DNA of 64,000 nt from Pedobacter sp. MC2016-05 (GTDB taxonomy: Bacteria; Bacteroidota; Bacteroidia; Sphingobacteriales; Sphingobacteriaceae), in assembly GCF_026239735.1 (NCBI RefSeq), contig NZ_JAPIVT010000011.1, positions 1 through 64,000 on the forward strand. The letters are read 5' to 3'. Each line of letters starts with the position of its first letter. Position 1 is the first letter of the stretch. Below are positions 1 to 64,000 of the stretch, one piece after another. A program made the translations under genes and the position numbers. Under the pieces are notes generated by a model. The model made no database searches. It was not told where the DNA came from and worked only from the letters and a program-made list of their open reading frames with translations.

Positions 1-604
1 CTGTTTCTCTCAAACAAACCAAGCCGGTATAGTGGAGCACAACATCATTTAAATCCAATGCACCGGTATCTGGCCACCAGTAAATACCGCCGCGTTGAAA
101 GGAATTAACCCTTCCACCATCTGGAAAGTTACTTTCATCTGAGGTTGGATAACCTAAATACGATCTTTCCCAACCCAATTCTGCCCATCTCCTGCGAATG
201 TCGCCCCAAATTGCTTGAGCTCCAGTCTGTGGCGACCATATGATGGTGGCTTGATCGCCGTTGAAGTGATTAAATCGCCCTGTTCCATCCCAGCAAGGCG
301 ATTCATCGGTATTGGGTATGCCCCAATTTACGCCACCTAAAGCAACCCACTTTTGGTAAATGGCACCATGGATTTCCAATACCGATCTAGTATTGCTATT
401 GTAACAAACACAGGCCAATTCGCCGTACCAGGCAATCCCATCTTTCCTTAAAAGCTGACCAAGAAATTTGCTTCCACCCAGTTCATCGAAGCGCTTTTTT
501 AACTTCGACTCAATACTTGAGATTACCGCGGTTTCTAGTTTCTTAGGAAACTTGTAACCTTTTAAAGCTTCTACAGAAACTTTTAATGATGATAAATTTG
601 ACAT
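1..604 (-). CDS. LGFP-repeat protein, 3' end outside window
   Basis: An open frame runs from an ATG at 602-604 to the window edge, giving 201 residues with no stop. The first 75 residues are not recognised. Residues of about 76-129 and 130-182 form two similar units, each with W(G/..)xP or LGYPTSDE, then DG, then a Phe-Gln/Asn-x-G turn, then IxWxPxTGA. This is the pattern of LGFP repeats, which are known mainly from actinobacterial cell-wall enzymes and are thought to bind surface polymers. No signal peptide is visible at the chosen start. The C-terminal part, and so any catalytic domain, lies outside the window. Family call is fairly sure; function is not. Confidence 0.75.
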   Translation of the reverse strand, partial: MSNLSSLKVSVEALKGYKFPKKLETAVISSIESKLKKRFDELGGSKFLGQLLRKDGIAWYGELACVCYNSNTRSVLEIHGAIYQKWVALGGVNWGIPNTDESPCWDGTGRFNHFNGDQATIIWSPQTGAQAIWGDIRRRWAELGWERSYLGYPTSDESNFPDGGRVNSFQRGGIYWWPDTGALDLNDVVLHYTGLVCLRET

Positions 605-882
605 AACATTTATAGTTTAAATAAGAGGTAAAATAATTCTTTAACTACATCACTTAAATCGATTAAGCTGATACGAAGTTGTAAATTTAAACAGCTGTTA
701 ATCAGATAAATGAGCAAATAACGGTTACTGCCTAGCGAATTGCCAGTATCAATGAGTAAGAATTTGATATTGGTGTTAAGAATTGACTGATGTGTTGTAA
801 TTTATTTATTTCGTGGACAACAAACACTTGAAAAACCCCAAAATTTCCTTAATATTGGCTTCCGTTCTCTCGTTGAAACACC

Positions 883-3800
883 ATGCAACTCACCCGATTA
901 GAAATTAAAGGATTTAAAAGCTTTGGCGACAAGGTGACCATCAATTTTAATGAAGGTGTTACAGCAATTGTTGGCCCGAACGGTTGTGGAAAATCGAATG
1001 TAATTGATGCCATGAGATGGGTGCTTGGTGAGCAAAGTACAAAAGCCTTGCGTTCTGAGAAGATGGAAAACATCATCTTTAATGGCACAAAAAACCGTAA
1101 ACAAGCCCAATTAGCAGAGGTCTCCTTAAGCTTTGATAATACCAAAAACATTCTCCCGACAGCTTACTCTCAGGTTACAGTAACCCGTAAACTCTATCGG
1201 AATGGCGATAGCGAATATCGTTTGAATGATGTTCAATGCCGTTTGAAAGACATTACCGACTTATTTCTAGACACCGGAATTGGCTCTGATAGTTACTCCA
1301 TTATCGAACTTAAAATGGTCGATGAAATTATCACAAATAAAGAACATAGCCGACGATCTTTGTTTGAGGAAGCCTCAGGAATATCGAAATACAAACTCCG
1401 CAAGAAACAAACTTTCAGTAAATTAAAAGACACTGAAGCCGACCTTGAGCGTGTGGAAGATTTGCTTTTTGAAATCGAAAAAAACTTAAAAACCCTCGAA
1501 AATCAAGCTCGTAAAGCCGAACGCTACTATAAATTAAAGGAGCAATATCGTGAGTTAAGTGTTCAATTGGCCACCCATCGAATTGCCTTTTTCCGTACTG
1601 ATTTAAATGCTTTGGAGAGCCAGGAGCGAAACCAGCAGGTGCTAAGAACTGAACTCAGCATTAAAATCGATACTCATGAAGCTGAACTGCAAAAGCTCAA
1701 ACTGGGCAGTATAAGTCAAGAAAAAAACCTTTCCATTCAGCAAAAAGCAACTAACGAACTGGTTTCAAAAATTCGTGCTTACGAAAGCGAGAAGAAAGTA
1801 AAAAATGAACAAATGCGTTTTTTGCAAGAAAAAGAAACGCGTTTGTCGGGGGAGCTGGAGAAAGATAAAAACCAGGTTAACCACATCAAATACAATATCA
1901 AGCGTTTAAATGAAGAAGTTTTAACTGAAACAGAAGTTTTCAACAAACTAGAATCTGACTTAAAGCTTCTAAAATCTTCTCTGGATACGCTTCGCGAACA
2001 ACAGCAGACAGAAAAAAACAGAGTTGATAACCTGATAAAATCCGTTAATGAATTACAAAACCAGGTTTATCAATCGCAAAAGGAGATAGACATTTTAAAC
2101 ATCCAAAAGGATGCTCTGGTACAGGAAACCAACAGAAATGTTGATGATACTGAAACGAAAACATCAGAACTGAAAGCTTTTGATCATGCTTTGGCTGAAT
2201 TGGATATTCAGGTTACGGAAAAGCAAAGCCAGATTAAACAGCTAAAAGAGGCTGAAGAAATCTTAAAGGAAAAATTAGCTCAATCGGAAATTAACTTAAG
2301 CACTAACAAGGAAAAACTTACCGCCGAAAACCGTAAGAAAGATGCCAAGCAGAATGAATACAACCTTACAAAATCGCTTGTAGATAGCCTGGAGGGCTTT
2401 CCAGAGTCTATCCGTTTCCTAAAAAAGAATAATGCTTTTGCAAAAAGTGCTTTGCTCCTATCAGATATTTTATTCTGTAACGAGGACTACCGGATTGCAA
2501 TCGAAAATTATCTGGAACCGGTAATGAACCATTATGTGGTTGATCAATATTCCGATGCCGTTCACGCAATTAACCTTTTAACGGATGCCAGTCGTGGGCG
2601 GGCGAACTTTTTCATTTTGGAAAATATCCCTAATAAAAACCCAACGTTGAATACATATGAAGGCTTAATTTCAGCCCTATCTGTTATCGAAGTAGATAAA
2701 AAGTACCAGCATCTCTGCAACTTACTTTTGCAAAATGTATATATCGCTGTTGAAGAGCAGGAAAATCTTTTCAGAACCAAATCAACCGAAACCGCAACCA
2801 TTCTGGCAAAAAATGGAAAATATGCGCAGACGAAGTTCACTTTGGCAGGTGGTTCAGTAGGATTGTTTGAGGGTAAAAGAATCGGTCGTGCTAAAAACCT
2901 GGAGAATTTAGCAAAGGAAATTAAAGCCTCAGAATCGCTAATCAATCAATACAATGCGGCAATTACCGCTGAAACTGATAATATTTTTAATCTAAAAGAA
3001 GCATCAAAAGTAAACCAGATTAATGCTTTGCAACAAGAGCTGAATCGTTTCATTAACGAACAAATTTCTGTTCAAACCAGACGCGACCAGTACCAGGAAT
3101 TTATTACAACCAGTGAAAATCGCAAAACCGATATCGCCCAGAAAATCGTTTCCATAGAGAAATCTCTATCGGAAAAATTGCCTGCTTTGGTTGATTTACA
3201 GAAAAAGCAGCAGCAAGACCATTTGAATCTTCAGGAACAACAAATCAATTATCAGGAGCTGGCCGACCAGGTAAATGACTCAGCTGGTAAGTATAACCAG
3301 GACAATATCCGCTTCCATCAACAACAAAACAAACTATCGAGCCTGGAGAAAGATTTAGATTATCGGTTTGTACAGGAAGAAGCATTGAATAAGCGCATTG
3401 CCCAAAATGACAAAGAACTTCAGGAAACTTTAACGCAAATTACAGCAACTTTACAACATACCGATTTGAGCGATGACACGCTTTTGGAAATGTATCAACA
3501 GCGTGAAGAAATGGAAAAAGGCCTTGCTGGTGTTGAAAAAGAGTACTTCGAAAGCAAAGGCAATATTAATGAGCTGGAGAATAACCTGACCAATATTCGC
3601 AAGAGCCGGGAGGAAACGGATTTCCTTTTAACCGAGATAAAGGATAAAAAAAATACACTTAAAATCGACCTGAACTCCCTAAAAGAGCGATTAGCAGTAG
3701 AATTCAATATCGACATTAACGATCTTCTTGATACGGAAAGCGAAGTAGAAGCATCTGAAAGTGAGTTTGAAATTCGTCAGAAAGTAGAAAAAATGAAGCG

Positions 3801-4422
3801 CCAACTGGATGAGTTTGGCGCCATTAACTCCATGGCGATGGAAGCCTTTAAGGAAATGGAAGAGCGGTATACCTTTATTCAAAATCAGAAAAAAGATCTC
3901 AACGCAGCGAAAACCGATCTTTTGCAAACCATAAAAGAGATTGATGATACTGCAAAAGAAAAATTTATGCAGGCTTTTACACAGGCACGGGAACATTTCA
4001 TTGTGGTTTTCCGGTCTCTTTTTAACGAGGAAGACAGCTGTGATTTGATCTTATCTGATGTCAACAATCCTTTAGATGCAGATATCGACATCGTTGCGAG
4101 GCCCAAGGGTAAAAGACCGCTATCGATCAACCAGTTATCTGGAGGTGAAAAAACACTTACTGCCACTGCTTTACTGTTTTCGCTTTACCTTTTGAAACCT
4201 GCTCCATTCTGTATTTTCGATGAGGTTGATGCCCCATTGGACGATACCAACATCGATAAGTTTAACAATATTATTAGAAAATTTTCCGATCAATCACAGT
4301 TTATTATAGTATCTCATAACAAAAGAACTATTGCCAGTACCGACATTATTTATGGCGTTACGATGGTAGAACAAGGTGTTTCTAGAGTTGTAGCGGTTGA
4401 TTTAAGAGAAGTTGCAGCTTAA
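883..4422 (+). CDS. smc: Chromosome segregation ATPase SMC
   Basis: The protein has 1179 residues, the usual length for bacterial SMC. It organises and segregates the chromosome together with ScpA/ScpB. The N-terminal ATPase half has the Walker A motif GPNGCGKS at residues 31-38. Long coiled coils cover about 170-500 and 670-1010, flanking a hinge at about 510-660 with the RGRANFF-type core. The C-terminal half carries the ABC signature LSGGEK at 1085-1090 and Walker B ending FDEVDAP at about 1111-1117. The start is an ATG directly before the canonical MxLxxLExKGFKSF beginning. No scpA/scpB is next to it; it is flanked by intergenic DNA on both sides and is probably monocistronic. Confidence 0.97.
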   Translation: MQLTRLEIKGFKSFGDKVTINFNEGVTAIVGPNGCGKSNVIDAMRWVLGEQSTKALRSEKMENIIFNGTKNRKQAQLAEVSLSFDNTKNILPTAYSQVTVTRKLYRNGDSEYRLNDVQCRLKDITDLFLDTGIGSDSYSIIELKMVDEIITNKEHSRRSLFEEASGISKYKLRKKQTFSKLKDTEADLERVEDLLFEIEKNLKTLENQARKAERYYKLKEQYRELSVQLATHRIAFFRTDLNALESQERNQQVLRTELSIKIDTHEAELQKLKLGSISQEKNLSIQQKATNELVSKIRAYESEKKVKNEQMRFLQEKETRLSGELEKDKNQVNHIKYNIKRLNEEVLTETEVFNKLESDLKLLKSSLDTLREQQQTEKNRVDNLIKSVNELQNQVYQSQKEIDILNIQKDALVQETNRNVDDTETKTSELKAFDHALAELDIQVTEKQSQIKQLKEAEEILKEKLAQSEINLSTNKEKLTAENRKKDAKQNEYNLTKSLVDSLEGFPESIRFLKKNNAFAKSALLLSDILFCNEDYRIAIENYLEPVMNHYVVDQYSDAVHAINLLTDASRGRANFFILENIPNKNPTLNTYEGLISALSVIEVDKKYQHLCNLLLQNVYIAVEEQENLFRTKSTETATILAKNGKYAQTKFTLAGGSVGLFEGKRIGRAKNLENLAKEIKASESLINQYNAAITAETDNIFNLKEASKVNQINALQQELNRFINEQISVQTRRDQYQEFITTSENRKTDIAQKIVSIEKSLSEKLPALVDLQKKQQQDHLNLQEQQINYQELADQVNDSAGKYNQDNIRFHQQQNKLSSLEKDLDYRFVQEEALNKRIAQNDKELQETLTQITATLQHTDLSDDTLLEMYQQREEMEKGLAGVEKEYFESKGNINELENNLTNIRKSREETDFLLTEIKDKKNTLKIDLNSLKERLAVEFNIDINDLLDTESEVEASESEFEIRQKVEKMKRQLDEFGAINSMAMEAFKEMEERYTFIQNQKKDLNAAKTDLLQTIKEIDDTAKEKFMQAFTQAREHFIVVFRSLFNEEDSCDLILSDVNNPLDADIDIVARPKGKRPLSINQLSGGEKTLTATALLFSLYLLKPAPFCIFDEVDAPLDDTNIDKFNNIIRKFSDQSQFIIVSHNKRTIASTDIIYGVTMVEQGVSRVVAVDLREVAA

Positions 4423-4819
4423 GCTGAGAGCTTAGTGGCTAAAGCAGAATACTAATATCTAAAAATGCTTTCTAGAACATTATTAAATTGAAGACGATAA
4501 TGTAACTGTTGCCATGCTGAGGAGGTAATTTATTTCACAAAAATCAATATAAATGACTTTAAGAACGGTCGCCATTGTCTGACTGCGGCAGGCAGGCAAT
4601 GACGGAAAGTTAAAACCGTCAATAGTAGGCACGAAGCATCTGCAAACCACAACTCCACAACAGCATAAAAATATATTTCCATTTCAATGTCTCAATAATT
4701 AATATCTTTAAACATAATTTAATCATCACGTCATTGCGAAGCATGAAGCAATCTCCTTCTTTAATTTCTAATTAAGTTTTAGGATTGCTTCGTGCCTCGC
4801 AATGACGAAAAAAAAAAAC
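4423..4819. other. Gene-free stretch between smc and the M28 peptidase gene
   Basis: The stretch holds no convincing reading frame. It contains a degenerate REP-like fragment around 4568-4650 (GCCATTG...CAATGACGG and GGCACGAAGCA words) and a well-preserved inverted REP pair at 4729-4807, described separately. Confidence 0.6.
4729..4807. repeat. Inverted pair of REP-like elements
   Basis: The left arm (about 4729-4753) begins CGTCATTGCGAAGCATGAAG. The right arm (about 4782-4807) is its reverse complement with three differences. The arms are 26 bp around a 28-base AT-rich centre, so the transcript could form a long hairpin. The same word recurs near 22007, 28375, 28471 and 28908. The right arm runs into the first bases of the next reading frame. 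Confidence 0.85.
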
Positions 4820-5794
4820 ATGAAAATCCTTTATATTATCCCCTTAGCCATGATGCTAAGTTGCTGTTCATCAGTTAAAAATCAAACTTCCGCCAGCTCA
4901 GGCAAACTAGATAACCAACTTTTAAAAGATGTGGAGGTTTTATCTTCAGACGCCTATCAGGGGAGAAAAACCGGCACAAAAGGTGCTGAAATGGCAAGAG
5001 CTTACATTATTGAGCGTTTTCAAAAACTTGGTCTAAAATCTTATCCTCAAAATGTTAACTACGCACAAGAGTTTACATTTAATGCCAGAGGTGGAGCAAA
5101 AGTAAACGGCACAAATATCATTGGCTACATTCCTGGCAAAGGAACAGATGTGATTGTAGTTTCAGCTCATTATGACCACCTGGGAGTCGTTAAGGATCAG
5201 GTATTTAATGGTGCCGATGACAATGCATCGGGTACGGCAGGCTTACTTAAAATTGCTGCCTACTTTGCTAAGAACAAGCCTAACAATACGATCATCTTCG
5301 CCTCATTTGATGCAGAAGAAATGGGTTTACAGGGCGCAAAAGCATTTGTGGCTAACCCTCCTGTAAATATCAATACCATCGCAGTAAACATAAATATGGA
5401 TATGATTAGCCATAGCGACAAAGGTGAACTGTACATAGCTGGTACATTCAAATATCCGGAGTTAAAGAAATATATTGATACCAACAGAAAAGAAATCAAA
5501 GTTATTTTAGGTCATGATGACCCCAAAATGGGGCATGATGATTGGACAAACCAAAGCGACCAAGGAGCATTCAATGCTAAAAATATTCCTTTCTTATATT
5601 TTGGCGTTGAAGACCATAAAGATTATCATAAAGAAACAGATGAGTATTCTACAATCACTAAACCATTTTTTAGCGATGCCGCGAATGCTGTTCTAGAGGT
5701 TGTTAAAGTAGTAGATAAACAAACTGGTTTGCAAAAATCATTAAAAGACAAAATGAGGATGATGGATAATCCGCAGAAGGTAAATAAGTTTTAG
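4820..5794 (+). CDS. M28-family zinc peptidase, lipoprotein
   Basis: This is a predicted exported aminopeptidase-like metalloprotease of 324 residues. The start at 4820 gives a lipoprotein signal (MKILYIIPLAMMLSCC). An in-frame ATG at 4802 would begin inside a REP repeat and add a poly-Lys leader, so it is rejected. Two-zinc M28 ligands are visible: His in SAHYDH (about 117), Asp in GADDNASG (about 133), the Glu pair in FDAEEMG (about 166-167), Asp in NMDM, and His in DYHKETD near the C-terminus. Substrate is unknown. Its stop codon abuts the stop of rsmG on the other strand with no spacing. Confidence 0.9.
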   Translation: MKILYIIPLAMMLSCCSSVKNQTSASSGKLDNQLLKDVEVLSSDAYQGRKTGTKGAEMARAYIIERFQKLGLKSYPQNVNYAQEFTFNARGGAKVNGTNIIGYIPGKGTDVIVVSAHYDHLGVVKDQVFNGADDNASGTAGLLKIAAYFAKNKPNNTIIFASFDAEEMGLQGAKAFVANPPVNINTIAVNINMDMISHSDKGELYIAGTFKYPELKKYIDTNRKEIKVILGHDDPKMGHDDWTNQSDQGAFNAKNIPFLYFGVEDHKDYHKETDEYSTITKPFFSDAANAVLEVVKVVDKQTGLQKSLKDKMRMMDNPQKVNKF

Positions 5795-6430
5795 CTACTG
5801 CGGAACGTACACCACATACTTAGTTTCAAAAAAATCTTCCTCAAAAAATTCTGAAAGCGGATATAATTCTGCTTTCAGCTTTGATTCTTTTATTTCTTCC
5901 TCTAAATCGCCACCTTTCAAATATAAAATACCATTTGGAATGGCATTAATGGCGTCTTTTTTGAATTTACCTTGAATCCAAGGATAAAATTCGCCTAAAC
6001 GAGTTACTGCTCTGGAGACAACAAAGTTGAATTTTTCTTTAACCTGTTCTGCCCTTAAATGATCGGCTTTTAAATTATTCAATCCCAAAGCAGAAGCCAC
6101 TTCCTTAACCACTTTTATTTTTTTTCCAATTGAATCGACCAATTGAAACTGGGTCTCTGGAAACAAAATAGCTAATGGGATGCCAGGAAAACCTCCGCCT
6201 GTACCCACATCTAAAACCGATTCTCCGGCTTTGAAAGTACATATCTTGGCTATTCCAAGCGAATGCAAAACATGGCGTTCATATAATTCTTCAATGTCTT
6301 TTCTGGAAATTACATTGATTTGAGCATTCCAAAAAACGTATAATTCAAACAGTTGCGCAAACTGATCGATTTGTTGCGCAGTTAAATCGGGAAAATATTT
6401 TAGAATGATATCAGGTTTTACATCAGCCAT
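5795..6430 (-). CDS. rsmG: 16S rRNA (guanine-N7) methyltransferase RsmG
   Basis: RsmG (GidB) uses SAM to methylate N7 of G527 in 16S rRNA, in the region that contacts streptomycin. The protein has 211 residues, normal for the family. The SAM-binding motif VLDVGTGGGFPGIP lies at about 72-85, preceded by the typical segment WNAQINVISRKD. The following FQLVDSIGKKIKVV and NFVVSRAV segments are also characteristic. The start ATG is 25 bp from the end of the upstream glycosyltransferase gene, so the two may be co-transcribed. The gene is convergent with the M28 peptidase gene, with no intergenic space. Confidence 0.96.
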   Translation of the reverse strand: MADVKPDIILKYFPDLTAQQIDQFAQLFELYVFWNAQINVISRKDIEELYERHVLHSLGIAKICTFKAGESVLDVGTGGGFPGIPLAILFPETQFQLVDSIGKKIKVVKEVASALGLNNLKADHLRAEQVKEKFNFVVSRAVTRLGEFYPWIQGKFKKDAINAIPNGILYLKGGDLEEEIKESKLKAELYPLSEFFEEDFFETKYVVYVPQ

Positions 6431-6455
6431 GGGGTAATTCTTAAAGGGTTTTCAC

Positions 6456-7667
6456 TTACTTCCAATTCACTTTTTTCTTCCCAAATAGGGCGAGAAATCC
6501 GTTAAGGGTTAAAAAGAAAAACAAAAGTATATCTAAAATTGGGAACCACCAACGTAAATCGCCATAGTTTAAACGTTTCAGCAATTTCGGATAGACGAAA
6601 CACCTGATCACGATGCTCAGCAGCAAGATTCCACCAGCAATGTACTGGGCTTCCCGGCTTAAAAACATACATCCTGAAAAGAATCCATAAAATAGAAATT
6701 GGATAATGATCTGCAGACTTAAAATGAATTTATGTTTCGGCTTATACAATTTGCCCGCACCGAAATGACGCTTTTTTTGGCGCAGATAGCCGGCCCAGGT
6801 ATGGTTCGGCTCACTCCAAACATGACTTTCTTGATTCAATCTAATTTCGGTATTGTGCTTGTTGGCATGTGCGTTAACAAACAGATCATCATCACCTGAA
6901 GGTATATGCATGTGAGCGGCAAAACCTTTGTGCTTAAAAAAAAGCGATTTTTTATAGGCCATGTTTCTACCTACTCCCATGTAAGGCATCCCTTTTATAG
7001 CAAAACCCAGATAATTTACCGCTGTAAAAAAGGTTTCAAAACGAATTAAGGCATTTAATAGGCCTTTTCGCTTTAAATAAGGTGAGTAGCCCAAAACAAT
7101 TTCTACATTTTCATCGCTTGGCTGTTGCATATCCATTAACCAACTATCAGTAGCAGGTGTACAATCAGCATCAGTAAAAACCAACCAATCGTATTTTGCA
7201 GCTTTAATTCCCATGGTTACAGCAAACTTTTTACCCGCCAGAAATTTATCATTATCTAAAATCTTCACCACTTTCAGATTAGCGTACTTTTTCTCCCAGG
7301 CCTCCAAAAATTCTTCTGTACCATCCCAAGAGCGGTCGTTAACCACCACAACTTCAAAATCCGGGTAATTCTGGTTGAGCACTGAAGAAAGATATTGTTC
7401 GAGATTTTTGATCTCATTTCTCGCACAGATGATTACACTTAATGGCTTCTGAGCTATTTTGGGTACTTCTTCAATACTGGTATTAGCGAGTTTCAAATGA
7501 ACGAAAAGAACGTAATAAAGCTGTACCAGCAAGCAAAAAGCTAATAAAGACAGCAAAATAATTTCAAGCAGGGTTAATATCACGATGTTAAAATAAATAG
7601 GCGCAAATTTCACATTTTTAATCTGCAATACGCCTGATGTTGAAAAAAATAGGTCGCATAAACCCAT
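6456..7667 (-). CDS. Family 2 glycosyltransferase, membrane-bound
   Basis: The protein has 403 residues. An N-terminal membrane helix (about 27-58) is followed by a GT-A domain: SVIICARNE at 77-85, VVNDRS with Asp111, and the metal-binding DAD at about 166-168. The RQKKRHFGAG segment resembles the Q/RxxRW motif of processive GT2 enzymes. At least two further membrane helices occupy the C-terminus. It probably transfers sugar from a nucleotide donor to a lipid or polysaccharide; donor and acceptor cannot be told. The start is uncertain because no other Met occurs before residue 150; the first 25 residues may not be translated. Divergent from tgt. Confidence 0.85.
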   Translation of the reverse strand: MGLCDLFFSTSGVLQIKNVKFAPIYFNIVILTLLEIILLSLLAFCLLVQLYYVLFVHLKLANTSIEEVPKIAQKPLSVIICARNEIKNLEQYLSSVLNQNYPDFEVVVVNDRSWDGTEEFLEAWEKKYANLKVVKILDNDKFLAGKKFAVTMGIKAAKYDWLVFTDADCTPATDSWLMDMQQPSDENVEIVLGYSPYLKRKGLLNALIRFETFFTAVNYLGFAIKGMPYMGVGRNMAYKKSLFFKHKGFAAHMHIPSGDDDLFVNAHANKHNTEIRLNQESHVWSEPNHTWAGYLRQKKRHFGAGKLYKPKHKFILSLQIIIQFLFYGFFSGCMFLSREAQYIAGGILLLSIVIRCFVYPKLLKRLNYGDLRWWFPILDILLFFFLTLNGFLALFGKKKVNWK

Positions 7668-7748
7668 AATTAAATTTAAAGGATTATTCTATCCATTAGC
7701 TTTAGGCACTAAACGCTAGAACATTACCTACAGGTGCGCTAAATTTGT

Positions 7749-7756
7749 TACTTTTG
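7749..7756 (+). promoter_or_regulatory. Candidate -7 box for tgt
   Basis: TACTTTTG matches the Bacteroidota -7 consensus TAnnTTTG and ends 8 bases before the tgt ATG, implying a very short leader. No clear TTG -33 box is seen at the expected spacing, so the call is tentative. Confidence 0.45.
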
Positions 7757-7764
7757 CAACCTAT

Positions 7765-8895
7765 ATGGAATTTACTTTACAGGCTAAAGATCCTTTATCA
7801 AAAGCCAGAGCAGGAACGGTTACAACCGCCCACGGAGAGATACAAACACCAATTTTTATGCCTGTTGGCACCGCAGGAACTGTGAAGGCTGTGCATCAAC
7901 GAGAGCTAAAGGAAGATATTGAAGCTCAAATTATACTGGGAAATACCTACCATTTATATCTAAGACCAGGGTTGGATATTTTAGAAGGTGCTGGAGGTTT
8001 GCATAATTTTATAGGCTGGGATCGTCCGATTTTAACAGATAGCGGCGGTTATCAGGTATACTCGTTAAGTAAAGTTCGTAAGATAAAAGAAGAAGGCGTA
8101 ACGTTTCATTCACACATTGATGGCTCAAAACATTTGTTTACACCAGAATATGCTATGGACATTCAGCGGACTATTGGCGCTGATATTATCATGGCATTCG
8201 ATGAATGTACCCCATATCCCTGCGATTATACCTATGCGGCCGAATCAATTAAAATGACCCATCGCTGGTTGAAGCGATGCTGCACTCATTTTGATAATAC
8301 AGACCCAAAATATGGCTTCGACCAAACGTTGTTCCCTATTGTACAAGGGTCGGTTTATAAAGATCTGCGGATAAAATCGGCAGAATTTATTGCCAGCATG
8401 AACCGTGAAGGGAACGCCATTGGCGGTTTATCTGTTGGAGAGCCTGCTGAGGAAATGTATGCCATGACGGAAGTGGTTTGCGATATATTACCTTACGAAA
8501 AACCCCGTTATTTAATGGGCGTTGGAACACCAATTAATATCCTGGAAAACATTGCGCTTGGTGTAGATATGTTCGATTGTGTAATGCCTACAAGAAATGC
8601 CCGTAACGGAATGCTTTTTACCCGAAATGGAATAATCAATATCAGAAATAAGAAGTGGGAAAATGATTTTTCTCCTTTAGATGCAGAAAGTGACTTACAC
8701 GCCGACCAGGTGACCAGCAAGGCTTACCTCAGACATCTGGTTCATAGCAAAGAAATGCTTGGCGCACAAATTGCAACATTGCATAATTTACACTTCTATT
8801 TGTGGTTAGTGAAGCAAGCCCGAGAAAAAATAATTGCTGGCGAATTTTACGAATGGAAAAACAAAATGGTCAAAATTTTAGGCAATAAACTATAA
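7765..8895 (+). CDS. tgt: tRNA-guanine transglycosylase
   Basis: Tgt exchanges the wobble guanine of GUN-anticodon tRNAs for a queuosine precursor. The protein has 376 residues. Substrate-pocket and catalytic landmarks are present: TDSGGYQV (Asp92), AFDECTPYP, the GGLSVGEP loop and FDCVMPTRNARNG. In E. coli-type enzymes a CxCxxC cluster plus a His binds structural zinc; here the aligned positions are Ser309, Leu311 and Asp314, while the His in TLHNLHFY is kept. All three Cys are therefore missing, which I think is shared by other members of this phylum but could not check. lptF starts one base after the stop codon, so the two are co-transcribed. Confidence 0.96.
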   Translation: MEFTLQAKDPLSKARAGTVTTAHGEIQTPIFMPVGTAGTVKAVHQRELKEDIEAQIILGNTYHLYLRPGLDILEGAGGLHNFIGWDRPILTDSGGYQVYSLSKVRKIKEEGVTFHSHIDGSKHLFTPEYAMDIQRTIGADIIMAFDECTPYPCDYTYAAESIKMTHRWLKRCCTHFDNTDPKYGFDQTLFPIVQGSVYKDLRIKSAEFIASMNREGNAIGGLSVGEPAEEMYAMTEVVCDILPYEKPRYLMGVGTPINILENIALGVDMFDCVMPTRNARNGMLFTRNGIINIRNKKWENDFSPLDAESDLHADQVTSKAYLRHLVHSKEMLGAQIATLHNLHFYLWLVKQAREKIIAGEFYEWKNKMVKILGNKL

Positions 8896-8896
8896 A

Positions 8897-10000
8897 ATGA
8901 GTCTAATAAAAGGGAGAATTAAAATTATCGATCAATATATTATTGGTAAATACCTGGGTACTTTCGTATATACCCTGGCTATTTTCGTGATCATTATTGT
9001 TGTTTTTGATTTATCTGAAAAGATGGATGATTTCATGAAAAGTGGGCTTAGCTTTTGGGGTGTACTCACCAAATACTACGCAGGCTCCATCCCTTTTTAC
9101 GTCAACATGCTCTCCCCACTCATCAACTTTATCGCCGTAATATTTTTTACGGCGAAGATGGCTGATCAAACTGAAATTGTTCCCATTTTAAGTGGTGGTG
9201 TAAGTTTCAATAGATTCTTGTTCCCTTATTTCGTATCGGCTACCATCATATTTTCAGCAAATTTGGTCTCTAACCTTTACATTTTACCCTATACCAACAC
9301 CTTAAAAAACAGCTTCGAAAATACCTTTGTAAAACGAAACGACCCTTCGACCAAATCAAATATCCATATGAAACTGGATAACAAAACTTACATTTATATT
9401 GAGAGTTTTGACAATAAAACCAACTATGGTTATCGCTTCACTCTGGATAATTTTAATGGAGATGTGATGGTAAAAAAAATCGTTGCAGATAACATCAAAT
9501 GGGATTCGTTAAAGAGAAAATGGCAGTTGAGTAACTATTCTATTAGAAAAATTGATGGGCTGAAAGAAAGCATGATTTATGGAAGTGGCAAAGTAAAAGA
9601 TACCATTTTAGACATGCGTCCTGATGATTTTTCTGCCTATGATAATGTGGTTCAAAATCTATCTACAAAGGAACTTTCAGAGAAGATCAGAAAGGAGAAA
9701 ATTCGCGGAACTGGTATCATGAACGATCTCGAATTTGAGAAATTCAAACGCTATTTACATCCCTTATCTGCCTACATTTTAACGTTGATTGGTGTTGCTT
9801 TATCCTCCCGAAAAGTTCGCGGTGGAGTTGGAGTATCATTGGGAATAGGCATCTTTATTAGCTTTGCCTATATCGTGTTTAATCAATTCACACAAATGTT
9901 TTCTACAAAAGGTGGGTTGCCCCCATTTTTAGCAGTAATCTTACCTACAATCGTATTCGGTATGTTAGGCATTTACCTTCTCCGAAAAGCTCCAAAATAG
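8897..10000 (+). CDS. LptF/LptG-family permease
   Basis: This inner-membrane protein is a subunit of the lipopolysaccharide exporter, which moves LPS from the inner membrane to the periplasmic bridge. The protein has 367 residues. The start IIDQYIIGKYLGTFVYTLAIF is the typical first helix of YjgP/YjgQ proteins. Helices follow at about 60-80 and 100-120, then a periplasmic beta-rich domain (about 130-270), then three C-terminal helices. Only one such permease is present here; which of LptF or LptG it replaces cannot be decided. It lies one base after tgt and two bases before the EamA gene, so the three form one unit. Confidence 0.88.
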   Translation: MSLIKGRIKIIDQYIIGKYLGTFVYTLAIFVIIIVVFDLSEKMDDFMKSGLSFWGVLTKYYAGSIPFYVNMLSPLINFIAVIFFTAKMADQTEIVPILSGGVSFNRFLFPYFVSATIIFSANLVSNLYILPYTNTLKNSFENTFVKRNDPSTKSNIHMKLDNKTYIYIESFDNKTNYGYRFTLDNFNGDVMVKKIVADNIKWDSLKRKWQLSNYSIRKIDGLKESMIYGSGKVKDTILDMRPDDFSAYDNVVQNLSTKELSEKIRKEKIRGTGIMNDLEFEKFKRYLHPLSAYILTLIGVALSSRKVRGGVGVSLGIGIFISFAYIVFNQFTQMFSTKGGLPPFLAVILPTIVFGMLGIYLLRKAPK

Positions 10001-10002
10001 AG

Positions 10003-10881
10003 ATGGACATCAATAAAAAGAATTTAATTATTCTTCATTTAACGGTTTTAATTTGGGGCTTCACCGGAGTGCTGGGGAAAGTAATTTCGATAGATGCAGT
10101 ACCGTTAGTTTGGTATCGTGTTTTGATTGGAACCTCAACTCTTTTCCTTTGGTTTATCGCTACTAAGAAGAATATAAAAATCACAAAACTGCAGTTTATA
10201 CAGTTCTTTTTAACAGGCGGAATTGTAGCCATTCACTGGATATTTTTCTTTCATGCAATTAAGGTTTCTACCGTTTCGGTAACGCTGGTCTGCCTCTCCT
10301 CTTTTACATTATTCACAGCCATTTTAGAACCGCTGATCAAAAAACAATCCATTCAAATGGGTGATGTTCTAATCGGGTTACTAATAATTCTGGGGATTTA
10401 TATGATCTTCAAATTCGAAGGACAATATACTTTGGGGATTATTTTCGGACTTTTAGCAGCAGTCGCCTCGAGTCTTTTTTCTACCATAAATTCTACGCTC
10501 GTTCAAAAAAGTGAGCCCTCCATTATTGGGTTTTATGAATTGGTTGGTGGCTTATTTTGGATTACAATATACCGCATTTATGATGGTTCGTTCCAAAATA
10601 TGAGCTTTAATTTAAGTGTAAATAACTGGATTTATATTGGCATTCTTGGTACACTTTGCACCTCCGTTGCCTATGTTGCAGGCGTTTCAGTAATGAGAAC
10701 TTTATCTGCTTTTCGCGTAGCGTTAGTAACCAATCTAGAACCCGTTTATGGCATCATACTCGCTTACTTTTTTTTTAAAGATAAAGAGCAAATGACTGGT
10801 GGTTTTTACATCGGAGCAATGATTATTTTAGGCGCTGTATTTCTTTATCCGGTTTATAAAAAGAGGTATAATAAAGGATAA
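10003..10881 (+). CDS. EamA/DMT-family transporter
   Basis: The protein has 292 residues arranged as about ten hydrophobic helices in two EamA repeats, as in RhaT/RarD-type metabolite exporters. Recognisable pieces are the first helix LTVLIWGFTGVLGK, the end of repeat one (GGIVAIHWIFFFHAI) and the second-repeat LEPVYGIILAYFFFKD. The substrate of this family cannot be inferred from sequence. The start is two bases after the lptF stop, so it is probably translated from the same mRNA as tgt and lptF. The long AT-rich gene-free stretch begins right after it. Confidence 0.88.
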   Translation: MDINKKNLIILHLTVLIWGFTGVLGKVISIDAVPLVWYRVLIGTSTLFLWFIATKKNIKITKLQFIQFFLTGGIVAIHWIFFFHAIKVSTVSVTLVCLSSFTLFTAILEPLIKKQSIQMGDVLIGLLIILGIYMIFKFEGQYTLGIIFGLLAAVASSLFSTINSTLVQKSEPSIIGFYELVGGLFWITIYRIYDGSFQNMSFNLSVNNWIYIGILGTLCTSVAYVAGVSVMRTLSAFRVALVTNLEPVYGIILAYFFFKDKEQMTGGFYIGAMIILGAVFLYPVYKKRYNKG

Positions 10882-12158
10882 TTTAAATCTGGAATTTATA
10901 CTATAATTTCCTCTTCAATTAGCTTGATCTCATGTGCGAATGAACTGCAAATTGTATGGAATTTGTTGGCAATTTTCGACAATGAAAATGAAGCAAATTA
11001 ATACGATGAAACCGTATAAATTCACATCTCCATAGGACCAGAATTTGGTTAAATTCCCGACTAGACAACCAATAATTTTAACTGGAAAATTGCAAATTTT
11101 TAGTAAAACTATCGAGCATTCTAACAGCAAATTTCTCAAATAGAAACCTAAATTAATGGTATGACATTTAAATTTCGCTGTCTATTTGAGCGTTGGTGCG
11201 AGCTGAAAGTGAATATGTAATAAAATTTCCCGCTGGTGATAGAAAAATAGATCACTTATTCAAAACCGTTATAAAAAACTCATAAACAGCGAATTAACCA
11301 GAAAAAATATTTTTTTCATTATAGCTTATATTTTTTTATTTATCGACGGATATTGCAAGGAATTGCAATTTAAAGAGGCAAACCAAGCATTTTTGATACC
11401 TATATCTCACCTTAAAATATACGTTAGGGAGAAAAGTTAAATCCGAAATGCCCAAAAAAACGATCGATTTTCAAAGTATAAAAATTGTTAAATAATACTT
11501 TTTATAGATTCGAAAGAGCCTAGTACCCAAAACCTTTAAACTAAATTCTCTTAAAAAAACTTTGGAAACGAAGTTCTCTTAAAGATATCAGCCGAGACGA
11601 TTTAATGACATATTGTCATCGTACTTAAAATATGGAGTGTTTAGTTTAAACGATTTAACTTTTCCTACAAGCTACAATCACCAGATGACTTTAGCGATCA
11701 TGAGGCAATTATGATAACAAAAAACCAGGTCTACCACTGAAAAATTGATAGGTAAAACCAAGATCCAAAGCAAAAAAATGTCATCAAATATTTGAGAATT
11801 TACTTAAAAAACCGTGTTAATTAAGAGCAATTCAAATCGAAAATTGCGATAGAAGTCGGAAAAAATAAATTCAAATCCGTAACACCCTCCGCAGCATTGA
11901 GTAAAAAATTTAAAGGAAAATCGATTAATAAGTGTACATTAATGGCAGATTTGGAAAGATTATAAAAATTATAAAATCATCCCACTAAATCTCAATTATC
12001 GATTAAATTTTTATATAAAAAGTGGTAACATCTAAATTTACTTAATTTACATATAATTTTCAAAATCAATAACTTATATATTTTTATATCAAGAAAAAAT
12101 GCACAAAAATTCAAAGTCAAAAAACAATTAAAACTAAATATTTTAGCAATCATCTCAA
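10882..12158. other. Long AT-rich gene-free stretch
   Basis: About 1.3 kb without a credible gene, by far the longest such stretch in the window. Codon-sized readable islands without long frames occur, for example on the + strand at about 11837-11965 (a 43-codon stretch) and on the - strand around 11600-11760. This could be heavily decayed coding DNA or chance. No REP or dispersed-repeat copy is seen. No structured RNA is recognised. Confidence 0.5.
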
Positions 12159-14963
12159 ATGCATTCAAATAACACAAACAATATACTATTTATCAAGCAT
12201 TTAACTACTATTATATTAAGCTTTGTTTCACTATCCGTTTTTGGGCAGATTTTCAGCACAGCCCAGAACCCACTTAGTGTAAGATGGAACTATATCCAGT
12301 CTGGAGGCTTCAAAATTATCTATCCTCAACAACTGGAGAAAGACGCACAAAGAATGGCAAATACACTGCCCTTCATCTACCCTAAAATCGGTTTAGGCTT
12401 GAGGCAACAAAATACTTTCATCCCGCTGCTCTTACAAAACCGCGGAACCATAGCAAATGGCTTCGTTCAGCTGGGTCCGAAGAAGTCTGAATTTTACACC
12501 ACACCACCACAATATTTTGATAGTCAAGATTGGCTGAATAACCTCGCAGTCCATGAACTTCGACACATTGCTCAGTTTGACAATTTGACAGGATCACAAA
12601 GACGTCCCTTTCCAGAGCTAGTTTACTTCGCCTATTTCGGCGCCGGCTTACCAATCTGGTTTTTCGAGGGAGATGCCGTGGTGAATGAAACTGCACTCAC
12701 CCAATCAGGACGAGGGCGGCAGCCCAATTGGATCATGCCTTTTCGGACATCGGCTTTAGAAGGCAAAAAATTCTCTTACAGCAAAGCTTATTTCGGATCT
12801 AACAAAGATGTAACTCCAGGCTACTATCAAACCGGATACTTAATGGTTGCCGACATGAGAGAAAGGCATGGACAGTTCATTTCCGACAGCTTAATGGGCG
12901 ACATCAGAAAAAGACCATTAAGGCTTTATCCTTTTTCGCAAAGTCTGAAAAAAATCACCGGAAAAAACACAAAAAAATATTTCCTTTCCACACAAGAAAA
13001 GCTAACCGAAAATTGGAAAAAACAGGATAAAGAAACTTCAAAAGATGAGTATGAAAATTTAAATAAAGAAACGTCACTGGCAACGAACTATTTTCTTCCA
13101 GTTCGTTTAAATAAAAACCAGATTTTAGCACTAAAAGAAAGCAAGCAAGATGCCCATTATTTTGTGATCATAAATGAAGATAAAAGTGAACGAAAATTAT
13201 TTGGAATTGGTTACCAGGAACAGCCCTGGTTCAGTTACAAAAATAACGTTTTGGTTTGGGATGAAATTCGCTACGACCCCAGATACAAGCAGCGAAGTTA
13301 CAGTGTAATTTGCTCATACAATTTTAATACAAAAAAATTCAAAAAGCTCAGCAGTCAAAGCCGACTCTTCTCCCCTAGCCTTTCAAGTGATGGCAAAAAA
13401 ATAATCGCTGCAAAAGTTGAACTCAACAATCAGTTTAACCTTGTAGAAATTGATGCCTCATCTGGTGAGATCTTGAAAACTTACCCTAACACTGAAAACG
13501 AAATTTTACAAACACCGAGCTTCGACAAAACCGGAAAGCGAATTGCCTACATCAGCGTAAGCGAGAATGGAAAAAACTTATGGCTGCTAGAGGACGAGAA
13601 AAAAACGCAACTCATTTCTAACAGCAGACAACAACTCAGTCGGCCAATTTTTATCGGTGACAAAATTGTTTTCAACGCACACTTTAATGGCATCGATAAC
13701 ATCTACAGTATTGGTATCAATTCTAAAAAAATAAATGCTTTGAGCAATTCAAAATATGGCGCATTTAACGCGACCGAAACTGATCATGAAAAAATCATTT
13801 TTAACGATTATAATATCAACGGTTATGAAATTGCAGAGAAAGCAATAACCGAAAATCCAGTTGGAGAAAACACCTTTGTAGATTTTTCTTCAGCAGCAGA
13901 AAAGCAAGAACGTGCGGGTAATATTTTCGAAAATATTCCCGACAGCGTTTTCCAGAGCAAGCGCTTTCGTCAGGGCTCAAACCTGTTCAGTTTTCATAGT
14001 GTAATTCCCGTAATCGACAATGAATATGTTTTCGGCCTTGAGCTGCAGTCGAACAATTTGCTTAATACGATGGACTTCTACACCGGTGCAAAATACCATC
14101 GGGACTTAAAGCGTTTTGAGTATACGGCAGATATTAGCTATAAGGCGCTTTACCCTGTTTTTAGTGTTCTATATCGCAACCGACCAAAACGAACGTTCTA
14201 TCGATCTAAAAACGCGATTCAGCAAGGAAACTGGAGAGAGAACTTCATCAAACTTAACGCATCGGTACCGCTATCATTTAATGCAAGGAATCAAAACTAC
14301 TCTTTCACACTCAATGCGGCAACCAGTTTTACACAGCGATACCTTGCAGAGAATATGCCGACTAATTTCATTCGAGAGCTGAAATTTCCAATGGAATATA
14401 ATTTTACCTTTAACCACAGTGTGCGAACCACCGAACGAGACATTGCGCCAAGATGGGCACAGATTTTAAGGGCAACTTATAACCACCAACCATTTGATAA
14501 AAATTTAACTGGCGAAATCCTTGCACTGGAAAGTTTCTTGTACTTCCCAGGCCTAGCGAAAAACCATTCTTTCCTGGCAAGTTTCAACTACCAAAAAGCA
14601 AGCGGTGCCAATCAGTATGCTACAGAAATTGCAACGGTTTACGGCTACAACAATATCCTCGCGAAAAGCAAATTGCAAAACAGCTTGCTTCTCAATTATC
14701 GTTTTCCATTTGCTTTTCCAGATTGGGAGCTGAGCTCTTTAGCCTATGTGCGAAATTTTAGAGCGGGTTTGTTTTGTCATTATGAAAACATTGGTGTAGA
14801 CAGCAACATTGGCCAACCTAAAACCTATGGTGTAGAACTAAACAGTAGTTTAAATCTTTTAAGATATCAACCCGTTGTTGATGTTGGGGTGAGATTGGTT
14901 TTCGTTAACAAAATTTACAACCAAAACCCGATATTAGAATTTTCTTTCAATTATTCATTTTAA
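12159..14963 (+). CDS. Outer-membrane protein with HELRH metallopeptidase-like domain, propeller and barrel
   Basis: The protein has 934 residues. A signal peptide (about 1-30, ending SLSVFG) precedes a domain with HELRH at 132-136 and GLPIWFFEGD with Glu170, which fits the HExxH...E zinc site of MA-clan peptidases. Residues of about 300-580 show repeated TolB/WD40-like strands (for example SPSLSSDGKKI, TPSFDKTGKRIAYIS), suggesting a six- to seven-bladed propeller. The remainder (about 600-934) has alternating strands and ends in the aromatic LEFSFNYSF, as in outer-membrane barrels. Exported and probably anchored in the outer membrane. Substrate is unknown; whether it is an active protease is inference. 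Isolated, after the AT-rich stretch. Confidence 0.72.
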   Translation: MHSNNTNNILFIKHLTTIILSFVSLSVFGQIFSTAQNPLSVRWNYIQSGGFKIIYPQQLEKDAQRMANTLPFIYPKIGLGLRQQNTFIPLLLQNRGTIANGFVQLGPKKSEFYTTPPQYFDSQDWLNNLAVHELRHIAQFDNLTGSQRRPFPELVYFAYFGAGLPIWFFEGDAVVNETALTQSGRGRQPNWIMPFRTSALEGKKFSYSKAYFGSNKDVTPGYYQTGYLMVADMRERHGQFISDSLMGDIRKRPLRLYPFSQSLKKITGKNTKKYFLSTQEKLTENWKKQDKETSKDEYENLNKETSLATNYFLPVRLNKNQILALKESKQDAHYFVIINEDKSERKLFGIGYQEQPWFSYKNNVLVWDEIRYDPRYKQRSYSVICSYNFNTKKFKKLSSQSRLFSPSLSSDGKKIIAAKVELNNQFNLVEIDASSGEILKTYPNTENEILQTPSFDKTGKRIAYISVSENGKNLWLLEDEKKTQLISNSRQQLSRPIFIGDKIVFNAHFNGIDNIYSIGINSKKINALSNSKYGAFNATETDHEKIIFNDYNINGYEIAEKAITENPVGENTFVDFSSAAEKQERAGNIFENIPDSVFQSKRFRQGSNLFSFHSVIPVIDNEYVFGLELQSNNLLNTMDFYTGAKYHRDLKRFEYTADISYKALYPVFSVLYRNRPKRTFYRSKNAIQQGNWRENFIKLNASVPLSFNARNQNYSFTLNAATSFTQRYLAENMPTNFIRELKFPMEYNFTFNHSVRTTERDIAPRWAQILRATYNHQPFDKNLTGEILALESFLYFPGLAKNHSFLASFNYQKASGANQYATEIATVYGYNNILAKSKLQNSLLLNYRFPFAFPDWELSSLAYVRNFRAGLFCHYENIGVDSNIGQPKTYGVELNSSLNLLRYQPVVDVGVRLVFVNKIYNQNPILEFSFNYSF

Positions 14964-15102
14964 GTAAAGCAAAACATTTTCTTGTTAAGATTTTTCTTTC
15001 ATCAGAATCAAAAAAAAGAGTATTTTCACCATACTTGAACAAAGAAGCAAACCAATAATACAATTTGTTGTTTATCAATCAGTTTTAACAAATACCAGAC
15101 TT

Positions 15103-15384
15103 ATGAGTGGAAAAACCATATTCATCATCATCCTTACGGCATTACTAACTGCTTTCTTATTCCTAAACAGTGATGAAGTAGCATTCAATTTCATTATTGT
15201 GGATGGTGTTTTTGTTTCTAAACTGATCGTGATCGGAGTTTGTGTAGTGATTGGTTTTATTATCGGCTTCGTCGCAGGCCGACCTAGAAAAACGGTGAGT
15301 AGTTACGATAATGAAATTGAGAAAAATCAGCCAGTAAGCAACAAAAAGGAATTAAGTGATGAGGACAGGGATTATATCAGTTAA
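15103..15384 (+). CDS. LapA/DUF1049-like small membrane protein
   Basis: The protein has 93 residues. Two hydrophobic helices (about 4-22 and 40-60) enclose a short loop with the NSDEVAFNFI segment typical of LapA-domain proteins. A charged tail of about 30 residues follows, ending DEDRDYIS. In Proteobacteria LapA relatives act with LapB in controlling LPS synthesis; whether that holds here is unknown. The gene stands alone with intergenic DNA on both sides and is followed by the repeat-bracketed GxxExxY gene. Confidence 0.7.
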   Translation: MSGKTIFIIILTALLTAFLFLNSDEVAFNFIIVDGVFVSKLIVIGVCVVIGFIIGFVAGRPRKTVSSYDNEIEKNQPVSNKKELSDEDRDYIS

Positions 15385-15396
15385 AAGCAGAAGTTA

Positions 15397-15432
15397 CCAA
15401 GATTTCAAGGATTGAATGATTTTAGGATTTGC
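15397..15432 (+). repeat. Left flank of the GxxExxY unit: AGGATTT-type words
   Basis: This run of related 7-9 base words (AAGATTTC, AAGGATTG, TTTAGGATTT) recurs in inverted orientation at 16023-16058, after the GxxExxY gene, and again at 47251-47283. Confidence 0.6.
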
Positions 15433-15594
15433 AATGCTAGATCAATTTAATTGAAAGGATCAGAACTAAACTATTTTACTAGTTCTAGGTTTGTTAGGTT
15501 TGAAAATAATTTGCCGAGGAATTGTAATGGATTAAAAATTTGATGAATATTAGATCATCCCTATTTCTAGAAAGTAAAATTTAATTCTACCAAA

Positions 15595-15987
15595 ATGAAA
15601 TATGGCGATTTAACGGGAAAAATCATCGGCTGTGCTATGAAAGTACATGGCACTTTGGGTTCGGGCTTTCAGGAAGTGATTTATCAACGAGCACTCTCTA
15701 TAGAATTGCAAAAACAAAATTTAAGTTTTAGCAGAGAAATGGAAATGACCATCTTTTACGATAACATTCAGATTGGTATAAGAAGAGTAGACTTTTTTGT
15801 TGAAGATACGATCATGCTTGAACTCAAAGCAGTATCTGAATTAACTGATGCACACTTAAATCAAGCCATAAATTACTTAGAGGCTTACAATCTTCCTGTT
15901 GGTTTGCTTATAAATTTTGGTAGCAAGAGCTTGATTTTTAAAAGAGTGTATAACACCAATCATCCTGAAAACAAAAGACCAGTTTAA
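15595..15987 (+). CDS. GxxExxY protein, PD-(D/E)XK nuclease-like
   Basis: The protein has 130 residues, full length for this family. The name-giving motif is GFQEVIY at 24-30. A possible PD-(D/E)XK core is visible as Asp66 (RRVDFF) and ELK at 76-78 (MLELKAV), followed by HLNQAINYL. The family is uncharacterised, found in many copies in Bacteroidota and Planctomycetota, and is grouped with PD-(D/E)XK nucleases. The frame is intact, unlike the other small accessory genes in this window. Inverted copies of AGGATTT-type words bracket it. Role unknown; a mobile or repeat-associated role is inference. Confidence 0.85.
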   Translation: MKYGDLTGKIIGCAMKVHGTLGSGFQEVIYQRALSIELQKQNLSFSREMEMTIFYDNIQIGIRRVDFFVEDTIMLELKAVSELTDAHLNQAINYLEAYNLPVGLLINFGSKSLIFKRVYNTNHPENKRPV

Positions 15988-16022
15988 TGAGATAAAGGCC
16001 CTTAGGATTTGACCTCGGAAAC

Positions 16023-16058
16023 CAAATTCTTGAAATCCTTTAATCTTAAAAATCCTAG
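16023..16058 (-). repeat. Right flank of the GxxExxY unit: inverted AGGATTT-type words
   Basis: On the - strand this reads AGGATTTTTAAGATTAAAGG then ATTTCAAG, made from the same words as the left flank at 15397-15432. The two copies therefore face each other across the gene. Confidence 0.6.
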
Positions 16059-16068
16059 TCAAAGACTA

Positions 16069-16368
16069 TTAGCCTAGCGCAATCATAATTTCGCCATAAA
16101 GCAATCCACTTCCGCCACCGTAATGCTGAACAATCTTCACATTAGGTTTGAGCTCTTGTATACGCTTTCTAAGCACCTGTTCACACTCAAGATCAATTCC
16201 GTTACCTAAAAGCACCAAATCAATATCCTGCGTTTCTAAAACAGACATGGCTTCCTGGTCTGTACAAACACAAATGCCTTTCCATTCAGGTCGGGCGTTA
16301 AGCAACCTGTTCATTACAATAGTAATTTCTGTGTCTCGACCGATATAAAGTATAGTAGTTTGCATCAT
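16069..16368 (-). CDS. Small receiver-like protein of unknown function
   Basis: The protein has 99 residues. Its pattern of alternating strands and helices (TTILYIGRDTEI, then IDLVLLGNGI, then NVKIVQHYGG) resembles a response-regulator receiver. The phosphorylatable Asp and the conserved Lys are not at the expected places (LLGNG where a receiver has xxDxxMP). It may be a degenerate receiver acting by protein contact. No DNA-binding or output domain follows. It is downstream of the pirin gene on the same strand but separated from it by a hairpin terminator. The family is not recognised with certainty. Confidence 0.5.
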   Translation of the reverse strand: MMQTTILYIGRDTEITIVMNRLLNARPEWKGICVCTDQEAMSVLETQDIDLVLLGNGIDLECEQVLRKRIQELKPNVKIVQHYGGGSGLLYGEIMIALG

Positions 16369-16390
16369 ATTTTCGTTAAATTTAAACGTA

Positions 16391-16434
16391 AAAAGTTGCG
16401 AGTAAGAGCTTTAGCCCTATCACTCGCAACTTTT
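16391..16434 (-). terminator. Terminator after the pirin gene
   Basis: Arms AAAAGTTGCGAGT (16391-16403) and ACTCGCAACTTTT (16422-16434) pair perfectly around an 18-base loop. T runs on both sides allow function in either direction. Confidence 0.75.
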
Positions 16435-16448
16435 AACACGTAACTGAA

Positions 16449-17168
16449 TTATAATTCCATCGGAACATCCATTAATAACACTTCTGCGTCTGCAGAGTTT
16501 GCTTTGAAGCTGATGCTGTCCGTATCCCAAATCCCTAAACCATCTCTTTTGTTTAATGTTTGGCCGTTAATGGTAACTTCTCCATTAATCACAAAAGCGT
16601 ACACACCGTTTCCAGCTTTTTTGATTTTGTATTCGGTTTCGAAGCCTTCATCAAATTTACCCAATGAGAACCAGGCATCTTGATGAATCCAAACTCCAGC
16701 ATCATCTTGGTTTGGTGATAAAATCTGCTGAAAATTGTTGTGACGAGCTTCAACATCTAAAGTCTGCTGGTCGTAACGTGGCGTAACATTTTTCTTGTTA
16801 GGAAACAGCCAAATTTGTAATAAATTTAACTGTTCGTCTGCCAAAGCGTTAAATTCACTATGGCTAACCCCGGTTCCGGCGCTCATTACCTGAATTTCTC
16901 CGCTTTTAATTACTGCCGAATTTCCCATGCTATCCTTGTGTGCAATGGCACCGGCCAATGGAATCGTAATGATTTCCATATTATCGTGTGGGTGAGTTCC
17001 AAATCCCATTCCACCATCAATCAAGTCATCATTTAAAACCCGCAAAACTCCAAAGTGCATTCTTTCAGGATTGTAGTAGTTAGCAAAACTGAATGAGTGG
17101 TGAGCATTTAACCAACCATGATTTGCATGGCCTCTGGTGTTTTCTTTGTGCAAAATAAACTGTGACAT
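16449..17168 (-). CDS. Pirin-family protein
   Basis: The bicupin protein has 239 residues when started at the ATG at 17166-17168, which has a GAAAGGAAA ribosome-binding-like sequence just upstream. An upstream start giving 270 residues would translate the promoter region and is rejected. The pirin N-cupin is clear: RGHANHGWLNAHHSFSFANY, then GFGTHPHDNMEI with metal-binding His residues, then GTGVSHSEF. Bacterial pirins are often quercetin-dioxygenase-like or redox-responsive; the exact substrate is unknown. A palindrome next to the -7 box suggests regulation by a DNA-binding protein. Transcribed alone, ending at the hairpin at 16391-16434. Confidence 0.92.
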   Translation of the reverse strand: MSQFILHKENTRGHANHGWLNAHHSFSFANYYNPERMHFGVLRVLNDDLIDGGMGFGTHPHDNMEIITIPLAGAIAHKDSMGNSAVIKSGEIQVMSAGTGVSHSEFNALADEQLNLLQIWLFPNKKNVTPRYDQQTLDVEARHNNFQQILSPNQDDAGVWIHQDAWFSLGKFDEGFETEYKIKKAGNGVYAFVINGEVTINGQTLNKRDGLGIWDTDSISFKANSADAEVLLMDVPMEL

Positions 17169-17192
17169 AAATTTCCTTTCTTGTTTATGATA

Positions 17193-17219
17193 CAAATTTA
17201 CTACAGGTTCGAAACCTGT
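17193..17219 (-). promoter_or_regulatory. Pirin-gene -7 box with adjoining perfect palindrome
   Basis: On the - strand TAAATTTG (17193-17200) matches TAnnTTTG and lies 24 bases upstream of the start codon. Two bases further upstream is a 17-base palindrome with arms ACAGGTT and AACCTGT around CGA (17203-17219). That is the -7/-33 spacer, a normal position for a repressor or activator site. Confidence 0.5.
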
Positions 17220-17339
17220 GCATTGATGTAGGGTAAGAAAGTTTGGGGTTTTGAGTGTCAAGCTAGCGGTTCGAAGTTAGCAGTCCTCCATATAGCTTTG
17301 TTGAAATTGATCACCGATAAGAACATGCAAGCTATCAAA

Positions 17340-17374
17340 ACAAATGGGGCTATCGCAACCGACGCCCCACTGCA
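17340..17374 (-). terminator. Possible terminator after the MetZ-type gene
   Basis: On the - strand GGGGC and GCCCC pair around a 13-base loop and are followed by ATTTGTTTTG. The stem is short and the T run interrupted, so this is tentative. Confidence 0.35.
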
Positions 17375-17417
17375 CTTATTTTTCTAAAAATTGTAATTCG
17401 TAAATCTAAAATCGTAA

Positions 17418-18584
17418 TTACGAAAGTGCCTCTTCAATATCTGCTAAAATATCATCAACATGCTCCAAACCGATTGACAAACGGATAGAGCCTTGCTCAA
17501 TACCCACAATATTGCGTTCCTCTTCGGTAAGTTTGCTGTGCGTACTTGTTGCCGGGTGCGTAGCGATTGAACGTGTATCGGCCAAATTTGCAGAGATGGA
17601 GAACATTTTCAGGCCATCCATAAATTTGCGGGCGCCTTCAACGCCACCTTCAACCACAATAGTTACGATACCACCACCCTGCTTCATCTGCTTTTTAGCT
17701 ATTTCATACTGAGGGTGAGAAGGAAGAAACGGATATTTAACTAATTTAATTTTTGGATGTTTTTCCAAATACTCAGCCACTTTTAAAGCACTCTCGCAGT
17801 GGCGGTCCATGCGAACAGCCAGCGTTTCTAAACTTTTAGATAAAATCCAGGCGTTAAATGGCGACAAAGCCGGGCCACTATGACGGGCAAATGCAACAAC
17901 TTCAGTAATTAATTCCTTCGTACCTAAAACAATTCCGCCCAGCACTCTTCCTTGTCCATCGATGTATTTAGTAGCCGAGTGGATAGAAAGGTGCGCACCT
18001 AATTTGATCGGCTGCTGCAAATATGGCGTTGCAAAGCAATTATCAACTACTAAAAGCTGATGATGTTTTTTGGCTAAATCGCCAAGGAAAGCTAAATCGA
18101 TAATATCAATACCGGGATTTGATGGCGTTTCAACGAAAATCATTTTGGTATTCGGCTTAATCAAAGCTTCCCAATCTTCAGGCTTATCCAAATCGGCATA
18201 ATCAAAAGTTACACCCCATTTAGAGAAAACATTGGTAAGTAGCTGATGTGTTGATCCAAAAACTGAGCGACTGGAAACGATATGGTCGCCGGCTTTTAAG
18301 AAGGCACCAAATGTGGTGAAAATAGCAGCCATACCCGTTGCAGTAGCAAAACCATCTTCAGCACCTTCTAACAAACACATCTTCTCTATAAACTCTGAGG
18401 TGTTTGGATTTGAATAACGGCTATACACATTGCCCTCTTTCTCGTTTGCAAATAAAGCCCGCATTTCTTCAGCATCATCAAACTTATAACTCGAAGTGAG
18501 ATAAATTGGTGCAGAGTGTTCTTTGTGCGAACTGCGTTCGGTTTGAGTGCGTATAGCTATGGTTTCAAAATTTTCGGATTTCAT
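17418..18584 (-). CDS. metZ: Trans-sulfuration enzyme, O-succinylhomoserine sulfhydrylase type
   Basis: This PLP-dependent Cys/Met-metabolism enzyme has 388 residues. It most likely joins O-acyl-homoserine with sulfide to give homocysteine for methionine synthesis. The family landmarks are YSRYSNPNT near residue 55, the PLP-stacking region ATATGMAAIF, VETPSNPG, VDNCFATPYLQQP and the PLP lysine in HSATKYIDGQGRVLGG. The GQGRVLGG continuation is typical of MetZ rather than MetB or MetY. A cystathionine synthase or lyase activity cannot be excluded. The OsmC gene lies 70 bp upstream on the same strand; the intervening DNA has degenerate short repeats. Confidence 0.88.
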   Translation of the reverse strand: MKSENFETIAIRTQTERSSHKEHSAPIYLTSSYKFDDAEEMRALFANEKEGNVYSRYSNPNTSEFIEKMCLLEGAEDGFATATGMAAIFTTFGAFLKAGDHIVSSRSVFGSTHQLLTNVFSKWGVTFDYADLDKPEDWEALIKPNTKMIFVETPSNPGIDIIDLAFLGDLAKKHHQLLVVDNCFATPYLQQPIKLGAHLSIHSATKYIDGQGRVLGGIVLGTKELITEVVAFARHSGPALSPFNAWILSKSLETLAVRMDRHCESALKVAEYLEKHPKIKLVKYPFLPSHPQYEIAKKQMKQGGGIVTIVVEGGVEGARKFMDGLKMFSISANLADTRSIATHPATSTHSKLTEEERNIVGIEQGSIRLSIGLEHVDDILADIEEALS

Positions 18585-18654
18585 TTTGTTTTGTGATATG
18601 AGTATTGAGATTGGTGATACGAGATTCCAGACCTTAAGCCATAAACCTTTTACC

Positions 18655-19074
18655 TTAAACCTTATTTATGTTGTATGTAAAATTAATTTTTGCGGAGCGA
18701 CCTAAAATGTTCGATACGGAACAATATTTATCGAACGTCATAGCCAAAGCCCTTTCCACTTTTGCCGGATTTAAATCGCCTGATAAATCGAAGTGAATTT
18801 CAATTTCGTCGAAAATAGGCGGCATCTCTTCATCTTTTCTGGTGGCATTGATGGCGATTTTAATATCTTCAAGTGGTTCTTTCTGTTTGGTTAACACATT
18901 TACCATGTCTATTCCACTACAACCACCAAGTCCAACCAAAAGCATTTCCATAGGTCTAAAACCTTTGCCTTCACCACCAATAGCAACTTTCGCATCTAAT
19001 TCGACGGTAAAACCGCTTTCATTTACTGCTTCGAAATTAAATTTTCCGCTTTTGCGGATCAGATTTATATTCAT
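18655..19074 (-). CDS. OsmC-family protein
   Basis: The protein has 139 residues from the ATG at 19072-19074; the nine residues before it in the open frame come from repeat-like DNA and are not expected to be translated. OsmC/YhfA-type proteins reduce organic hydroperoxides with two cysteines. Here LLVGLGGCSGIDMVNVL holds the first Cys on the central helix and KYCSVSNIL the second. GGEGKGFRPMEML is the usual lead-in. It is likely cytoplasmic and involved in peroxide or thiol stress. Its order with the methionine enzyme gene suggests a link to sulfur metabolism but does not prove one. Confidence 0.9.
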   Translation of the reverse strand: MNINLIRKSGKFNFEAVNESGFTVELDAKVAIGGEGKGFRPMEMLLVGLGGCSGIDMVNVLTKQKEPLEDIKIAINATRKDEEMPPIFDEIEIHFDLSGDLNPAKVERALAMTFDKYCSVSNILGRSAKINFTYNINKV

Positions 19075-19152
19075 TTTGTAGTATCGAGTATTTAGTTTCA
19101 AGTATCAAGACGATTTTGCTTTAGTCTTTCAGCCTTTACCTTTCAGCTCTTT

Positions 19153-19956
19153 TTAAATATTATAATAAACTAAATTGTCTTTTTCCAGTTCGGGCAATTT
19201 AACAGGTGCGTTAAAAATTGCAAAAACCGACGAACCGCTACCACTCATTAAAGCGAATGTTGCGCCTGCATCGTATAAACTGGTTTTTATTTGATGAATT
19301 TGGGGATATTTTGCGAATACCGATGGCTCGAAATCGTTGATAACCTTATTCTTCCATGTTGTTGGCGACAAATGTATGATTTCTTTTAAGGATTGCAAAG
19401 GCTTGTGAGGTTTTACAAGCGCATAAGCATCCGCTGTACTCACGTGTACAGGCGGTTTCACTAAAACTTTAAACCAGGCTGACAAATCTACTTCGCACTT
19501 TTCAAATTCATCCCCTTTGTTAAAGGCGTAAACAGGTGTGTTTTCGATAAAAAAGGCACAATCTGCACCAAGCTTACGGGCGTAATTCTCCATGTCTGTA
19601 ACCGATAAGCCCAACTTGAACTTACCGTTTAATAATTTTATCAGGAAAGCGCAATCTGCTGAGCCGCCTCCCAAACCCGCACCGACGGGAATGTTTTTCA
19701 ATAAATTAATCTGCTGCGCAGGAATATCAAAATCTTGTTTAACGAGATGGTAAGCTTTTATACACAGATTATCATTGGCATCACCAGGAATATCGATGCC
19801 ATGAATTTTGCAGGAGGTGAAATCAGCATCGGTAATTTCAACTGAATCTTTGATATTAATAGGATAAAAAACGGTTTCGAGGTTGTGGTAACCATCGTTG
19901 CGTTTCTCAGTAATATTTAAGCCCAGGTTTATTTTTGCGTTTGGAAAAGATAACAT
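19153..19956 (-). CDS. ispE: 4-diphosphocytidyl-2-C-methyl-D-erythritol kinase
   Basis: IspE phosphorylates CDP-methylerythritol in the non-mevalonate isoprenoid pathway. The protein has 267 residues from the ATG at 19954-19956, starting MLSFPNAKINLGLNI as expected. The frame stays open for 24 more codons upstream, but that part is mostly heptanucleotide repeat. GHMP-kinase motifs are present: NAKINLGL, the ATP loop PVGAGLGGGSAD, and the C-terminal MSGSGSSVFAIF. A tandem CTCAAAT array begins four bases before the start codon, so translation or start choice could vary with repeat number. Confidence 0.95.
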   Translation of the reverse strand: MLSFPNAKINLGLNITEKRNDGYHNLETVFYPINIKDSVEITDADFTSCKIHGIDIPGDANDNLCIKAYHLVKQDFDIPAQQINLLKNIPVGAGLGGGSADCAFLIKLLNGKFKLGLSVTDMENYARKLGADCAFFIENTPVYAFNKGDEFEKCEVDLSAWFKVLVKPPVHVSTADAYALVKPHKPLQSLKEIIHLSPTTWKNKVINDFEPSVFAKYPQIHQIKTSLYDAGATFALMSGSGSSVFAIFNAPVKLPELEKDNLVYYNI

Positions 19957-19960
19957 TCGG

Positions 19961-19992
19961 ATTTGAGATTTGAGATTTGAGATTTGAGATTT
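19961..19992. repeat. Heptanucleotide tandem array in the ispE leader
   Basis: Four perfect copies of ATTTGAG (19961-19988) are followed by a partial ATTT. On the ispE strand the unit is CTCAAAT. The array occupies the place where a ribosome-binding site would lie. Confidence 0.9.
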
Positions 19993-20021
19993 CCCCCTCA
20001 AAGTCAAATACAGTGCTGATG

Positions 20022-20029
20022 CAAACATA
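20022..20029 (-). promoter_or_regulatory. Candidate -7 box for ispE
   Basis: On the - strand TATGTTTG matches TAnnTTTG. It is 65 bases upstream of the ispE start, which would put the whole heptamer array in the transcribed leader. No clear -33 box. Confidence 0.45.
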
Positions 20030-20155
20030 CAAAAGTCAGGCTTGTTTAAAAATACGTTAATGTAGAAAACTAAAAGATTTCGTGATTAAGATTTTTTACA
20101 TATTTGTAATTAATAATTTATTTAAGATTTGGAAGCCCCTTTAGGGTTCGGAGTT

Positions 20156-20950
20156 ATGAAACAATATTTAGATTTAATGCAACATGTGCTGGATCACGGC
20201 GCTCAAAAACACGACCGCACGGGAACAGGAACGATTAGCGTTTTCGGCTATCAAATGCGTTTCAATTTGCAGGAGGGCTTTCCGATGGTTACCACGAAGA
20301 AGCTACATCTAAAATCTATCATACATGAATTAATCTGGTTCTTGACTGGCGATACCAATATTAAATACTTAAAAGATAATGGCGTTCGCATTTGGGATGA
20401 ATGGGCAGACGAAGAGGGAAACCTCGGCCCAGTTTATGGTTCGCAATGGAGAAGTTGGCCAACGCCCGATGGACAATACATCGATCAGATTACCAACATC
20501 ATTAATACGATTAAAAACAATCCAGATTCGCGAAGAATTATTGTTTCTGCATGGAACGTAGCAGAAATAGAGAATATGGCTTTGCCTCCTTGCCACGCTT
20601 TCTTTCAGTTCTACGTAGCCGATGGAAAATTAAGCTGCCAACTCTATCAGCGTAGTGCCGATATTTTTTTGGGCGTCCCTTTTAATATCGCTTCTTATGC
20701 TTTATTAACCATGATGGTTGCACAGGTTTGTGGTTTAGAAGCTGGCGATTTTGTTCATACTTTAGGCGATGCGCATTTGTACAATAACCATATCGAACAG
20801 GCACATTTGCAATTAAGCAGAGAGCCGAAACCGCTTCCAACCATGAAAATCAATCCTGAAGTAAAAAGCATCTTTGATTTTAAATTCGAGGATTTTACAT
20901 TAGAGAATTACGAGGCACATCCACATATTAAAGGAGTGGTGGCGGTATAG
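20156..20950 (+). CDS. thyA: Thymidylate synthase
   Basis: ThyA methylates dUMP to dTMP using methylene-tetrahydrofolate, producing dihydrofolate. The protein has 264 residues from the ATG at 20156, the same length as E. coli ThyA; an upstream in-frame ATG at 20129 is rejected. The catalytic Cys is Cys146 in [12 protein letters not shown]. Other signatures are [12 protein letters not shown], the RRIIVSAWN phosphate-binding segment, [13 protein letters not shown] and [12 protein letters not shown]. It would normally neighbour folA, which recycles its product. Here a broken four-helix-bundle gene lies between them. Confidence 0.97.
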
Positions 20951-20954
20951 GTTA

Positions 20955-20999
20955 TTAGTCATTTGATCAATAGTTCATTAGTTCATAAGTATCATTAGG
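20955..20999 (+). repeat. Left inverted flank of the four-helix-bundle unit
   Basis: This run of TTAGTC/ATTAGTTC words begins five bases after the thyA stop. It matches the reverse complement of 21457-21501 over about 45 bases with some mismatches; the core ATAGTTCATTAGTT is nearly identical. Confidence 0.7.
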
Positions 21000-21067
21000 C
21001 TAAACGCTTATAAAAAATCTCTATTTATAAATTCATCCCTTATAATTAATGTGTGAACGAAATAATT

Positions 21068-21447
21068 ATGAGTTACAATCGAATTGAAGATTTGGAGGTG
21101 TATATGCTTGCTGAAAATTTATCAAATGAAATTTGGGATATTACAACGACATGGGACTTTTTTGCTAAAGATACCATACGAAACAAATTTGCAGGGCTGC
21201 AGATTCAATTAGTGCAAATATTGCCGAAGGTTATGGTCGTTTTCATTTCAAGGAAAATAAGAACTTTTGTTACTACAGCAGAGATTCTATTTTAGAAACC
21301 AAGTCTTTCTTCAGAAAAACGCGACATAGAGGGCTCGTCAATGAAGAAATTTACACACAACTTTTTGCCAAACTAGAAACAGTACATATAAAGCTTAACG
21401 CTTATATAAAATACATTGGAAAAGGTCAGTCTGGCATGAAATCATGA
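21068..21447 (+). pseudogene. Frameshifted four-helix-bundle (23S rRNA intervening-sequence type) protein
   Basis: The first frame starts at ATG 21068 (MSYNRIEDLEVYMLAENL) and is coherent to about 21190. The family pattern continues in another frame from 21193 (RAADSISANIAEGYGRF, then NKNFCYYSRDSILETKSF) to the stop at 21445-21447. One base is missing near 21191-21193. The whole would be about 126 residues, normal for the S23 ribosomal/IVS-associated family. Such proteins were first seen encoded inside 23S rRNA intervening sequences; their function is unclear. Inverted repeats lie on both sides, and the unit separates thyA from folA. A sequencing error cannot be excluded. Confidence 0.85.
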
Positions 21448-21456
21448 ACAGATAAA

Positions 21457-21501
21457 CCTAAGGAACAAATGAAACTAATGAACTAATGACCAATGAACTA
21501 A
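21457..21501 (-). repeat. Right inverted flank of the four-helix-bundle unit
   Basis: This is the reverse complement of the left flank and includes the heptamer-like words AATGACC and AATGAACT. The folA start codon at 21486 lies inside it. Confidence 0.7.
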
Positions 21502-21995
21502 AAAACCCTTCACTTGCTATAGCAGTTGCGGTAGGTGAAAACTTCGCCATAGGAAAAAACAACCAGCTTTTGTGGCACATGCCTGCCGATTTAAAGTTTT
21601 TTAAACAAACTACTTCTGGGCACACGGTTGTAATGGGCCGCAAGACCTTCGATTCTGTCGGTAAACCCTTACCAAATCGCAGAAACATTGTCATCACGAG
21701 AGATTCATCATTAAAAATCGATGGCGTTGAGATCGTGAATAGTCTTGATGAAGCATTAGAAATTACCAAAGCAGAAGAAAAACCTGTTTTTGTTGTTGGT
21801 GGTGCGGAAATTTATCGCCAGGCTTTACCAAAAACGGACCTACTTTATTTAACTACAATTCATCATACTTTTGACGCTGATACGTTTTTCCCAGAGATCG
21901 ACAGAAATGATTGGGAAGTTGTGAGCAGCGATCCGCATAAAGCTGATGAGAAAAACAAGTATGATTATACTTTTGAGGTACTTAAAAGGAAGTAA
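21486..21995 (+). CDS. folA: Dihydrofolate reductase
   Basis: DHFR reduces dihydrofolate to tetrahydrofolate with NADPH, completing the thymidylate cycle begun by ThyA. The protein has 169 residues. Landmarks: AIGKNNQLLWHMPADLKFFK (active-site acidic residue in the PADLK region), HTVVMGRKTFDSVGKPLPNRRNIV for NADPH binding, and FVVGGAEIYRQALP. The start codon lies in the right-hand repeat of the preceding unit, so the first five or so residues (MTNEL) appear repeat-derived. No better in-frame ATG is seen. This is the expected thyA partner gene. Confidence 0.96.
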   Translation: MTNELKNPSLAIAVAVGENFAIGKNNQLLWHMPADLKFFKQTTSGHTVVMGRKTFDSVGKPLPNRRNIVITRDSSLKIDGVEIVNSLDEALEITKAEEKPVFVVGGAEIYRQALPKTDLLYLTTIHHTFDADTFFPEIDRNDWEVVSSDPHKADEKNKYDYTFEVLKRK

Positions 21996-22006
21996 TCAGA
22001 AAAAGT

Positions 22007-22055
22007 CGTCATTGCGAGGCACAAAGCAATCTTAATGCGTTTGCTATAAAGGTTT
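22007..22055 (+). repeat. REP-like element, single copy
   Basis: It begins CGTCATTGCGAGGCACAAAG and continues with a degenerate version of the AAGCATTCGCTATAGATTAAAGG extension seen at 28444-28497 and 28880-28934 on the opposite strand. The family unit is therefore about 50 bp. Confidence 0.75.
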
Positions 22056-22164
22056 GCGTTTATAATTGGTTGACATCTTCCTATTGTTGCCGGTTAGGTA
22101 AAAACCTTGCAAATCAGGGAAGGTTTATGCATTTAGCCGAAAATAGTATTACCTCCCTGGCCAC

Positions 22165-22267
22165 TTAAACCTGACAATAGCGACAGCCTCCGATTTTTTT
22201 GATCGGAGCTACAGCGGTTGGCAGGACCGAACAAAAGCCAAATGCTACTGCAATTGCTTTCCAAATA
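22165..22267 (+). repeat. Dispersed hairpin repeat, copy 1
   Basis: A hairpin (CTCCGAT...ATCGGAG, about 22188-22208) is followed by CTACAGCGGTTGGCAGGACC, then CCGAA, then TTGCTTTCCAAAT. The same order recurs in seven other intergenic places. Confidence 0.7.
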
Positions 22268-22390
22268 AATCAGACCTTAATTTTGGCGCAAAAAGAAGAT
22301 CTATGTATCGAATGCATGGGTATAATTATCTGACAAAAATTAATCTTAATAAATTATCAACTAAGGGGTTCTATAATTTAAAAATTTAAT

Positions 22391-22398
22391 TAGATTTG
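22391..22398 (+). promoter_or_regulatory. Candidate -7 box for secDF
   Basis: TAGATTTG matches TAnnTTTG, 46 bases before the start codon. No convincing -33 element. Confidence 0.45.
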
Positions 22399-22444
22399 CC
22401 GACTTGTTAAAAAACAGCGAAAGACAAATTATTTTAAACAAACA

Positions 22445-25423
22445 ATGCAAGGAAAAGGTTTTATTAAGTTTATAGCGATAGTATTGGCTATCGTTTGTGC
22501 GTATGCACTTTCCTTTACTTTGGTAGCATCCAAAGTAGAGAAAGACGCAAAAAACTATGCGAAAGGTGATGCAGCCAAAGAAAAGGCTTACTTAGATTCG
22601 ATGAGTACCGAGAAAGTTTACCCGCTTGTTGGGTTCACTTACGGCGAAGTTAAATCGAAAGAGATTAATTTAGGTCTAGACTTAAAAGGCGGTATGAACG
22701 TAACGATGGAGATATCGTTAGCGGAATTGGTTAAATCTTTAGCGGGCAACCCTACTGATGCTAACTTTAATAAAGCAGTTCAGAACGCACAAATTCAGCT
22801 AAATGCTGGTGGTAAAGATTACATCAAAATTTTTGTTGATGAATTTGAAAAATTAAGTCCAGGTGTAAAACTTGCTGACTATTTTTCTAATCAAGACAAT
22901 GCATCGCAATTAAAACCAAGTGCTAGCAATGGCGAAGTTGAATCTTTCTTAGAGAAAGAGGCTACAAGTGCTATCGATCGCTCATTTACTGTTTTACGTT
23001 CTCGTATTGATGGTTTCGGCGTTGTGAGTCCGAACATGCAAAAACAAGAAGGTAGTAACCGCATCTTAATTGAGATGCCAGGTGTGCAGGATAAAGAACG
23101 TATTGCTAAACTTTTACAAGGTTCTGCCGAATTACAGTTCTGGCAAGTATACCAGGTACAGGAAGTAGCACCTTTGTTAGAAAACATTAACAAAACTTTA
23201 GCGGCAACTTTAAAAACTGAAACTCCCGCGGCTACTACAGATACGGCTGCTAAAGCTGGCGGCAAATTAGCCGGCTTAGAGAATGCTGCTAAAGACTCCA
23301 CTGCAAAAGGCGGCAAATTAGCTGGCTTAGGTAAAAAAGATTCTACCGCAGTAAGAGCTGAATTAGCAAAATCAAATCCATTATACGCAGTTTTAAGTCT
23401 TCCTATTTATCAAGGCGAAAACGGACAACAACAATTAATGCCAGGTGCAGTTGTTGGTATGTCGTTACAAAAAGATACTGCAAAAGTTAATAAATACTTA
23501 AAACTTCCTGAGGTTGCCGCAGCAATTCCATCTACGATGAAATTTATGTGGAGCGTTAAACCTAGAGAAGGTTCTAAAGTGTTTGAACTTTACGCTATTA
23601 AAGTTACCAGTGCTGATGGTAAACCAGATTTAGGTGGTGAAGCAATCAGCGATTCGCGTGCTGACTTTGATCAAAAAGGCAAGCCAGAGGTAACCATGTA
23701 CATGACCAGCGAAGGTGCTGCGAAATGGAAAAAAATTACTGCTGAAGCTGCCGCTGATCCTAACAATAAAAAATCTATCGCTATTGTATTAGATAACATG
23801 GTTTATTCTGCTCCTACTGTTCAGAATGAAATTGGTGGTGGTGTTTCATCAATTACCGGTAACTTCACACAGGCAGATACTAAGGATTTATCAAACATCT
23901 TAAAAGCTGGTAAATTACCTGCTCCTGCTCGTATTGCTGGTAGTTATATCGTTGGTCCAACTTTAGGTGCACAAGCTATCCATGATGGTTTAATTTCATT
24001 TGTGATTGCGTTTATCGTGATCCTGATCTTCATGGCATTGTATTATCACCGTGCAGGTTGGGTTGCAAACTTTGCCTTATTGGTTAACTTGTTTTTCATC
24101 ATCGGTATTTTAGTATCGCTTGGTGCGGTGTTAACATTGCCTGGTATCGCCGGTATCGTGCTTACCATTGGTTTGTCTGTAGATGCGAACATTCTAATTT
24201 TCGAACGTGTACGTGAAGAGCTTGCCTTGGGCAAAAATATTCCTAGTGCAATTAAAGAAGGTTTTAAACATGCAATGCCATCTATCTTAGATGCAAACAT
24301 TACCGTATTTATTTTAGGTGCTATTCTTTACGCTTTCGGAAGCGGTCCGGTTCAAGGGTTTGCAACTACCTTATGTATTGGTATCCTTTCTTCATTATTT
24401 GCTGCTGTATTAATTTCAAGATTGGTTTTCGAAGCGATGTTAGATCGTAAAATGGAAATTAGCTTTGATAATCAATTTACACGTAATGCATTTAAAAATT
24501 TAGCTTTCAACTTTGTTGGCCGTCGTAAAATCTATTATATCATTTCTACATTGATCATCCTAGCTGGTATCGGCATGTATTTCAAACATGGTGGTTTAAA
24601 CCTTGGCGTAGATTTCAAAGGTGGTAGAACTTACCTTGTACACTTCGATAAAGCGGTTAACACTGAAGATATCAAATCTCAGTTAACTCCTGTTTTCGGT
24701 AACGAAACTCCTGAGGTTAAAACAGCAGGAGAAAACAGTCAGGTTAAAATCACCACTACTTTCCACATCGAAGATCAAGATGTGAAAACTGATAAAGTGG
24801 TTGAAGATGCTTTAAACAAAGGCTTAGCAGGTTCTAAATATGAAATTGTAAGTTCACAGAAAGTGACTCCAATTATCGCTAGCGATATTGTTAATGGAGC
24901 TTTTTACGCGGTATTGATTTCATGTATCTTTATGTTTATCTACATCGTAGTGAGATTTAAAAAATGGCAATATGGTTTAGGTGCTGTATTGGCATTAGCA
25001 CACGACGTTTTAATGGTACTTTCTTTCTATACCATTTTAGATGGTGTTTTGCCATTCTCATTAGAAATTGGTCAGGATTTTATCGCAGCAATTTTAACAG
25101 TAATGGGTTATACCATGACAGAAACTGTTGTTGTATTTGACCGTATTCGTGAGAAACTAAAAGAAGCTGGTAAAGAAGATTTACACGGTGAAGAACGTAA
25201 CCAATTAATCAACTTTGCGTTAAACAGTACATTAAGCCGGACGATTTTGACTTCGTTAACCGTGTTCTTCGTGTTATTGGTGATTTTCATTTTTGGTGGC
25301 GATAGCATCCGCGGATTTATCTTCGCATTGTTAATCGGCCGTGTTATCGGTACGTATTCATCATTATGTATCTCCACTCCTATCGTAATCGATTTGGGAA
25401 GTTCGGAAGAGAAGAAAAAATAA
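22445..25423 (+). CDS. secDF: Protein translocase subunits SecD and SecF, fused
   Basis: SecDF is an inner-membrane RND-type protein that uses the proton gradient to pull preproteins from the SecYEG channel. The fusion has 992 residues. The SecD half has an N-terminal helix, LGLDLKGGMNV at about 76-86, a large periplasmic region, and five helices around residues 510-680 with GLSVDANILIFERVREEL. The SecF half has LGVDFKGGRTYLV at about 718-730 and GYTMTETVVVFDRIREKL. A low-complexity linker (about 266-303) has two GGKLAGL copies and looks like a recent internal duplication in a surface loop. It stands alone and ends at a strong terminator. Confidence 0.97.
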   Translation: MQGKGFIKFIAIVLAIVCAYALSFTLVASKVEKDAKNYAKGDAAKEKAYLDSMSTEKVYPLVGFTYGEVKSKEINLGLDLKGGMNVTMEISLAELVKSLAGNPTDANFNKAVQNAQIQLNAGGKDYIKIFVDEFEKLSPGVKLADYFSNQDNASQLKPSASNGEVESFLEKEATSAIDRSFTVLRSRIDGFGVVSPNMQKQEGSNRILIEMPGVQDKERIAKLLQGSAELQFWQVYQVQEVAPLLENINKTLAATLKTETPAATTDTAAKAGGKLAGLENAAKDSTAKGGKLAGLGKKDSTAVRAELAKSNPLYAVLSLPIYQGENGQQQLMPGAVVGMSLQKDTAKVNKYLKLPEVAAAIPSTMKFMWSVKPREGSKVFELYAIKVTSADGKPDLGGEAISDSRADFDQKGKPEVTMYMTSEGAAKWKKITAEAAADPNNKKSIAIVLDNMVYSAPTVQNEIGGGVSSITGNFTQADTKDLSNILKAGKLPAPARIAGSYIVGPTLGAQAIHDGLISFVIAFIVILIFMALYYHRAGWVANFALLVNLFFIIGILVSLGAVLTLPGIAGIVLTIGLSVDANILIFERVREELALGKNIPSAIKEGFKHAMPSILDANITVFILGAILYAFGSGPVQGFATTLCIGILSSLFAAVLISRLVFEAMLDRKMEISFDNQFTRNAFKNLAFNFVGRRKIYYIISTLIILAGIGMYFKHGGLNLGVDFKGGRTYLVHFDKAVNTEDIKSQLTPVFGNETPEVKTAGENSQVKITTTFHIEDQDVKTDKVVEDALNKGLAGSKYEIVSSQKVTPIIASDIVNGAFYAVLISCIFMFIYIVVRFKKWQYGLGAVLALAHDVLMVLSFYTILDGVLPFSLEIGQDFIAAILTVMGYTMTETVVVFDRIREKLKEAGKEDLHGEERNQLINFALNSTLSRTILTSLTVFFVLLVIFIFGGDSIRGFIFALLIGRVIGTYSSLCISTPIVIDLGSSEEKKK

Positions 25424-25447
25424 GATTTAGATTCTAAGAATATATTA

Positions 25448-25484
25448 ACCGCCTTCCTGATCAATCAGGAAGGCGGTTTGTTTT
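25448..25484 (+). terminator. Rho-independent terminator after secDF
   Basis: The arms ACCGCCTTCCTGAT and ATCAGGAAGGCGGT form a perfect GC-rich stem with a tiny loop, followed by TTGTTTTT. Confidence 0.92.
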
Positions 25485-25740
25485 TACAGCCTCACCCTTT
25501 GGAAGTTCGTGGTATGGAAAGTTTTCCAGCCGCCCTCTCCGGAAGACAAGGTTTTGACAGACTGTGATTTAAACCCATCGGTTCAAACCACATCATTTTG
25601 TTCCTCTCTTCCCGAGAGGGATTTGCACTAACTTCCTATAACCACAAACGTTGATAGGGCGAGGCTTTATCTCTCTAATTGCCTATATACGATTGACGTG
25701 CACTAGATACCCAATACCACAGACAATAATACGGTGAGGT

Positions 25741-25860
25741 TTTTTAAAAAGCAAAACCCGAATTTCTTCGGCAACCTCAGCCCTGCTGTCCACTTTATTT
25801 CACTGCGCTCCATGCTCGTGTCCCTCTGGTTTATTTTAGTCAAAACAGTCCTAAAAACCA
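25741..25860 (-). repeat. Dispersed hairpin repeat, copy 2 (diverged)
   Basis: On the - strand it reads GTGGACAGCAGGGCTGAGG, then TTGCCGAAG, then TTTTGCTTTTTAAAA. It matches the 3' half of the family; the 5' hairpin is not clear. Confidence 0.5.
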
Positions 25861-25990
25861 GCGAAAACCAACTCGGTCATATCAAAGTTATATCTCTATA
25901 GAAGCTCTTAAGAAACTGGCTTCAGAACCTTAATTCTTAAACCTTTTGGCTATCTTTTTGTTACATTAATAACAGATAAAGCGATTTAAA

Positions 25991-27316
25991 ATGGATTTAC
26001 AACTTCCTAAAAGTGAATACCCAAGAGTAGTTATAGTTGGCGGTGGATTTGGCGGAATAGAGTTAGCTAAACGACTAAAAAATAAACCTTTTCAAGTAGT
26101 CATGCTTGATAAACATAATTATCATACTTTTCAACCCTTACTTTACCAAGTAGCAACAGGCGGATTGGAAGCTGACTCCATTGCATTTCCCTTGAGAAAG
26201 ATTTTTAAAGGACAAAAAAACCTAATCTTTAGGGTAACTAAAGTGACGGAAGTAAATGCTGCTGAAAACTGTTTGATGACAGATATTGGAAAGGTGAGTT
26301 ATGATTATTTGGTGATTGCAACTGGCTCGACTAGTAATTTCTTCAGCAACAAAGAAATTGAAGCGAACTCAATGCCGATGAAATCTATTCCAGAGGCTTT
26401 AGATTTAAGAAGTTTGATTTTGCAAAATTTCGAGAAATCGTTGATCGAGAAGGATTTAGATAAGAAAAGCGCTCTATTAAACTTCGTGGTAGTGGGTGGA
26501 GGCCCAACAGGCGTGGAAACTGCTGGAGCAATTTCAGAACTGAAAAGACATGTTATTCCTAACGATTATCCAGAAATGGATGTGAGTAAAGTGAACATTT
26601 ATCTTATTGAAAATTCCCCTGAGCTTTTAGGACCAATGTCACCCCAGGCACAACAAAAATCTAAAGAATTTTTGATTAAAATGGGTGTCCAGGTAATGAA
26701 CGATACCCGTGTTTTAGGTTACGATGGTCACACCCTTTCTTTACAAGATAAGGCGCCAATATTAAGTTCGACCGTAATTTGGAGCGCTGGAGTAAAAGGC
26801 GTGGTATTGCCGGGCCTTGACAAAGCAGAAGTGGTTCGTGGTGGCAGATTAAAAACTGATACCCAAAATCTGGTTGTCGGTTATAAAAATATCTATGCCA
26901 TTGGCGATGTTGCGGCAATAATTGATGAGGCCACTCCAACCGGACATCCCGGAGTAGCACCAGCCGCTATCCAGCAGGGGCATCATCTAGCTAAAAACTT
27001 AATTAACATCAAAGAAAATAAACCGTTAGAGAAATTTAAGTATTTCGATAAAGGTTCTATGGCTACAGTTGGCCGGAACAAAGCTGTGGTTGATATCGGT
27101 AAAATCCGTTTTCAAGGTGTTTTTGCATGGTTTACCTGGATGTTTGTTCACTTAATGACCCTTGTGGGCTTTAGAAATAAAATTATTGTATTTGTAAATT
27201 GGGTTTGGAGTTATTTTAGTTATGATAGAGGAACTAGATTAATTATCAGAACCTTTGCCAAAGACCGAAGTGTTGATTACAGAGCCGAAGTACCCAGCGT
27301 GAAGGAAGTTCATTAG
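25991..27316 (+). CDS. ndh: Type II NADH dehydrogenase (NDH-2)
   Basis: NDH-2 is a single-subunit FAD enzyme on the inner face of the membrane that passes electrons from NADH to quinone without pumping protons. The protein has 441 residues. Two dinucleotide-binding motifs are present: VVIVGGGFGGIELAKRL near residue 15 for FAD, and VVVGGGPTGVETAG near 167 for NADH. Family features include DKHNYHTFQPLLYQVATGGL and AIGDVAAI, then GVAPAAIQQGHHLAKNL. The C-terminal WFTWMFVHLMTLVGFRNKIIVF region is amphipathic or hydrophobic and would anchor it to the membrane. A heptamer array follows three bases after the stop. Confidence 0.93.
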   Translation: MDLQLPKSEYPRVVIVGGGFGGIELAKRLKNKPFQVVMLDKHNYHTFQPLLYQVATGGLEADSIAFPLRKIFKGQKNLIFRVTKVTEVNAAENCLMTDIGKVSYDYLVIATGSTSNFFSNKEIEANSMPMKSIPEALDLRSLILQNFEKSLIEKDLDKKSALLNFVVVGGGPTGVETAGAISELKRHVIPNDYPEMDVSKVNIYLIENSPELLGPMSPQAQQKSKEFLIKMGVQVMNDTRVLGYDGHTLSLQDKAPILSSTVIWSAGVKGVVLPGLDKAEVVRGGRLKTDTQNLVVGYKNIYAIGDVAAIIDEATPTGHPGVAPAAIQQGHHLAKNLINIKENKPLEKFKYFDKGSMATVGRNKAVVDIGKIRFQGVFAWFTWMFVHLMTLVGFRNKIIVFVNWVWSYFSYDRGTRLIIRTFAKDRSVDYRAEVPSVKEVH

Positions 27317-27318
27317 TT

Positions 27319-27391
27319 ATTGGTCATTGGTCATTGGTCATTGGTCATTGGTCATTGGTCATTGGTCATTGGTCATTGGTCATTGGTCATT
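27319..27391. repeat. Heptanucleotide tandem array (ATTGGTC), ten copies
   Basis: Ten perfect ATTGGTC units (27319-27388) plus a partial ATT follow the NDH-2 stop codon almost directly. Related, decayed words (CATTGGTC, ATTAGTC, TTCATTAG) occur at 20955-20999, 21457-21501 and 32275-32335. Confidence 0.97.
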
Positions 27392-27485
27392 ACGGTAAAC
27401 TCGATTTGAAGCTCACAGTTTTCTTTAATCTTCTTTTCTTTGCGAAAAACTTTACGCACTTTGCGATTAACAACGACTGAGCCAA

Positions 27486-28346
27486 ATGAGTAATCAAAGA
27501 TTCAAACTTGTGGAATGCCCACGTGATGCCATGCAGGGTTTACATGATTTCGTCCCAACGGATTTGAAATCAGAATATCTTAATCTTTTGCTTCAAGTGG
27601 GTTTCGACACGCTCGATTTTGGAAGTTTTGTATCACCAAAGGCTATTCCGCAGATGGCAGATACAGCTAAAGTGTTGGACGATTTAGATTTAACTCAAAC
27701 CTCAACAAAGCTATTGGCAATTGTAGCGAATTTAAGGGGTGTAGAAGACGCTATAAGATACGAGCAAATCAGTTACTTAGGTTTCCCATTTTCCATATCG
27801 GAAACATTTCAGCAACGCAATACAAATTCGAGCATTTCGCAATCCTTAAATACGGTTCAAGAAATGTTATCTCTTTGTGATCAAAACAACAAAACTGCTG
27901 TTATTTATCTCTCCATGGGTTTTGGTAATCCTTACGGAGATGAATGGAATTATGAAATTGTAGAAAAGTGGGCTGACATTTTAGTTGCTAAGGGCGTTAA
28001 AATTCTTTCATTAGCAGATACCGTTGGTGTTTCAACTCCTGAAAAACTCACATCCATACTTCCAAAACTGATTACAAAATTCAACAAAACTGAAATTGGT
28101 ATTCACTTGCACTCTACCCCTGTAGAACGATTTGAAAAGATTGAAGCCGCATACCGCTCTGGGGCAAAACGGATAGATTCTGCCTTAAAAGGTTTTGGCG
28201 GTTGCCCGATGGCTGCTGACGATTTAACAGGTAATATCGCTACTGAAGATGTAATAAGTTTTTTAAACTCAAAAGGTGAAGATCTTAATCTTAATACGGA
28301 TAAATGGAATGAGGCGATGGCTTTGTCAGGAAAGATATTTGGGTAA
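27486..28346 (+). CDS. Hydroxymethylglutaryl-CoA lyase-like enzyme
   Basis: This TIM-barrel lyase of the HMGL/DRE-TIM family has 286 residues and probably cleaves HMG-CoA to acetyl-CoA and acetoacetate in leucine degradation. The N-terminal VECPRDAMQGLHDFVP carries the catalytic RD pair, followed by DTLDFGSFVSPKAIPQMADT as in HMG-CoA lyases. IGIHLHST supplies the metal-binding His pair. The active-site Cys loop is GFGGCPMA near residue 240. The RD is followed by AMQG instead of the common GLQN, a minor difference. It lies downstream of the heptamer array and is followed by REP elements. Confidence 0.87.
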   Translation: MSNQRFKLVECPRDAMQGLHDFVPTDLKSEYLNLLLQVGFDTLDFGSFVSPKAIPQMADTAKVLDDLDLTQTSTKLLAIVANLRGVEDAIRYEQISYLGFPFSISETFQQRNTNSSISQSLNTVQEMLSLCDQNNKTAVIYLSMGFGNPYGDEWNYEIVEKWADILVAKGVKILSLADTVGVSTPEKLTSILPKLITKFNKTEIGIHLHSTPVERFEKIEAAYRSGAKRIDSALKGFGGCPMAADDLTGNIATEDVISFLNSKGEDLNLNTDKWNEAMALSGKIFG

Positions 28347-28372
28347 GCTAATTTATTGTGCTTTTTAGATGG

Positions 28373-28497
28373 TTGTCATTGCGAGGCACGAAGCAATCCT
28401 ACTACTGGGGTTAGGAATGTAAACTTAGTAATTGACTCTAAAATGCCTTTAATCTATAGCGAATGCTTTAAGATTGCTTCGTACCTTGCAATGACGA
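28373..28497. repeat. Inverted pair of REP-like elements
   Basis: The left arm at 28375-28399 starts GTCATTGCGAGGCACGAAGC. The right arm at about 28471-28497 is its reverse complement with few changes, and is preceded by CCTTTAATCTATAGCGAATG, the family extension. Confidence 0.85.
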
Positions 28498-28569
28498 CAT
28501 ACGTAATTTAAGTCATCATACAAATCTTTCGAATTCTGATTTAATTCAATAAGTAATTAATCTTTTGAT

Positions 28570-28805
28570 GTCAATTCCCTCCCTTTATCCTTTTTCCTTC
28601 TGCAATTGCATCTTCAATGATTGGAAAAACATAAAGTAAACCAAGTTGTAGCATTTATATTTCGAAGTTAAAACACTTTGGAAACTCATTGTTTTTATGC
28701 TGCCAAATTCTAGTTTCTAATTCGGATGTGACTCCAACATATAAATATTATTAAGGAGTTTGTCATTATGTAAACACAGCCACCTCACTCCATCATAAAA
28801 TATTT
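28570..28805 (-). pseudogene. Decayed GIY-YIG endonuclease-like gene
   Basis: Pieces of a GIY-YIG protein can be read on the - strand in three frames: CVYIMTNS, then YVGVTSELETRIWQHK, then TSKYKCYNLVYF, then IEDAIAEGKRIKGGN ending at a stop. In this order they match the small URI-type GIY-YIG proteins common in Bacteroidota. At least three frame changes and several stops show it is dead. Direct copies of the 54-bp REP unit lie on both sides (28444-28497 and 28880-28934). Confidence 0.8.
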
Positions 28806-28879
28806 TTAGTCAAGTCCATAATGAAGCAATTCTACAAAGGTTGTGTCGGCTAACGCAAGCTTGATGATTTACATCAAAA

Positions 28880-28934
28880 GCCTTTTAATCTATAGCAAAA
28901 GCATAAAGATTGCTTCGTGCCTCGCAATGAAGAC
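28880..28934 (-). repeat. REP-like element with extension
   Basis: On the - strand it contains TCATTGCGAGGCACGAAGCA followed by the extension ending in TATAGATTAAAAGG. It is a direct repeat of 28444-28497, with the GIY-YIG remnant between them. Confidence 0.8.
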
Positions 28935-28944
28935 TAGTTAATAG

Positions 28945-29367
28945 CTACACTTTCTTCACCATCTTGAAATGCTGAATCCCTGCCTCTTCAAATTGTTCAC
29001 CTTCGGCAACAAAGCCGAACTTAGCATATAAACTCATCGCATCTAATTGGGAATTTAAGTAAATGTAATGTGCATCTTCAGGTAAATCAGAAAGCGCTTC
29101 TGCAATGAGTGCTCTCCCTACACCCTGACCCCTAAAGTCTTGCAACACCGCAAAGCGCTCTAATTTATAACCTAAATCCGTTTTGCGCCAACGGCATGCA
29201 CCACAAGGTTGGCCATTGTGCGTAGCCAGGAAATGAATTGATTCATCTTCATGCTCCCATTCTAATTCTGGTGGGCAGTTTTGCTCATCAACAAATACAA
29301 TTTTTCTAATGGCAAATACTTTATCTAAATCTTCGGGGTGAATCACCTTTTGAACCTGTAAGCTCAT
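28945..29367 (-). CDS. GNAT-family N-acetyltransferase
   Basis: The protein has 140 residues, a single GNAT domain of ElaA-like size. It would transfer an acetyl group from acetyl-CoA to an amine; the acceptor is unknown. The acetyl-CoA pyrophosphate-binding loop is FRGQGVGRALI at about 79-89 in motif A, preceded by LERFAVLQD on beta-4. Residues CGACRWRKTDLGYKL form the strand before it. The ATG overlaps the stop of the iron permease-like gene upstream by one base (TAATG), so the two are translated from one mRNA. Confidence 0.88.
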   Translation of the reverse strand: MSLQVQKVIHPEDLDKVFAIRKIVFVDEQNCPPELEWEHEDESIHFLATHNGQPCGACRWRKTDLGYKLERFAVLQDFRGQGVGRALIAEALSDLPEDAHYIYLNSQLDAMSLYAKFGFVAEGEQFEEAGIQHFKMVKKV

Positions 29368-29849
29368 TATTTTTCTTTTTTAAAGTGTTTATTCAATTTC
29401 AATTTTTCCTCATTTAATTCTTTAGCCACATCTATAGAATGTGAGCAGCGAATATCAGCCTCTTTCTTGGCAAGTGCAGCAATGGTTACATAAAAGTGAT
29501 GTAACTGATCTAATTCTTTTTCACTCAAATCCTCAATATCAACCATCCGGTTGCTTGCCCCCTGTTGCGCAGCAATAAGTTCGTTCAATTTAAGCTGAAT
29601 AGCTTTTCCATCTTTATTCTGTGCCTTTTGAATCAGGAAAACCATTAGGAAAGTGATAATCGTTGTACCAGTATTAATAACCAGCTGCCAGGTTTCAGAA
29701 TAGTGAAAAACTGGTCCTGTAACTGCCCAGATTACAACAATTGCTGTGGCTGCAATAAATGCAGCAGAGCTACCTGTAAACTTGGTGGCGGCATTAGCGA
29801 AACGTTCAAAAAAATTATTATTTACTGGTTCGTTAGTTCTATTTATCAT
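29367..29849 (-). CDS. Low-affinity iron permease-family membrane protein
   Basis: The protein has 160 residues from the ATG at 29847-29849; an in-frame start 36 bases upstream is less likely. Two hydrophobic helices (about 25-45 and 50-75, AAFIAATAIVVIWAVTGPVF and NTGTTIITFLMVFLIQKAQN) are followed by a soluble helical tail. NTGTTIITFLMVFLIQ with Q-NKDGKAIQLKLNELI is typical of the low-affinity iron permease domain. The iron-transport name comes from yeast Fet4 similarity and is not proven in bacteria. The downstream GNAT gene overlaps by one base. Confidence 0.82.
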   Translation of the reverse strand: MINRTNEPVNNNFFERFANAATKFTGSSAAFIAATAIVVIWAVTGPVFHYSETWQLVINTGTTIITFLMVFLIQKAQNKDGKAIQLKLNELIAAQQGASNRMVDIEDLSEKELDQLHHFYVTIAALAKKEADIRCSHSIDVAKELNEEKLKLNKHFKKEK

Positions 29850-29875
29850 CGCAATATGTTTGCTTAAATGTAAAA

Positions 29876-29919
29876 ATAAAAACAAACAAAAGCGCCATAA
29901 GTTTTTAAACCTATGGCGC
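29876..29919 (-). terminator. Terminator after fba
   Basis: On the - strand GCGCCATA and TATGGCGC pair, the stem extends past a small mismatch, and TTTTGTTTGTTTTT follows. It separates fba from the iron-permease gene. Confidence 0.85.
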
Positions 29920-29991
29920 CTCCGTCTAAATATCGAATGATGATTTTTGAATGACTGATTAACTATTTCAGCTTAAAAAATTCAGTTCAAC

Positions 29992-31071
29992 TTATAATTT
30001 ATCGTTCGCATTGATGCAATTCAAATCTTCGAAAGCAACGGTTAAACGTTTAACAAAAGCCTCTTCAGCTTTACGTAACCAAACACGTGGATCGTAGTAT
30101 TTCTTATTTGGTTTATCATCACCCTCAGGGTTACCGATTTGACCTTGAAGATAAGCCTCATTCTTTTTGTAATACTCTAAAATACCATCCCAGAATGCCC
30201 ATTGCATATCTGTATCGATATTCATTTTAATAGCACCATAAGAAATTGCTTCTCTGATTTCTTCTTGAGAAGAACCAGAACCACCATGAAAAACAAAGTT
30301 AATTGGTTTTTCAGCGCTCAGGTTAAATTTCTCTTTGATAAAGTCTTGAGAATTTTTCAAAATAACCGGTTGTAATTTTACATTACCAGGCTTGTAAACG
30401 CCATGTACGTTTCCAAATGCAGCGGCAACAGTAAAACGAGGAGAAACTTTGCTTAATTCTTCGTAAGCATAAGCAACTTCGCTTGGTTGGGTATATAATT
30501 TCGAGCTATCTACATCGCTATTGTCTACACCATCTTCTTCACCACCTGTAACACCAAGCTCGATTTCGATGGTCATGTTCATTTTCGCCATGCGTGCAAA
30601 ATATTTTGCAGAAATCTCCATATTTTCTTCAATCGGCTCTTCCGAAAGATCTAACATATGTGATGAAAACAAAGGTTTTCCAGTTTCAGCGAAGAATTTT
30701 TCACCGTGGTCTAAAAGGCCATCAATCCAAGGCAACAATTTTTTAGCGGCGTGGTCGGTATGTAAAACCACAGCAACACCATAATGTTCTGCCAATAAAT
30801 GCACATGTTTAGCTGCCGATACAGCACCTAAAATACATGCTTGCAATTTTTCGTTATCCAAAGATTTACCTGCGTAAAACTGCGCTCCTCCATTAGATAA
30901 CTGAATCATAACTGGCGAATTTACTGCCTTTGCAGTTTCCATTACCGCATTAACCGTGTTTGTACCGGTTACGTTAACTGCTGGTAAAGCAAACTGATGT
31001 TTCTTAGCCTGCTCAAATAATTCTTGAACGGCATCTCCGTAAATTACGCCTCTGTAGCCTTTTAAACTCAT
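29992..31071 (-). CDS. fba: Class II fructose-bisphosphate aldolase
   Basis: This zinc enzyme interconverts fructose-1,6-bisphosphate with the triose phosphates in glycolysis and gluconeogenesis. The protein has 359 residues, the class IIA length. Zinc-site and active-site pieces are visible: VVLHTDHAAKK (His and Asp), IEIELGVTGGEEDGV, AAFGNVHGVYKPGN (second zinc His), FVFHGGSGSS (third zinc His) and KMNIDTDMQWA for phosphate binding. It is transcribed alone, ending at the hairpin at 29876-29919. The start is the ATG in a region lacking an obvious Shine-Dalgarno sequence, as is common in this phylum. Confidence 0.96.
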   Translation of the reverse strand: MSLKGYRGVIYGDAVQELFEQAKKHQFALPAVNVTGTNTVNAVMETAKAVNSPVMIQLSNGGAQFYAGKSLDNEKLQACILGAVSAAKHVHLLAEHYGVAVVLHTDHAAKKLLPWIDGLLDHGEKFFAETGKPLFSSHMLDLSEEPIEENMEISAKYFARMAKMNMTIEIELGVTGGEEDGVDNSDVDSSKLYTQPSEVAYAYEELSKVSPRFTVAAAFGNVHGVYKPGNVKLQPVILKNSQDFIKEKFNLSAEKPINFVFHGGSGSSQEEIREAISYGAIKMNIDTDMQWAFWDGILEYYKKNEAYLQGQIGNPEGDDKPNKKYYDPRVWLRKAEEAFVKRLTVAFEDLNCINANDKL

Positions 31072-31419
31072 CTCTTGTTAATTTTATTAAGTTCGAAGTT
31101 ATAAAAAAAAATTACAATCCAAGCTTTTGTAACAACAGAATTATTTGCCTTACAAGCATATAAGGCCAGTTTGGTGTAAAAATAACATTATCCTTAGTGT
31201 AAAATTCACACTCTTAACGCTAACAGCTTTTTTTTATATACCAAGTCTTACTTAGAATTAAGTTGAAATAGCGCATCAGTAACGCTTAAAAGAGTCTGTC
31301 GATAAAAATAGATTGTCAGCGTTACTTTATTAATTTGATAATTTAAATTTGATTATTGGTTAATATCAAACTTGCATATATTTTTCGTTTCTTTGCAATC
31401 CAATTCTTTAAAAAATTAT
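31072..31419. other. Divergent promoter region between fba and accD
   Basis: No gene or repeat copy is seen. TAAATTTG at 31344-31351 on the + strand matches the -7 consensus and may drive accD. A second weaker candidate, TTTCTTTG, lies closer to the start codon. Confidence 0.4.
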
Positions 31420-32265
31420 ATGGCTTGGTTTAAGAGAGAAAATAAAGGTATCATTACCACAACCGAAGAGAAGAAAGAGGCACCAGATGGCGTGTGGAAT
31501 AAGTGTCCGAATTGCAAAAAACCGCTACATCAGGCAGAGTTACAGGAAAACAAGTACGTTTGCCATTACTGCAACTACCACTTGAGAGTAGGTTCCAAAG
31601 AATATTTTGAAGTTTTATTCGATAGTAACGAATTTAAAGAGCTTTTCCCGAATCTAACCTCCGGCGATCCTTTAAATTTTAACGATAACAAACCTTATAC
31701 CGATAGAATTATTGAAAGTCAGGCTAAAACCGGCTTAAAAGATGCTATCCGTGCTGGTGTAGGAAAAATCGAAGGACAGGATTTAGTGATTGCCTGTATG
31801 GATTTTGCTTTTATTGGTGGTTCAATGGGTTCGGTTGTTGGCGAAAAAATCGCTCGTTCAATCGATTATAGCATCAAACACAAAATTCCGTTCCTGATGA
31901 TTTCAAAATCAGGTGGTGCCCGTATGATGGAAGCTGCATTTTCATTAATGCAAATGGCTAAAACATCTGCAAAATTGGCGCTGTTAAGTCAGGCTAAAAT
32001 TCCATACATCTCTTTGCTTACCGACCCTACGACGGGTGGCGTTACAGCATCTTATGCCATGCTTGGCGACATTAATATTGCAGAACCAGGCGCATTAATT
32101 GGTTTCGCTGGCCCAAGGGTGATTAAAGAAACCATTAAAAAAGACTTACCAAAAGGATTCCAAACTTCAGAATTTGTTTTGGAACATGGTTTCCTTGATT
32201 TTATTGTAGATAGAAGAGCTATGAAAGCTAAAATAGGCGCTTTTATTAAGATGATGAATAATTAA
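31420..32265 (+). CDS. accD: Acetyl-CoA carboxylase carboxyltransferase subunit beta
   Basis: AccD pairs with AccA to move the carboxyl group from biotin to acetyl-CoA, making malonyl-CoA for fatty-acid synthesis. The protein has 281 residues from the ATG at 31420 ([11 protein letters not shown]); the upstream in-frame codons lie in the promoter. A C4 zinc ribbon at about 27-50 has CPNC and CHYC. The crotonase-like core includes [38 protein letters not shown] and [19 protein letters not shown]. No accA is in the window. The gene is alone on its strand and is followed by decayed heptamer words. Confidence 0.96.
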
Positions 32266-32596
32266 TTTGGTTCAATAGCCATTGGTCAATAGTTCACCGG
32301 ACATTGGTTCATTAGTCATTGGTTCACTGGTGCAAAATGACTAATTGATTTAAAAAAAGATATGAAAAGCAGGGCTTGATAACTTCGGTTATTTCAGTTC
32401 TGCTTTTTGCTTGTAGGCCCGATCGAAAAGATCGGGAGCTACCGCGGCAATCAGGTTTAAATAACGGAGAGTTTCCGCTTTATCAATCAGACAAAACGAA
32501 AAAAAATTTGGAGTGTGTTACCGAATGTGATTTACTTAAGATAACCAAAATAGATTTGGATTTATTAATTCAGTAAATTACAACAACTTGTACCTC
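32266..32596. other. Gene-free stretch between accD and the AraC-type gene
   Basis: Decayed ATTGGTC/ATTAGTC words at about 32275-32335 are followed by a dispersed hairpin repeat copy (32361-32460). An open frame at 32376-32576 lies over the repeat and is not believed. Confidence 0.55.
32361..32460 (-). repeat. Dispersed hairpin repeat, copy 3
   Basis: On the - strand it has AACCTGATTGCCGCGGTAGC, then a CCCGATC...GATCGGG hairpin (about 32418-32436), then AAGCAGAACTG, CCGAAG and TGCTTTTCATA. Its 5' end matches copies 1 and 7. Confidence 0.65.
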
Positions 32597-33349
32597 ATGA
32601 ATGATAATCCAAGCTACGAATACATCAAACCCGAATGTTCAATTGCCGATTTTGTGGATCGATTTTCGTCACTTGAAAATCTATCTGACGCAAACAATGG
32701 CATCATTATTCCAAACGGGAGGATTGATTTATTGTTCTCTAAAACTGTAGACAATCATTTTCAAATCACCTTAATGGGTTTAGAAACAAAGCCAAAATTG
32801 ATACCGAAACTCAATGTTTCATCATTTTTTTCCATTAGTTTCACGCCTCTTGCTATAGAATACATCTTACATCAACCCATTGCTGACATCTTAAATAGCG
32901 GCAAAATATTAGAAAGCAACTTTTGGGATTTTGGCTTAGATGACCTCAATAATTTTGGCAAATTTTGTGAAAAAGCATCACGTAAAATAAAATCACTTAT
33001 TTCTAAAGAAGTAGATGAACGCAAGCGAAAGCTATTTCATCTAATTTTTGCCAATAATGGCGAAATGAGCATCAAAGAACTTTCTGAAAAAGTAGCTTGG
33101 AGCGAACGACAAATCAATCGCTATTTTAACCAGCAACTAGGAATTTCATTAAAAGCCTACTGTAACATCCTGCGTTTTCAAGCCTCACTTCCACACATTA
33201 AAGACGGACAACTTTCTCCGCAGCTGAACTTTACCGATCAATCGCACTTTATCAAAGAGATAAAAAAGCTTTCCGGCGTTTCTCCGAAAGAGTTATTTAA
33301 AAATGAAAACGACCGTTTTTTACAATTTTTAGTTTACGACAAGAAATAA
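32597..33349 (+). CDS. AraC-family transcriptional regulator
   Basis: The protein has 250 residues from the ATG at 32597; a TTG three codons earlier is possible. The N-terminal 130 residues are a small ligand-type domain, beginning PSYEYIKPECSIADFVDRF, with GIIIPNGRIDLLF, similar to the DUF6597 domains found before AraC domains in Bacteroidota. The C-terminal domain has two helix-turn-helix units: ELSEKVAWSERQINRYFNQQ and LNFTDQSHFIKEIKKLSGVS. It is 23 bp upstream of the monooxygenase gene on the same strand and is probably its local regulator; the effector is unknown. Confidence 0.9.
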   Translation: MNDNPSYEYIKPECSIADFVDRFSSLENLSDANNGIIIPNGRIDLLFSKTVDNHFQITLMGLETKPKLIPKLNVSSFFSISFTPLAIEYILHQPIADILNSGKILESNFWDFGLDDLNNFGKFCEKASRKIKSLISKEVDERKRKLFHLIFANNGEMSIKELSEKVAWSERQINRYFNQQLGISLKAYCNILRFQASLPHIKDGQLSPQLNFTDQSHFIKEIKKLSGVSPKELFKNENDRFLQFLVYDKK

Positions 33350-33372
33350 TTTTGTAGCATAAATTTTAAATT

Positions 33373-34542
33373 ATGTTACTACAAGATAAATCAATTGCCA
33401 TTATCGGCGGTGGTCCCGGCGGACTGACACTAGCCAAACTCTTAGCACTTAAAGGTGCAGATATTAAAGTTTACGAAAGAGATTTCGATAAAAATGCACG
33501 AGTACAAGGTTCTCCTCTTGATCTGCACGACGAGTCTGGTTTGGCGGCGCTTCGCAAAGCAAATCTGTTGAAAGAGTTTAAAAATAATTTTCTTCCAGGA
33601 GCCGATAAAAAACTCATCATGAACGAGCATGCGGAAATACTTTTTAGCGATCATGACTATAAAATCGAAGAAAATTTCGAAAACGAACATTTCCGTCCAG
33701 AGATAGATCGCGGTGCGCTAAGGAAAATTTTGTTAGCGTCTATAGATCCTTCTCATATCATTTGGAATAGCCACTTTATTGCTATGGAACAGAAGAACGA
33801 TGGTTGGATGCTTCATTTTAAAAACAAGGAATCTATATATGCTGATATTGTAATTGCTGCTGACGGAGCCAATTCAAAAATCCGTCCTTACGTTACAGAC
33901 ATCATACCATTTTATTCTGGTATCACTATGCTCGAAGGAAATATATATAATGCGGAAAAAGAAGCTCCAAATATTTTTAAGCTATTAAGAGGTGGAAAAA
34001 TCATGGCTTTTGGAAATGAACAAAACATACTGATGGGTCAAAAAGGCAATGGAGAGATTGGATTTTATGCTAGTTTTAAAACTGATGAGAGCTGGGCTAA
34101 GAATAATGGACTTAATGGACTGAATTATAGCGATAGAGCCCAAATGTTAGATTGGTTTAAAGCAAACTATACAGGATGGAGTAATATATGGAACGAATTG
34201 TTTGAATGTACAACAGTACCATTCATTCCCCGCCCAATTTATTGCATGCCTCTAGATCAAAAATGGAAGTCGCTATCTAATTTAACTCTAATCGGAGATG
34301 CAGCACATGTTATGCCCCCATTCGCTGGAGAAGGCGTAAATATGGCCATGCTTGATGCGCTCGAATTAAGTGAAAATCTAACGTCAGACCAGCATCAAAC
34401 TTTACTTGAAGCTATTTCTACCTATGAAAGTAGCATGCTTAAACGAGCTGCTATTGTGTCAAAGGAATCACTTGATAATGGGGATTTAATGCATGCTGAA
34501 AATGCCCTAAATGATATGTTAAGCTTCTTTTCAGCACATTAA
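33373..34542 (+). CDS. FAD-dependent monooxygenase, Tet(X)-like
   Basis: The enzyme has 389 residues and belongs to the class A flavin monooxygenases. The FAD-binding start is IAIIGGGPGGLTLAKLLALK followed by VYERD. GSPLDLHDESG, RPEIDRGALRKILL and the second FAD motif LIGDAAHVMPPFAGEGVN match Tet(X) closely as I recall that family. Tet(X) inactivates tetracyclines by hydroxylation. Around residues 226-237 the sequence reads NGEIGFYASFKT, where I recall a substrate-contacting His in Tet(X), so tetracycline activity is uncertain. A native hydroxylase of small aromatic compounds is an alternative. Likely co-transcribed with the AraC-type gene just upstream. Confidence 0.85.
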   Translation: MLLQDKSIAIIGGGPGGLTLAKLLALKGADIKVYERDFDKNARVQGSPLDLHDESGLAALRKANLLKEFKNNFLPGADKKLIMNEHAEILFSDHDYKIEENFENEHFRPEIDRGALRKILLASIDPSHIIWNSHFIAMEQKNDGWMLHFKNKESIYADIVIAADGANSKIRPYVTDIIPFYSGITMLEGNIYNAEKEAPNIFKLLRGGKIMAFGNEQNILMGQKGNGEIGFYASFKTDESWAKNNGLNGLNYSDRAQMLDWFKANYTGWSNIWNELFECTTVPFIPRPIYCMPLDQKWKSLSNLTLIGDAAHVMPPFAGEGVNMAMLDALELSENLTSDQHQTLLEAISTYESSMLKRAAIVSKESLDNGDLMHAENALNDMLSFFSAH

Positions 34543-34723
34543 TATGCAAACATAAGATAGCAGACTTACACAACTGACATTAACCTTTGCAACATTTCTA
34601 TTAAAAAAGCTTCAAAACCGACTTATTACCTAATTTAGAAGTCTATTAATAAACAAAATGAACCTACCATAACAACAGATTATGGTAACTCCATCTGACA
34701 ACCTAAAAAATAAATATATACAG

Positions 34724-36271
34724 ATGAATAAAAAACTACTGTTGCCAACATTACTACTCTTCACTTCCTCTTTTGCCTTTGCACAAGACAAAAAGTTAAT
34801 CGACAACATTGTAAAAGAAGTAAATGAGAACTCACAATTAGAAAAATTAGCGCATGAGCTTTTAGATGTTGTTGGGCCGCGTTTAGTGGGTTCACCGCAA
34901 ATGAAACAAGCGAATGATTGGGCGGTAAAGAAATACAGCGATTGGGGAATTTCTGCCAAAAATGAAAAATGGGGCGAATGGCGTGGATGGGAAAGAGGTG
35001 TTACGCATATCGATTTGGTAAGTCCGCGGTTAAGAACTCTAGAAGGCACGCAATTAGCCTGGAGTCCATCTACCAATGGAAAGGCGATCAATGCCGAAGC
35101 CATTATTCTGCCTTCAATTACTGATTCTGTTTCCTTTCAAAAATGGTTACCAAACGCAAAAGGGAAATTGGTTCTCATTTCTATGAATCAAATTTCTGGC
35201 AGACCAGAGAAAAACTGGGAAGAATTTGCAACAAAAGATTTATTCGAAAAATATAAAAAGGAAAAAGCAGAAGCATTAAAGACATTTGCAGCAGGCATCG
35301 CTAAAACAGGGCTAAATGCAAAAGCACTGGCACTTGCTATCGAAAATGCAGGGGCTGCAGGAATTATCATCAATAATTGGTCGCAAGGTTTTGGTGTAGA
35401 TAAAATTTTCGGCGCCAATACTACAAAAATCCCAACTTTAGATTTATCGGTTGAAGATTATGGTTTAGTTTACCGTTTAGCACAAAGTGGGAATAAGCCT
35501 ATGTTAAAAATTGAGTCTGAATCGAAGGAAAATGGTGTAGTACCAACATTCAATACCATTGCAGAAATTAAAGGCAAGCAAAAGCCAAAAGAATATGTGA
35601 TGCTGTCGGCCCACTTCGATTCGTGGGATGGTGCCAGCGGTGCAACCGATAACGGTTCTGGAACAATTATGATGATGGAAGCGATGCGCATTTTGAAGAA
35701 ACTTTATCCAAATCCGAAACGCACCATTTTGGTTGGCCATTGGGGAAGTGAAGAACAAGGATTAAATGGCTCGAGAGCTTTTGTAGAAGATCATCCGGAA
35801 GTTGTTGGTAATTTGCAGGCTCTATTCAATCAGGATAATGGCACAGGCCGTGTGGTTAATATAGGTGGCCAAGGTTTTGCAAAATCCAGAGATTACATTA
35901 CCCGTTGGTTAGCGGCTGTACCGGATACTATTAAAAATCAGATTAAAACCAGTTTCCCTGGGATGCCTGGAGCAGGTGGTTCTGATTTTGCATCTTTTGT
36001 AGCTGCAGGAGCATTGGGTTATTCGCTAAGCTCTACAAGCTGGGATTACGGAACTTACACCTGGCACACCAATCGCGATAGCTACGACAAATTGGTTTTC
36101 GACGAAATTCGAAGCAATGTAATTCTAGCTGCGATTATGGTTTATATGGCTTGTGAAGATCCTGAAAAAACTTCGACAGAGAAAGCAACAGATTTACCAG
36201 TAAACGAGCGTACGGGAAAACAAGTTACCTGGCCCGAAGCAAGAAAAGCTACCAGAAAAGGGGGGTTGTAA
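34724..36271 (+). CDS. M28-family peptidase with inserted PA-like domain, exported
   Basis: The protein has 515 residues from the ATG at 34724, which gives a clean signal peptide (MNKKLLLPTLLLFTSSFAFAQ). An earlier in-frame ATG at 34682 is rejected. A region of about 105-285 looks like a PA-type insert. The M28 core follows: LSAHFDSWDGASGATDNGSG with His and Asp zinc ligands, GHWGSEEQGLNGS with the Glu pair, FNQDNGTG, and TWHTNRDSYD with the last His. This layout matches carboxypeptidase Q-like or aminopeptidase proteins common in Bacteroidota. The enzyme probably degrades peptides in the periplasm. Unrelated in sequence length to the M28 lipoprotein at 4820. Confidence 0.9.
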   Translation: MNKKLLLPTLLLFTSSFAFAQDKKLIDNIVKEVNENSQLEKLAHELLDVVGPRLVGSPQMKQANDWAVKKYSDWGISAKNEKWGEWRGWERGVTHIDLVSPRLRTLEGTQLAWSPSTNGKAINAEAIILPSITDSVSFQKWLPNAKGKLVLISMNQISGRPEKNWEEFATKDLFEKYKKEKAEALKTFAAGIAKTGLNAKALALAIENAGAAGIIINNWSQGFGVDKIFGANTTKIPTLDLSVEDYGLVYRLAQSGNKPMLKIESESKENGVVPTFNTIAEIKGKQKPKEYVMLSAHFDSWDGASGATDNGSGTIMMMEAMRILKKLYPNPKRTILVGHWGSEEQGLNGSRAFVEDHPEVVGNLQALFNQDNGTGRVVNIGGQGFAKSRDYITRWLAAVPDTIKNQIKTSFPGMPGAGGSDFASFVAAGALGYSLSSTSWDYGTYTWHTNRDSYDKLVFDEIRSNVILAAIMVYMACEDPEKTSTEKATDLPVNERTGKQVTWPEARKATRKGGL

Positions 36272-36288
36272 GCAAATAATAGATCAAG

Positions 36289-36317
36289 AGAGCATTCAGA
36301 AATGGATGCTCTTTTTC
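36289..36317 (+). terminator. Terminator after the M28 peptidase gene
   Basis: AGAGCATTC (36289-36297) pairs with GGATGCTCT (36304-36312), with one G-T pair, followed by TTTTC. Confidence 0.75.
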
Positions 36318-36454
36318 TTTGATGGATGTGTTAATGCATTGCCGTTAAGCATAACCCGATAAAGTGTAAATACTTTTTTGTAGCCCGTACTCAAACTATT
36401 GCTTCGTCATTCTCCTGTAGCATTAACGAATGGTTGCAAGCTGACTGAAGTTAA

Positions 36455-36515
36455 AAAAGATTGGAACGATAGCGGGACTTTCGGAACCGAAGACTACTAC
36501 AAGTGCTTTTCAAAT
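36455..36515 (+). repeat. Dispersed hairpin repeat, copy 4 (3' half)
   Basis: ACGATAGCGGGACTTTCGGA is followed by ACCGAAG and TGCTTTTCAAATT. The 5' hairpin is not clearly preserved. Confidence 0.6.
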
Positions 36516-36561
36516 TAAATCGTTAGAAAAAGGTTTATACGTGGTAATGGAGAGACAACCA

Positions 36562-37566
36562 CTACTCCTCTTTTTTCTTAAATTTATAAAACAAATAACC
36601 CAGAAACGGCAAAATTAAAATGCTACCTAACAATAAGGCTACGCCCAAACTATAAATCGTTTTTGGCGGGCCAATCGCCTCAAATAACGAAATGGCGTCA
36701 CCATTTTTCAAGAGTATAAAATTCGGAAAGTGTGCATAACTAATGGCTAACAAAATCATTGTTACCTGAAAGCCGGCTAAAATCCTTAACGTTTTTGTTT
36801 CTCCTTTTATTAGAAGATACCATAATAAAATGAGTGACAGACTTGCCAAAATGATAGAAGCAAGACCAACTGTATTTTTGAAAACCCAATCGATTAGTGG
36901 AATCCCATCAAACTGTGCTGCAATAAAAACCATTGCCCCAAATACGACGGCAGCAATATTCATGTACTCTGCTTTTTTAATAAACCTTCGCTTATCTTGT
37001 TCATCATCAGTTTCACCAATCAGGTAAATGGCTGCAAGGAATCCGCATAAGGCCACAGTAAATAAGCCGACGGATATAGAGAACCAATTTAACCAACTCC
37101 AAACGTAGGCTGTTAAAAAATCTTTGGCATCAAGATCAATGTGGCCAGAAATTACACTGCCCGCGATGATTCCTAAAAATAAAGGCGTGATGAAACTGGA
37201 GTACCTGAAAATTCGATTGTAAAGCCATTGCATGTCATCCTTAATTGCATCGTAATGACGGAATACAAAGGCCGTACCACGGGCAATAATTCCAATGAGC
37301 ATGATTAACAATGGAATATGGAGATGCACAGACATGGTGGTATAAATGTATGGAAAACCCACAAATAGAATCACAATTGCAATGATCAGCCACATGTGAT
37401 TTGCCTCCCAAACGGGACCAATGGCCTGATACATTGTTTTCCTGGTTCGGCTTCTATTCTTCGTAGAGGTAAAGAGCTCGATAATCCCGGCGCCAAAATC
37501 AGCACCTCCCAATAAGAAGTACAGCAAAATAGCCAGACATAAGAAAGTAACTACAACATATTCCAT
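36562..37566 (-). CDS. cydB: Cytochrome bd ubiquinol oxidase subunit II
   Basis: CydB is the second membrane subunit of cytochrome bd, which reduces oxygen with quinol electrons, typically with high oxygen affinity. The protein has 334 residues with about eight membrane helices. The start MEYVVVTFLCLAILLYFLLGGADFGAGI contains the GGADFGAG signature, followed by AIGPVWEANHMWLI, both hallmarks of the family. It starts one base after the cydA stop codon, so the two are translated from one mRNA. No CydX-like small frame is seen after it. Its 3' end faces the dispersed repeat copy at 36455-36515. Confidence 0.95.
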   Translation of the reverse strand: MEYVVVTFLCLAILLYFLLGGADFGAGIIELFTSTKNRSRTRKTMYQAIGPVWEANHMWLIIAIVILFVGFPYIYTTMSVHLHIPLLIMLIGIIARGTAFVFRHYDAIKDDMQWLYNRIFRYSSFITPLFLGIIAGSVISGHIDLDAKDFLTAYVWSWLNWFSISVGLFTVALCGFLAAIYLIGETDDEQDKRRFIKKAEYMNIAAVVFGAMVFIAAQFDGIPLIDWVFKNTVGLASIILASLSLILLWYLLIKGETKTLRILAGFQVTMILLAISYAHFPNFILLKNGDAISLFEAIGPPKTIYSLGVALLLGSILILPFLGYLFYKFKKKEE

Positions 37567-37567
37567 A

Positions 37568-38899
37568 TTATGATTTCAAATCGTGGCTATCAGATTTATC
37601 GTAAACAACGGGCACCATTTTAATCTGCCTATAAAGGAGAAAAGTAACTACAATGCTTAACGAGATATAAATTGCTGAGAAAATGTAAAATGAATAAGCA
37701 ATACCGGGCATAGGCGTAACGGCATCTTTCGTACGCATGATTCCATAAATAATCCATGGTTGTCTTCCCACTTCAGTTACCACCCAGCCAGCTTCTAAGG
37801 CGATGTAGCCCAAAGGAATAGATGCTACAAAGAGTTTAAGCAGCCAGCGCTTATCTATAACTGATCGTTTTCTGATGATATTGATAAAGAAGATCACTGA
37901 AATAAGAGCTAAGAGCGTACCGATACCCACCATAATTTGAAAGGCATAATGCGTAATCGCGACCGGTGGATGTTCATTTTTAGGAATTTGATCTAAGCCC
38001 TTAACCTCTGCATGGAAATCGCCATGCGCCAGGAAACTGAGTGCACCGGGTATTTTTATCGCTCCCTTTACAGTTTTATCTTTTTCGTTAACAATTCCTC
38101 CGATTAATAGCGGCGCTGGTTTTTCTGTTTTATAAAGCGCTTCCATTGCGGCAAGTTTTGCAGGCTGTCTTTCAGCTACATCTTTTGCAGAAATATCTCC
38201 ACTCAAAGGTTGCAATATAGCTCCAATACAAGCAAAAACAGCCGCGATTTTAAATGCTTTGAAATGAAAATCTCTGTTTTTATTCCGCAAAATCATAAGT
38301 GCGTGGACGCCGGCCACCGCAAAACCTGTAGCCGTAAAAGCAGCTAAACACATATGCAAGGCTTGCGAAAACCATGCCTTGTTAAACATAGCTTGTATAG
38401 GATCGATATTCAAGTACCTGCCGTTTACAAAATCGAATCCTGCAGGGCTGTTCATCCAGGCATTTGCAGCAACAACCAATATCCCTGAAGCCAGGCCGCT
38501 AACACCAACAACTACCCCCGTAAACCAATGAAACCATTTGTTTAGCTTGTTCCAGCCATAAAGAAAAAAGCCTAACGCAATGGCTTCGATAAAAAATGCA
38601 GTACCTTCCAGAGAGAAGGGCATCCCGAAAATAGGCCCTGCATGTTCCATAAACCTTGGCCATAACAAGCCCAGCTCAAATGATAACATCGTGCCAGACA
38701 CCGCACCGGTGGCAAAAAAGATGGCAACTCCCTTACTCCAGGCTTTTGTGAGGTTTTTGTAAACTTCCTGATTGGTTCGTAGCCACTTATAGTGAGAAAC
38801 CGCCATAAAAAATGGCATCACCATTCCGATACAAGAAAAAATAATATGAAAGCCCAGGGAAAGAGCCATTTGCGAACGTGCCGCTAAAAAATCATCCAT
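37568..38899 (-). CDS. cydA: Cytochrome bd ubiquinol oxidase subunit I
   Basis: CydA carries the three hemes and the quinol site of cytochrome bd. The protein has 443 residues, the short Q-loop form. The N-terminus DDFLAARSQMALSLGFHIIF places the heme-b595 ligand at His18. QALHMCLAAF contains the likely heme-b558 His and AFQIMVGIG the Met on the other side. Further signatures are the SFELGLLWPRFMEHAG loop and GWVVTEVGRQPWIIYG. It heads the cydAB unit, with a candidate -7 box 24 bases upstream. Together with NDH-2 it supplies a non-pumping branch of the respiratory chain. Confidence 0.96.
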   Translation of the reverse strand: MDDFLAARSQMALSLGFHIIFSCIGMVMPFFMAVSHYKWLRTNQEVYKNLTKAWSKGVAIFFATGAVSGTMLSFELGLLWPRFMEHAGPIFGMPFSLEGTAFFIEAIALGFFLYGWNKLNKWFHWFTGVVVGVSGLASGILVVAANAWMNSPAGFDFVNGRYLNIDPIQAMFNKAWFSQALHMCLAAFTATGFAVAGVHALMILRNKNRDFHFKAFKIAAVFACIGAILQPLSGDISAKDVAERQPAKLAAMEALYKTEKPAPLLIGGIVNEKDKTVKGAIKIPGALSFLAHGDFHAEVKGLDQIPKNEHPPVAITHYAFQIMVGIGTLLALISVIFFINIIRKRSVIDKRWLLKLFVASIPLGYIALEAGWVVTEVGRQPWIIYGIMRTKDAVTPMPGIAYSFYIFSAIYISLSIVVTFLLYRQIKMVPVVYDKSDSHDLKS

Positions 38900-38922
38900 A
38901 TCTGATATTGGATTTGTATAGA

Positions 38923-38930
38923 CAAATATA
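38923..38930 (-). promoter_or_regulatory. Candidate -7 box for cydAB
   Basis: On the - strand TATATTTG matches TAnnTTTG and lies 23 bases upstream of the cydA ATG. Confidence 0.45.
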
Positions 38931-39079
38931 ACAGATAAGAGGTAGCTTTAAGTAGTTAACAAATGGCTATCTCCTTATTTTTCAAATATAGAATGTTTAT
39001 AAATTGGAAAAAGATTTGGCAAAATGAAGCCGCAGATTTGTAGGTCAATTTTAAAACATCGCAAATCTACGGCAAAAAT

Positions 39080-39979
39080 TTAAACGCCTTTTAGCTCATC
39101 ATAAGCAGCTGTTAAACTCCTTTGAATACCTTCGCCTTGCCATTCCGTAGCATTTGGTATTGCAGTTGCTTTTAATATATCTTCTTTTGATTTACCTGCC
39201 TTTATTTCAGCGCCGACAAAACTCAGCAAATTTTGAAGATAATTTTGAAATGCCTTGATATCAGCTTTGTTTCCAGTAACTTTTTCTGGCTCACGGCTAT
39301 GGCCAAAGATAAATAAGGTATCGTTATCAAACTGATTATGTATTTTTTCTAAAGCGGTAACCCAATTGCCGATATGAGCACCATTTTCTCTATCGATATA
39401 AGGGTATTTTCTATTGGAAACCAGGTCGCCGACATGAACGATGTTTGCATTTTCAAAATGGTAAACAGCGTCGCCATTTGTATGGGCAGAACCATAGTAG
39501 TAAGCGCTAATCTTTTCATCGCCTACAGGTGCTTTCCAGCCGATACCGAATGTAGTATCTGGCAATAATTGTTTATCTAAACTATTTGCTTTCTCTGCCC
39601 CTCTTTTCTGATTAACAAGCGAGTTTTGATGCGCCACGACTTTTTCCGCCAAACCTTTGAAAGCGATGTTACCCGCAGTATGGTCGCTATGATGGTGCGT
39701 GTTGATTAAATATTTAAAAGGTTTTTCGCCAAGTTTTTTCAATTCTTCGATAACATGCGGTGCCGATGTTGGAAACTGTGCATCAACAACAACAAAGCCA
39801 TTTGATGAATTTAACCAGCCGATAGTTCCGCCCTGCTCGGTGAAAATACCGACGTTGTTTCTCAATGGCTTGAAGTTATACGCCCGCAACATCTCTTGCT
39901 GAGCAAAAACATCTGTTTTATAAATTGAGAGCAAGGCCATTGCCAATGCAGAATTTTTAATAAAATTTCTTCTTTCCAT
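39080..39979 (-). CDS. Metallo-beta-lactamase-fold hydrolase with Tat signal
   Basis: The protein has 299 residues. The N-terminus MERRNFIKNSALAMALLS fits a twin-arginine signal (RRxFxK then a hydrophobic stretch), predicting export in folded form. The metal site of the MBL fold is visible: THHHSDHTAGN at about 93-103, the third-site His in GSAHTNGDAV, the bridging Asp in HVGDLVS and the last His in FGHSREP. The order fits class B-type or related MBL hydrolases, but the genuine substrate is unknown and calling it a beta-lactamase would be unsupported. It stands alone between the cyd genes and a terminator. Confidence 0.85.
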   Translation of the reverse strand: MERRNFIKNSALAMALLSIYKTDVFAQQEMLRAYNFKPLRNNVGIFTEQGGTIGWLNSSNGFVVVDAQFPTSAPHVIEELKKLGEKPFKYLINTHHHSDHTAGNIAFKGLAEKVVAHQNSLVNQKRGAEKANSLDKQLLPDTTFGIGWKAPVGDEKISAYYYGSAHTNGDAVYHFENANIVHVGDLVSNRKYPYIDRENGAHIGNWVTALEKIHNQFDNDTLFIFGHSREPEKVTGNKADIKAFQNYLQNLLSFVGAEIKAGKSKEDILKATAIPNATEWQGEGIQRSLTAAYDELKGV

Positions 39980-39990
39980 TTTTTAATCAA

Positions 39991-40020
39991 CATAAAAAGC
40001 CACAACAAATGCTGTGGCTT
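39991..40020 (-). terminator. Terminator after the small gene at 40055
   Basis: On the - strand AAGCCACA and TGTGGCTT pair around an eight-base loop and are followed by TTTATG. It supports the small gene upstream as a real transcription unit. Confidence 0.75.
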
Positions 40021-40054
40021 AAATTTAAAAATTTATACCCGAAATACCAATGCT

Positions 40055-40258
40055 CTAAATGCCAGAACCCGGTGTAGTACCTGGCTCATGACCTGGTCCA
40101 AATGCATTGTTCTTTCGGTTTTTATCCTTTTCGAATAAATTCGTAGCCTGTTTAGAAGATTTATTATTGTCAAGAGAATCATGCTCTCTTACATCTTCAA
40201 CTTCTTTATCTAGTAAGTCATTCTGAATAACTTTTCCCTTTTCTTTATTAGTTTCCAT
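40055..40258 (-). CDS. Small hydrophilic protein, GxGHEPGTTPGSG tail
   Basis: The protein has 67 residues, rich in Lys, Glu, Asp and Asn, with no hydrophobic segment. It ends in RKNNAFGPGHEPGTTPGSGI. A terminator follows directly, and the next small frame upstream (40392-40592) looks like a diverged copy, which supports it as real. I do not recognise a named family, though short proteins with this sort of tail occur in Pedobacter-like genomes as far as I recall. Likely cytoplasmic and disordered; a stress-related role would be a guess. Confidence 0.6.
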   Translation of the reverse strand: METNKEKGKVIQNDLLDKEVEDVREHDSLDNNKSSKQATNLFEKDKNRKNNAFGPGHEPGTTPGSGI

Positions 40259-40391
40259 AGTATTTCAAATTGATATACTAAAGCAACAAGCGAAAATGGA
40301 ATATTGTTTTTTTTAATACCTTAAGGAATCATTCTGACACAATATACCCACTCGTTTCCATGGAAAAGTCTTATTCGCTTTAAATTTGAAC

Positions 40392-40592
40392 TTACAGCAT
40401 TGAGCCTGACAGCTTTCTCAACTCGTGAATACAACCAAAAGAATTGAATTTTCGTTTATGAATTTTGTTAAAATGATGGGATGACTCGAATGAAAACGGT
40501 GATAAAATGAATTTGTAAATATGCTTTCTGCTGTCTAACGAGTTCAGATTATCAGTATTTGCTGCTTGAGCATTAGTTTTTTGATTTTCCAT
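40392..40592 (-). CDS. Small protein related to the 40055 product
   Basis: The frame has 66 codons. The start MENQK resembles METNK of the neighbour, and the end RKFNSFGCIHELRKLSGSML aligns with RKNNAFGPGHEPGTTPGSGI, sharing FG, HE and GS positions. The middle is unrelated and less hydrophilic. It may be a tandem paralogue that is diverging, or a decaying copy. No terminator is seen between the two genes apart from 130 bp of spacer. Confidence that it is expressed is low. Confidence 0.4.
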   Translation of the reverse strand: MENQKTNAQAANTDNLNSLDSRKHIYKFILSPFSFESSHHFNKIHKRKFNSFGCIHELRKLSGSML

Positions 40593-40967
40593 AACGATAA
40601 ATTTATAAAAGCATTAGCTGCTTTTGAGGGTGAATTCAATTTTCAAAAAATGCGTTTGTTTCTCTTTTTAAGAAAATTCTGCAAAGCTGTTTTATAATTG
40701 CCTAACCTTATCCTAAAGAGATATTTGATAAGGTTTCGTTAAGGAACTCATGTGTCTTGGCTTGTGGATAGCCTTTATCTTAATTAAATATAAGTTTTTC
40801 TTTTGAGATTTGCAAGGGATTTAAAAATTGTCGTTGAGTGAAGTTAACAGTAATGAAAAGCAACCAACTTAGAACTGAAGCTATAAATATCATTGCCGTC
40901 CTGCTTCAGCAGCGGTTTTGAAAATTTAATGCCTTTCCCAACCACCCAAACCCATGTTAAATATACT

Positions 40968-41056
40968 GATTGCCGTGGAAACCAAAAGCTTTTTCTGCTT
41001 TGGTTAGTATAGAAAGCAGGACTAACCTTAATAAATGAGTTGCACTTGCTTTCAAA
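40968..41056 (+). repeat. Dispersed hairpin repeat, copy 5
   Basis: GATTGCCG precedes an AACCAAA...TTTGGTT hairpin (about 40980-41005), then AGTATAGAAAGCAGGACT, AACC and CACTTGCTTTCAAA. Confidence 0.65.
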
Positions 41057-41064
41057 AAAAATCT

Positions 41065-41094
41065 CAAAAAAAAGTCTCGAATTGCTCCGAGACT
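41065..41094 (-). terminator. Terminator after the cysteine desulfurase gene
   Basis: On the - strand AGTCTCG and CGAGACT pair around an eight-base loop and are followed by eight T residues. Confidence 0.88.
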
Positions 41095-41119
41095 GTTTCC
41101 TATTTGGTTAGTGATATTT

Positions 41120-42268
41120 TTAGGCTAAAGCATTTTGCTTTACCACCATTTTAACTTTATCAATAACGTAATCCAGTTCCTCTTTGGTAGTATATTTACT
41201 AAAAGAAAAGCGAACTGATGGGCGATTTGGGTCGGCTTTGATGCCATTTAAAACGTGAGAACCAATGTTCGAGCCTGAAGAACAAGCGCTGCCGCCAGAG
41301 GCACAAATTCCATTGATATCCAAATTAAACAACAACATATCGGCCATGTCCATTTCCGGAAATGACACATTTAAAACGGTATAAAGACTCTTGTCTGCAT
41401 CTGTTTCTCCGTTGAAACCAATTCCCGGAATCTCTGCAATCAATTGTTCTTTTAGATAATCTTTTAACCCCTGAATGTGGCTTTGATGCAATGCCATTTC
41501 TGCATAGGCAATTTCCAACGCTTTGGCCAGGCCAACAATACCGTAAACATTTTCGGTACCACCACGCATGTTACGCTCTTGTGCTCCCCCATAAATCATC
41601 GGTGGAATCTTGATGTTGCTATTTACATACAAGAAACCCACCCCTTTGGGACCATGTAGCTTATGTGCCGCACATACAATGAAATGGGCTTTTAATTCAC
41701 GCACATTGTGTACGTAATGCCCCATGGTTTGCACTGTATCGGCATGATAAATGGCGTTATATTTTTCGCAGATATCGCCAACTTTAAGCATATCGGTTAA
41801 AGTACCCAATTCGTTGTTTGCATGCATTAGCGATACAAAAGTGCGATCATTGTTTTGCAATAACTCTTCCAGGTGGGCATAATCTACATTACCTTTTTCA
41901 TCAATATTTACAAAACTTAATTTATCAATTTCGCCATTTTTAAGCATCGTATTTAAGGTATGTTCTACCGCGTGATGCTCTATTTTAGAAGTGATGGCAT
42001 GCTTAATTCCATAAGCAGAAATGCCACACCGGATAGCAGTATTATCTGCTTCGGTACCTCCAGAAGTGAAAAATATTTCGGAAGGTGATGCACCTAAAAG
42101 ACCAGAAACCGTTTTACGAGCCTTCTCTACGAGCGTTCTAACCTCTCTCCCTAATGCATGAATAGCAGATGGATTGCCAAAATGGTTTTCCATTACATTG
42201 GTCATTTCAGCAATTACCTCTTTATCCAATGGCGTTGTAGCTGCATTATCTAAATAAACTCTTTTCAT
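41120..42268 (-). CDS. Cysteine desulfurase (IscS/NifS type)
   Basis: This PLP enzyme takes sulfur from cysteine as an enzyme-bound persulfide for iron-sulfur clusters and tRNA thiolation. The protein has 382 residues. Signatures: YLDNAATTPLD at the N-terminus, FTSGGTEADN, the PLP Lys203 in AAHKLHGPKG, and the active-site Cys329 in ASGGSACSSGS, in the flexible loop of class I enzymes. No iscU or other cluster-assembly gene is adjacent. The phosphoglucosamine mutase gene ends three bases before its start on the same strand, so they share an mRNA. The pairing is probably incidental. Confidence 0.92.
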   Translation of the reverse strand: MKRVYLDNAATTPLDKEVIAEMTNVMENHFGNPSAIHALGREVRTLVEKARKTVSGLLGASPSEIFFTSGGTEADNTAIRCGISAYGIKHAITSKIEHHAVEHTLNTMLKNGEIDKLSFVNIDEKGNVDYAHLEELLQNNDRTFVSLMHANNELGTLTDMLKVGDICEKYNAIYHADTVQTMGHYVHNVRELKAHFIVCAAHKLHGPKGVGFLYVNSNIKIPPMIYGGAQERNMRGGTENVYGIVGLAKALEIAYAEMALHQSHIQGLKDYLKEQLIAEIPGIGFNGETDADKSLYTVLNVSFPEMDMADMLLFNLDINGICASGGSACSSGSNIGSHVLNGIKADPNRPSVRFSFSKYTTKEELDYVIDKVKMVVKQNALA

Positions 42269-42271
42269 GTA

Positions 42272-43660
42272 CTAGTTTAATTTAAGTATTTCTTTGATGT
42301 CCGAAATAATTTTGTTCGCTAAATTTTCTGCTGTGGCTTCGTTCTCCGCTTCGCTATAAATACGGATAATTGGCTCGGTATTAGATCTGCGCAAATGAAC
42401 CCAGGTTTTATCGAATTCGATTTTTAACCCATCGATAGTGCTATAAGGTTGGTTTTTGTACTTTTCCTCAACCTGTTTTAACAAATTATCGATATCCATT
42501 TCTGGTGTAAGGGTAATTTTGTTTTTTGAAATATGGTATTGTGGGTAGCTGCTTCTCAACAATGAAATTGATTTTCCAAATTTGGCTAAATGAGTTAAAA
42601 ATAATGCAATACCAACCAAAGCATCTCTGCCGTAATGCGATTCTGGATAGATAATGCCGCCATTGCCTTCGCCGCCAATAATTGCATTGGTTTCTTTCAT
42701 TTTGTTAACTACATTCACCTCGCCGACCGCTGATGCATTATACTCCGAACCAGCTTTCTCGGTAACATCTCGTAAAGCCCGTGTGGAAGAAAGGTTAGAA
42801 ACGGTGTTTCCTGGCGTATTTTTTAACACGTAATCGGCAACGGCAACTAATGTATATTCCTCGCCAAACATGCTTCCATCTTCATTTACAAAACATAAAC
42901 GGTCCACATCTGGATCAACCACAATACCTAAATCGGCATTTTGCTTTTGTACCTCTTTTGAAATTTCAGTTAAATTCTCAGGAAGCGGCTCAGGGTTGTG
43001 TGGAAAGTGACCGTTAGGATCGCAATATAATTCGGTAACTCTTGTTACGCCCAAGGCTTTTAACAAAGCAGGAATAAAAATTCCGCCTGTCGAATTTACA
43101 CAATCAATAACAACCTTAAAATCGGCTTTTTTAATGGCATCTACATCAACCAAAGGCAATGCTAAAACCTTATCTATATGTTTCTGCAGGTAAGTATTAT
43201 TTTGAATAACCTTACCTAATTGATCCACCTCAGCAAATTCGAAACTTGCACTTTCTGCTAAATCGAGCACTTCTTTTCCATCTAAATCGCTGATAAATTC
43301 TCCATCCGCGTTTAGCAACTTCAGGGCATTCCATTGTTTCGGGTTATGGCTGGCGGTTAAAATAATTCCTCCTCCTGCGTGTTCATCCGGAACAGCAACT
43401 TCTACTGTTGGTGTTGTTGAAAGGCCTAAATCGATTACCTCAATCCCTAATCCTTGAAGGGTGCCAATAACCAAATTGTTCACCATTTCGCCCGAAATAC
43501 GTGCATCGCGACCTAATACGATTCTTTTGTTTCCTGTTTTTTGTACTACCCAGCTACCAAAAGCCGCTGTAAATTTTACTATATCTATCGGTGTTAAGCC
43601 GTTTCCAGCTTGTCCGCCAATGGTTCCTCGTATTCCTGAAATCGATTTTATTAAAGTCAC
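42272..43660 (-). CDS. glmM: Phosphoglucosamine mutase / phosphomannomutase
   Basis: This alpha-D-phosphohexomutase probably turns glucosamine-6-phosphate into glucosamine-1-phosphate for peptidoglycan and LPS precursors. The protein has 462 residues. The phosphorylated serine is Ser104 in LTASHNPKQWNA. The metal loop is DPDVDRL near 248, the sugar-binding loop is GGEGNGG near 335, and the phosphate-binding loop RRSNTEPIIRIY is near the C-terminus. Substrate choice between glucosamine and mannose or glucose phosphates cannot be made with certainty from sequence, so the gene name is tentative. Co-transcribed with the desulfurase gene downstream. Confidence 0.88.
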   Translation of the reverse strand: MTLIKSISGIRGTIGGQAGNGLTPIDIVKFTAAFGSWVVQKTGNKRIVLGRDARISGEMVNNLVIGTLQGLGIEVIDLGLSTTPTVEVAVPDEHAGGGIILTASHNPKQWNALKLLNADGEFISDLDGKEVLDLAESASFEFAEVDQLGKVIQNNTYLQKHIDKVLALPLVDVDAIKKADFKVVIDCVNSTGGIFIPALLKALGVTRVTELYCDPNGHFPHNPEPLPENLTEISKEVQKQNADLGIVVDPDVDRLCFVNEDGSMFGEEYTLVAVADYVLKNTPGNTVSNLSSTRALRDVTEKAGSEYNASAVGEVNVVNKMKETNAIIGGEGNGGIIYPESHYGRDALVGIALFLTHLAKFGKSISLLRSSYPQYHISKNKITLTPEMDIDNLLKQVEEKYKNQPYSTIDGLKIEFDKTWVHLRRSNTEPIIRIYSEAENEATAENLANKIISDIKEILKLN

Positions 43661-43827
43661 TTTGTGTATTTTATTTAAGGCTCAAAAATAAGAAAAAAAA
43701 CAAGATAGCAGCTATTTTAGGCGGCCTTGGCATGTTAATTTACATTGTTTTTATATCTATTTATACGATATATTTAATAGAAATTCGGCTAAGGTTTTAG
43801 TCAAACGTGTGATTGGTTTTTATTTTT

Positions 43828-43905
43828 TTGGAAAGCAAGCGCAATCGTGCATCGGTTTCTGCAGTTCCGCCCCCGTTGCAAATCCGCTCCGGATAAAAAA
43901 TCAGG
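43828..43905 (-). repeat. Dispersed hairpin repeat, copy 6
   Basis: On the - strand it reads ATCCGGAGCGGATTTGCAAC, then GGCGGAACTG, AACCGATG and CTTGCTTTCCAAAA. Confidence 0.6.
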
Positions 43906-43966
43906 ATTGCTGGTTTTCCACTAAGTCGGTTTTAGAAAGATTATTCCGTAATCCTGAGGTTAGTTT

Positions 43967-44135
43967 TACCCCCCCTTGCCCCTGCTAAGTTAGGAGGGGA
44001 GTAGCCAAAGAAGGGCAAGTTAGCCAATTTTTAAAGCATATACTTTTAACCCGAAACCTAATTCTGTGCTAATTTTATTTGCTCTACCCTGCTCCCCTCC
44101 TTAACTTCAAGGATTGGTTGGGGGGTGGGTTCATA
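43967..44135. repeat. C-rich imperfect inverted repeat
   Basis: The left arm (43967-44013) has CCCCCCTTGCCCCTG, then AAGTTAGGAGGGGAGTAG. The reverse complement of the right arm (about 44092-44135) has CACCCCCCAACCAATCC, then AAGTTAAGGAGGGGAGCAG. The arms are about 45 bp with a spacer near 80 bp. Confidence 0.65.
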
Positions 44136-44160
44136 CCAAAAAGTTACAAGCCTTTATTAT

Positions 44161-44260
44161 TAAACCTGACAACTGCGGCAGCCCGGAGTTTTTCTACGAG
44201 GGTTACAGCGAATGGCAGGGCTGCAGGTCCCGACAAAATGTGAACGCCGATTTCCAAAAT
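44161..44260 (+). repeat. Dispersed hairpin repeat, copy 7
   Basis: TAAACCTGACAACTGCGGCA precedes a weak hairpin, then TTACAGCGAATGGCAGGGCT, CCCGAC and GATTTCCAAAAT. The 5' part is close to copy 1. Confidence 0.65.
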
Positions 44261-44319
44261 ATAAAGACCAATCTCCTTATCGATAAATTATAAATTGCTT
44301 CGCTGTGAAATTAATGTAC

Positions 44320-44348
44320 TTTGTTTATCTCAATTTTATCTAAGTTTG
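44320..44348 (+). promoter_or_regulatory. Promoter of the methyltransferase-PAP2-ZIP operon
   Basis: A TTTG -33 box (44320-44323) and a TAAGTTTG -7 box (44341-44348) are separated by 17 bases, matching the Bacteroidota primary sigma consensus. The start codon is 28 bases downstream. Confidence 0.65.
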
Positions 44349-44376
44349 CAAATTCCAAAACAAAAAGGCTTTTTAT

Positions 44377-45108
44377 ATGCAACGTAAGTGGTTTCAATAT
44401 TGGTTTAATTCGCCATATTATCATATTCTTTATCAACAAAGAAACGATGCAGAAGCCGAATTTTTCATCGATAAGTTAACAGAATATCTTAGTCCGGCGG
44501 TCGATTCGAAAATGCTTGATATTGCTTGCGGGAAAGGTAGGCATTCTATTTATCTCAATAAAAAAGGCTTTGATGTTACAGGAATCGATTTATCAGAACA
44601 AAGTATAAAATACGCCAGGAAATTCGAAAACAATAAACTGCATTTTTTGGTACATGATATGCGCAAACTGTTTTATATCAACTATTTTGATGTTGCCTTA
44701 AACTTATTTACCAGTTTCGGTTATTTCGACACCGAGAAAGACCATGTTAATGCGCTTAAAACGTTTAGAAAATGTTTAAAAACCAATGGAACTCTGGTTA
44801 TAGACTATTTTAATACTGAAAAAATCGTCAGAAATTTAAATCATTGCGAAATTAAATCGCTTGATGGCATTGCCTTCAATATCACTAAAAATGTAGTGGA
44901 AGGCAAGATTATCAAAAAAATAAATTTCGATGATAAGGGCAAAACATACAATTTCGAAGAACGGGTGCAAGCTTTTTGTTTTGAAGATTTTGAGCGTATG
45001 TTAACCAAAGCAGGCCTGGTGGTTCAAAAAGCTTTTGGCAGTTATGCGCTCGACAAATTCGACGAATGCAACTCCGATCGTTTAATTTTAATTTGTAAAA
45101 AGGCATGA
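44377..45108 (+). CDS. Class I SAM-dependent methyltransferase
   Basis: The protein has 243 residues. The SAM-binding glycine motif is MLDIACGKGRHSIYL at about 46-60, followed by the acidic residue in VTGIDLSEQSI and the HDMRKLFYINYFDVALNLF post-II region. This is the UbiE/Tehb-like type whose substrate cannot be read from sequence. The N-terminal segment WFQYWFNSPYYHILYQQRN is characteristic of a Bacteroidota subgroup. It is the first gene of a three-gene operon: its stop overlaps the PAP2 start (ATGA), and the ZIP gene follows with another overlap. Confidence 0.88.
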   Translation: MQRKWFQYWFNSPYYHILYQQRNDAEAEFFIDKLTEYLSPAVDSKMLDIACGKGRHSIYLNKKGFDVTGIDLSEQSIKYARKFENNKLHFLVHDMRKLFYINYFDVALNLFTSFGYFDTEKDHVNALKTFRKCLKTNGTLVIDYFNTEKIVRNLNHCEIKSLDGIAFNITKNVVEGKIIKKINFDDKGKTYNFEERVQAFCFEDFERMLTKAGLVVQKAFGSYALDKFDECNSDRLILICKKA

Positions 45109-45668
45109 TAGAAAGCATACAGCAATTTGATGTTGAGCTTTTTATGAAAATCCACCGTGGGCTTTCTAATGGCTTTTTCGATTGGCTGATGCCTTTAATG
45201 CGCAATCGTTTTTTTTGGTCGCCGCTGTATATTTTTATTATTATTTTCTGCATTAAGCAGTACAAAAAACACGGATACTATATTATTGGAATGGTACTTT
45301 TTACCTTCGCCACAGGAGATCTGATCGCATCTCGTTTAATAAAACCGTTTGTGGCTCGGGTAAGGCCCTGCAATGATTTCAGTTTGGCAAATGATATTAT
45401 TCACCGGGTGCCATGCGGCAGTGGATTAAGTTTTCCCTCAGCCCATGCTACCAATCATTTTGCTATTGCTGTGTTTTTAATTTGCGTATTTTACAGTCGC
45501 TGGAAGCCTATTTTGCCTCTTGGGATATTTTGGGCAGGAATAATTAGCTTTGCACAAGTTTACGTGGGCGTTCATTACCCGATAGATGTAACTACAGGTG
45601 CACTATTGGGAACTTTAATTGGTTTTATCTGTTCGAGAATATTTAAAAAATTACAACCCCAATTTTAA
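45105..45668 (+). CDS. PAP2-family membrane phosphatase
   Basis: The protein has 187 residues and about five membrane helices. It probably removes phosphate from a lipid such as undecaprenyl pyrophosphate, phosphatidic acid or lipid A. Motif 1 is KPFVARVRPC (KxxxxxxRP), motif 2 is PSAHATNH (PSGH-like) with the catalytic-acid His. Motif 3, normally SRxxxxxHxxxD, reads AQVYVGVHYPID: the nucleophile His and the Asp are present but the Arg is Gln. I believe this substitution occurs in relatives, so activity may remain. The start overlaps the methyltransferase gene by four bases and the stop overlaps the ZIP start by one. Confidence 0.88.
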   Translation: MIESIQQFDVELFMKIHRGLSNGFFDWLMPLMRNRFFWSPLYIFIIIFCIKQYKKHGYYIIGMVLFTFATGDLIASRLIKPFVARVRPCNDFSLANDIIHRVPCGSGLSFPSAHATNHFAIAVFLICVFYSRWKPILPLGIFWAGIISFAQVYVGVHYPIDVTTGALLGTLIGFICSRIFKKLQPQF

Positions 45669-46390
45669 TGGAAGCTTGGAAATTTGCCGTACTTTTTTTC
45701 TGCGCTTTTTTAGGCGGCTCGGCCATTTTTTTGGTCAAAAGTGATAAATCAAAACTACTGAAATTAATCCTTTCTTTCAGTGGATCTTACCTATTTGCCA
45801 TTACGGTTCTTCACCTTATACCCGACGCCTATAGCGGGCCCGACAAAGGCGAAATTGGTATTTTTATATTGGTAGGTTTTTTATTGCAGGTTTTTTTAGA
45901 GCAGTTTTCTGAGGGTGTAGAACATGGGCATATCCATAAACACCACGATGGAAATGTTTTTCCATTCGGAATTATGATCAGCCTTTGCCTGCATGCTTTT
46001 TTAGAGGGGATGCCACTTGCCAAAGATCAGCATAACGAACTTATTTTTGGAATCTCATTACATCACATTCCAGCGGCATTTGCTTTGGCAAGCATTTTAA
46101 TGCAAAACCATTTCAAAAAAGGAAGCATCATCATGTACTTGATAATTTTCGCCGTGATGGCCCCGCTTGGCTTTTATGTAAGTGTTGGTTTAAGCAACGG
46201 AACCATTGGAGGTATCGATGCTTATTTCAACAAAATTATGGGAATTGTAATTGGTATTTTCCTACACATTTCCACTACAATTTTATTCGAATCGAGCGCA
46301 GACCATAAAATTAACACCCGAAAAATGATTGCTGTTCTACTGGGAATTGGCGTGGCTTTAATTGGTTTCTTTGCCGGGCATTCACACTAG
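45668..46390 (+). CDS. ZIP-family metal transporter
   Basis: The protein has 240 residues with about seven or eight membrane helices. ZIP proteins carry zinc or other divalent metals into the cytoplasm. The His-rich cytoplasmic loop EHGHIHKHHDGN lies near residue 80-91. The metal-binding helix 4 is SLCLHAFLEGMPLA (HxxxEG) and helix 5 is GISLHHIPAAFALAS (HxxxA/E type), so a metal path is conserved. The start overlaps the PAP2 stop by one base (TAATG). Why a metal transporter is co-transcribed with a methyltransferase and a lipid phosphatase is not evident. Confidence 0.9.
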   Translation: MEAWKFAVLFFCAFLGGSAIFLVKSDKSKLLKLILSFSGSYLFAITVLHLIPDAYSGPDKGEIGIFILVGFLLQVFLEQFSEGVEHGHIHKHHDGNVFPFGIMISLCLHAFLEGMPLAKDQHNELIFGISLHHIPAAFALASILMQNHFKKGSIIMYLIIFAVMAPLGFYVSVGLSNGTIGGIDAYFNKIMGIVIGIFLHISTTILFESSADHKINTRKMIAVLLGIGVALIGFFAGHSH

Positions 46391-46440
46391 CATTTCCAAT
46401 TTTGCAAGGTTTTATCTGAAAACATTCAGTATATTAGAAC

Positions 46441-47035
46441 ATGGAAGAGATTGTAAATGAGCCTAATGTAGAATACAAAAAAAGGCATTTTACTGTTGCT
46501 GAATATTTGGAGATGGAAAAGGCATCGCAAGAAAAGCATGAGTATTTTCAGGGCGAAATATTTTCAATGGCTGGCGCAAGCACAAATCATAATGAGATTT
46601 TCACCAATTTGTTTTTAGAAATTGGAGGTAAGCTGAAAGGTAAACCTTGCCTCACTTATGGCAGCGACCTTCGTACCCAGATAACCGCAAATGGTTTATT
46701 CACTTATCCTGACATTTCAATTTATTGTAACGGCTTAAACCAAAGTAATATTGATGAAGAAAGCTTTGTTGAACTCCCAGTAATTATTGAAATACTTTCT
46801 CCATCGACAAGGGATTATGATAGAGGTCATAAATTCGAGCTTTATAAAGATATTTCCAACCCTTAAAGAATATATTCTTATTGATTCAGAAGCTATATCA
46901 GTTGAGGCTTTTTACTTAAACGAAAAACAAAACTGGGAACTGATTGAATACCAACAAATTGAAGACACGGTTAAGTTTGTTTCAATGGGTTTTGAGGTAG
47001 TTTTGAGTGATATTTACAATCGAGTTCGGTTCTAA
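46441..47035 (+). pseudogene. Uma2-family endonuclease gene with a one-base frameshift
   Basis: The first frame (46441-46866) encodes the typical Uma2/DUF820 start HFTVAEYLEMEKASQEKHEY, then GDLRT-like DLRTQI, the YPDIS core Asp and [22 protein letters not shown], then stops. Removing one T from the run at 46853-46855 joins it to [20 protein letters not shown] and a frame ending at 47035. The joined protein would be about 197 residues, normal for the family. Uma2 proteins have a PD-(D/E)XK nuclease fold and occur in many genomic copies. The lesion is a single base in a short T run, so a sequencing error or recent loss are both possible. Confidence 0.85.
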
Positions 47036-47053
47036 AACTTAAAATCTAAAAAA

Positions 47054-47197
47054 TTACTTCTTCTCTTTCTTTTTCCCGTAACCCCAGGGACAATGCTTGC
47101 ATTTATTTTTACAACAATATCCACGTTTTAAATGATATGCCGCTGTAAAAACCATTAATCCGTCTTCGTTAAAATAAAAGTCTTCGCCCTCTTTCAT
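47054..47197 (-). CDS. DUF5522-family small cysteine-rich protein
   Basis: This gene is only 48 codons long. The product reads EGEDFYFNEDGLMVFTAAYH then LKRGYCCKNKCKHCPWGYGK, ending in a Lys-rich tail. The RGYCCxxxCxHCPxG motif with four Cys is the hallmark of DUF5522, known in Bacteroidota and some other phyla; the Cys cluster probably binds a metal. Function is unknown. The stop lies about 19 bp past the end of the Uma2 remnant on the other strand. The MBL nuclease gene ends upstream region is shared; the gene runs in the same direction as its neighbours at 47287 and 48322. Confidence 0.8.
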   Translation of the reverse strand: MKEGEDFYFNEDGLMVFTAAYHLKRGYCCKNKCKHCPWGYGKKKEKK

Positions 47198-47250
47198 AAT
47201 TAATGAGTGAATGATTGAATTTTGAATGAGTGAATGTTTGCAATCATCAT

Positions 47251-47283
47251 AATCTTGAAATCCTTAAATACTAAAAATCCTGC
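47251..47283 (-). repeat. Third copy of the AGGATTT-type word cluster
   Basis: On the - strand it reads AGGATTTTTAGTATTTAAGG then ATTTCAAGATT, closely matching 16023-16058. No partner is found nearby; the Uma2 remnant lies about 215 bp to the left. Confidence 0.55.
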
Positions 47284-47286
47284 TCA

Positions 47287-48228
47287 TTAGTTTAGTATTT
47301 TTACCTCCAGCTTACCCTCAAAATATTCTTTTAATTGATTGCCATTTCCATGCAAGGTCCAAACTTGTTTCGGTTGTACTTTTTCAATAGTTTCTAAAAT
47401 CGCATCCCAATCTGCATGATCGGAGATGTAAAGAGAAATTCCATTTTGTTGTTGCAGATTCTTCCAACCCGATGCAAAAGCCCGAACAACATTTATCGCT
47501 TTGTGGTAACTATGAAAAACCATCGGCGGAACAATATAAACCTGGTGCTCATGATTATTCTTCATCACCTTTCTATCATACATTTTATAGTTACCAATTT
47601 TCATCCCGAAGTCTTCGTAAATTTTAACAAAGGGCATAATGCTATGGTGGACCATCACATTTTTTGTAGGACAATGTTCACTTAACAACTGAATAATACG
47701 CTGACTTTTCCCTAAAGCATAGGCGCCCAGCATAATATTGCCTGAAGTTTCGTTCAGTTTCATAATCTCATCAATTGGAGAAGGGTGCTTCGTTTCGGGG
47801 TTGGCGAACGTGCTTTCGGTAATTAAAACATCTGCTTTCACAAACTCGAAAGGCTCGCAAGTAGCATCTGGCTCTATCTTATAATCTCCTGTGTAAAGGT
47901 ATTTTACATCTTGATATTCCATTAAAACCTGCGCCGAACCTAAAATATGCCCTGCAGAATAAAACGTGATGGCTACATCCTTAATTTTAAACGTTTCATG
48001 GTAATTTTTAAGATGAAAATCTACCGCTGCAAATTTACGGTAACGGTGTTTCATAAAGTTTTCTGTTGCAGCAGTGCAGTAAACATTCTGACTTCCACCG
48101 ATAGCGTGGTCGCCATGCGCATGAGAAACCACGGCATCATTTACAGGTTGTTGTGGGTCTAAATAAAAATCGCCATAAACACAATATAAACCTGTTGGCG
48201 TAATGGTGATAAAATCGTCTAAAATCAT
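47287..48228 (-). CDS. MBL-fold nuclease-like protein (beta-CASP/SNM1 relative)
   Basis: The protein has 313 residues. Metal-binding motifs of the MBL nucleases are present: SHAHGDHAIGG near residue 35-45 (HxHxDH), FYSAGHILGSAQV, YLYTGDYK and ESTFANPE. A region with SLYISDHADWDAIL near 270 is the usual later His motif of the beta-CASP group. It resembles the exonucleases that in Bacteroidota often accompany a DNA ligase, but no ligase gene is seen here. Likely to act on DNA or RNA in the cytoplasm. The cleavage specificity is not known. Confidence 0.8.
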   Translation of the reverse strand: MILDDFITITPTGLYCVYGDFYLDPQQPVNDAVVSHAHGDHAIGGSQNVYCTAATENFMKHRYRKFAAVDFHLKNYHETFKIKDVAITFYSAGHILGSAQVLMEYQDVKYLYTGDYKIEPDATCEPFEFVKADVLITESTFANPETKHPSPIDEIMKLNETSGNIMLGAYALGKSQRIIQLLSEHCPTKNVMVHHSIMPFVKIYEDFGMKIGNYKMYDRKVMKNNHEHQVYIVPPMVFHSYHKAINVVRAFASGWKNLQQQNGISLYISDHADWDAILETIEKVQPKQVWTLHGNGNQLKEYFEGKLEVKILN

Positions 48229-48321
48229 GACTAGGTTCTGTTGGATTTGAGGATAAGGCAGGATTTTAGGCTATTAGACATATTATTAAAAAATGATTTG
48301 ATAAAATATTTGAGATGAATA

Positions 48322-48930
48322 TTAACTAAGCGGATTGGCGGCCAGGTTTAAAAACTCTTTGTGTAGGGCAAGAACTCGCTCGATAATAGAATGTGCTTCA
48401 TCATTCATGATAAAATGATTGGCCATTTTAGCTTTTTCGTCATCACTCATCTGCTTGTCCATCCTTGCTTTAACTTGTTCTGCAGTACTATTGTCGCGTT
48501 GCATCACACGGTTTATTTTCACATCCGTTGGCGCAGTAACCAGAATTGTTGTATCGCATATTTTGTAAGAACCACTTTCAAAAAGCAAGGCAGCCTCTTT
48601 TAACGTGTAAGGAGCGTTAGCATTCACATTGGCTTCCCACCTATCAAAAGCCCTAAAAACTGCAGGATGAACTAAGGCATTTAATTTTGCTAATTCGGCT
48701 TCATTATTAAATACAATACCTGCAATGTGTTTATTGTTTAGCTTTCCTTCTTCGAAATAACTTTCCTCACCAAAGGTTGATTTTATAGCTTCAATAAGCA
48801 ATTTATCTTCAACCATCATATTCTTGGCTTCAGTATCGGCATAAAAGATTGGAATACCCAGAACCTCGAAAACCTTACATACTGTTGTTTTGCCACTACC
48901 AATTCCACCTGTTATCCCAACTTTATACAT
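48322..48930 (-). CDS. coaE: Dephospho-CoA kinase
   Basis: CoaE adds the 3'-phosphate to dephospho-CoA, the last step of coenzyme A synthesis. The protein has 202 residues. The P-loop is GGIGSGKTTV at 8-17, followed by IFYADTEAK with the catalytic Asp. HPAVF, the LLFESG segment and the RDNSTAEQVKARMDKQMSDD lid complete the pattern. The ATG overlaps the stop of the YbbR-like gene by one base, so they are co-translated. CoaE, YbbR, YajC, DUF1573 and NusB are usually neighbours in this phylum, and this pair is the downstream part. Confidence 0.95.
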   Translation of the reverse strand: MYKVGITGGIGSGKTTVCKVFEVLGIPIFYADTEAKNMMVEDKLLIEAIKSTFGEESYFEEGKLNNKHIAGIVFNNEAELAKLNALVHPAVFRAFDRWEANVNANAPYTLKEAALLFESGSYKICDTTILVTAPTDVKINRVMQRDNSTAEQVKARMDKQMSDDEKAKMANHFIMNDEAHSIIERVLALHKEFLNLAANPLS

Positions 48931-49877
48931 TATTTTTCTACTACAAAATCTATTTTCGATGGGCTTACACTAATTAATTTGCAATAATCCGGAAACTCCG
49001 TAATCTTTACAGCAAACTGGCGATGGTTTAGGTTTTTCCATTCATCAACATCAATGGTTGCCGTTATGAAATTTGCATCAACTTGTGCATAACTGCCCAA
49101 GGCAACCAAAAATGTTACCTTAACTTTCTTTGGATAAAGCTTAATGCTGTTGTAATTTCTGTTATTTAATATCTTTAACGGCACCTCAACAGTCTTCTCG
49201 GTAAACTCATCAACTGAAAGTTTTACTTCTGTTGATGACGGATAAATGCTTACGTTTTTATGAATACTATGTTGGAGACCGATTCGAGCTGTGGTGCTGT
49301 TCTGTAAATTATTTATTTTTAAAGTATCTGTAGGCCAAGCAATAATTTTGCTCAATTCTTCTTGTGGACCGGCTACAGTGACTGTTTTTGGGTTAAGTAA
49401 TACCTCACTTGCCAATCCATACTGTTTATGAAATGCCAACTGACTTACCAATTTTATGTTTACCTTTTTAATGATTTGTTTTGTGAAATCGAAATACAAG
49501 GTATCTGGTTTAACTGAGATTACCTTTTGTGCACTTCCTACCTGTTTGTTGATATTATAAAGCTGATCGGATAGAACTACAAAGTCTCTTGCGTTTAGTT
49601 GACTCAAATTAACTGAAATTGATGGCGGACTTATCCTCAATCGGGCAAAAACAAGTTGCCAACCTGTGCCTTCCACCTCTAAATCTAAAGTATCAGTTTG
49701 TAAAGGATAAAAAGCTCTTTTAGCAGGTTTATTTTTGAATACAATAACCGTTTTCGCTATGTAATTGTATTTGTTATTCAATGCCATGAAAAGCCAAGCC
49801 GCTATAGCCAAAAATAAACAGGCTAATAGTGTTAAAACACGTCGTCTTTCAATTTTAGTTAATCTAATAAAGGGCAT
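48930..49877 (-). CDS. YbbR-like domain protein (CdaR relative)
   Basis: The protein has 315 residues. One N-terminal membrane helix (about 14-32, VLTLLACLFLAIAAWLFMA) anchors it, with two or three YbbR-like beta domains outside the membrane (for example LNPKTVTVAGPQEELSKI and KLYPKKVKVTFLV). In Firmicutes, YbbR (CdaR) controls the di-adenylate cyclase CdaA; no cyclase gene is in this window, so that role is unproven here. It shares one base with coaE downstream. Upstream it is divergent from the TonB-domain gene at 50019. Confidence 0.82.
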   Translation of the reverse strand: MPFIRLTKIERRRVLTLLACLFLAIAAWLFMALNNKYNYIAKTVIVFKNKPAKRAFYPLQTDTLDLEVEGTGWQLVFARLRISPPSISVNLSQLNARDFVVLSDQLYNINKQVGSAQKVISVKPDTLYFDFTKQIIKKVNIKLVSQLAFHKQYGLASEVLLNPKTVTVAGPQEELSKIIAWPTDTLKINNLQNSTTARIGLQHSIHKNVSIYPSSTEVKLSVDEFTEKTVEVPLKILNNRNYNSIKLYPKKVKVTFLVALGSYAQVDANFITATIDVDEWKNLNHRQFAVKITEFPDYCKLISVSPSKIDFVVEK

Positions 49878-50018
49878 ATTATAAATTAAACAACTTACCG
49901 CATCATTTGTGCTCGATAAAGCAATTCTTCCAAATGTAACAATTTATTAATTCCTATGTAATAAAAGAAAACGGATTTTGAAAAGAGGTTTTCTATATTA
50001 GCACCATCAATCTGAATT

Positions 50019-50960
50019 ATGAAAAAAATCATCTTATTACTGCTTCTCTCCGCATTATCATGTTATGCATTTAGCCAAAAACGTTCAAACGTTTATTATT
50101 TTAAAGATGGAATCCCTGTAAAAAACAATGAATCAGCCGATTACCGAAGGGTTATCCAAGAACCAGACTCTGGATCGAAATTTTATAACCTTTACGAGTT
50201 TTACGCAGACAATACGGATAAAACAATTGGCAAGCTATCTAAATTTGAACCCAATCTGGTTTATGAGGGAGAGCTTAAACGCTTTAATAAAAAAGGAATT
50301 TTAATTGAAAAAACCAATTATCTGAAGGGCAAGCCAATTGGCGAATCATCATCATATTATGCCAATGGGCAGTTGGCAAGAGTTATTCTATACGATGATG
50401 CGGATAAATCTGATAAACAGAAAGGTTCTGCTTTCAAAGTGATTTCGGGTTTCGATTCGTTGGGAAATCAATTTATAAAAGATGGCAACGGACACTTAAA
50501 TATGAATAAACGTGAAGAAGGAGATTATGTGAATGGTTACAAAGATGGCGAGTGGAAAGGTATAATAGGTAAAGATAGCTATGCTGAAAAGTATAATAAT
50601 GGATATTTTATTGACGGCATTGCAACATTTGAAAACGGAGAGACAAAAAAGTATAAAACGGAAGAAGAAAAGCCAGATTATCCAGGTGGAATAACTGAAT
50701 TCTACAGGTATTTATCCAGAAATTTTAAATACCCATCTGAAGCCCTAAAAAATAAGATTTCGGGGAAATTATTTATCAGTTTTGTTGTCGAAAAAGACGG
50801 GAAGTTATCTAATTATAAGTTTAAAAACGAACTGGGTTATGGAACCAGGGAAGAAGCCATCCGTGTTTTGAAGGAGTGCCGCAATTGGAACCCCGGGTTA
50901 CAACACGGCATTCCAGTAAAAGTGTCTTACAATATCAATATCAACCTGGCGCAACAATAA
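50019..50960 (+). CDS. Exported TonB C-terminal-domain protein with MORN-like repeats
   Basis: The protein has 313 residues. A signal peptide (MKKIILLLLLSALSCYAFSQ) leads into a region with YwqK/MORN-like strands: NLVYEGELKRFNKKGILIEK, then SSSYYANGQLARVI, then GDYVNGYKDGEWKGI. Residues of about 220-313 are a TonB C-terminal domain (YPGGITEFYRYLSRNFKYPS, then KLFISFVVEKDGKLSN). Because it starts with a cleavable signal and lacks a membrane anchor, it is unlikely to be an energy-transducing TonB. It sits in opposite orientation between yajC and the YbbR gene. Function unknown. Confidence 0.85.
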   Translation: MKKIILLLLLSALSCYAFSQKRSNVYYFKDGIPVKNNESADYRRVIQEPDSGSKFYNLYEFYADNTDKTIGKLSKFEPNLVYEGELKRFNKKGILIEKTNYLKGKPIGESSSYYANGQLARVILYDDADKSDKQKGSAFKVISGFDSLGNQFIKDGNGHLNMNKREEGDYVNGYKDGEWKGIIGKDSYAEKYNNGYFIDGIATFENGETKKYKTEEEKPDYPGGITEFYRYLSRNFKYPSEALKNKISGKLFISFVVEKDGKLSNYKFKNELGYGTREEAIRVLKECRNWNPGLQHGIPVKVSYNININLAQQ

Positions 50961-50965
50961 CAAAC

Positions 50966-50998
50966 AAAAAAGGGTTCCGAAACTCGGAACCCTTTTTA
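50966..50998. terminator. Bidirectional terminator between the TonB-domain gene and yajC
   Basis: AAAAAGGGTTCCGA and TCGGAACCCTTTTT pair perfectly around a three-base loop. The A/T tails serve both converging genes. Confidence 0.95.
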
Positions 50999-51014
50999 AT
51001 GCTAAATGCATTGA

Positions 51015-51338
51015 TTATGCTTTTGCTACAGGAGGAACAACTGCTTTGGTTGCATCTAAAGAAACCGCCGATTTATCGAAGCGAATTTTCACTCCACCTT
51101 CTACTTCGATTAAGAAAGTAGTATCGTTCATATCAGCGATCCGGCCGTGAATACCTGCAGTAGTGATAATCTTATCACCTTTTTTTAATCCTTCTATTAA
51201 TTTTTTATGGTCTTTAGCTTTTTTAACCTGTGGACGGATCATGAAAAAATAGAATACTACCGCGATAGCACCTAACATAATTAATTGTCCGTATTGGCCA
51301 AATCCACCTGCTGCTTGTAAAATTACTGTTGATGTCAT
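51015..51338 (-). CDS. yajC: Preprotein translocase subunit YajC
   Basis: YajC is a small inner-membrane accessory of the SecDF-YajC complex. The protein has 107 residues. One membrane helix, GQLIMLGAIAVVFYFFMIRPQ (about 16-36), is followed by the characteristic QVKKAKDHKKLIEGLKKGDK and the ITTAGIHGRIADMND beta segment. It lies 63 bp downstream of the DUF1573 gene on the same strand, within the nusB cluster, and is followed by a strong terminator. SecDF is encoded 26 kb away in this window. Confidence 0.96.
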   Translation of the reverse strand: MTSTVILQAAGGFGQYGQLIMLGAIAVVFYFFMIRPQVKKAKDHKKLIEGLKKGDKIITTAGIHGRIADMNDTTFLIEVEGGVKIRFDKSAVSLDATKAVVPPVAKA

Positions 51339-51401
51339 TTCTTATTTATTTGATTATTGATTGTAAGTAAGGGTATAGGTACAAAACCAAACCATACCAT
51401 T

Positions 51402-51845
51402 TTATTTTTTTGTAAGCACCTCGCCTACCAAGTGTACCGTTGAAACTGTTGGGTTCGCATTCGAACTTACTGTTACCACTTTATCCTGCATTCCTTCTTT
51501 CCCTGTACTATTAAACACAACTTTAATTACACCTTCTTTTCCCGGTAAAATAGGTTCTTTCGGCACTTCTGGAACTGTACAACCACAAGTGGCTGTAGCA
51601 TTTGAAATGATTAAAGGGCTTTTACCTGTATTTTTGAATTTGAATTGGTGTTCTACACTTTCACCTTGGTTAATTTTTTCGAAATCAAAAATATCTTTCT
51701 CAAAAACAATTATTGGTGCGTCAGGTGAGGCAATTGTAGCTGCTGCCAACGAATCATTTCCTGCAACCTGATCTGTAGAATTGTTTGCATTTCGGCAAGC
51801 TGTGAAAGAGATTGCTGCAATAGCAAGGATGAATAATTTTTTCAT
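51402..51845 (-). CDS. DUF1573 lipoprotein
   Basis: The protein has 147 residues. A lipoprotein signal (MKKLFILAIAAISFTAC) predicts lipid attachment at Cys17. The mature part has a single immunoglobulin-like DUF1573 domain: FDFEKINQGESVEHQFKFKN, then GKSPLIISNATATCGCTVPE, then PGKEGVIKVVFNSTGKEG. The CGC pair is typical. The family is widespread in Bacteroidota and its role is not established. The gene is two bases downstream of nusB, so both are translated from one mRNA. Confidence 0.9.
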   Translation of the reverse strand: MKKLFILAIAAISFTACRNANNSTDQVAGNDSLAAATIASPDAPIIVFEKDIFDFEKINQGESVEHQFKFKNTGKSPLIISNATATCGCTVPEVPKEPILPGKEGVIKVVFNSTGKEGMQDKVVTVSSNANPTVSTVHLVGEVLTKK

Positions 51846-51847
51846 TA

Positions 51848-52798
51848 TTAATCTTCAATTAATCCGCGACCGATTTTTTTAATCGTATTTGTCTTCTTAA
51901 GGTCGCCTAAAATTTTGTCTAAAATACCGTTAATAAACGAATTACTTTTCGGCGTACTGTAATCTTTTGATAGCTCCAAATATTCGTTAATGGTTACTTT
52001 AACAGGAATAGATGGAAAGTTTAAAAGCTCACATATAGCCATCTTCATCAAAATGGTATCCATTAAAGCAATCCGTTCTGACTCCCAATTTTTTGTACGC
52101 TCCGCAATCAATTCCTGGTATTTAGCGTCATTCTGCAAGGTGTGTACAAATAAATCTTGCACAAATTTGCTGTCTTCCACCCAATCAGCGCTTATTTCGG
52201 TAAGTTTATTTTTGAAAGGATCGTCAGACGTAAAGTTCTTCAACGTTTTTGCAACCATTCCTTTCATCACCTCGTGATCTACCTGCCAATTGATAAATTT
52301 CTCTTCGAAAACCTGGATAATACCCTGGTTTTTTAAAATAATTTTTCTGAAAATATATTTGATAATATCTTTTGACGACTCTAAGCTTTCGTTCGGATCT
52401 GCAAGATAATCGGCATACTCCTGAGATGCTTTTAAAGAATTATAAACTGTTTTACGAATTTCTGGATCGAAGCCCCAGTCTACTTTGTATTTTTTTACCG
52501 CAGAAACATATTCTGGGTTTTGCTGCATTAAAACGCTAAACTTATTGTGTAGCAGTTTCATATTTGGATTTAAGTCCTCAGCGGTTTTAAGGTATTTGTT
52601 AGCACGTTCTGCAGCATCGTTTGCTGTAAACTCTGTAACTTCAACCATCAATGATAACATCCAGATGTACATTTCGTACACGCTATCAATACTTTGCATT
52701 AAAGTTTTCAAATCTCCTTTAATGTCTTTTTTGTCTGCCATGTGCCAAGCAAAAATATTTTGCAAAGCTTTGATTCTTAAGTGCCTTCTATTTAACAT
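51848..52798 (-). CDS. nusB: Transcription antitermination factor NusB, long form
   Basis: NusB binds boxA RNA with NusE and supports rRNA transcription antitermination. The protein has 316 residues, about twice the E. coli length, as is common in Bacteroidota. The start MLNRRHLRIKALQNIFAWHM is the RNA-binding helix of the family. The conserved C-terminal core is near residues 200-300: AILMDTILMKMAICELLNFP, then VTINEYLELSKDYSTPKS, then FINGILDKI. The middle section is a lineage-specific helical insertion. It heads the nusB-DUF1573-yajC group and lies 46 bp downstream of the leucine dehydrogenase gene. Confidence 0.92.
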   Translation of the reverse strand: MLNRRHLRIKALQNIFAWHMADKKDIKGDLKTLMQSIDSVYEMYIWMLSLMVEVTEFTANDAAERANKYLKTAEDLNPNMKLLHNKFSVLMQQNPEYVSAVKKYKVDWGFDPEIRKTVYNSLKASQEYADYLADPNESLESSKDIIKYIFRKIILKNQGIIQVFEEKFINWQVDHEVMKGMVAKTLKNFTSDDPFKNKLTEISADWVEDSKFVQDLFVHTLQNDAKYQELIAERTKNWESERIALMDTILMKMAICELLNFPSIPVKVTINEYLELSKDYSTPKSNSFINGILDKILGDLKKTNTIKKIGRGLIED

Positions 52799-52844
52799 GA
52801 ATGTAAGAACGAGTGAGGTTTATAAAACCTATTTTAATAATTAT

Positions 52845-53933
52845 TTAATATGATGATTTAATTTTTTTAACATCTGCAATACGCTTTTCAGCAATTCTGT
52901 TTGCAGCAATATTTGTTGATATTTTCTCGGCTTTACTCAACTTGATTACGTTACGTGTAGCCTCGTAAATATTTTCGGTAAGTTGCACTGTACGTTTTTT
53001 TCCAAAGCCAGTCCATTCAGAGTAACAAGCAATTAAGCCACCAGCATTAATTAAATAATCAGGCGCAAATAAAATGCCTTTTTTCAAAAGCAGTTCGCTG
53101 TCTAAAACCTCATCTTTTAACTGATTATTGGCCGAACCTGCAATAATTGCAAACTTCATTTTTTCAATGGTTTTATTATTAACCGTTGCTCCCATCGCAC
53201 ATGGCGCATAAACATCGGCATCACAACCAAAAATTTTATCAGCTTCAATGGGTTTTGCTTTATATTTTCGGGCAACATAAGTCAATTGCTCCTGGTTAAT
53301 ATCACTAATTAAAACCTCCGCATTTTCCTTTCTAAGCAAAGCTACTAAATGTTCGCCCACGTTGCCAATTCCTTGTACTACAATTGTCCTACCCGCGAGC
53401 ATGTCGGTTCCAAAAACCTCTTTCACACTAGCTTTAATACCTAAATAAACCCCCTGTGCCGTAAACGGAGCTGGATTTCCTGCACCTCCAATTGATTCAG
53501 GAACACCTGTTACATAATTGGTTTCCATGCGGATATACTCCATGTCCCGAGTATTGGTCCCCATTTCTTCAGCTGTAATAAACTCGCCATTAAGGTTTTT
53601 AATAAACCTACCATAGCTACGCATTAAAGTTTCGGTTTTATCTTTACGAGAATCGCCAATGATGACGCCTTTTCCGCCACCTAAATTTAATCCGGTAATT
53701 GCCGATTTATAGGTCATCCCACGCGATAAACGCAAGGCATCTTCCAAAGCTTCGCCCTCAGTCGCATAGCTCCACATCCTCGTTCCGCCTAAAGCCGGAC
53801 CTAAGGTAGTATCATGTATCGCGATAATTGCCTTTAAGCCCGTATCAGGATCATTACAAAAAACCAATTTTTTATGCCCGTAAGCACTCAATTGCTCTAA
53901 AATGGAAAAATCTGACGAAGAATTTGCTGGCAT
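52845..53933 (-). CDS. Leucine (branched-chain/Glu-type) dehydrogenase
   Basis: The enzyme deaminates branched-chain amino acids to 2-oxo acids with NAD. The protein has 362 residues from the ATG at 53931-53933 (MPANSSSDF); a TTG nine codons earlier is less likely because it falls within the promoter. The catalytic lysine loop is NLGGGKGVIIGD and the substrate region is GTRMWSY. The Rossmann motif is VVQGIGNVGEHL. APDYLINAGGLI is the usual C-terminal segment. Specificity between Leu, Val and Phe cannot be set from sequence. The nusB cluster is downstream on the same strand. Confidence 0.9.
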   Translation of the reverse strand: MPANSSSDFSILEQLSAYGHKKLVFCNDPDTGLKAIIAIHDTTLGPALGGTRMWSYATEGEALEDALRLSRGMTYKSAITGLNLGGGKGVIIGDSRKDKTETLMRSYGRFIKNLNGEFITAEEMGTNTRDMEYIRMETNYVTGVPESIGGAGNPAPFTAQGVYLGIKASVKEVFGTDMLAGRTIVVQGIGNVGEHLVALLRKENAEVLISDINQEQLTYVARKYKAKPIEADKIFGCDADVYAPCAMGATVNNKTIEKMKFAIIAGSANNQLKDEVLDSELLLKKGILFAPDYLINAGGLIACYSEWTGFGKKRTVQLTENIYEATRNVIKLSKAEKISTNIAANRIAEKRIADVKKIKSSY

Positions 53934-53957
53934 ATTGAACGTTCGGCTAATCTGCTG

Positions 53958-53965
53958 CAAAATTA
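53958..53965 (-). promoter_or_regulatory. Candidate -7 box for leucine dehydrogenase
   Basis: On the - strand TAATTTTG matches TAnnTTTG, 24 bases upstream of the chosen start. Confidence 0.5.
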
Positions 53966-54326
53966 AAATAAAAAACGATTAATACACTTATATAAATAAA
54001 CTATTTGCGCTGCTACTAGAAACAAATATTTAGATGGTTTTCTCAAAAGCAATTTCTGCTGTATTTCTGCAAATACAATCTCTCGATTGCTAAAATCTTG
54101 ACGGGTTTGCGCTATAACATTTGTTGGTGTTAGCTAGGGTGTTTCTTAACAAAAGGTATCGTTTAGCCGCAATGTTATTTAATTAGCCCGCAATTGATAA
54201 TTTGTTAGCTCAAACAACCTTCTCAATCTCATTAAGCTTAACCCTTCAAAACCTCAGTAATGTCATTATTTTTTTAAAGCTAAGCTATCGAAACATAAAT
54301 ATGCAGCACGAAATAACAAATTTATC

Positions 54327-54334
54327 TAAGTTTG
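54327..54334 (+). promoter_or_regulatory. Candidate -7 box for the ABC exporter, giving a near-leaderless mRNA
   Basis: TAAGTTTG matches TAnnTTTG exactly and ends six bases before the ATG at 54341, so transcription may begin at or next to the start codon. Confidence 0.55.
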
Positions 54335-54340
54335 TATTGC

Positions 54341-56131
54341 ATGAAACATCTAAGCAGATTAAACAAATACTTTTTAAAATATAAGTGGTGGATTATTCCG
54401 GGCAGTATTTTCGTGGTCATCTCCAATATTTTTGGCGTGGTGCCAGCTCAGGTAATCGGCTATGCGGTAGATTTAATTACTGAAAATGTTCAGGTTTATA
54501 ATCTTTTTGGAGGTTTTAATCGTCAGGAAATCATTTACGATATTTTTAGCAGCAACCTATTATTTTTTGGATTGCTGGTGGTGGCATTGTACGTATTAAG
54601 GGGTTTGTTCCTGTTTTTTATGAGGCAAACCATCATTCTCATGTCTAGGCACATTGAGTTTGATATGAAAAACGATATCTATCAGCATTATCAGAAATTA
54701 AGTCTGGGTTTTTACCGCCGCAACAATACCGGCGATTTGATGAACCGGGCAACTGAAGATGTGAATCGCGTGAGGATGTATGTTGGACCAGCCATTATGT
54801 ATACCATTAACACATTTGTTTTATCTGTGCTCATCATCTGGTCTATGTTTGATGTAAACTCGAAATTGGCCATATATTGCTTGTTGCCCCTTCCCTTTTT
54901 AGTCATCATTATCTATTATGTAAACACTTTGATTTTCAAAAAAAGCGGAAAAATCCAGGAACGTTTATCAGATCTATCAAGCTTCGTGCAAGAACGTTTT
55001 TCAGGTATCAGAATTATTAAATCTTATGTACGCGAAGATTATACCCGCAACATGTTTGAGATTCAAAGCAATGAGTATAAAAAAGATTCGATGAGTTTGG
55101 TAAAGGTTTCTGCCCTTTTTTACCCTACAATGCTTTTATTAATTGGCTTGAGTACCATTTTAACTATTTATGTTGGTGGCAACCAGGTAATGAATGGCAG
55201 TATTACAGCAGGAAACATTGCTGAGTTCATCATCTATATCAATCAGTTAACTTTCCCTGTAACCATGCTGGGTTGGGTAACCTCTTTAATACAGCGGGCG
55301 GCGGCTTCTCAAAAGAGAATTAACGAATTTTTAGACATTCCTTCGGATATTCAATCAACAAACAATGAAGAGAAAGAAATTCAAGGCAACATCAAGTTTG
55401 AAAATGTTAGCTTCGTTTATCCTGATACCGGAATACTAGCGCTTCAAAACTTAAGTTTTGAAATTAAGAGCGGTGAGTTTGTGGCAATTATTGGAAAAAC
55501 AGGTTCTGGAAAATCAACATTGGCAAACTTAATTATGCGGATGTATGATGTGGAGCAAGGAGCTATCAGTGTTGATGGGGAAAATTTAAAATCGTTAAAC
55601 CTTAAATATTACCGCAACCAGATTGGCTTTGTGCCGCAAGAGGTTTTTCTATTCTCTGATACGATCAAAAACAATATTGCTTTTGGTTTAGATAAAGTTA
55701 CGGATGAAGCAGTATATGATGCTGCCAAAAATGCTTCGGTTTATCATAACATCATTGATTTTGATGAAAAGTTTGAAACCATGTTGGGCGAAAGAGGAAT
55801 CACACTTTCCGGGGGACAAAAACAACGTGTATCCATTGCAAGGGCATTAATTAAATCTCCAAAAATTTTGATATTCGACGACTGTTTATCCGCTGTTGAC
55901 ACTAAAACAGAAGAGGAAATTCTCCAGAATTTGGGCAAAATTATGAAAGATAAAACCAGTATCTTAATTGCGCACCGGATTTCAACCATAAAAAATGCAG
56001 ATAAGATTTTGGTATTGGACGATGGTAAAATAATAGAACAAGGTACACATGATGAATTGCTTAACCTAAACGGAAGTTATACTGAGCTTTATCATAACCA
56101 ATTATTGGAGGAGGAAACAAGAACAATTTAA
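54341..56131 (+). CDS. ABC exporter, fused permease and ATPase
   Basis: The protein has 596 residues from the ATG at 54341. Six membrane helices fill the first 320 residues; the intracellular loop includes SLGFYRRNNTGDLMNRATED. The ATPase has Walker A GKTGSGKST, Q-loop VPQEVFLF, signature LSGGQKQR and H-loop IAHRIS. After Walker B (ILIFDD) the usual catalytic Glu is Asp, reading DDCLSAVD. This variant occurs in MdlA-type heterodimer halves, so the protein may need a partner, though no second exporter gene is near. Substrate unknown; lipid or drug export is likely. It is followed by the PUR gene on the same strand. Confidence 0.93.
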   Translation: MKHLSRLNKYFLKYKWWIIPGSIFVVISNIFGVVPAQVIGYAVDLITENVQVYNLFGGFNRQEIIYDIFSSNLLFFGLLVVALYVLRGLFLFFMRQTIILMSRHIEFDMKNDIYQHYQKLSLGFYRRNNTGDLMNRATEDVNRVRMYVGPAIMYTINTFVLSVLIIWSMFDVNSKLAIYCLLPLPFLVIIIYYVNTLIFKKSGKIQERLSDLSSFVQERFSGIRIIKSYVREDYTRNMFEIQSNEYKKDSMSLVKVSALFYPTMLLLIGLSTILTIYVGGNQVMNGSITAGNIAEFIIYINQLTFPVTMLGWVTSLIQRAAASQKRINEFLDIPSDIQSTNNEEKEIQGNIKFENVSFVYPDTGILALQNLSFEIKSGEFVAIIGKTGSGKSTLANLIMRMYDVEQGAISVDGENLKSLNLKYYRNQIGFVPQEVFLFSDTIKNNIAFGLDKVTDEAVYDAAKNASVYHNIIDFDEKFETMLGERGITLSGGQKQRVSIARALIKSPKILIFDDCLSAVDTKTEEEILQNLGKIMKDKTSILIAHRISTIKNADKILVLDDGKIIEQGTHDELLNLNGSYTELYHNQLLEEETRTI

Positions 56132-56210
56132 ATTGTATCAAAATTGTATTTTGTACTTTAAATATTTGCTTTATATTTACCGAAACCAAAAACCAACATC
56201 AATACCAACC

Positions 56211-56534
56211 ATGGGAGAATTCGACAACAAGGAAAGAGAAGAAGTTTTTTCAAAGAAAGTAAGAGCAGGTAAGAGAACTTATTTCTTCGACGTGAAGGCT
56301 ACTCGCTCAGGTGATTATTATTTGACCGTTACCGAGAGCAAGAAAAGATTAGAAGACGGTGTATTCGTAAAGCATAAAATCTTTTTATATAAAGAAGATT
56401 TCGAAAAATTTGCTGAAGGATTAAACGAAACTGTTGATTATATTAAAACTCACCAGGATGTTGTGGAAAAACGTTATGAATATTCTGAAAACGGAGAACA
56501 TAGCACAAAAACAAATGATGATTTTTCTTTTTAA
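56211..56534 (+). CDS. PUR-family DNA/RNA-binding protein (DUF3276)
   Basis: The protein has 107 residues from the ATG at 56211 (MGEFDNKEREEVFSKKVRAG). Upstream in-frame codons lie in promoter DNA and are rejected. A single PUR repeat is visible: KRTYFFDVKATRSGDYYLTV then ESKKRLEDG and the amphipathic helix KEDFEKFAEGLNETVDYI. Bacterial PUR-alpha homologues bind single-stranded purine-rich nucleic acid; the family is typical of Bacteroidota and Spirochaetes. The acidic, Ser-rich tail is normal. A strong bidirectional terminator follows, shared with the convergent DUF5362 gene. Confidence 0.9.
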   Translation: MGEFDNKEREEVFSKKVRAGKRTYFFDVKATRSGDYYLTVTESKKRLEDGVFVKHKIFLYKEDFEKFAEGLNETVDYIKTHQDVVEKRYEYSENGEHSTKTNDDFSF

Positions 56535-56553
56535 TAAATTATAATTTCAAAAT

Positions 56554-56587
56554 AAAAAGCCCTTGTTTCATCAACAAGGGCTTTTTT
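56554..56587. terminator. Bidirectional terminator between the PUR and DUF5362 genes
   Basis: AAAAAGCCCTTGTT and AACAAGGGCTTTTT pair perfectly around a five-base loop. Confidence 0.93.
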
Positions 56588-56610
56588 ATGTACTTGAGTT
56601 TTCTACGGCA

Positions 56611-57075
56611 TTATGCAACGGCCAAGCCAGCACCAACCATAAATATTAGCAAAAAGTAAAACGCTATTATGGCAATGGTAATCGATCCCCAAAATTTAAA
56701 TAAGGATTTTAAGCTCGCCATTGCTGAATTTAAACTTTCCTGATCACCGAATAAGACGCCTTGTTTACCTTTATTGGCTATTTTATTAAGTAAAATGCTT
56801 GGATAAAAAAGCAGCAAACCCAGTACGAAATAAATCACCGTTATTATGGTTGTTCCACTTGAGCCCAATTGCCCCATTTGAGTGGCCACAGCAGGGTTAC
56901 TATTGATTAACGCAGGTATGCTAAAGGCCGCAATAATTACAAAAATTGAAACAACAAAACCAACTATGGAAAGAAATTTTGCCCATTTAGTGATATCATA
57001 GAGATAACTGCGTATATCTTCTGTTACTGCTAGTTTCACTTCAGCCGGTTTCTGCTCTTCAAATTCTTCTATCAT
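56611..57075 (-). CDS. DUF5362-family membrane protein
   Basis: The protein has 154 residues. A short hydrophilic N-terminus is followed by three or four membrane helices (about 32-56, 76-98 and 128-152). LFGDQESLNSAMASLKSLFK between helices two and three is the conserved stretch of this Bacteroidota family, together with the EDIRSYLYDITKWAKFLSIV start. Function is unknown. It is convergent with the PUR gene and divergent from ychF, whose leader carries the heptamer array. Confidence 0.8.
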   Translation of the reverse strand: MIEEFEEQKPAEVKLAVTEDIRSYLYDITKWAKFLSIVGFVVSIFVIIAAFSIPALINSNPAVATQMGQLGSSGTTIITVIYFVLGLLLFYPSILLNKIANKGKQGVLFGDQESLNSAMASLKSLFKFWGSITIAIIAFYFLLIFMVGAGLAVA

Positions 57076-57154
57076 CTTGTTTTAATTTTCGATAAACTTA
57101 GATAAAATATACTGGCGCTACAAATTCGAATCTCTAAATAAAGGTTTAAAAGCT

Positions 57155-57162
57155 TATCTTTG
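57155..57162 (+). promoter_or_regulatory. Candidate -7 box for ychF
   Basis: TATCTTTG matches TAnnTTTG. It lies just upstream of the GTGAGAA array, so the array would be transcribed as part of a leader of about 100 bases. Confidence 0.5.
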
Positions 57163-57175
57163 CCGCCTGAAAAAG

Positions 57176-57242
57176 GTGAGAAGTGAGAAGTGAGAAGTGA
57201 GAAGTGAGAAGTGAGAAGTGAGAAGTGAGAAGTGAGAAGTGA
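57176..57242. repeat. Heptanucleotide tandem array (GTGAGAA), nine copies
   Basis: Nine perfect GTGAGAA units (57176-57238) plus a partial GTGA lie 30 bases before the ychF start codon. The sequence differs from the other two arrays in this window, but the unit length is the same. Confidence 0.97.
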
Positions 57243-57271
57243 AATCGTAAATCGTAAATTAAAAAATATAA

Positions 57272-58372
57272 ATGGCATTACAATGTGGTATTGTAGGTTT
57301 ACCAAATGTTGGAAAATCGACTCTTTTTAACTGTTTATCAAATGCAAAGGCACAAGCTGCTAACTTTCCGTTTTGTACAATTGAGCCAAACGTTGGCGTA
57401 ATTACTGTGCCTGATGATAGATTGACCAAACTGGCTGAACTGGTTAAACCAAACAAGGTACAACCCAATACGATTGAAATTGTTGATATTGCGGGTTTGG
57501 TAAAGGGCGCTTCGAAGGGTGAAGGTTTAGGCAACCAGTTTTTAGGAAACATCCGTGCTACGAATGCAATTATCCATGTTTTACGTTGCTTCGATGATGG
57601 CAATGTGATCCATGTTGATGGTTCTGTTGATCCCATTCGCGATAGAGAAATAATCGATACAGAGTTGCAATTAAAGGATTTGGATACTGTTGACAAACGT
57701 ATTCAAAAGGTGGAAAAGATGGCAAAAACGGGTGGCGATAAAGATGCTAAACGTACTTATGAAATTTTAACTATTGTTAAATCTCATTTAGAAAACGGAA
57801 AATCTATCCGCACCGCAGCAATGCCTCAGGAAGACTTCGATTTTATCGAAGATTTAGGCTTACTTACTCAAAAACCAGTAATGTATGTTTGTAACGTTGA
57901 TGAAGCATCGGTAGTAACCGGAAATAAATATGTTGATTTAGTCAAAGCAAATGTAGCAGATGAAAAAGCTGAAGTTTTGGTTATTTCAGCAAAAATCGAA
58001 TCGGAGATTGCCGAATTGGAAAGCTATGAGGAGCGCCAGGAGTTTTTGGCAGATTTAGGCTTAGATGAGTCTGGTGTAAACAAACTAATTCGTGCAGCTT
58101 ATAAATTATTAAATTTGTATACCTATTTCACTGCAGGAGTACAGGAAGTAAGAGCTTGGACCATAACAAAAGGCTTTACGGCACCACAAGCAGCCGGTGT
58201 AATCCATACAGATTTTGAAAAAGGATTTATCCGTGCTGAAGTAATTAAATACAATGACTTCGTAACACTGGGTTCGGAAAATGCTTGTAAAGATGCAGGC
58301 AAATTAGGCGTAGAAGGAAAAACCTATGTAGTAGAAGATGGCGACATTATGCACTTTAGGTTCAATGTATAA
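57272..58372 (+). CDS. ychF: Redox-regulated ATPase YchF
   Basis: YchF (Ola1) is an Obg-related P-loop protein that prefers ATP and binds ribosomes. The protein has 366 residues, the normal length. The P-loop is GLPNVGKSTLFN at about 8-19, and FPFCTIEPN is the switch I region. DIAGLVKGASKGEGLGNQFL is the G3 and following loop. The C-terminal TGS-like domain includes GFTAPQAAGVIHTDFEKGFI and VVEDGDIMHFRFNV, a standard ending. It is transcribed alone from the leader with the GTGAGAA array and ends at a hairpin terminator. Confidence 0.97.
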   Translation: MALQCGIVGLPNVGKSTLFNCLSNAKAQAANFPFCTIEPNVGVITVPDDRLTKLAELVKPNKVQPNTIEIVDIAGLVKGASKGEGLGNQFLGNIRATNAIIHVLRCFDDGNVIHVDGSVDPIRDREIIDTELQLKDLDTVDKRIQKVEKMAKTGGDKDAKRTYEILTIVKSHLENGKSIRTAAMPQEDFDFIEDLGLLTQKPVMYVCNVDEASVVTGNKYVDLVKANVADEKAEVLVISAKIESEIAELESYEERQEFLADLGLDESGVNKLIRAAYKLLNLYTYFTAGVQEVRAWTITKGFTAPQAAGVIHTDFEKGFIRAEVIKYNDFVTLGSENACKDAGKLGVEGKTYVVEDGDIMHFRFNV

Positions 58373-58407
58373 CCCATAAATTCTCTAAATGAAATTTAAA
58401 GGTATAG

Positions 58408-58433
58408 AGCCACTCGAGAGAGTGGCTTTTTTT
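58408..58433 (+). terminator. Terminator after ychF
   Basis: AGCCACTC and GAGTGGCT pair around a GAGA tetraloop and are followed by six T residues. Confidence 0.92.
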
Positions 58434-58530
58434 GGATTTATTTTGCCAGAAAACATTGAATTAGGCTTGAATAGCAATATTGAAAGGCCAACTCTGCAAA
58501 ACTTAAATAGTTGCTCGATCTTAATTTCTT

Positions 58531-58630
58531 AAACCCGGTTGAAATGACATCCCCTGATTTTTCATCAGGGATATAATGGAAAGCGGGAACAGACAATAAA
58601 AGGAGATGCTGTCTTTGCTTTTCAAACAAA
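58531..58630 (+). repeat. Dispersed hairpin repeat, copy 8
   Basis: A perfect CCCTGAT...ATCAGGG hairpin (58552-58570) is followed by ATATAATGGAAAGCGGGAAC and then TTTGCTTTTCAAA. It fills most of the gene-free stretch 58434-58685; a short frame on the - strand over it is not believed. Confidence 0.7.
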
Positions 58631-58685
58631 CGAAACAAACTAAAAATCGACCTTACGATCTCTTTTCAAACCGGCACAAGCGAAA

Positions 58686-59300
58686 CTAAATTTCTAAACC
58701 ATAAGCTGCCAGTTGCGCTTTTGTATCCTCATAACTGGTATGATGAATGCCTTTCAGCCCTAAACCTTCGGCAACCTGAACAAAAAGCATTCTATCGTCT
58801 ATATATAAACTGGTTTCTACATCGCTCTGCGAAATATCTATCGCCACTTTGAATATATCGGCATCGGGTTTACGGAAATGAACGAAACTCGATGACACGA
58901 AAAAATCAACAAATTCATTCAATTTAAAAGTGCTGATTCGATATTGATTTAACTCTCTCCCTTCGTTACTGATTACTGCAACTTTTAAATGATACTTTTT
59001 CTTTAAATCGCAAACCAATGCAACCATTTCAGGATAATCTAGGGATTTACTAAACATGAATTCTTTGAAGTCATCATAACTAAACGACCGTTCTTGAAAG
59101 AAAACAATGCGTTCTAAATATGCATCCAAGGTAAGTTTTCCCACCTCATAAGTATCAAATGTAAGGTGATGGCGTTCCTCCAGATCAACAGAATCCAGAT
59201 TAAATAATACCGCAGCTTCGCCCCTTGCTTGCCTATCCCATCCGTTTGTTAACAATACCCCACCAATATCGGTGAAAAGCGTAGTAATTTTCGTTTGCAT
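58686..59300 (-). CDS. HAD-family hydrolase
   Basis: The protein has 204 residues, a haloacid dehalogenase-like phosphatase of the IA subgroup. Motif I is LFTDIGGVLL near residue 10 with the nucleophile Asp11 (here DIG instead of DxD). The cap helices follow, then motif II in VAVISNEG, the motif III Lys in HFRKPDADIF and motif IV LYIDDRMLFV with the DD pair. The usual second Asp of motif I is Gly, as in YihX-type or related proteins of this group. Substrate is unknown. The mgtE gene ends nine bases upstream on the same strand, so the two are probably co-transcribed. Confidence 0.88.
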   Translation of the reverse strand: MQTKITTLFTDIGGVLLTNGWDRQARGEAAVLFNLDSVDLEERHHLTFDTYEVGKLTLDAYLERIVFFQERSFSYDDFKEFMFSKSLDYPEMVALVCDLKKKYHLKVAVISNEGRELNQYRISTFKLNEFVDFFVSSSFVHFRKPDADIFKVAIDISQSDVETSLYIDDRMLFVQVAEGLGLKGIHHTSYEDTKAQLAAYGLEI

Positions 59301-59309
59301 TTTTAAAAA

Positions 59310-60683
59310 TTAAAGTAAGATTCCACTTAAAAACAATATGGCAAAAGAGAAGTAAATGATTAAACCGGTAACATCGACCAACGTAGCCACAAAAGGCGTA
59401 GAAGACACTGCCGGATCGGCACCTACCTTTTTAAGAAGCAAGGGCAACATAGACCCCATTAAGGTTCCCCAAAGTACAACCCCTATTAAGGAGCAGCCTA
59501 CCACCAGGCCAATTCTAATATAATGATCGGTAAAGCCAGGCCAAAATAGCTGCCATGAGGCGATAACTGCAAAGCTTAACAAACATAAAGTACAGCCTAA
59601 TAATATGCCAGAGAAGATTTCTCGTCGCATTACATTCCACCAATCTCTAACGGTAACTTCGCCGAGAGCCATAGCTTGAATAATTAAAGTTGCAGCTTGC
59701 GAACCACTATTGCCACCGCTTGAAATGATTAAAGGAATAAATGTTGCCAAAATTACAACCTGAGCAATTTGATTCTCGAAATTCGACATCGCAGCGATAG
59801 TTAGGAGCTCTCCGAAAAATAAAACAATCAACCAAACCACTCGCTTTTTATATAATTCAAAAACAGGGACATCCAAATAAGGTTCATCTAATGCTTGAGA
59901 CCCCCCTATTTTGTGAATATCTTCTGTATATTCTTCGTTTGCGATCCAGAGAATATCATCAACGGTTACAATACCCAAAAGAATATTATTCTCATCAACA
60001 ACAGGCAAAGCCACCCGATTATTCATCCTGAAAATGCTGATAGCGTCTTCCTGCGGATCATTCGCTTTCAACGCGATAAAACGTTTATCGGTTAACTCCC
60101 CTATTATCGCTTCAGGATCGGCCAGTAGAACTTCCCGGATTCGAATATCATCAAGCAAAACCCCATCTTTATCAATTACATACACCACATCAATGGTTTC
60201 CGAATTTTTACCGTACCTCCTGATGTGTGCTAAAACCCGGGTTATGGACCACTCGGGTTTTACAGCGATGTAATCTGGAGTCATTAAACGACCGATACTA
60301 TCCTCTTTGTAACCTAGAAGTGCAAGAGATTCTTTTCTTTCTTCTGGAGGCAAAAGGGTAATCATTTTCTTAACTACATCACCCTTCAGCTCGCTAAAAA
60401 GTGCGGTACGATCATCTGGAGGCAGATCTTTAATGATCTGATTTAGTTTATTTCCAGTAAGTTTCTTGATAATTCTTTCCTGAGTAGGAAAATCCAGAAT
60501 TCGGAAAACGTTAACGGCTCTGTTTGAAGATATCGTTTCGATAAATTTGGCTGCGTGTTGTGGAAGCTCGTCAATTAACTCTTCTACATCCGAGATATTC
60601 AGTTCATCAAGATAACGCTTTAACGCCTTATCATTCTCTTTTTCAAGCAATTGCTGAACCTCTTCTACAACCAATTCTTCCAT
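59310..60683 (-). CDS. mgtE: Magnesium transporter MgtE
   Basis: MgtE is a dimeric magnesium channel gated by intracellular magnesium. The protein has 457 residues. The N-terminal helical domain (about 1-130) has IKDLPPDDRTALFSELKG and LLPPEERKESLALLGY. Two CBS domains follow (about 135-260, with LMTPDYIAV and VVDENNILLGIVTVDD). Five membrane helices fill the last 180 residues. The pore signature is SSGGNSGSQAATLIIQAMALGEV split as SSGGNSGSQAA then ALGEV. The C-terminal DVTGLIIYFSFA segment carries the Asp of the pore. It is probably co-transcribed with the HAD gene downstream. Confidence 0.95.
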   Translation of the reverse strand: MEELVVEEVQQLLEKENDKALKRYLDELNISDVEELIDELPQHAAKFIETISSNRAVNVFRILDFPTQERIIKKLTGNKLNQIIKDLPPDDRTALFSELKGDVVKKMITLLPPEERKESLALLGYKEDSIGRLMTPDYIAVKPEWSITRVLAHIRRYGKNSETIDVVYVIDKDGVLLDDIRIREVLLADPEAIIGELTDKRFIALKANDPQEDAISIFRMNNRVALPVVDENNILLGIVTVDDILWIANEEYTEDIHKIGGSQALDEPYLDVPVFELYKKRVVWLIVLFFGELLTIAAMSNFENQIAQVVILATFIPLIISSGGNSGSQAATLIIQAMALGEVTVRDWWNVMRREIFSGILLGCTLCLLSFAVIASWQLFWPGFTDHYIRIGLVVGCSLIGVVLWGTLMGSMLPLLLKKVGADPAVSSTPFVATLVDVTGLIIYFSFAILFLSGILL

Positions 60684-60880
60684 AAACGATTCTTTTATTC
60701 TTTACATGCCTAAACCTTTATTAGCGGTTCGCAAAGGTGCATTTTTATTTTTAGAAATGCCAATTTAGACGTTAACAGCATGTTAAATTTTGACTTCCTA
60801 TTAAATCAAACTAACACAATATCTGAATTATTAACAACTTAGAAAGGCATCGGTAAAAGATAGAACTGAGATTAATTCCA

Positions 60881-60913
60881 ACAAAAAACCACCACAAAAT
60901 AATTATGGTGGTT
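60881..60913 (-). terminator. Terminator after tRNA-Arg
   Basis: On the - strand AACCACCA and TGGTGGTT pair around an 11-base AT-rich loop and are followed by TTTTGTT. Confidence 0.85.
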
Positions 60914-60920
60914 GAAGGTG

Positions 60921-60992
60921 TGCTCCCGACGAGATTCGAACTCATATCGATGGTACCGGAAACCATAATTCTATCCATTGAACTACGGGAGC
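60921..60992 (-). tRNA. tRNA-Arg (anticodon CCG)
   Basis: On the - strand the acceptor arm GCTCCCG pairs with CGGGAGC. The D arm has GTTCAATGGATAGAAT, the anticodon stem ATGGT/ACCAT holds loop TTCCGGT with anticodon CCG, and the T arm has GAGTTCGAATCT. It is 72 nt; CCA is not encoded. It reads the rare Arg codon CGG. Confidence 0.95.
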
Positions 60993-61149
60993 AAGGCTGC
61001 AAATATAGAAAATCAAAATGTTAGTTTCTTGTATTATTGAAGGTAAAATCAATATTATTTGAATAAAACTTGAGGTTGATGTTCCTGATAAAATAGAATT
61101 CAATACAAGTTCTTTGAAAAAATTTCGTTATAGGTTTAATCGTTATTTG

Positions 61150-61157
61150 TAGTTTTG
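61150..61157 (+). promoter_or_regulatory. Candidate -7 box for the OmpA lipoprotein gene
   Basis: TAGTTTTG matches TAnnTTTG, 38 bases upstream of the start codon. No clear -33 element. Confidence 0.45.
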
Positions 61158-61195
61158 ATTGAAACACAAATTAAACCTAAAACAAAAATTTTAAC

Positions 61196-61726
61196 ATGAA
61201 CATTACCAAAAATCTTTTTTTAACCGCAATTATTGGCCTTTCTACTGTAACAATGTACTCTTGCAAGAGCAAGAAATTAATAACCAAACCAGATCCTGCT
61301 CCTGTTTCAAAACCTACGCCACCAGTTGAAGAAAAGAAACCAATTGCAGCTCCACCAGCGAAAGATGAAGTTGCAGTTGTTGAAAAACCAAACTTCAATT
61401 TAGATAATATTCAATTTGAGTTCAATTCGTTTGTGTTAAAAACGTCTTCGTTTGCAATCTTAGATAAAGCTGTAGCTGAAATGAAGAAAGCCCCAAACAC
61501 TAAATTTGTTCTCCATGGCCATTCATCTGCAGAAGGTACTCCAGAACATAACATGTCGCTTTCAATCGATCGGGCGAATGCGGTAAAATCATATTTTGTT
61601 AACGCCGGACTAGATGGTTCAATTTTCACAATTTTGGGTCACGGTGAAAAGGAGCCACTTACGTCCAATGCAAGTGAGGAAGGAAGAGCTGTAAACAGAA
61701 GAACTGAAATTAAGGTGCAGAATTAA
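61196..61726 (+). CDS. OmpA-family peptidoglycan-binding lipoprotein
   Basis: The protein has 176 residues. A lipoprotein signal with lipobox MYSC predicts attachment at Cys23. A Pro/Lys-rich linker (about 30-65) is followed by an OmpA C-terminal domain: NIQFEFNSFVLKTSSFAILD, then KFVLHGHSSAEGTPEHN, then LSIDRANAVKSYFVNAGLDG and AVNRRTEIKV. HGHSSAEGT contains the expected acidic/turn positions for binding diaminopimelate in peptidoglycan. This resembles Pal, linking the outer membrane to the cell wall. It is transcribed alone and followed by a hairpin terminator. Confidence 0.93.
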   Translation: MNITKNLFLTAIIGLSTVTMYSCKSKKLITKPDPAPVSKPTPPVEEKKPIAAPPAKDEVAVVEKPNFNLDNIQFEFNSFVLKTSSFAILDKAVAEMKKAPNTKFVLHGHSSAEGTPEHNMSLSIDRANAVKSYFVNAGLDGSIFTILGHGEKEPLTSNASEEGRAVNRRTEIKVQN

Positions 61727-61810
61727 ATCGCGTTTCTTGCTGCGCTCAAACAGATCTAAAAAATGAACAAGACGTTTGAGTCACATTCAAATAAATAAAA
61801 AACCACTTTA

Positions 61811-61836
61811 AAGCCTCTGAATGAGGCTTTTCTGTT
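61811..61836 (+). terminator. Terminator after the OmpA lipoprotein gene
   Basis: AAGCCTC and GAGGCTT pair around a five-base loop and are followed by TTCTGTT; the T run is interrupted. Confidence 0.7.
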
Positions 61837-61922
61837 CATTATTAAATTTATTTGAAAATATTCACCGATTTTTCTAACTTTCACAAACTGCTTATTATCT
61901 CTTTCATCTAAACGTCTGTATC

Positions 61923-62756
61923 GTGCATCCTATACTCATCAGGAATAATGTAAAAATACTCGGTAAAGGTAATCGAGTTATTGTATTTGCACATGGCTTT
62001 GGGTGCGCACAGAGTTCATGGAAGTACATGACAGATGCATTTCTAGATGATTTCAAAGTAATACTCTTTGATTACGTTGGATCTGGCAGTTCGGATAAAA
62101 CTCAATATGATTATCACAAATACTCCACTTTAGAGGGTTATGCCTGTGATGTTCTTGATATTATCGAAACTCTTGGACTAAAAGACATTATTTTCGTTGG
62201 ACATTCGGTAAGTAGTATGATTGGGATGATTGCCGCTTTGCAAAAACCCGAGGCTTTTAAGAAACTTATTTTTATCGGTCCTTCTCCTAGATACCTTAAC
62301 GATAGGGATTATATTGGCGGGTTTGAAGCTGCTGATATTAAAACCATCTTCACACAAATTGCCGAAGATTATGTTAGCTGGACTAAAGCAATCGCGCCAA
62401 TAGTGATGAATAAAGCTGAAGAACCAGAATTAGCTGGTTTTCTACAAGGTTGTTTTGAAGAAACAGAGCCAAGCATTGCTCTGGCCTTCGCTATGGCTAC
62501 ATTTAAAGCAGATTACCGCGATGATTTAAAGAAATTTGATATTCCGAGTTTAACGCTGCAAAGTAGCAATGATATCATGGCACCCCTATCTGCGGGTGAA
62601 TACATTCATCAAAACACAAGAAATAACTTCTTTGTGGTGATGAAAGCGACCGGGCATTTTCCACACATTAGTAAACCTGAAGAAACCATAAGGGAGATTA
62701 AGGATTTTATTGCTCATGAAAATATTCACACAACACGTGATGAGCTCTATGCCTAG
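61923..62756 (+). CDS. RsbQ-like alpha/beta hydrolase
   Basis: The protein has 277 residues with a GTG start at 61923, chosen because the family begins right there (HPILIRNNVKILGKG). FAHGFGCAQSSWKYM, LFDYVGSGSSD and SPRYLNDRDYIGGFE are diagnostic of RsbQ. The catalytic triad is Ser95 in GHSVSS, Asp217 in NDIMAP and His245 in TGHFPH. RsbQ in Bacillus works with the phosphatase RsbP in energy-stress signalling, and plant D14/KAI2 receptors are relatives, so a small-molecule-sensing role is plausible. Here it is convergent with a receiver-Hpt gene, leaving one base between the stops. No RsbP-like gene is visible. Confidence 0.9.
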   Translation: MHPILIRNNVKILGKGNRVIVFAHGFGCAQSSWKYMTDAFLDDFKVILFDYVGSGSSDKTQYDYHKYSTLEGYACDVLDIIETLGLKDIIFVGHSVSSMIGMIAALQKPEAFKKLIFIGPSPRYLNDRDYIGGFEAADIKTIFTQIAEDYVSWTKAIAPIVMNKAEEPELAGFLQGCFEETEPSIALAFAMATFKADYRDDLKKFDIPSLTLQSSNDIMAPLSAGEYIHQNTRNNFFVVMKATGHFPHISKPEETIREIKDFIAHENIHTTRDELYA

Positions 62757-62757
62757 C

Positions 62758-63498
62758 TTATTTCTGCTTTACTGAATCTATAAAATGTTTGGCTTCCGCT
62801 TTTGCTTTATTGCATATGGCTTGAATACAATTCAATCGTGATCCCATCTCGGATACATCCATGTTTTCTAATGAACGTAAACTGGTCTCCAATTTAGACC
62901 TTAAGCCCACAATATAAATTGTTGAAAGCGTACGATGAGCAATCATCTTGATCTCTTCTCCTCTTTTTTCTGCGAAATTTTGTTGTAATTCTGACAAGTC
63001 CTGGTCAATCGTCTCGATAAATTTCTCGATTACTTCGATCTCATATTCCTTATCACCTAAACTAACCTCTTTTAAATAGCTTAAATCAATAACTTCATAG
63101 GCATATTGATCTCCAGATTTTAGCTTCTCCTTTGGTAAAAATTGCGTAAGCATTCCAACCAGTTCAATCTTTTGGATAGGCTTGCTAAAATATCCATTCA
63201 TGCCAGCGGCAAAGCATTTATCCTTAACTTCGTTAATATTAAAGGCCGTTATTGCTACAATCGGTATCTCTAGCTTAAGTTTCTGACGAATGATTTTAGT
63301 CAGTTCGAAACCATCTATTTTAGGTAACATAAGATCAACCATTATTAAAAAAAATGAGTGCGATTCGAGCAAAATCTGCGCTTCGTGTCCGTCGCTGACA
63401 ATTTTGAAACTAAAATCGTATTCTCCTAAATAGTTGGCTATTAGCTTTTGGTCAATTAAGTTATCTTCTACTATTAAAACGTCAATTTGTTCTCTCAT
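62758..63498 (-). CDS. Response regulator with C-terminal Hpt domain
   Basis: The protein has 246 residues. The receiver (about 5-122) has the phosphorylation Asp55 in MVDLMLPKIDG, acidic residues ED11-12 and Lys106 in SKPI. After a linker, a helical Hpt domain (about 140-240) has the phosphorylatable His188 in KMIAHRTLSTIYIVG, matching the AHxLK-like pattern of Bacteroidota Hpt domains. It is a phosphorelay intermediate, probably detached from a hybrid kinase. It is 18 bp downstream of the LytTR regulator gene on the same strand and probably part of one unit with it. Confidence 0.9.
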   Translation of the reverse strand: MREQIDVLIVEDNLIDQKLIANYLGEYDFSFKIVSDGHEAQILLESHSFFLIMVDLMLPKIDGFELTKIIRQKLKLEIPIVAITAFNINEVKDKCFAAGMNGYFSKPIQKIELVGMLTQFLPKEKLKSGDQYAYEVIDLSYLKEVSLGDKEYEIEVIEKFIETIDQDLSELQQNFAEKRGEEIKMIAHRTLSTIYIVGLRSKLETSLRSLENMDVSEMGSRLNCIQAICNKAKAEAKHFIDSVKQK

Positions 63499-63516
63499 AA
63501 AAATCTATTCAATACA

Positions 63517-64000
63517 TTAAAGAATTTGCATCCGCTTGTTTAGTGATGATTTATAAGCATCAGAAACTGAAACAAAATGTTGCTGAATAATCAGCGTTCC
63601 GCCCTCAATGGTATCTATTTTACTAATATTTACGATGAGAGAACGGTGCACCCGAGAAAACATATCCATCGGCAACTTATCTTCCACTGACTTTAAAGAG
63701 GAATGAGTTGCGTAATTCTTTTTATCCATATAAATTTTTACATAATCGCCTTTAGCCTCCAAATAATTGATGTCTGCAAGCTTTATTCGCCTGATAATAT
63801 TGGAATCCCTGATAAATATAAATTCATCCTTTTTGGAAGGCATAAACAAATTTTGATTCTTGTAAATTTCTTTCGCCTTGATAATCGCCTTTAAAAACCG
63901 ATCGGGCGTTATGGGTTTGGCAATAAAGTCAACTACATTTAAATCGTATGCATCAGATGCATAATCTCGTTTCGAGCTTATAAAAACAATCAAGGGCCTT
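63517..64000 (-). CDS. LytTR-family response regulator, 5' end outside window
   Basis: The frame is open to the window edge; 158 residues or more are seen. The visible receiver part starts RPLIVFISSKRDYASDAYDL and holds the AKP Lys (VDFIAKPI) after a DAYDLNVVDF helix. A LytTR DNA-binding domain follows (about 55-158 of the visible part): IKLADINYLEAKGDYVKIYM, then THSSLKSVEDKLP, then FSRVHRSLIVNISKIDTIEG. These regulators usually pair with a LytS-type membrane histidine kinase, which would lie outside the window. The phosphorylation Asp is also outside. Same strand as the receiver-Hpt gene, 18 bp upstream of it. Confidence 0.92.
   Translation of the reverse strand, partial: RPLIVFISSKRDYASDAYDLNVVDFIAKPITPDRFLKAIIKAKEIYKNQNLFMPSKKDEFIFIRDSNIIRRIKLADINYLEAKGDYVKIYMDKKNYATHSSLKSVEDKLPMDMFSRVHRSLIVNISKIDTIEGGTLIIQQHFVSVSDAYKSSLNKRMQIL

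Follow-up and report, generated by a model that had tools for sequence, protein, structure and literature searches.

A heptamer-armed four-helix-bundle unit between thyA and folA of Pedobacter suggests a common mobile element built around PF05635 proteins

The unit between thyA and folA

The window analyzed here is a 64,000-nucleotide stretch of Pedobacter sp. MC2016-05 (contig NZ_JAPIVT010000011.1). On its forward strand, which carries all parts of the unit, thyA (thymidylate synthase; 20156 to 20950; PF00303, E 5e-132) is followed by folA (dihydrofolate reductase; 21486 to 21995; PF00186, E 5e-65), and a unit of about 550 nt occupies the junction between the two. Its left arm (20952 to 20999), delineated by repeat search, gapped alignment, and the lag-7 autocorrelation of the family, consists of degenerate TCATTAG/TTCATTAG heptamer-octamer repeats and begins 1 nt past the thyA stop codon. 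Its right arm (21457 to 21503), complementary to the left and delineated by repeat search and gapped alignment, includes the folA start codon and the start of a folA N-terminal extension. The repeat search recovered two inverted pairs, 20952-20983/21473-21504 (81%) and 20970-20996/21468-21494 (85%), which gapped alignment merged into these imperfect arms with a score of 42, compared to 25 at the 99th percentile of dinucleotide shuffles and a maximum of 23 around 45 other genes of the window.

Between the arms lies a four-helix-bundle (PF05635) pseudogene that is frameshifted near 21190-21200. Its N-terminal part (21068 to 21200, starting at an ATG at 21068), recognized as an open reading frame and by comparison with intact orthologues (L098-L125), is in a different frame than its C-terminal part (21178 to 21447, with the stop codon at 21445-21447), of which 21178-21399 matched profile positions 32-105 of PF05635 with 66.1 bits (curated cut-off, 33.8). 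Imperfect inverted repeats bracketing a frameshifted four-helix-bundle gene, as the original prediction had described them, were thereby confirmed at practically the same coordinates; what it missed is that each arm is made of degenerate heptamers in tandem and that such arms are general for the protein family. A missing stem between the flanks, which it had named as counterevidence, was not observed: in the predicted fold of RNA 20940-21515 both ends pair (46 pairs between the terminal 70 nt), but the whole fold was only modestly better than shuffles (z -1.71, 4/100). An Rfam scan of 20900-21560 returned no match.

PF05635 proteins are known from intervening sequences (IVS) of 23S rRNA, as in Leptospira and Coxiella, and to our knowledge the genes annotated as “23S rRNA-intervening sequence protein” or “four helix bundle protein” have no established function. 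In relatives, scores against the PF05635 and TIGR02436 (23S rRNA IVP) profiles reached 137 bits. PF05635-type genes were present in 31 of the 41 genomes searched, often in 4-12 copies. In all six copies of the present genome (L001-L007), at sites including argC|argD, tig|clpP, metH|metF, and thyA|folA, stops or frameshifts interrupt the gene, whereas the copies of relatives are mostly intact (12 broken of 75 among the copies listed in 14 genus genomes; Fisher p 6e-5). That all six are broken suggests a common dependency, e.g., action across copies or the loss of a partner. Judged from these sequences, the system looks dead in this genome while close relatives retain it; the window copy itself is dead, and its value lies in exposing a widespread class of IVS-like elements.

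The thyA-folA junction in relatives

folA was found in 55 of 60 genus genomes, and 50 thyA-folA junctions were read. The two genes were adjacent at all 50, including those lacking the unit, so a separation of the genes in such strains, which the original prediction had named as counterevidence, did not occur. A PF05635 gene lay in sense at 16 of the 50 (the window and 15 other species), and at 17 there was no insert, with the TGA stop of thyA and the folA start overlapping as ATGA; the remaining junctions had short spacers, relics, or inserts of other kinds, either hairpin-forming or resembling toxin-antitoxin modules. The claim that the unit is an insert is upheld in that genomes without it keep the two genes tightly coupled. 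The ATGA overlap could be either ancestral or derived, as the tree is compatible with both. TCATTAG-type arms were retained at every gene-bearing junction, including those of the deeply diverged L123 and L125, so the lack of repeats in relatives that would also have counted against the prediction was not seen. At filled junctions the thyA stop marks the beginning of the left arm, and the folA start falls inside the right arm, which therefore encodes the beginning of the folA N-terminal extension.

On a thyA+folA tree, presence of the gene changes at least 11 times, pointing to frequent losses, and visible remnants of the unit persist in L102 and L116. The intact orthologues had a dN/dS of 0.031 (11 species), compared to 0.055 for folA and 0.014 for thyA, indicating that the protein is functional where present. 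The insert is thus neither a one-off nor recent but an old inherited copy of a general class.

Other insertions at this junction were also observed. In L108, L115, and L119, two genes similar to a RelB/YafQ-type toxin-antitoxin pair replace the four-helix-bundle gene, and in L116 an antitoxin-like remnant lies alongside the C-terminal end of that gene. Among species without the unit, palindromes follow directly after the thyA stop, of the form CCCCCCAGCCCCCT...AGGGG in L099, L114, L117, and L129 and CGTCATTGCGAGG... in L127 and L135, as if the junction swapped one hairpin-forming insert for another. A GTCATTGCGAGGCACAAAGCAATCTTA repeat lies just downstream of folA in the window (about 22007-22035), and the same type fills the thyA-folA slot in other species.

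Arms and mobility across the PF05635 family

Arms were measured in genus and class relatives, 80 GTDB loci (mostly Bacteroidota), viral contigs (22 loci from IMG/VR), cyanobacterial plasmids, further MAGs, and Pseudomonadota. At a score threshold of at least 26, they were found at 77/104 loci of genus and class relatives, 75/96 GTDB loci, 16/18 viral loci, 22/25 further MAG loci, 19/31 Pseudomonadota loci, and 7/8 cyanobacterial plasmid loci, i.e., at about 60-90% of loci per set, compared to 0.7-1.7% of shuffles in the sets for which shuffles were run. The arms were specific to their own gene copy: 69% of true pairs but only 3% of mispaired arms passed, as did 0/45 of the window genes. They are tandem degenerate heptamers, with an autocorrelation inside arms of 0.617 (lag 7) and 0.610 (lag 14) against values near 0.27 for most other lags, and protein subfamilies differ in their heptamer (e.g., AGTATCA, GAGATGT, AGTCCGA, and AAGACTA), with GGGAACA/GGGAGTA-type units in cyanobacterial copies.

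By chance alone, heptamer-like microsatellites might also grow in intergenic DNA and happen to pair on either side of a small gene with no relation to them. Heptamer arrays are known in Bacteroidetes, Cyanobacteria, and Beggiatoaceae (PMC4679880), and solo arrays and palindromes are present both in the genome studied here and at the thyA-folA junctions of other species; however, the arms are inverted rather than direct and recur in several phyla. The rates for mispaired and shuffled arms led us to reject chance pairing, which we regard as highly improbable.

To guard against repeated counting of one site, 194 cellular loci were grouped into 59 clusters of junctions with no neighbor in common. 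Arms far above chance were found at 45 of these independent junctions, and at 50 the gene lay in sense between two co-directional genes, as it did at 95/104 loci of relatives and 89/97 GTDB loci; among the window genes, co-directional triplets made up only 19/51. The arms started a median of 2.5-6.5 nt past the upstream stop and ended 6-13 nt before the downstream start. In phage contigs (IMG/VR), the gene is often antisense between consecutive genes, e.g., between apparent terminase subunit genes in L253 and L266; one query of the INPHARED phages gave no match. Cyanobacterial plasmids carry it antisense in nrdB|nrdA and between two secretion-transporter genes and in sense in cas6|cas4. The repeat-armed design is a rule for the PF05635 family and is found again in dozens of bacterial and phage operons. 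As a separate observation among the IMG/VR contigs, L249 and L257, like L253 and L266, have antisense heptamer-armed four-helix-bundle genes in phage structural and terminase-like operons.

Similarity of the arms between different junctions climbed with protein identity, from a baseline score of 9.5 to 32 for proteins at least 70% identical (reverse-complement control, about 7). This agreement between arms and protein at unrelated junctions indicates that arms and gene travel as one unit. One subfamily was found at fadB|fadA (G004 and G007), at fadA|acd (G005 and G011), and, in Mucilaginibacter, before the gene for the iron-sulphur subunit of succinate dehydrogenase; another was found at argC|argD and argD|argF, with the neighboring genes at these sites named according to our reading of their sequences. 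In G011, gene-less arm remnants sit at fadB|fadA, with an intact element of the same family next door in fadA|acd, and the situation in G008 is comparable. At that junction, the tightest element-free genomes have 26-33 nt. Gene conversion between two resident copies could also account for hops between adjacent junctions.

The constraint on the thyA-folA copies could instead reflect a regulatory gene useful to the host, with little or no mobility, whose product would bind the arms of its own unit and couple or tune expression of the two operon genes. Purifying selection stronger than that on folA would fit such a role, as would vertical inheritance of the gene at thyA-folA, tig-clpP, argC-argD, and metH-metF and the abutment of the arms on stop and start codons. 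Yet presence is patchy, with repeated losses or replacements, all six copies here have decayed jointly, and the family occupies about 80 different junctions with unrelated functions as well as phages and plasmids, so that we consider an essentially immobile regulatory gene quite unlikely.

The unit is instead probably a decayed, long-inherited copy of a mobile cassette composed of a left heptamer arm, a PF05635 gene, and a right heptamer arm. Such a cassette sits in an intercistronic slot, after the stop codon of the upstream operon gene and ahead of the downstream start codon; its arms and gene move together, and each protein subfamily probably recognizes the heptamers of its own arms as a nucleic-acid ligand. 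Within the operon mRNA, pairing of the arms, which is seen in silico, might loop out the gene and bring the host stop and start together, and this proximity would allow coupled genes to tolerate the insert; the stem might conceivably also be cut by RNase III, as in 23S IVS. A host function would likewise be consistent with the vertical inheritance and strong constraint of many copies. No transposase, target-site rule, or target-site duplication was found for the cassettes, and no transposition was seen.

RNA pairing, 23S intervening sequences, and other known elements

The original prediction proposed that the unit may be an intervening sequence of the mRNA proper, in which RNase III cuts the stem and the gene-bearing loop leaves the thyA-folA message, as it leaves 23S rRNA. 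In the window and 15 orthologues the ends pair in the predicted RNA (19-47 pairs), and Bacteroidota copies are in sense. If pairing of the sense RNA had kept the arms, G-U pairs should exceed A-C mismatches, yet 141 stems had 93 G-U versus 123 A-C (p 0.05), i.e., no wobble enrichment, which argues against selection for RNA pairing. The stems of 145 elements in sense orientation between co-directional genes were also compared by strand: the antisense duplex was slightly more stable than the sense one (mean, -30.6 versus -29.5 kcal/mol; p 0.02), and with the missing G-U enrichment this suggests that the RNA hairpin may be incidental. The antisense copies of phages and cyanobacteria disfavor a purely RNA-borne, intron-like life cycle and, together with the G-U counts, speak against sense-RNA pairing as the main force keeping the arms. 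A cut would moreover split a two-gene message for which no ribosome-like scaffold holds the halves together. The putative excision from the mRNA is only weakly favored, and as an account of the unit we consider it unlikely. DNA-level recognition or copying of the arms is preferred, with any effects of an RNA hairpin being secondary.

Kinship with 23S IVS, also part of the original prediction, gained strength from the Coxiella IVS, in which tandem GACAGAT heptamers precede the S23 ORF and RNase III cleaves at the first repeat (PMC4990558). The units are alike in their PF05635/TIGR02436 protein, their complementary ends, which form a stem around the ORF, their patchy distribution, and their size (428-444 nt in Coxiella versus about 550 nt here). 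They differ in that the window unit lies between the operon protein genes thyA and folA, outside 23S rRNA, and in that arms of its class abut stop and start codons and are family-specific heptamer arrays. An Rfam scan of 20 Pseudomonadota loci gave no matches and no rRNA-embedded copy. Because the Coxiella heptamers lie beside the S23 gene, the 23S IVS looks like an rRNA-inserted version of the same element.

These comparisons suggest that a common, apparently undescribed mobile element has the “ribosomal RNA insert” protein at its core. Whether PF05635 proteins generally are cores of previously undescribed heptamer-armed mobile elements that lie between operon stop and start codons in bacteria and phages, with subfamily-specific arms and with 23S IVS as the rRNA-inserted minority, is a proposal on which we are evenly divided. 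The fixed anatomy (gene-specific inverted heptamer arms, operon slot, and stop/start abutment) provides a definition and a candidate nucleic-acid ligand for PF05635 and brings 23S IVS and operon-borne copies under one view. The core operons thyA-folA, tig-clpP, metH-metF, and fadBA thus host hairpin inserts that could affect expression.

Other known systems share parts of this anatomy. The PF05635 family is homologous to Avd, the accessory protein of diversity-generating retroelements (PMC10053308), and the relative 2GSC was retrieved; in contrast to those retroelements, no reverse transcriptase or template/variable repeat pair lay beside the copies inspected, and the neighbors of the window copy are thyA and folA. 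STRR-type arrays in cyanobacteria, TAACTGA repeats, and, in the Nostoc tRNA-Leu intron, the heptanucleotide P6b hairpin (PMC3488679) are likewise degenerate heptamers that are intergenic or form hairpins, but these reports concern repeats without a PF05635 gene, whereas here inverted arms bracket one. Among open-access PMC papers, a literature search retrieved none that describes heptamer arms flanking operon-borne PF05635 genes and none that links 23S IVS, Avd, and heptamer repeats.

Transposons and MITE-like elements resemble the cassettes in their inverted ends and gene-less derivatives, and inverted repeats, empty sites, and arms together with the gene at unrelated junctions were all observed. 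The cassettes differ from MITE-like elements in that their ends are tandem heptamer arrays varying by subfamily, with no transposase and no defined target-site duplication. Elsewhere in this genome, gene-less TCATTAG-type hairpins lie between co-directional ORFs (L018, L020, and L022) and are possibly MITE-like derivatives. At G000:C30:3497-3875 (L010-L013 and L024-L027), a AACTAATGAACCAATGA repeat array with inverted partners lies upstream of an ORF, without a four-helix-bundle gene.
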